A DNA stretch of 23,651 bases from Jaapia argillacea MUCL 33604 (Eukaryota > Basidiomycota > Agaricomycetes > Jaapiales > Jaapiaceae), in the NCBI GenBank assembly GCA_000697665.1, contig KL197716.1:197794-221444 (forward strand). The letters run 5' to 3'. Shown here in pieces: positions 1 through 23,651 of this stretch. Position 1 is the stretch's first letter; every line of letters starts with the position of its first letter. Position numbers and translations under genes: made by a program. Below the pieces are notes generated by a model. That model was not told the DNA's origin. It was given only the letters and a program-made list of their open reading frames with translations, and searched no databases.

Positions 1-1170
1 AAAATCTGTATGGATTTAACCGTTGGGTAGACCAAGGGGTATGTGAAATCTGTATAGATTTCACCGTCAGGTGGACCAAGGGGTATGTGAAATCTGTGTA
101 GATTTCCCTGTTGGGTAGACCAAGGGGTAAGTGAATCTGTATAGATTTCACCGTTGGGTAGACTGAGGGGTATGTGAAATCTGTACAGATCTCACCATTG
201 GGTAGACTGAGGGGTATGTGAAATCCATACAGATCTTACCATCGGGTAGACCGAGGGTAAGTGAAATCTGTATAGATTTCACCATTGGGTAGACTGAGGG
301 GTACATGAAATCTGTACAGATCTCACTGTTGGGTAGACCAAGGGGTATGTGAAATCCATACAGATCTTACCATTGGGTAGACTGAGGGTATGTGAAATCT
401 GTACAGATTTCACCATTGGGTAGGCCATGGCTATGTGAAATCTGTATAGATTTCACCGTCGGGTGGACCAAGGGGTATGTGAAATCTGTATAGATTTCTC
501 TGTTGGGTAGACTGAGGGGTAAGTAAAATCTGTATAGATTTCACTGTCAGGTAGACTGAGGGGTACATGAAATCTGTACAGATTTCTCTGTCAGGTAGAC
601 CAAGGGATAAGTGAAATCTGTATAGATTTCACTGTTGGGTAGACCGAGGGGTCCATGAAATCCATACAGATTTCACCATTGGGTAGGCCATAGCTACATA
701 AAATCTGTATAGATTTCACCATCGGGTAGACCGAGGGGTATGTGAAATCTGTATAGATTTAACAATCGGGTAGACCAAGGGGTGCATGAAATCTGTACAG
801 ATTTCACCATTGGGTAGGCCTTAGCTATGTGAAATCTGTGTAGATTTAACCATCGAGTAGACTGAGGGGTGTGTGAAATCCATACAGATTTCACCGTCAG
901 GTAGACCGAGGGGTATGTGAAATCCATACAGATTTCACCATTGGGTAGGCCATAGCTACATGAAATCTGTATAGATTTAACTGTCGGGTAGGCCATGGCT
1001 ATGTGAAATCTGTATAGATTTAACCGTTGGGTAGACCAAGGGGTATGTGAAATCCATACAGATCTTACCATCAGGTAGACTGAGGGTACATGAAATCTGT
1101 ACAAATTTCACCTTCAGGTACGCTGTGGCTAAGTGAAACCTGTATAGATCTCACTGTCAGGTAGACCAAG
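1..1170. repeat. 44-bp minisatellite array
   Basis: About 26 tandem copies of a 44-bp unit (occasionally 43 or 45), already under way at the window edge. Each unit joins a GGGTAGACC-like segment to GAAATCTGTAYAGATTTC. The commonest variants of that second part are perfect or near-perfect palindromes; GAAATCTGTACAGATTTC is an exact 18-bp palindrome. Two sub-types are interleaved, one with a ...GACCGAGGGGTATG... middle and one with ...GGCCATGGCTATG.... The unit is not a multiple of three, so long open frames across it repeat every 132 bp and are not evidence of a gene. There are no unique spacers, so it is not CRISPR. Confidence 0.95.
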
Positions 1171-1530
1171 GATATGCGAAATCTGTATTCAATGTCCAAC
1201 TGGGTACACTGTCTCTTAAGCCATATCTGTACAGATTTGACCACCGGGTAGACCCCTTCCACAAGGGATCTGTATTGGGTGTCTGATCAGGTACACCTCT
1301 TCCTAAGTCATATCTGTACAGATTTGACCCCCCAGGTAGACCACTCTCATCAGAGATCTGTATTGGGTATCTCATTGGGTACACCATCTCTTAAGTCATA
1401 TCTGTACAGATTCTACCTCTGGGTAGACCACTCTCATGCAGAATCTGTACCTTGGATACACAATGTCTGAGGCAATACAGATACCTCAGGTGGCCATCAG
1501 GTACACCATCTCTATGGGAAATCTGTACAC
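1171..1530. repeat. Degenerate 88-bp dimeric extension of the minisatellite
   Basis: The 44-bp pattern continues here as a diverged higher-order repeat of about 88 bp. The marker CATATCTGTACAGATT recurs at about 1222, 1309 and 1397. Alternating half-units read TACACC(T/A)TCTCTTAAGTCATA... and GGGTAGACCACTCTCATCAG.... Homology fades by about 1530, just ahead of the NACHT P-loop. Confidence 0.8.
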
Positions 1531-1593
1531 TTGGGTATGCCTTAAGTTAAGCAAAAAAGCACTGAAGGGGCTCCACCCATCACATACTTCCTT

Positions 1594-2692
1594 AGTGTTG
1601 CAGGACTCGGCAAGACCACCGTGGCTCATTCCATAGCTCACCATCTCTATGGTGGTGGTCGTGACCTGAGACCTCCTAGGTGCTAGTTTCTTCTTTTCTT
1701 GCGATGTTAGTGAATGAAATAGCCCCAAGAATGTTTTTGCAACAATTGCATACAATCTCGCACATATCCATCATTCCTATTGATCCAACCTATGCCATGC
1801 TCTCAGTAAACCAGTCCCCTCGGACTACGAGCACCAGTTCCAAGAACTTCTTCTCAACCCATTGAAGGAGTCGGATAAGCCACCCAGCCCTCTTCTTATT
1901 GTGATGGATGCATTGGATGAGTGTGTCAGAGGCATCTCCCTTCTGAAACTCATGCTCGACACCATTCACAACTTCCATGGCCACATCAAAATATTATTTA
2001 CCAGCCACCCAGAAGGCGATCTTGATGCCCTTTTGAATGGTCACAGACTTCACCATGTCCATGTCTCCCTTAATGATCACTCCAACATCCAGGATATTCG
2101 GGCGTATTTCAAGACCCGGCTGGCAGAGTTGTCCCTCACAGATGGAAGCCCTTTCCCATTGATTGACAGGGATACAAGGTTGCAGCTCAGTCATTCTGCC
2201 GCTGGCCTATTCATTTGGGCATCAACAGCCTGCAGCTTTCTCGCTGGTTCTGTTGATCTCAATGCAGATATACAACTACTCCTCCATCCATCCAATATAG
2301 CCACAGATAATCCTGAAGGAAACTTATGGAAAATGTACAACACTGTTCTCCAGCGAGCTTACATGAGCTATAATTGTGATACACTTTGGGATAATTTCCA
2401 CTATCTTCTCAAGACTATTTTAGTCGTCAACAAACCCCTGGGTCTCTCAGGTCTGGCTGAAGTCATAGGAGTAGAAGAGGTTTTAGCCTGAAAAATTGTT
2501 AGCTCTTTGCACACAGTACTGCACTCCCTGTTTAACCCTACTACAAAAGATGGCAATGATAAAACAGTCTGCATCATCCATCCGTCCTTCTATCGATACC
2601 TCACGAACCTATGTCATCAATTGCAAGATCCAGAGTATAAATCTCCATTCTATATCAGCATTCAGCAGGCAAATCTATGGCTTGCTGGCTGA
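1594..2692 (+). pseudogene. NACHT-domain NLR-like (STAND) ATPase, decayed
   Basis: Remnant of a fungal NACHT NTPase, a family linked to self/non-self recognition and programmed cell death. Walker A reads VAGLGKTTVAHSIAHHL at 1597-1647. After a frame change at about 1650-1676, the next frame gives LLGASFFFSCDVSE, then Walker B LLIVMDALDEC at about 1889-1922, a sensor-like KILFTSHPE, and a helical C-terminal part. That part resumes after a stop at 2489 as SSLHTVLHSL and IIHPSFYRYLTN, the usual winged-helix region ending near 2690. In-frame TGA codons at 1715, 1781 and 2489 fall where Arg is expected, which fits CGA-to-TGA change; FSCD for the usual FSRD fits the same process. The start codon and N-terminal domain are not visible, because the minisatellite lies directly upstream. 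The gene cannot encode a full protein as read. Fusion to the downstream kinase is possible but unproven. Confidence 0.8.
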
Positions 2693-3141
2693 TACCTTGC
2701 TCACATTGAACAGGCTGTAGATTGTCTTATCACCCTTGTTGGCCATAGTGAACCCTCCAAGGTCAGTGTATTTCCCCTATATTCTGGCTCAACATGTTGA
2801 TCTCTCCCTCTCAGATACTCCAAAATGTTACTGCCCTTGACTTGAGTTCTGATCTCACAGATGCTCAGGTTTTGGCCTATAAAACACAAATCTCAACAAC
2901 ACTACTGGAATATTTGTGTCTGGTTGATGGTTTTCATCTAATTACCCACCTCTCCAGTAAAGAAGCTGGCAAACTTCTCAACACACTTGGAGGAGTAAAC
3001 CTCTCTTTTTTATTGATAAATTATAGTTGACATTCATATACATTGCCAGATACCACAGTACTTCAAAAGTGGCAACTTTTACTACCAATGGAATTTGCCT
3101 ATTTTGTCATTTGTTCAAAAATATGTTGAACACCCATTTGA
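2693..3141 (+). other. Linker between NACHT and kinase parts, weakly coding-like
   Basis: No domain recognised. A helical-looking open frame at about 2815-2998 (ILQNVTALDLSSDLTDAQVL, ending EAGKLLNTLGG) resembles the low-complexity helical linkers that precede kinase domains in Agaricomycete NLR-like or kinase proteins. The rest holds stops in all frames. It may be a decayed linker exon or simply spacer. Confidence 0.3.
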
Positions 3142-3592
3142 ATGTCTCCTCCGTCACCTCTTGGTCAAGCTAACAGCAAAAGCTGGCTCTGTCCTATGGA
3201 TATCTATCTTACTGATTTTATGGGTGAGAATCCTGAGACTGAGGAATCTACAAGGCTGTTTGGAATGGCCAAAGTGTGGTTATCACTCAAGTTTTTGATT
3301 TGCTCTTCTTGGGCAAAGATATCAAACCTGATCAGTTCTTGTTCTATGCCAATGTGGTAAGCCTCCACCTTTTTAAAATAGCAAAAAGTCACAGACCATG
3401 TTACAGTACATATATCCTGAGCTTTTGAAGCTAAAACACCTATCACATCCACATATCCTACCTTTTCTTGGCATCAATGGAGAGCTGTTTCCATGGGAAT
3501 GTATTGCTACAGTAGTACCCTGGACACAACATGGCACCATTTTAGACTGGATGGAGCAAAACCATCTAGACACAGCAGAGATGGTGAAGCTA

Positions 3593-3651
3593 GTACATTT
3601 CTGGTTTCTAGTGAATTCCATGAGAATCATTCATCACTAAACAAAGATTAG
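3593..3651 (+). other. Spliceosomal intron in kinase-like gene
   Basis: GT at 3593, CACTAAAC branch-like site, and TAG ending at 3651. Removal joins MVKL to LQQIAEGMSYL in phase, as kinase alignments expect. Confidence 0.65.
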
Positions 3652-3720
3652 CTACAACAGATTGCAGAGGGTATGAGTTATCTTCAAGAGCAGAACATAT
3701 TTTATGATGCTCTTCAAGTA

Positions 3721-3768
3721 GTAAGTATAACTGTGCTCATCACCACTACACTTATTTCTGTCTCATAG
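3721..3768 (+). other. Spliceosomal intron in kinase-like gene
   Basis: GTAAGTATAA donor and CTCATAG acceptor, 48 nt. Removal joins DALQV to ENILIDDD in phase across the catalytic loop. Confidence 0.75.
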
Positions 3769-4262
3769 GAGAATATACTCATTGATGATGACTTATGTCC
3801 ATGCATAAGTGGTTTCAGCAACTTTCATATTATCAGGCAATTATTGTATCCTAATGAACAATTACTTGCTTTGGATGATCCAGCTATCAGGAGAGATTTT
3901 TGCTCATATGGGTATATTTGCATTCATGTAAGTCTCGATTTCACTCTGCATCATAGCTCCTTATGGCAGTTTCTCAACTGGTTTGTCAGTTATGGACCAG
4001 GGGGCATGTTTACTTGACTCCATTCTTTGGACATTACAATGAGCCAACACATCCTTCAATTGAGGAATGCCATTGGCAGACTATACCTGATAAGGTCTGG
4101 AATCTGATTATCTTGGGTTGGTCCTCTCACTGGGAGGAGGAGAACCCACCAACAATGAGGGAAATTGTTGATGGGATGGGAAAGATTCATGCAGAATTGC
4201 TTGAAAAATCAGACCAATGGAGCCAGGTATGTGTGTCACAAGGTTGGTTTATTAGAAGCTGA

Positions 4263-4711
4263 TTGTTGTGAACACATTCGAACTTATACATTTTCATTTG
4301 TATTTTATGTATTTTATTCTTTCTATTGGACTTCATTCACTTTGTATCATTTCCTTTGTCTACAATACTCAGCACAATTCTTATCTTATCTCATCTCATC
4401 TTATCTCGGACTTTGTACTATTATTAGCACACAATGACTTGTCTTCCACAGCCTTGTCATTGTTCCTCGCTCCCATTGTTCCACTTCCTATTGTCTCTGA
4501 ACTTTAACTCATTCACCATTGTCTAAGTACATTGTCTCACTTGTTATTGTCCATAGTACATTGTTTGACTTTCCATTGTTCCTGTAGTATATAAATCCAC
4601 TATCAGGCAGTGAAAGTGGTGGTGAGGAGTAGGACAATGATCACCAATCGTCAACCAAAAACAACCAACACCAACAACCAAATATGTTGACTCCAGATCA
4701 GTCGTCAATCA
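4263..4711. promoter_or_regulatory. Non-coding: phased ATTGTY motifs and TATA box
   Basis: No gene is visible. Eight copies of (C/T)ATTGT(C/T) lie at 4458, 4474, 4489, 4517, 4530, 4545, 4559 and 4574, mostly 13-16 bp apart (one gap of 28). They are followed by TATATAAA at 4588-4595 and a purine-rich then CAA/CCA-rich stretch. This resembles a promoter or the U3 part of a decayed LTR, but no matching partner LTR is visible. It ends where the Penelope-like terminal repeat begins. Confidence 0.4.
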
Positions 4712-4745
4712 GGGGGGATGGCGAAAGGTAAGCAGTAGATGAGTT

Positions 4746-4822
4746 GGTAGATGAACAAGGTCCTAGGCATCTTAAGCATAGGGGGCTTTCATCTTTGTGA
4801 AGACTCATCAGGTTTGTCTACC
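4746..4822 (-). ncRNA. Hammerhead-ribozyme-like motif, copy A
   Basis: Read on the minus strand (RT sense): 5' stem I GGTAGACAAAC, core CTGATGA (4805-4811), stem II GTC / UUCACAAA loop / GAT, core GAAA (4787-4790), then a long imperfect stem III, then U-U and stem I partner GTTCATCTACC. The two 11-nt stem I strands pair at 9 of 11 positions, with a two-base internal mismatch. The predicted cleavage point lies between 4757 and 4756. All core residues (C3 to A9, G12 to A14) are present. The 10.1-11.1 pair is G-U rather than G-C, which fits a C-to-T change in an ancestral GAC-GAAA. Stem III is the weakest part: outer A-U and G-C, an internal loop, then CCTA/TAGG. Confidence 0.6.
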
Positions 4823-4998
4823 ATTTTTATATCTTCAGGGGATGATGTTTCTCCCTGGACAGCATGAAATCTGTGGGGAATTCACAGAGTATTGTCATAT
4901 TTTTAGTGTTATGTCCCATAAAGGTTTCTCAGCCTTAAAATAGGGTTACCTGGAGTTCTTCCAAGTATCTCGCGATGTACTTCTTATGGGAGTAATTC

Positions 4999-5408
4999 CT
5001 GTAAGAACAATATTTAGTATTTGTTAGATGCAATAAGTAAGATAAGACACAGCAAGCCCAAGCACCGTAGGCAACCAGTGTATTCAAGTCTTGCAGCAGC
5101 GAAGCAGGATATCACAAGAAGACTGAACTCAGCCAGCTGGGCAGATGACAGTGCTAGTCCACAGTCCCAGCTGATAACCCCAAGGTGTGAGCTGACAGGA
5201 AAACAGAGCTGGGTGGCCCCTGGTCTGCCCATGATGTGTGGATTCTCCAGTAGGGCAAGGAGCGCATCTTTTTAAGGATCAGCTTAAAGCTGTCCACCAG
5301 CAACAGAGCCCGCAATGAAGTCACAAGTCAAGGTAGGGGCTAGAAGCCCATAAGCCATGAGGGCAACAGAGGTGTCTTATCTTAGAGACAAAATATTGTG
5401 GAACTCAC
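4999..5408. mobile_element. MITE-like 410-bp insertion in terminal repeat A
   Basis: Absent from the other two terminal-repeat copies, which read straight through at ...AATTC|TAAATATAG.... The insert has sub-terminal inverted repeats: ACAATATTT at 5007-5015 against 5391-5399, and a perfect 13-mer TAAGATAAGACAC at 5038-5050 against 5372-5384. No transposase is encoded and no clear target duplication is visible. A non-autonomous DNA element is the simplest reading. Confidence 0.5.
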
Positions 5409-5738
5409 TAAATATAGTTTGATCTGGTAATTTGGAGTAACCACCTCCAGGTAAACAGTTACCTGGACAGTTCCGTCATTCTGAGTGTCGAAACATGCTG
5501 TAATTGCATGTTTCTTTTGACCCTCAAAATTCATAGAAAACTCCTGACGGGACACCCATTTCAAATCTGAATACCAAAGCCAGAATATGAGGGTGGCCCA
5601 CCAGAGGTGGCTGAGTATGTAGGCAAGGCAAAGGATTTGAAAAATCAGTGCCTCTCCAATGGTTTATTTGCAGTTAAACCAGCTTACTTGTACTCAGTAA
5701 CATATAACAATAGATATATATCATTTATATTTTACGAC

Positions 5739-8735
5739 CTAATGAAGGTCATCAACGTCAGTGTCATCGGTTTCCTGAATATGTGTAGTGATCATGGACT
5801 TACGCCATGCAGTGGTTAAGTCAAAGAGGTTATTATTCTGTCTTCTAGGAGCCAACATGTTTTTCTTTAGCCAGTCAAGGGGGAGACCCTTGAGAACATT
5901 TACTTCACCTAAGGTTACATCCTCATTAGAGGGTAGTGTGCCAACAGGGTCCACAAGTGTTCCTTGGCCATCTGTGCTAAATAGATTATCGGTCCAAGCT
6001 AACATCAGACGTTCATGAAGATTGTTGATGTCGAAATTCTCCCATACTGGGTTGAAGTGAGATGTAAGGACCCAAACATCATGACTATCTCTTAATGACT
6101 CATTGAGTCTTTCACACCAGTGTTTGGTTTTGTATTCCTTAATCCAATTCAAGATCAGAGCCTGTGGGTAACCTCTAGCAGAGTACAGGGATATTAACTC
6201 CTGCAACATATCAATGTAAAAGTCTACGTTAGAAGATAAGGTTGCCAGCCATGACATCTCACCGATAAATGTGCCTTTTTTCACATCTTTCAGATGAGAT
6301 GCCCATGGGATTCTTTCAAAATGGCTTAGGGCTTATCGATAAGGTTTATGGATGATGCAATTATTATCACGGTCTAATATAACGATCATGTCCAGGAACA
6401 CCAGAGCAGTGTCCAAACCCATCCATTTGATTTCTACTCCATCAAACTTAATGTTAGATGCTATATGTAGTGCTTCCTCTAAAGATTCAGTGACTATAAT
6501 AGAAAGTATATCATTGATATATCATTTATAAAACAACATCCTGTCTAAGGGTAATGACTTTTCTTCATAATAAGCAGCATAAAGATTGGCTATATCAGGG
6601 GAGTGTGCAACTCCCATAGCTAACCTGCTGTATTGCTCATAATACTTAGAGTAGAACTTAAAGATTAAGTTTTCACTTGTGATTTTGATGCCAGTTGCAA
6701 TGGCTTTCCATTTGGGAGAATTGGTCTCATAGACTCTGTCAAGTAAGTCTATCACCACAGCCTTAGAGTATTGTCTAGGGACATTGGTGTATAAGGCAAC
6801 GATGTTGCCAGATATTAACCATACCTTCTTATTAGGTGGAAGGACCACCTGTTTCAAAGTGATTGCTAATTCCTTAGAACTTGAGAGTATCGAGGGGAAG
6901 CACTTAAGCAAAGGTTTGAGACTTTTACTGACAAATTTTGCAAGAGGAGCCTGTATGGTAGAGTGGCAAGGAATAATCAGTCTCATTTTCCAGGGACTTT
7001 TATGTATTTTAGGTATACAATAAAAGTTTGGGATAATTTGATCAGAGCCTTCCTCGACTTGCGGTATTCAGTGAGTCAGGAATTTATATAATTGGAGATT
7101 CCTGCCGAGTACCACATGATTCATATCAATGAACACATCAATTCTGTCAGCAGTGGTGGATAGATGGGACTCAAGATCAGTGAGTGAAAGCTCCTGATAC
7201 ACTGAAGTGTCCATTAACATCTTCTCACATTCAGTTCTATACCAGTCGTGAGTAACTATTGCGGCACCTAGATTCTTATCAGTAGGCAGGATCATAAGAT
7301 GGTACTCCTTAAGATATTCCTCAAGATCAGCTACTTTGATGACTTTCACATGTCGTTGTTCAATGTCAGGCTGGTTCAAGATAAATGTTTTAACATAATC
7401 TTCTCCATGCGACAGGCCATTCTCAATATGCTGGCTACTTAATGGGGTAGCAGTTTTGCCTTCTCATCCTAAGTAGTAGTCTGGGTCAAACTTTGAGTTT
7501 GTTGGTTTTATTGTGAAATGGTATCTCCATCTGACACATTCCTTAAAATCGTTCCATGCTCTAAAGACAAGGGATGGATTATAATAGGAACCAAACATAA
7601 ATTTTAAACCAGCCGATATATGTATTGCTAATGTGTTAGGTATTGACACCCCCAGTCCCACATGAACACCCTTTCTAAATCTAGCTTCTTTGACAAGACG
7701 AAGTGGAGCCCTAGAAAGGAGTAAGGTGGATTGTAGATCATAAGGTAAGTTAAGGATTTGATCAGGATAGGAGGCAGGATCTTTGTACCTCCAGTTAGCT
7801 TGTGCAATTAAGGCGCATGTTGCTTCCCTTTCCCTTTGCCTTTTTGAGGCTTGGGGGACTTCTTGCTGTGTGGCTGAGGAAGGTTCCCCTTCTTTCATGT
7901 GCTTGCATTCTCTCGAGCTTGGCGAGAAGTTGATGATTGTGTTTTCTTGTCAGGCTTCTTTGATGGGCTGGCCTTTGGAGCCTGAACCATACTTAGAATT
8001 AGTGACATAGAATAATGAGTCAATCAGTGAGTGATGTACAGATAGTTGTTTCACTTCTTTGGCAACAAACTTCTTCATAGAAGCTTGACTCATGGAGGCC
8101 TTGCCCATATCAACGTCCATGGTTTTCTTTAGCTCAATCTTAACTTTAGATTTGTTCTGCCAGGCAGTGTTAAACAACTGAGAGATCTCTATGATGCAGA
8201 TGCTGAAGTGGGCCACATTGTTAAGAAGGCAAATGTGTTCATCTGCAAATGTGGGATCAATGCTCCAGGAGGTTACCACAAGAGCCTCATCAGTCTGTGT
8301 AAACACTGGGTGTTTGTAACACTCCAAGAGCTGTTGGCCTTCTGCCTCAACAACTGCATGGAGTTTGGGACTGAAGACAGTAGGATCCAGCTGAGCTAGA
8401 ATCCACTGTTCCTCAGCTGCTTTTATGGTAAGTAGCTGCTTATGAGTTTCCTTTCGGTACTTCTTATCTGCCACTTGCAAAACCTGACAAGCATTGGGGA
8501 TAGCAGCAAGGTATTCCTTGCAAACTTGAAGTACCAGGACGTGGATGCCCAAGGTTTGGGTTGGCCACATGCCCAATCCCTCATGAAGTTTAAGCTTGTG
8601 AACCAAGCTAGAGACATCACTGAGCTTATTGCTAAGATCGTAGATGTTCTTCAAGGGGCCCCAAAGGGCTGTTAAGATCGTTACTTCAATGAAGTATACA
8701 ATGAAAGACTTGATACTCCTCTGATAATACCTAGG
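5739..8735 (-). pseudogene. Penelope-like reverse transcriptase, one frame with five stops
   Basis: A single minus-strand frame stays in register from 8735 to the TAG at 5739 (999 codons), interrupted only by TGA at 7950, 7464, 7068 and 6522 and TAA at 6333; there are no frameshifts. From the N-terminus: an unrecognised helical region of about 260 codons, a Lys/Arg-rich segment, the DKG-type motif LPTDKNLGAAIV (about 7270), RT motif 1 FYCIPKIHK and RLIIPCH, motif A SGNIVALYTNVP (about 6800), motif B RLAMGVAHSPDIANLY (about 6590), motif C YINDIL (about 6510), and a thumb region with FERIPWASH, GTFIGEMSWLATL and ARGYPQALILNWI. There is no GIY-YIG endonuclease. The motif A Asp is Asn (codon 6804-6806) and the first Asp of the YxDD box is Asn (6513-6515), so it would be catalytically dead even without the stops. 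Three or more stops replace expected Arg, fitting CGA-to-TGA change. No ATG start was fixed; a TAG at 8736 bounds the frame. Confidence 0.8.
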
Positions 8736-9497
8736 CTACAGCCCCAGAAGTAGAACAACGAGAGGATGAGAAACTATCAGAGGTTTCCAGACAGATGATC
8801 AGACAGGGATCAAGTTGGGATGATGTGAATAGAGATAATGATCTATATTGACAAAGTGAACAAGATGGGGAATACTAGCAAATACAGGGAAGTATATATA
8901 CTAAGATGAAGCACAGTCTGTAGTCCATAGTAGCAATGAGTAAGACAGTAGTAAGACAATAGTAAGCATGAGTTGAAGTGAGTCAGGAAGATAGGAGTCC
9001 ATAGTTAGGGGTCCGTAGTCCATAGTCCACAGTCAATGGTCTGGTCTGTGAGTCAGAGACATAGGGGTCCATAGTCCATGACCCAGGTCATACTGGAAGG
9101 TGGAATGATGATGTGATGAGGAGCCAGTAGTGGCAAGGATGGAGGATAATGTACTAAAGGTTGGATGTGCAGGAACAAGAATATGTCAAAGGGATGTTGA
9201 AGGGATAGGAACCCATCCCTTGTGTTCAGGAGGAGTATGACTGTAGTATTGGATGATCCATATATGGAAGGATCAGATATCCATGAGGAGTGTTGAGATA
9301 ACAAGAAAAATGAAAATAGATGTAGCGCAGTGTGATTCTAACAAGGGCTTCCCTGTAGGATAGGGGGATGATGCTGATAATGGTGGGGAACTCATCAAGA
9401 AACCCCAATGCCATTATATGAGGGAGGCAGCAGAGGTATCCATTGATGCTGTGTGTGGTGACTAGTAATGAGGGGGTGCTTGATAGTTTTAGAACTT
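8736..9497 (-). other. PLE leader between terminal repeat B and the RT frame
   Basis: No convincing gene. It contains short direct repeats of a GTCCATA(G) heptamer: GTCCATAGT at 8923, 8997, 9019 and 9067, with variants GTCCGTA, GTCCACA and GTCAATG side by side at 9011-9038. It also holds a TATATATA stretch near 8895. A 122-codon open frame that runs into the terminal repeat has no recognisable similarity and is not annotated as a gene. Confidence 0.5.
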
Positions 9498-9910
9498 GGG
9501 GGGATGGCAAAAGGTAAGCAGTGGATAAGTCGGTAGATGAACAAGGTCCTAGGCGTCTTAAGCATAGGGGGCTTTTGTCTTTGTGAAGACTCATCAGGTT
9601 TGTCTAATGTTTTTATATCTCCAGGGGATGATGTTTCTCCCTGGACAGCATGAAATCTGTGGGGAATTCGCAGAGTATTGTCATATTTTTAGTGTTATGT
9701 CCCATGAAGGTTTCTCAGCCTTAAAATAGGGTTACCTGGAGTTCTTCCAGGTATCTCGCAATGTACTTCTTGTGGGAGTAATTCTAAATATAGTGTGATC
9801 TGGTAATTTGGAGTAACCACCTCTGGGTAAACAGTTACCCAGACAGTTCCCTCATTCTGAGTGTTGAAACATGCTGTAATTGGATGTTTCTTTTGACCCT
9901 CAAAATTCAT
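9498..9910 (-). repeat. PLE terminal repeat B (5' copy)
   Basis: Direct repeat of 4712-5534 without the MITE-like insert. It runs from the GGGGGG run at 9498 to ...CAAAATTCAT at 9910, where it meets inverted copy C. Confidence 0.88.
9532..9608 (-). ncRNA. Hammerhead-like motif, copy B (inactivated)
   Basis: Same layout as copy A: CTGATGA at 9591-9597, stem II GTC/GAC intact. The following GAAA is AAAA, so the catalytic G12 is lost. GAC-GAAA to GAC-AAAA is a CpG-to-CpA change. The outer two pairs of stem I are also lost. Confidence 0.55.
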
Positions 9911-10296
9911 GCCATTGCAGCATGTTTCAACACTCAGAATGAGGGAACTGTCTGGGTAACTGTTTACCCAGAGGTGGTTACTCCAAATTACCAGATCAAA
10001 CTATATTTAGAATTACTCCTGCAAGAAGTGCATTGCGAGATACTCAGAAGAACTCCAGGTAACCCTATTTTAAGGCTGAGAAACCTTCATGGGACATAAC
10101 ACTAAAAATATGACAATACTCTGTGAATTCCCCACAGATTTCATGCTGTCCAGGGAGAAACATTATCCCCTGGAGATATAAAAACAGTAGACAAACCTGA
10201 TCAGTCTTCACAAAGACAAAAGCCCCTACACTTAAGATGCCTAGGACCTTGTTCATCTACTAACTCATCCACCACTTACCTTTCACCATCCCCCCC
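9911..10296 (+). repeat. PLE terminal repeat C (inverted copy)
   Basis: Near-perfect inverted copy of 9498-9890, running outward to CCATCCCCCCC at 10296. Arms B and C (about 385-390 bp each) are separated by only about 23 unpaired bases (around 9887-9909), giving a palindrome of roughly 800 bp. Differences between arms are scattered single bases. Confidence 0.88.
10186..10261 (+). ncRNA. Hammerhead-like motif, copy C (inactivated)
   Basis: Inverted copy on the plus strand. The core reads CTGATCA at 10197-10203, so G8 is C, and AAAA replaces GAAA, so G12 is lost. Both general acid and general base positions of a hammerhead are gone. Confidence 0.5.
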
Positions 10297-11656
10297 AGGG
10301 GCAATAAGCCTGTTCTATCTTATCTCGGTAGTCAAGGATTCCCATGAAGGAGTCAGGTCTAATGGCTTCTTGGAGGCTTTTCTAAGGCTCCTTAAAGGCT
10401 AGTCACTGCTTCAGAACTGCTCAGGATACACTAAGGGCTGAGGCTCAACAGCTGGCTGAGCTTGAGTCACACTGATATTCCTGGGGTGTGAAAGTTGTTA
10501 TCATTCAACCCTAACAGTCCTTATATACTGTGGCACTCAACTGTGCATTAAACAAGCATAAATAGTCCAAAAAGTCGCAAAATATAATAAGCATCCAATC
10601 AGAGTCCTTTCCCAGACTGCAATCAATCAGAACCATGCTGCAGCTATGGACACCCTTGTGATCCTGTCAGGACCCACATGGACAGGTATCATTTGGACAG
10701 GTCTGTGGCTGTGCAGGCCTAGACACTTCTTTTTCTATGACAGCATGGCTTCCAGACTCTTCTGCTGCCACTCTGCTGAGATGCTGACTTGTCTATGTGC
10801 TTCCTTGTCCTCTTTTGCCTTGGATAGTCTGATCTCCTCCTCAGGATCACTCTCCCTTTATTCTCTCAGGGCCTCTAAAATCACGGGAAAATGCCAAAAA
10901 TTCCCTTATGCTTTCAAACTATCTGAGGAGTTATCTCAAGATGTGTGTCATCCTGGATCCCCTAACACTGGCTGATTGAGAGTGCCATACTCTTTTCAGG
11001 GGTGAATCATTGGTCTGTAGTGTCAGAAGCATTATTTCCTAAGGAATTCTGAAGTGGTAGATTTGTCCTAATGGTCTTTCTGAAGGATCTGAGTATTCCC
11101 AGACAGGTTTCAGGTGGGAAACAGACCCTTGAGAAAATAAATGGAGGGCTATTGCTAAGAGACTATCCGCCCAGCACATTGTTCCCAACTTTCTTCTAAT
11201 ACTGACACCCTTGGGCTTCTAAGGGTCATCCAGAGGTTCAACCAGATGGTGTCATTGAGTATTACAGAATGGATAAAAAGGACAACAATGACAGGCAGAC
11301 TGAAACACTGGGAGCAACACCTATAGATGATATGGTACTGAGGCTTTGTACAACTATTCAGAGCAATGAGAAAATGGGCTGGAGTAGGGGTTGAAGAAAG
11401 ACATGAAAAGCATAGGAATATAACCATTTGGGAGGGTTCAGGTATACGACCTGGGATGTTACCTGATAACACCTAGCTACTCTGTATTTGGCAGCTTGTC
11501 CACTTGAACAATACAGTGCTTTAGTTGTATCCTTCAACCAGTTTGCTCATCCTTGTCATTCTCTATTGCCTCAAGATTGTAGCCTGAGTACTAGTCACTA
11601 AGGCGCTCCTAACACTGATGGCAAGTAAAATACTACCTAGTATCCCACCACCAGGC
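10297..11656. other. Old, strongly decayed DNA with short coding-like scraps
   Basis: No intact gene. On the minus strand about 10299-10400 reads KSLQEAIRPDSFMGILDY and continues RDKIEQAYCP up to the palindrome edge, with stops upstream. About 10770-10850 minus reads EEIRLSKAKEDKEAHRQVSI. On the plus strand about 11217-11390 reads HPEVQPDGVIEYYRMDKKDN and onward. These look like gag-like or host-gene scraps; no family was recognised. A minus-strand TATATAAGG lies near 10525. The copia element begins at 11657. Confidence 0.35.
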
Positions 11657-12114
11657 TGTTGTTGAGGAATAGGTTCCTCGTCATTGGTTCATCATTCTGT
11701 TGTTCTGTTTCAGACTTTTCATCATTCCACACTGCCACATTCATTCCCATGCTTTGTACTGCATATGGACTGCTTTTCCCCTGCTATTGTTGTACCTGCC
11801 TTTGCACAGCTCAAGCACTGCCACATTGCCTGTAGTATATAAGACTGCCCTTGCCTGTACAGCTCCTCAGTTCTTTCTGCACTACTGAGTAAGTCACTCA
11901 TTATGTTCCTTATAATGTATTACGATCCTGATGATCATTACCTAGCCTAACGCTTCTACACTTACTAGGTATACCAATATAGTTCTTTCTGTGCTACTGA
12001 GGACCTAATGCTTGTATGCTTACTAGGTCTTATCCTGTGTGTTTGCCTTGACTGCCAGGCTCCACAGTTGATAGTCAAGTGTTATCAGGCCCCTGTGCCA
12101 AATCCTCGACAACA
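11657..12114 (+). repeat. copia 5' LTR
   Basis: 458 bp, TG...CA ends, TATATAA at 11836-11842. Contains a duplicated segment (CTTACTAGGT at two places, about 58 bp apart) that the 3' LTR lacks. Confidence 0.93.
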
Positions 12115-12128
12115 GGTTATGAGCCCTG
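12115..12128 (+). promoter_or_regulatory. Primer-binding site: initiator tRNA-Met, internal (half-tRNA) type
   Basis: GGTTATGAGCCCTG directly follows the 5' LTR. Its complement CAGGGCTCATAACC is the anticodon arm (CAT anticodon) of eukaryotic initiator tRNA-Met rather than a tRNA 3' end. Drosophila copia uses the 5' half of the same tRNA cut in the anticodon loop, so the same priming is inferred here. Confidence 0.8.
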
Positions 12129-12180
12129 TAACAGCTCGACCTCCGATTGCTCCACCAGTCACATCTGACCAACCTCTTGC

Positions 12181-14020
12181 ATGTCCAGTACAAGTCAATT
12201 GACTCCTACTCAGCCTCCTAGGTCAACTACACCTACCACATCCCCACCACCCACCATGTTGTCCACATCCTCTGGTTCATCACCCATCCCTGTCTCTTCT
12301 ATCACAAAGCTCGATGGTACCAACTACCCTACTTGGGCCGTCGCTGCTTGCACCTATCTCACACTTAACAAGTTGTGGCCATATGTCATCAACCACAACT
12401 CAGTCAAATGTACCTCTTCCGCCACTCAAGCTGATAAGGATGCCTTCACTGAAGCTGATGGGTGAGCACTCTCCACACTTGCCATCCTCTTACATGAATC
12501 ACTCTACTACCTCGTCAACTACGACAAACTATCCCACTCACTCTGAACCGCTCTTTCGACACTCTTCCACAAGGGCAGTGCACTTCAAATCTTCTTGAAG
12601 TTCCAGCAGTTCTTCCAATTCACCCTCACCAAGTTAGAACCCATGAGTGTTCAGTTGGACAATCTCACCAAGCTGAAGCAGGACATCGCTGCTGGTGGTT
12701 TAATCATCGATGACATGTACTTTGCATTCATCATGCTACTTGCTTTACCTGACTCATATTCCAACATTGTCGACACTATCCTCATGGTCATTGAAGCCAG
12801 CATGCTTGAACCAGCTGCTATTCACCAGAAGATCATTTCTGAGGAAGCCTGTCGCAAGTCCAACCCTTCTGCTGCCATTGTCACCACCTCTGCGTCCAGA
12901 TTGAAGGACAAGGGGAAGAAGAAACCCAGCAGGTGTCATTACTGTCAGAAGGATGGACATTGGGAGAATGAGTGCAGAAAGAAGAAGGACCAGGGAGATA
13001 GAGGAGGAGGGGGAAGGGGAAGTTCATCATCTACACCTGCTGTAAATGCCACTACCATACCTGCTGTTGCTGCCATCACTGGTGAGGCTCAGGTTGCCAA
13101 TGTCACTTCTTTCTGGTATGGCTTGAGTGATACCCACATCTGGATGCTCGATTCAGGTTGCACTGAGCATATGACGCCCAACATCTCCAACTTATCCAAC
13201 TACACACCCTTGTGTTTGCCTTTGGTGGTTCATTTGGCAGACAAGGCTAAAATATCAATCAGTTACTTGGGTACTGGCACAGTCTCTGGCTACACGATGG
13301 TGAATGGACAACAGGCTACTGTCGTGATGGAATGGGTTCTGTATTGTCCACAGATCACCCACTGTATGATCTCTATTCGATGATTGGACTCCAAAGGTCT
13401 TCACACAAGTTTTGGGAACTCGACTGCAACTATCCTCAAGGGCTCGCAGACCCTTGGTATCAGTTCACTGCAGAATGGGCAGTATTGGCTTCTGCTCCAT
13501 GCTGCACCATCTGTACACATGTCCACTGCTGTCCCTATTGAAGTTGTTCACACATATATGGGTCATCTCAACTGGGAGGGAGTTGCTAAACTTCCTAGTT
13601 GTACACATGGCCTTACTGTCAGTTCAACAACACGATCCTCCACTGTTTGCAAGGGTTGCATGCTTGGGAAGCAACACCAGCATTCTTTTCCTTCATCAAA
13701 CACTCCTCATGCTCAACACCCTCTCAATCTCATCCATTCTGACCTCATTGGCCCTATGTCAGTTGCCATTATTGGTTCTGGCAAACTCTACATCATCACC
13801 TACATTGATGACTGCTCACATCATGGTTGGGTTTGGTTCCTCAAATCCAAGGACCTTCAGTGTGATTCCTTCAAGGAATTCAGGGCCATGGTTGAGAAAC
13901 AATTCAAACTCAAGATCAAGGGTTTTTGCTCTGACCAAGGAGGTGAATATCAATCTGAGAAGTTCATTGCTTGATTGAAGGAACTCGGGATCATTCATTA
14001 CCACACAATCCCTGGTATGC
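12181..14020 (+). pseudogene. copia gag-protease-integrase (5' part of polyprotein)
   Basis: One plus frame from ATG 12181. Gag: Ser/Thr/Pro-rich N-terminus, then the copia gag signature KLDGTNYPTWAVAACTYL and LNKLWPYV, and a CCHC zinc knuckle C-x2-C-x4-H-x4-C at 12934-12975. Protease: WMLDSGCTEHMT with the catalytic Asp at 13150-13152. Integrase: zinc-binding H-x4-H (HTYMGH) and CKGC, then first catalytic Asp in LIHSDLIGPM and second in FCSDQGGEY. In-frame TGA at 12463, 12544, 13381 and 13972; most sit where Arg or Trp is expected. The frame ends at HTIPGM, where a large solo LTR has inserted between the second catalytic Asp and the catalytic Glu of the integrase. Confidence 0.9.
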
Positions 14021-15696
14021 TGTGGGGAACCCATTCTGCCTACACATGGATTCATGCCATTCTATCTCCTCGACCATATCTCCATTGAATTGAGCAAACA
14101 GCATCCCCTCTCCTCATGACCATTCGAAATCACTAGTTTCATACGATTCCAGACTCTACATACCATTCCTTCACTCCTGGCATACACACAACACTCGGTT
14201 CCATCTCAAACAAAGCTTGACATTCAGTAATTTGCTTCCTCGTCATCCAGAACTCGGAAATATGAATCATCCGAACGGACGCCCAATCCTCCTATCGTAT
14301 CGATCGCATCCCAAGTGATGTCGGAATTTCCTATCCACTCCAACTCCGAGATTCCTCTCAAGACCAGATGTCCACTATCTCGCCTCCACGTCACTCGGTA
14401 TCAGGAATTCCGAGGTTCTACAATCAGGACTGTATTCAATACGACGATACGATTCCGATGCACCCGATGCACATGATTCTAGGTGTCCGAAACATCGAGA
14501 TTTGACTCAAAGATCTCTCCCCACCAATTTGGACTTACGACTTTGCATGTCTCGGGAAACCTGATGATCTTGTCAGGAAGCTCCTTATCTCGACGTTCCG
14601 AGTCCCAATACACTGCCACAACATGTTCCTATGGTCCAGTACTCCAGGATTTACGAATCACTTACATCACTTTCCATATCCTTCACTTCTCGACTTCTCT
14701 ACTTTATGTTTGTGCTCTCAAGTCAAGTCCTTGATCAAGAAGACACTCGATTTAAGTTTCCGAGATAAACTACTGCAGATCCTGCTCCTCCTGGGTCTTC
14801 TGTGCCATTCCCCTTTCGGTCTGAGACTCCTATGCCAGGACTTCACTCGCTTCAGAGGATACTCAGTATGTTTTACCTCACTTGCTTGACTTTCAACTTG
14901 TCCCCTCTTTCGTTGTGCACTCTTTCACTTGAATCACCCTCATGCTGTACCAAATTCACCCTATCCTTTGTCCTTTCCTCTTTCATAGCTACCTCATGTA
15001 CTTAGGTATAAAAACCTGTCTGTAGCTACTGGAATAACAACAACCCTTTGTGATCTCCCTCATCTTGAGTCGCTCTCAGATGTTGCTCACCTTTGTGCTA
15101 TCAATCTAAGCTTGTCATTGTGTCGCTCTCTAGTGTCCCCTCGGAATCTGACTATTTTGGAACTGACTTCCTTTGTTTTCGTGATTTTCGACTTTTCTTA
15201 CTTTCAACTTGTGTTGACGTTTCCTGACCTTCACATTCTATTCCGACACATTCTTTTGATTCATTCTGATCTTATTTCGTTCCGATTAGTGTTTCCCTTT
15301 TGTTTCTATTCCAATGTCTTAGTTTCAGATTGTTTTGATTCAGATCTCTTTGCTTTCTTTCATTTTCGTTAGTTTCCGTCACATGTCCTACAGTTAGTTT
15401 CGTCATATCACGTCCTTAGATTCCTGAGTATTCCGACCCGATTCCTGATGTTTCGGACACCTGCACAGGTACTCACCATAGCACACCCTCCCCTCGGGAT
15501 TACTCCTCCACTATCACTGTGTTGAGTTGAGTTTCCCTTTATGTTCCATTTACTGGACACATCACTTTTGGACCTTACCAAGTCTGTCCCACACATTCCC
15601 ACATCCCGAAACACTGATCCCTCCCGTTCTTTGGTTTTTATCTGAAGACGAACAACTACCCCTCACTTGGACCTCACGCACCCTGAGTACCCCACA
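14021..15696 (+). repeat. Solo LTR 1 of a large-LTR family, nested in integrase
   Basis: 1676 bp, starts TGTGGGG and ends CCCCACA, with a 4-bp target duplication ATGC (14017-14020 and 15697-15700). Homologous end to end with 17868-19693. TATAAAA at 15007-15013 marks the likely U3/R region. No gene inside: the open frames are short and not shared in phase. It is clearly CpG-richer than the surrounding copia sequence. Orientation follows the TATA box. No internal region remains, so the parent superfamily is unknown (Ty3-like is plausible). Confidence 0.85.
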
Positions 15697-17867
15697 ATGC
15701 CACAACAAAATAGTTTGGCTGAGCGCATGGGCAAGACTTTGGTTGGATCTGCCAAGTCTATGATGCATGCTGCTGGCCCTTCCACAGGCTTCTGGAAGGA
15801 GGCTGTGGCAATAGCAATGCATGGTTGCAATCAAGCTCCGTCTTGCGTCATTGGCTGGAAGACCCCTCACGAAGTCCTGTATGGACACAAACCCAATATT
15901 TCCTACTTCAGGGTATTCGGTTGTCTGGCTTATTGCCAAGTTCCTCAGGAGAAACACAAGAAGCTGGACAAGCAGTTGTCACTTCTTGTGTTTGTCAGGT
16001 ATGATCTGGGTTCTAAAGGTTACCAGCTCTGGGATAAACATACCCGCTCTATCATTGTAAGTACTGATGTGGCCTTTGACAAGGGAGTCTTTCCAAATTG
16101 TCCCACTCCAAGCCCTCCATCTTCTACACCACAACCTCAACCCAACTGACTTGAAGTACTGTTATTAGAGCCATTTTCTGATGAGGAAATCAATCTGCCA
16201 GAAGAACAGCAAGTACATGTTGATGCCCCAGGTGGACCTACTCCACCTGAACCCACAACCACCACCACCTGCTACACCTGAACCAGAACCAAGACCTCAC
16301 ATACCACCTCTCAAATGTATCATTCAACCTCCCACCACACCTCCATGTAGTGCACCTCCACCTCCACCTAAATGACCTTAAGCTGCTCATCAGAAACAAC
16401 AAGAAGATCTCATCTTGGATCCTTCACCAGTCCCAGCAGCACACCGATCAGGTTGCAAATGCACAGTTTGCAGACACAAGAGTTGCTTGGACAGTTCCAG
16501 CAACATCGCTGAGGATGGCACCTACATTGACAATACTGCTGTCCCATGGAGCGACACACCAGCAGTGGGAGCTCTTCACATTCATGATGAGCCCATTACC
16601 TACAATGGTGCGATGTGTTCATCAGAGAGTGAACAATGGTCTGAGGCAATGAAGGAGGAAATTGCTTCCCTTCATTGAAATGGAACTTGGGTTCTTGAGG
16701 ACCTTCCTCCAGGTTGCAAGGCAGTTAAGTGCAAATGGGTCTTTTGACTCAAGTTTGATGTACAGGGTGAAATCACTTGGTATAAGGCTAGGCTTGTAGC
16801 TAAAGGCTTTACTCAAGTACATGGTATCGACTTCGACAAAACCTTCTCACCAGTTGCACAACTCAAAACAATCCAATTACTATTTGTGCTTGTGGTAATC
16901 CTGGACTGGGAGATCCACCAAGTTGATGTGAAATCAGCATATCTTAACAGTGATCTCAACAAAGAAATTTACATGGAGCAACCAGAAGGTTTCACAGTAT
17001 CCGGTAGCGAAGACAAGGTCTGTCACCTACTGAAGGCCTTATATGGGCTAAAGCAGGCTGGTTGCCAGTGGCACTAGAAGCTGAAAGCTGCTTTGGAGGA
17101 TCTTGGACTTATGTGCACCTTGAGTGACATATCTGTTTTTGTTGTGTGCAGACAGGAGGGAGACATGGTAATCATTTTTGTGGTCTATGTCAACAACATA
17201 ACTATCCTTGGCAACTCACTGAAGGAGATTTTGCAAATCAAGAAACATCTAGCTGACCACTTCAAGATCATGGACATGGGCAAAATTTCGCATTTTCTAG
17301 GACTATGAGTCACTTGCAACCGTCCTAAATGCCTCATCTACCTTGATCAGTCAAAGTACATTCATGACATTCTCATTCATTTTGGGATGCAAGATGCCCA
17401 CCCCGCCAGTACACCATTCGCTTCTGGCACCAAACTTCTAAAGAACCCCAACCCTGTCGAAGATGCTGACCCGTCTTTTCTCAAGGACTATCAGTCTCTT
17501 CTCAGCTCCCTTCAATACGCCATGCTTGGCACACACCCTGACCTCGCGTTTTACTGTCACAATCTTGGTTGATTCCAATCCAACCCAAGCATTGTGCACT
17601 ACAAGGCTGCAAAGCACGTCCTATGGTATCTCAAAGGTACTCGACACTACAAGTTGCATCTCAGCTCCTCCAACAATGACATTTTGATTGTTGGATTCTC
17701 TGACTCTGATCACAGCAGAGATAAGAACAATCAATTCTCTGTTTCTGGTCAAGTCTTCTTCATCAGCGACGGCGCTACCACCTGGGCTGCTCACAGACAG
17801 ACTTCTGTTGCTACTTCTTCTACAGAAGTGGAGTACATGGCTGCCTCTGAAGCTACCAAACAAGCAC
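15697..17867 (+). pseudogene. copia integrase end, reverse transcriptase, start of RNase H
   Basis: Continues the polyprotein after solo LTR 1: MPQQNSLAERM holds the integrase catalytic Glu, followed by TPHEVLYGHKPNISYFRVFG and the SKGYQLWD GKGY-like part. A Pro-rich linker contains a stop at 16147 and a frameshift near 16250. RT: NGTWVLEDLPPGCKAVKCKW, ARLVAKGFTQVHGIDFDKTF, motif A VDVKSAYLNSDL (Asp kept), LLKALYGLKQAGCQWH, and YVNNITILG where the YVDD box should be: both Asp codons are AAC (17192-17197). RNase H: FSDSDHSRDKN, TSVATSSTEVEYMAASEA. Stops at 16373, 16379, 16676, 16745, 17075, 17306 and 17570; TGA stands for expected Arg at 16676, 16745, 17306 and 17570. Ends at KQAL, where solo LTR 2 sits. 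Confidence 0.9.
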
Positions 17868-19693
17868 TGTGGGGGACCCAATCCGCCTGCTAACGGAATC
17901 GCACCATTATACCATTTCAACCGTAACTCCATCGAATCAAGTATACGACATCCCCTCTCTTCGGATTGAGTTGAACTTACCAGTTTCATACGATTTCAGG
18001 CCTGACATCCCATTCCCTCACTCCTGACAACCACATGGCACTCAGTCCCATCTCAAATGAAACTTGACTTTCAGTAATTCGCTCCCTCGTCATTCCAAAC
18101 TCGGAAATATCCAAACGTCCGAAGGCGCGCCCAATTCTCCTAACGATTCGATCGTATTCCGGATGATGTCGGAATTTCCTATCTGCTCCAACTCTGAGAT
18201 TCCTCCCAAGACCAGATGTCCACCATTTCACCTCTACGTCGCTCAGTATCAGGATTTCCAATGTTATCGAGTTAGGATCATATTCACCCGACGATACGAC
18301 TCCGATGCACCCGATGCAAGCATTCCTAGGAGTCCAAAACATCGGAATTCGACTCAAGACTAGTTGTTCACCATCTCGCCTCCACGTCATTCAGTATTTG
18401 GAATTCCGACGTTATCAAGTCAGGACCGTAATCGACCCGACGATACGACTCCGATGCACCTGATGCGAACGTTCCTAGGACTCCGAGACATCCGATTCGA
18501 CTCAGAACTCCTCCTTCACCACCATGGACTTACGACCTTGCACGTCCCTGGAGTCTCAACAATCTTATCAGGAAGCTTCTTATCTCGATGATCCGAGTCC
18601 CGATACACTGCCACAATGTGTTCCAATGATCTGATACTCCGGGATTTACAAAACACTTACATCACTCTCCACACCCATCGCTTATCGACTTCTCCACCTC
18701 ATGTCTGTGCTCTTGGACTGAGTCCTCGATCAGGAAGATACTCACTTTAAGTTTCCAAGATTAACTACTATAGATCCTGCTCATCCTGAGGCTTCTGTGC
18801 ACTTCCCCTTTCGGTCCGATACGCCTCTGCTAGGACTTCACTCGCTTCCGAGGATACTCAGTATGTTTTACCTCAGTTACTTGACTTCCGACTTGTCCCC
18901 CTCTTTCATTGTGCACTCCCTCACTTGATTCACCCTCATGTTGTCCCAAATTCACCTTTCCCTTTATCCTTTCCTATTCCGTAGCTACCTCATGTACTTA
19001 GGTATAAAAACCTGTCTGTAGCTACTTTCCCAATAACAATCTTTTGTGATCTCTCTCGTCCTGAGTCGCTCTCAGATGTTGTTCACCCTCGTGCTCTCAA
19101 TCTAAGCTTGTCCTTGTGTTGCTCTCTAGTGTCCCCTCGGAATCTAACTGTCTTGGGTTTTGGACTTCTTTACCTTCGGGATTTCCGATCTTTCTTACTT
19201 TCAACTTGTGTTGACGTTTCCCGACCTTCACGTTCTATCTCAATGCTTTCTTTTTGATTCATTCCGATCTTATCTCGTTCCGATTAGTGTTTTCCTTTCG
19301 TTCCTATCCCGATGTATTAGTTTCAGTCTGTTTCGATTCAATTTCTTCGTTTTCCTATCGTTTTAGTTTGCTTTCATCACACATCTTACAGTTAGTATCG
19401 TCGTATCGTATCCTTAGATTTCCGAGTAGTCCGACTCGATTCCCGACGTTCCAGACACCTGCGCAAGTACTCGCCATAGCGCATCCTCCTCTCGGGATTA
19501 CTCCTCCACTATTGCTGTGTCGAGTTGAGTTCCCCTTTGTGTTCTGATTACTGGACACATCACTTCTGGACCTTACAAAGTCTGTCCTACACATTCCCAC
19601 ATCCTGAAACACTGATCCCTCCTGTTCTTCAATTTCCATTGAAGACAAACAACTACCCCTCACTCGGAACTTATGCACCCCAAGTACCCCACA
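17868..19693 (+). repeat. Solo LTR 2 of the same large-LTR family, nested in RNase H
   Basis: 1826 bp, TGTGGGGG...CCCCACA. It is about 150 bp longer than solo LTR 1 because a 148-bp unit is present twice (18221 and 18369 onward). TATAAAAA at about 19003. Flanks are GCAC (17864-17867) and GTGC (19694-19697), explained by an ancestral GCGC duplication that lost its CpG differently on each side. Many CpGs remain inside. Confidence 0.83.
18221..18516. repeat. Tandem 148-bp duplication within solo LTR 2
   Basis: Two adjacent units, each starting CACCAT(T/C)TC(A/G)CCTC(T/C)ACGTC and containing GACGATACGACTCCGATGCAC. Solo LTR 1 has a single unit (from about 14372). Confidence 0.8.
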
Positions 19694-19820
19694 GTGCTAT
19701 GGCTTTGCAACTTCTATGGAGAGCTTGGATTTCCCATTGACAACCCAATTCCTATCCACATTGACAACAAAGGTTGCATCAATCTTGCTAGGAACCCCAT
19801 CAATTTCAAGAACTCAAAAC
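19694..19820 (+). pseudogene. copia RNase H, middle fragment
   Basis: Continues the frame after solo LTR 2: LWLCNFYGELGFPIDNPIPI then HIDNKGCINLARNPINFKNS, typical of the copia RNase H active-site region (the HIDNKG Asp is kept). It stops at AAAAC, the target duplication of the nested copia LTR. Confidence 0.88.
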
Positions 19821-20281
19821 TGTTGTTGAGGAATAGCTTCCTCGTCATTGGTTCATTGTTCTGTTGTTCTGTTTTGAACTTTTTCATTCTTCCACACACT
19901 GCCATTCATTCCCATGCTTTGTACTGCATATGGACTGCCTTTCCCTTGTTATTGTTGTACCTGCCTTCGCACTGCTTGGCACTGCCATGTTCCCTCCAGT
20001 ATATAAGACCTGTCTTGCCTGTACAGCTCCTCAGTCTTTTCTGCACTACTGAGGAGTAAGTCACTTGTTGTGTTCCTTACGATGTATTACAATCCTGATG
20101 ATCATTACCTAGCCTAACGCTTGTACACTTACTAGGTATACCAATACAGCCTTTTCTGCACTACTAAGGACCTAATGCTTGTATGCTTACCAGGTCCTAT
20201 CCTGTGTGATTGCCTTGACTGCCAGGCTCCACGGTTGATAGTCAAGTGTTATCAGGCCCCTGCACTGAACTCTCAACAACA
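19821..20281 (+). repeat. Solo copia LTR nested in its own family's RNase H
   Basis: 461 bp, same family as the LTRs at 11657 and 20477, same orientation. Perfect 5-bp target duplication AAAAC at 19816-19820 and 20282-20286. Removing it joins NSK to HIDIKHHHVHSE in frame. Confidence 0.92.
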
Positions 20282-20468
20282 AAAACATATCGACATCAAG
20301 CACCACCATGTTCACTCTGAAGTCAAAATGGGCAAAATCAATGTTCTGCACATTCCTACTGCTGAGCATGTCACAGACACCTTCATGAAGGCTTTGCCTC
20401 TTGGGAAGTTTGTAGAGTTCAGTGGGAGTTTGGGTTTAGTTTACAACAACGACTCCAATGCCTTGTAA
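20282..20468 (+). pseudogene. copia RNase H C-terminus
   Basis: Final polyprotein fragment: HIDIKHHHVHSEV, VLHIPTAEHVTDTFMKALPL and KFVEFSGSLGLVYNNDSNAL, ending at TAA 20466-20468. This is the usual end of copia RNase H, just ahead of the polypurine tract. Confidence 0.9.
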
Positions 20469-20476
20469 AGTGGGAG
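20467..20476 (+). promoter_or_regulatory. Polypurine tract
   Basis: AAAGTGGGAG directly before the 3' LTR; the plus-strand priming site typical of copia elements. It overlaps the pol stop codon. Confidence 0.85.
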
Positions 20477-20879
20477 TGTTGTTGAGGAATAGGTTCCTCA
20501 TCATTGGTTCATCGTTCTGTTGTTCCATTTCGGACTTTTCATCATTCCACACTGCCACATTCATTCCCATGCTTTGTACTGCATATGGATTGCTTTTCCC
20601 CTGCTATTGTTGTACCTGCCTTCACACAGCTCAGGCACTGCCACGTTCCCTGTTGTATATAAGACTGCCCTTGCCTGTACAGCTTCTCAGTTCTTTCTGC
20701 ACTACTGAGAAGTAAGTCACTCGTTATGTTCCTTATGATGTATTACGATCCTGACAATCATTACCTAGCCTAACACTTGTATGCTTACTAGGTCTTATCC
20801 TGTGTGTTTGCCTTGACTGCCAGGCTCCACAGTTGATAGTTGGGTGTTATCAGGCCCCTGCACTGAATCCTTAACAACA
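20477..20879 (+). repeat. copia 3' LTR (short form)
   Basis: 403 bp, TGTTGTTGAGG to TTAACAACA, TATATAA at 20656-20662. It lacks about 55-58 bp present in the 5' and solo LTRs, between two CTTACTAGGT copies, which fits deletion between short direct repeats. Confidence 0.92.
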
Positions 20880-21059
20880 CAGGCCACAATGGGAGGTGGA
20901 TGATTATGATGGACCAGATCTTTATTTATATGATTCTGATTGGTAGACTTTGTCTGACTTTTACCAAGTACAATGATCCTTGGCCACTGTTACCTAGTCC
21001 AATTCTTCTTGCATTGTTCTGAGTTGCATCTTGAACACACGGGCCCTGTGGTACCCATA

Positions 21060-21541
21060 CACAAAACCAAGGTGTCATTCAATTATGGAATGCAATGGCT
21101 GTTTGATGCCTGACAAGCTCTGGAATCTGATTATTATGGGCTGGTCCCAATGATGGTGACCTCAGGCTGAGAACCCACCAACAACTTGAATGAGAGAAAT
21201 TGCTGAGAGGATGGGGGAGATACATGCAAAATTGCTTAATGGATTGACCCTACGGTACCTGTACCAGGTGTGTTTGTCACAAGGTTCATTTATTCAGAAA
21301 CTGATGGTCAGTACCCAGGATCCCTCCATCACACAGCAAACTGTGGACAGTTTCTGGAAGAAACAAGCATGTTTCCTCAGTCAAGGTTGCCTGACATTGG
21401 TCGGCAAGCAGCAGGTTGGATTCCCCTGGATTTGTAGGCCATGTTGGAAAAAAGGATACTGTGGTAGTTCGTCATAGGCGTCCCAAGCCCCCACCCCCCA
21501 TTGAGGATCTCTCAAAAGACTCGGAGTCGGAAATGGAGTTC
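21060..21541 (+). pseudogene. Second kinase-like C-terminal fragment
   Basis: Matches the kinase-like gene at 4050-4260 in DNA and protein: HSIMECN, LMPDKLWNLIIMGWS, ENPPTT and MREIAERMGEIHAKLL, then the CAG-GTGTGTTTGTCACAAGG segment, which may be an intron start. Stops and a frameshift lie between the blocks. Beyond it the frame around 21400-21541 gives a basic, Pro-rich and acidic tail (KKDTVVVRHRRPKPPPPIED, KDSESEMEFIGL) ending in TAG, likely the natural C-terminus of this protein type. The N-lobe, catalytic loop and any NACHT part are missing; sequence between 20885 and 21060 is unrecognised. It is either a duplicated gene tail or the far end of a rearranged gene cluster. Confidence 0.65.
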
Positions 21542-22409
21542 ATAGGTCTATAGGTATGTTGTCATCGAGCAGGAATTCAAGGTGGAGCCGACACCTACAT
21601 TGTTCTTTCTCGACTGCTCCAAGTGTACGAATCCTATCTAGCATCGATGCATTGACATCAGACTAGCTTAGTTTCCTGGGTGTACTCGTATTTACTGGCA
21701 ACTTACATCAAAACAGTTTAGATTGCTTAAGAGTCGGCCCCCACCCTATCATCCAGGATCCGTTCCCGATTCCGCCGATTCCACGCAAGCCAATGGCATT
21801 CAAAGTTCATAAACACTTGACTGGTGATAGGAAAAACTAACCCACCCGCCGACTTGGACTATGGGAGATCACCATCACAATCTCCCTCCAAAAAGCACCA
21901 CTAAACGTCCATACCCTTCGTTGCAAAGCAGCCACTCAGCTCTGCAACCGTAGTCCGCCCTGAATCGAATCACGGGGAACTTCACCACATATCCTCCCTG
22001 TGGATACGACCTGACTCTCCGACCTTTCAAAGACAGGACCATGTCCGACGATCATGACCAGTCCACTTCTTCTGTTGTTGCTCCAAGTCGCGTCTTGGAC
22101 ACAAAACATCTTCAGTTGAAGCTTTGAGCTCCAGTCCCATCTTCAACTTGAATTATGTCTTCGATACCAACGGCCTGGCATTGAACCGACGATTCCAAGG
22201 GCTCATCAACACCTTCAACACTAGATGAATTTGAACCGACCTTTATTCAACAACACCTCTCTGAGCTATCACCCTCACAATCGATCAGACAACTCGACCT
22301 CAGCGCTATCCTCTATCTGTCACACCACTAGCCCCAAACAACATAAGTGCCATCCCCTTCTTTTGGATTGATGGAGGTGAGCCATGTTCAGTTGCATAGA
22401 CACTGTCCT
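21542..22409. other. CpG-richer region, no assured gene
   Basis: Base use changes here: CpG is frequent and decay signs fade. One coding-like patch starts ATG at 22041 (MSDDHDQSTSSVVAPSRVLD), runs to a TGA after about 28 codons, and continues in another frame as SPIFNLNYVFDTNGLALNRR until about 22226. No family recognised. Otherwise nothing assignable. Confidence 0.25.
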
Positions 22410-22901
22410 CTACGTTGGGATCCATGGAGGTGAGCCATCAACTGCGACAGGTGATTCTCGTTCTTGGCACAGCTTGAGTTGCCATAGGATCAGGGTTTCG
22501 AGAACTGTGTTTGGCCGCGAATTGAGTGAGGTGAGGTTGGAAGTGATGTCGATAGAGTGAACGTGGTCCACAATTGAAGGAACCTGACTATTCGAAGATG
22601 CTGAGAGTGCGAAATGGCGATATTCACCAGGAGTAAGGGTTGCGGCTGATACATGGTCTTGGTAGATAACTGGGGCAAATGCGAGAGCAACTGAGAAAGA
22701 ATGTTTGTCAGTTCGAGAAGTACCGCATGAGCAGAAGAGATCGGAAGAAAGGCCTATCCTCTTCACACCTTGTACAACCCAGTTCTGCCAGCACTCGAAT
22801 TTTGAAATATTTTCGGTCGAGTTGGTAATGGGAGGCTGAAGATAGACGGGGTCGATTAAGATCGGTTTGAGAAGAAATCACAATGAACTCACCATCGCCA
22901 T
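22410..22901 (-). CDS. Possible small intron-containing gene, unknown product
   Basis: Minus-strand model: a tiny first exon 22893-22901 (ATGGCGATG), intron 22836-22892 (57 nt, GTGAGT donor, CTTAAT branch-like, TCTTCAG acceptor), exon 22769-22835, second intron 22691-22768 (78 nt, GTGTGA donor, CTGAC branch, TTCTCAG acceptor), last exon from 22690 to a stop at 22410. The spliced product is about 118 residues; the second intron is a multiple of three without an in-frame stop, so retention gives about 144. An upstream ATG in a different frame (22989) is an alternative start. No domain, signal peptide or membrane segment recognised. Support rests on the splice signals and host-like composition only. 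Confidence 0.3.
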
Positions 22902-23651
22902 CTTTCCCTTCTCCTATCCATCCAGACCTCCATTGAGTCTTCCCGCCGAGATGAGATAAGTATGAGGGGCATTTCCTTCGCCAGAACATGAAGGGACTGC
23001 AAGTAGACTGTCAAGTTTATGCACGTTCTTTGATCTGGGATGGAAGACTTGGACGTACCTCCATGACGACGACGAGAGTGAGTGATATTGTCATTATGTG
23101 GCGAGTTAATGTGGCTCGACGTCCAGAGGTTTGGCAGTACTTAAGTATATGAAGGGAACTAGATCGTGGCTTCATCAGGAAAACTACATATCTCTTTTCA
23201 GGTCTTGGTGGTCTTGTACAACCCTCGAAAGCTCTCCAAGACACAAGTTTCAAGGTCTTGTATCAGTAGGTCCATTTCTTGTCAAGTTGGGCAGGACTTG
23301 CTCAAGTTGACCGAGTCCGATGTACAAGTGCAAGTTGCGACCATAAGTACAAGATTGCAAGCACAAGTCCCACAAGTCGTTGACAAGGTCCTTCAAGAGT
23401 CACTTAAAGACCGTCCAATTCGTAAAGTGGTCGAAAACAGCCCCTCCAGGGGATACATATTCCATGCTATAAGCTAGTCCACACGATGTACAGCTACTGC
23501 AAATCAAATATCGTCCTCCAACTGACCCCGTGCTGAGTAGCAAGAAATACCATAACCTGAGTAAGCAAGCGCTTCCGCAGATGGGAAGCCAATGCCGCAA
23601 GTGCTCATCTGCATCTGGAGCCAAATTATTAACTGGCATTTGCTGGAATGT
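22902..23651. other. Unassigned host-like sequence
   Basis: No certain gene. A plus frame 23166-23477 (about 103 codons) has a helical, Gln/Val-rich middle part (LLKLTESDVQVQVATISTRL) in DNA full of ACAAGT words; it could be a real exon or low-complexity DNA. A short plus frame from ATG 23070 has a GTGAGT directly after it. Nothing further can be supported. Confidence 0.25.

Follow-up and report, generated by a model that had tools for sequence, protein, structure and literature searches.

The window analysed here, a stretch of 23,651 nucleotides of DNA from the basidiomycete Jaapia argillacea MUCL 33604, contains with a probability of about 85% a degenerate Penelope-like retrotransposon (PLE), whose pLTRs carry a predicted type I hammerhead ribozyme with an open stem I, a 5-bp stem II and an extended and interrupted stem III. 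The hammerhead in a PLE pLTR is already known as a kind; new are the two pLTR families described below. Assignment to type I is suggested by three stems around the core with an open stem I, as read from the sequence and modelled by folding, and by the catalytic core CUGAUGA ... GAAA with U16.1 and H17, which is complete in eight of ten genomic copies.

Anatomy of the element and its genomic relatives

The Penelope-like anatomy of the original prediction is found in the window, where an RT coding region lies between two direct pLTRs and is accompanied by an inverted pLTR, the arrangement pLTR - RT - pLTR with an optional inverted pLTR being the one expected of Penelope-like elements. The parts are as follows:

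4712..5534, minus strand: 3' pLTR (copy A) with the intron-like segment retained, recognised by repeats D1 and D2 and ending at the C-run 4712-4717
4999..5408, minus strand: intron-like segment GTGAGT...TTACAG of 410 nt within pLTR A
5739..8654, minus strand: decayed coding region, from ORF and protein comparison
9498..9910, minus strand: 5' pLTR (copy B), intron absent, from repeat comparison
9908..10295, plus strand: inverted pLTR (copy C), intron absent, from repeat comparison

The repeat parts of copy A are 4712-4998 and 5408-5534 (minus strand), and copies B and C meet head to head at about 9908-9910.

A search of the host assembly (43.7 Mb, 95 contigs) gave at least eight matches with the window pLTR and at least eight with a family-2 copy as query, both counts being lower bounds. 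Ten copies of the motif, seven of them beyond the three in the window, fall into family 1 (A, B, C, C4L, C4R and C24) and family 2 (C8L, C8R, C49 and C3). One further RT copy was found in the genome, a 458-aa frame in C4, which brings the family-1 RT copies to two in total; window positions 6039-7379 match it with 82% identity and contain two TGA and one TAA. The C4 RT matches RVT_1 with an E-value of 3e-05 and 24.2 bits, under the Pfam cut-off of 29.6, and its nearest NCBIfam and PDB matches, Drt3a RTs, are below threshold; the order of its RT motifs is presumably PLE-like. A GIY-YIG domain gave no Pfam match at E up to 1 in five window ORFs and two C4 ORFs, frames that are decayed and truncated. 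The RT search of the genome detected no RT of family 2 (loci L028, L030 and L031), whose hammerhead core is intact; the family may be non-autonomous, although the upstream flank of one copy is masked and an RT of its own might be too divergent to be detected.

A and C4L have the 410-nt GT-AG segment, C24 has part of it, and B, C and C4R lack it precisely, a pattern as would be expected of a spliced intron, and since some copies have the segment and others lack it, spliced and unspliced (or antisense) RNA both seem to have served as templates. In the window, at C4 and at C8 the composites have an inverted arrangement, in which the same 3' end, terminating in ATCCCCCC, forms the outer end on either side. 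C4, whose pLTRs are 95.9% identical, is flanked by a direct duplication of 174 bp (L027:3612-3785 and 7311-7484, 164/174 identical) and C8 by one of 35 bp (L028:4800-4834 and 5841-5875, 31/35 identical), both unusually long; none was found at the window, C49, C24 or C3. Telomere targeting was considered and dropped, as only one of six insertion sites is no more than 5 kb away from the end of its contig.

Elsewhere in the window, a 44-bp minisatellite array occupies 2-1188, an NPHP3_N fragment of a NACHT-type NTPase region lies at 1862-2491 (E 3.9e-06), and ORFs at 12595-16149 resemble by eye a Copia-type LTR retrotransposon with a zinc knuckle and an integrase-like part. A minisatellite that by eye looks akin to the 44-bp array is common to the flank of the C24 copy (L029 3317-4333) and the end of the C8 contig (L028 9205-9974).

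The hammerhead motif and the conservation of its core

Direct reading of copies A, B and C bears out a hammerhead layout, oriented like the RT, in all three pLTRs, as well as the proposed loss of G12 in B and C and of G8 in C:

4746..4822, minus strand: hammerhead motif of copy A, from direct reading, descriptor and alignment; predicted cut between 4757 and 4756
9532..9608, minus strand: hammerhead motif of copy B, from reading and alignment; G12 lost (GACAAAA), equivalent cut 9543/9542
10186..10261, plus strand: hammerhead motif of copy C in the inverted pLTR, from reading and alignment; equivalent cut 10250/10251

Read on the minus strand from 4822 to 4746, copy A has the order GGTAGACAAAC, CTGATGA, stem II, GATGAAA, stem III, CCTT and GTTCATCTACC. 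Stem I pairs 4822-4812 with 4756-4746, CTGATGA occupies 4811-4805, stem II pairs 4804-4800 with 4795-4791, and GAAA (4790-4787) is followed by stem III. The motif of copy A stands as originally predicted, and so does its long and irregular stem III, which is extended over 28 nt from GAAA to U16.1 and interrupted, with a distal helix of 4 bp; the proposed stems require revision, stem II having 5 bp instead of 3 (GUCUU with AAGAC or AAGAU, loop CACA) and stem I consisting of 6 bp, a 2x2 internal loop and 3 bp. All three window copies are decaying. Only A retains a complete core, its stem II being closed by a G-U pair; C combines GACAAAA (G12 to A) with CTGATCA (G8 to C) and has lost one nucleotide from the 5' strand of stem III.

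The GACGAAA postulated as ancestral, and as damaged at its CpG in the window, is present in five of the ten copies, namely C4L, C4R and C24 (three of the six of family 1) and C8L and C3 of family 2. GATGAAA is found in A, C8R and C49 and GACAAAA in B and C; U16.1 and U17 are present in all ten. Among the columns of family 1, those with a CpG in one copy or more are variable in 18 of 22 cases versus 59 of 270 elsewhere, a comparison in which the choice of columns itself favours higher variability, and this variation fits a decay through CpG deamination.

Covariation and folding

Compensatory changes across genomic copies, the test that had been set, occur in stem III, where four of the six distal pairs have changed on both sides (C-G/U-A twice, A-U/U-A and C-G/G-C) and keep one register across both families; two of the six are each unpaired in three of nine rows. 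The underlying alignment, A2, holds ten rows of which nine are distinct, its cells are not independent events, and ten copies in two families amount to few independent events. With these bounds, 95.8% of the cells pair in the nine distinct rows versus 29.8-51.4% when the partners are slid by 1-3 columns, and cells changed on both sides number 12 versus 0-5 in the slid versions. The covariation score of 0.253 was reached by none of 500 shuffles, and two of the five shuffle measures were not above the shuffles (170/500 and 498/500).

Stem I was not counted beyond its inner three pairs because the aligner sets the families out of register there. Inspected by eye, GGUAGA/UCUACC is identical in eight of the ten copies, all six pairs are kept in copy C, with A-U replacing the outermost G-C, and the two outermost of the six are lost in copy B. 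The interruption of stem I is a 2x2 internal loop in family 1 and a 2-nt bulge in family 2.

Apart from A, family 1 has three intact copies, C4L, C4R and C24, and the unconstrained minimum-energy fold of each combines stems I and II with distal stem III, with one stray pair within the core. Copy C folds into stems I and II with a different stem III, and in A, B, C8R and C49 alternative folds win or compete; in particular, the minimum-energy fold of copy A is not a hammerhead and the probability of its stem II is 0.08-0.11. Proximal stem III consists only of A15.1-U16.1 and a G-C pair beside an internal loop, with pairing probabilities of 0.07-0.30 in nine of ten copies and about 0.70 in C. The folds of family 2 are not clean, the inner stem I having a probability of 0.22-0.31 in all four copies and GAAA pairing with the stem I side in each of their minimum-energy folds. 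On its own, RNAalifold recovers no more than stem II plus three pairs of stem III.

Pattern and model searches

A strict descriptor, written after the motif had been seen and allowing no gaps, finds copy A and gave no hit in 300 dinucleotide-shuffled windows; it does not match the family-2 loci L028, L030 and L031 because stem I is bulged there and gaps are disallowed. A loose core pattern matched at least 11 places in the genome versus none for the reversed pattern. Eight of these 11 are this repeat; the matches at L014, L021 and L022 by eye show neither its stem I nor its stem III surroundings and were set aside as chance matches.

The covariance-model hit envisaged in the original prediction was not obtained with the Rfam models. 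The window yielded no hammerhead even with E values up to 10 allowed, and there was none over threshold in five other loci, in C24 or in three 121-bp stretches, and none over the cut-off when RF00163 and RF00008 were run on the whole genome, whose low-score matches (three for RF00163 and two for RF00008) lie outside this repeat. The best score, 16.4 bits with RF00008 on copy C8L, is below the gathering score of 48.5, which is a threshold of detection and not a definition of activity. We take the two pairs of proximal stem III beside an internal loop to be the reason why these models fail. An Rfam match of the window to mir-653 was rejected as it represents only the B/C inverted repeat.

Beyond the host, the 17-nt core word occurs at three places in viral contigs and at 13 in prokaryotic genomes, versus about 30 expected in the latter by a uniform-base estimate. 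In those 16 loci a home-made model, R1, gave eight matches at E up to 10, the best with 25.4 bits at L045:2461-2508 (minus strand) in a Bacteroidetes contig; Rfam at gathering threshold identified two tRNAs and no ribozyme in the eight loci.

Alternative readings and the possible role of cleavage

The conserved block might be a DNA or promoter element, or an RNA structure bound by the RT, with an incidental hammerhead look, and two observations agree with this: in all ten copies a TATAAA precedes stem I at a distance of 0-3 nt (in the window at 4826-4831, minus strand), and DNA searches match the two families to each other in the block that holds the motif. However, the core letters stand at prescribed positions and are mostly intact while stem III varies by paired substitutions, and the architecture was absent from the shuffled windows, which makes an incidental resemblance very improbable. 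A vestigial PLE hammerhead, carried along in this lineage without cleavage function, would account for the G-U pair that closes stem II in three of the ten copies, the loss of G12 in two and the weak proximal stem III, but it is unlikely given the intact core of the other eight and the paired substitutions between and within families, which indicate that pairing was maintained during divergence. Under the preferred reading of a type I hammerhead, the intact copies would be expected to cut. As a separate observation, a TATA-driven start about 30 nt further on would land within the ribozyme.

A pLTR-to-pLTR transcript would be cut after ACCUU, with a 3' product beginning with GUUC in family 1 or GUUU in family 2. 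That the ribozyme set the ends of the RNA, as originally proposed, and that cuts in both pLTRs defined a unit-length RNA which was reverse transcribed and inserted, is suggested by the motif in all three pLTRs and by the unit-length RNA that cuts in B and A would yield. The insertion ends speak against it. All nine of the outer ends (A, C, C4L, C4R, C24, C8L, C8R, C49 and C3) are located at a C-run that follows the predicted cut by 45-46 nt, copy B runs through the cut point and continues about 300 nt upstream of the motif, and the 5' or inversion junctions, readable in five cases (window, C4, C24, C8 and C49; that of C3 is unreadable) and placed by the ends of BLAST alignments, all lie away from a cut. 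These three observations together argue for templates that were uncut at the 3' site. Furthermore, mutating the ribozyme of the lizard PLE PAc left insertion in vitro unaffected, and the authors detected no RNA-seq reads with a start or an end at the cut (PMC11167929). Cleavage-defined unit RNA is hence disfavoured and seems quite unlikely, and the original proposal, RNA ends set by the ribozyme, is not supported.

In the preferred reading, the insertion ends indicate a start of reverse transcription at the C-run, 45-46 nt past the cut, with RNA still uncut there as template, and the ribozyme may trim read-through or tandem transcripts or act late, a role that the position of the insertion ends makes more likely than a definition of the inserted ends. 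The uncut 3' template agrees with PAc, in which reverse transcription initiates internally, downstream of the ribozyme (PMC11167929).

Relation to known systems and significance

Monomer-stable hammerhead variants in fungal and protist PLEs were reportedly described by Cervera and de la Pena in 2014. Hammerheads in PLE pLTRs are established (PMC7761336, PMC6155905, PMC6431247, PMC7229834) and have been described in all available PLE sequences, usually as minimal motifs without helix III (PMC6155905). The published motifs are type I and present in each pLTR, as in the window element, and differ from it in being usually minimal and lacking helix III, compared with the extended stem III found here (PMC7761336, PMC6155905). 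In the literature search, no title or abstract opening among the matches listed concerned a fungal PLE hammerhead, a weak negative as key papers lie outside that search.

PAc, a Poseidon-type PLE of Anolis, resembles the window element in a hammerhead near the junction of pLTR and ORF, in an internal start of reverse transcription downstream of the cut and in the use of uncut RNA as template; it differs in possessing a GIY-YIG endonuclease, whereas no endonuclease match was obtained here, and the PAc ribozyme cuts only with protein added (PMC11167929). Fungal PLEs deficient in an endonuclease are represented by Coprina. The Penelope elements of Adineta vaga share an ORF between direct pLTRs plus an inverted pLTR, a TATA box in the pLTR, a TSD around the composite and, in one family, a spliceosomal intron, but the TSD of the endonuclease-containing Penelope is 8-10 bp (PMC3846280), in contrast to the 174 bp of C4 and the 35 bp of C8, and the window yielded no TSD. 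The rotifer Terminons equally bear a 3'-end hammerhead directly upstream of a C-rich terminus; their tail is the complement of the telomeric repeat and their sites are telomeric, whereas the window element ends in a plain C-run (PMC6431247). Hammerheads in a basidiomycete genome also have a precedent in a 2016 survey that gives five Rfam type 3 hammerheads for Pleurotus ostreatus; these are not tied to PLEs in the passages that list them and were found with an Rfam model that misses the window motif (PMC5040776).

A more far-reaching interpretation, speculative and rather doubtful at present, would see here an endonuclease-less fungal PLE in which a self-sufficient hammerhead with extended stem III, 45-46 nt upstream of the start of reverse transcription, acts as a switch by which RNA is taken out of the insertion pathway, cutting and templating being mutually exclusive; in the same genome the second, RT-less family would keep only the pLTR and its ribozyme in the manner of a fungal retrozyme.

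The analysis contributes two related pLTR families in which a PLE hammerhead is backed by covariation, in a version that is missed by the models of Rfam. It also bears on the role of these ribozymes in PLEs, as the nine insertion ends, all past the cut, argue independently of the experiments with the lizard PLE for an uncut inserted template.
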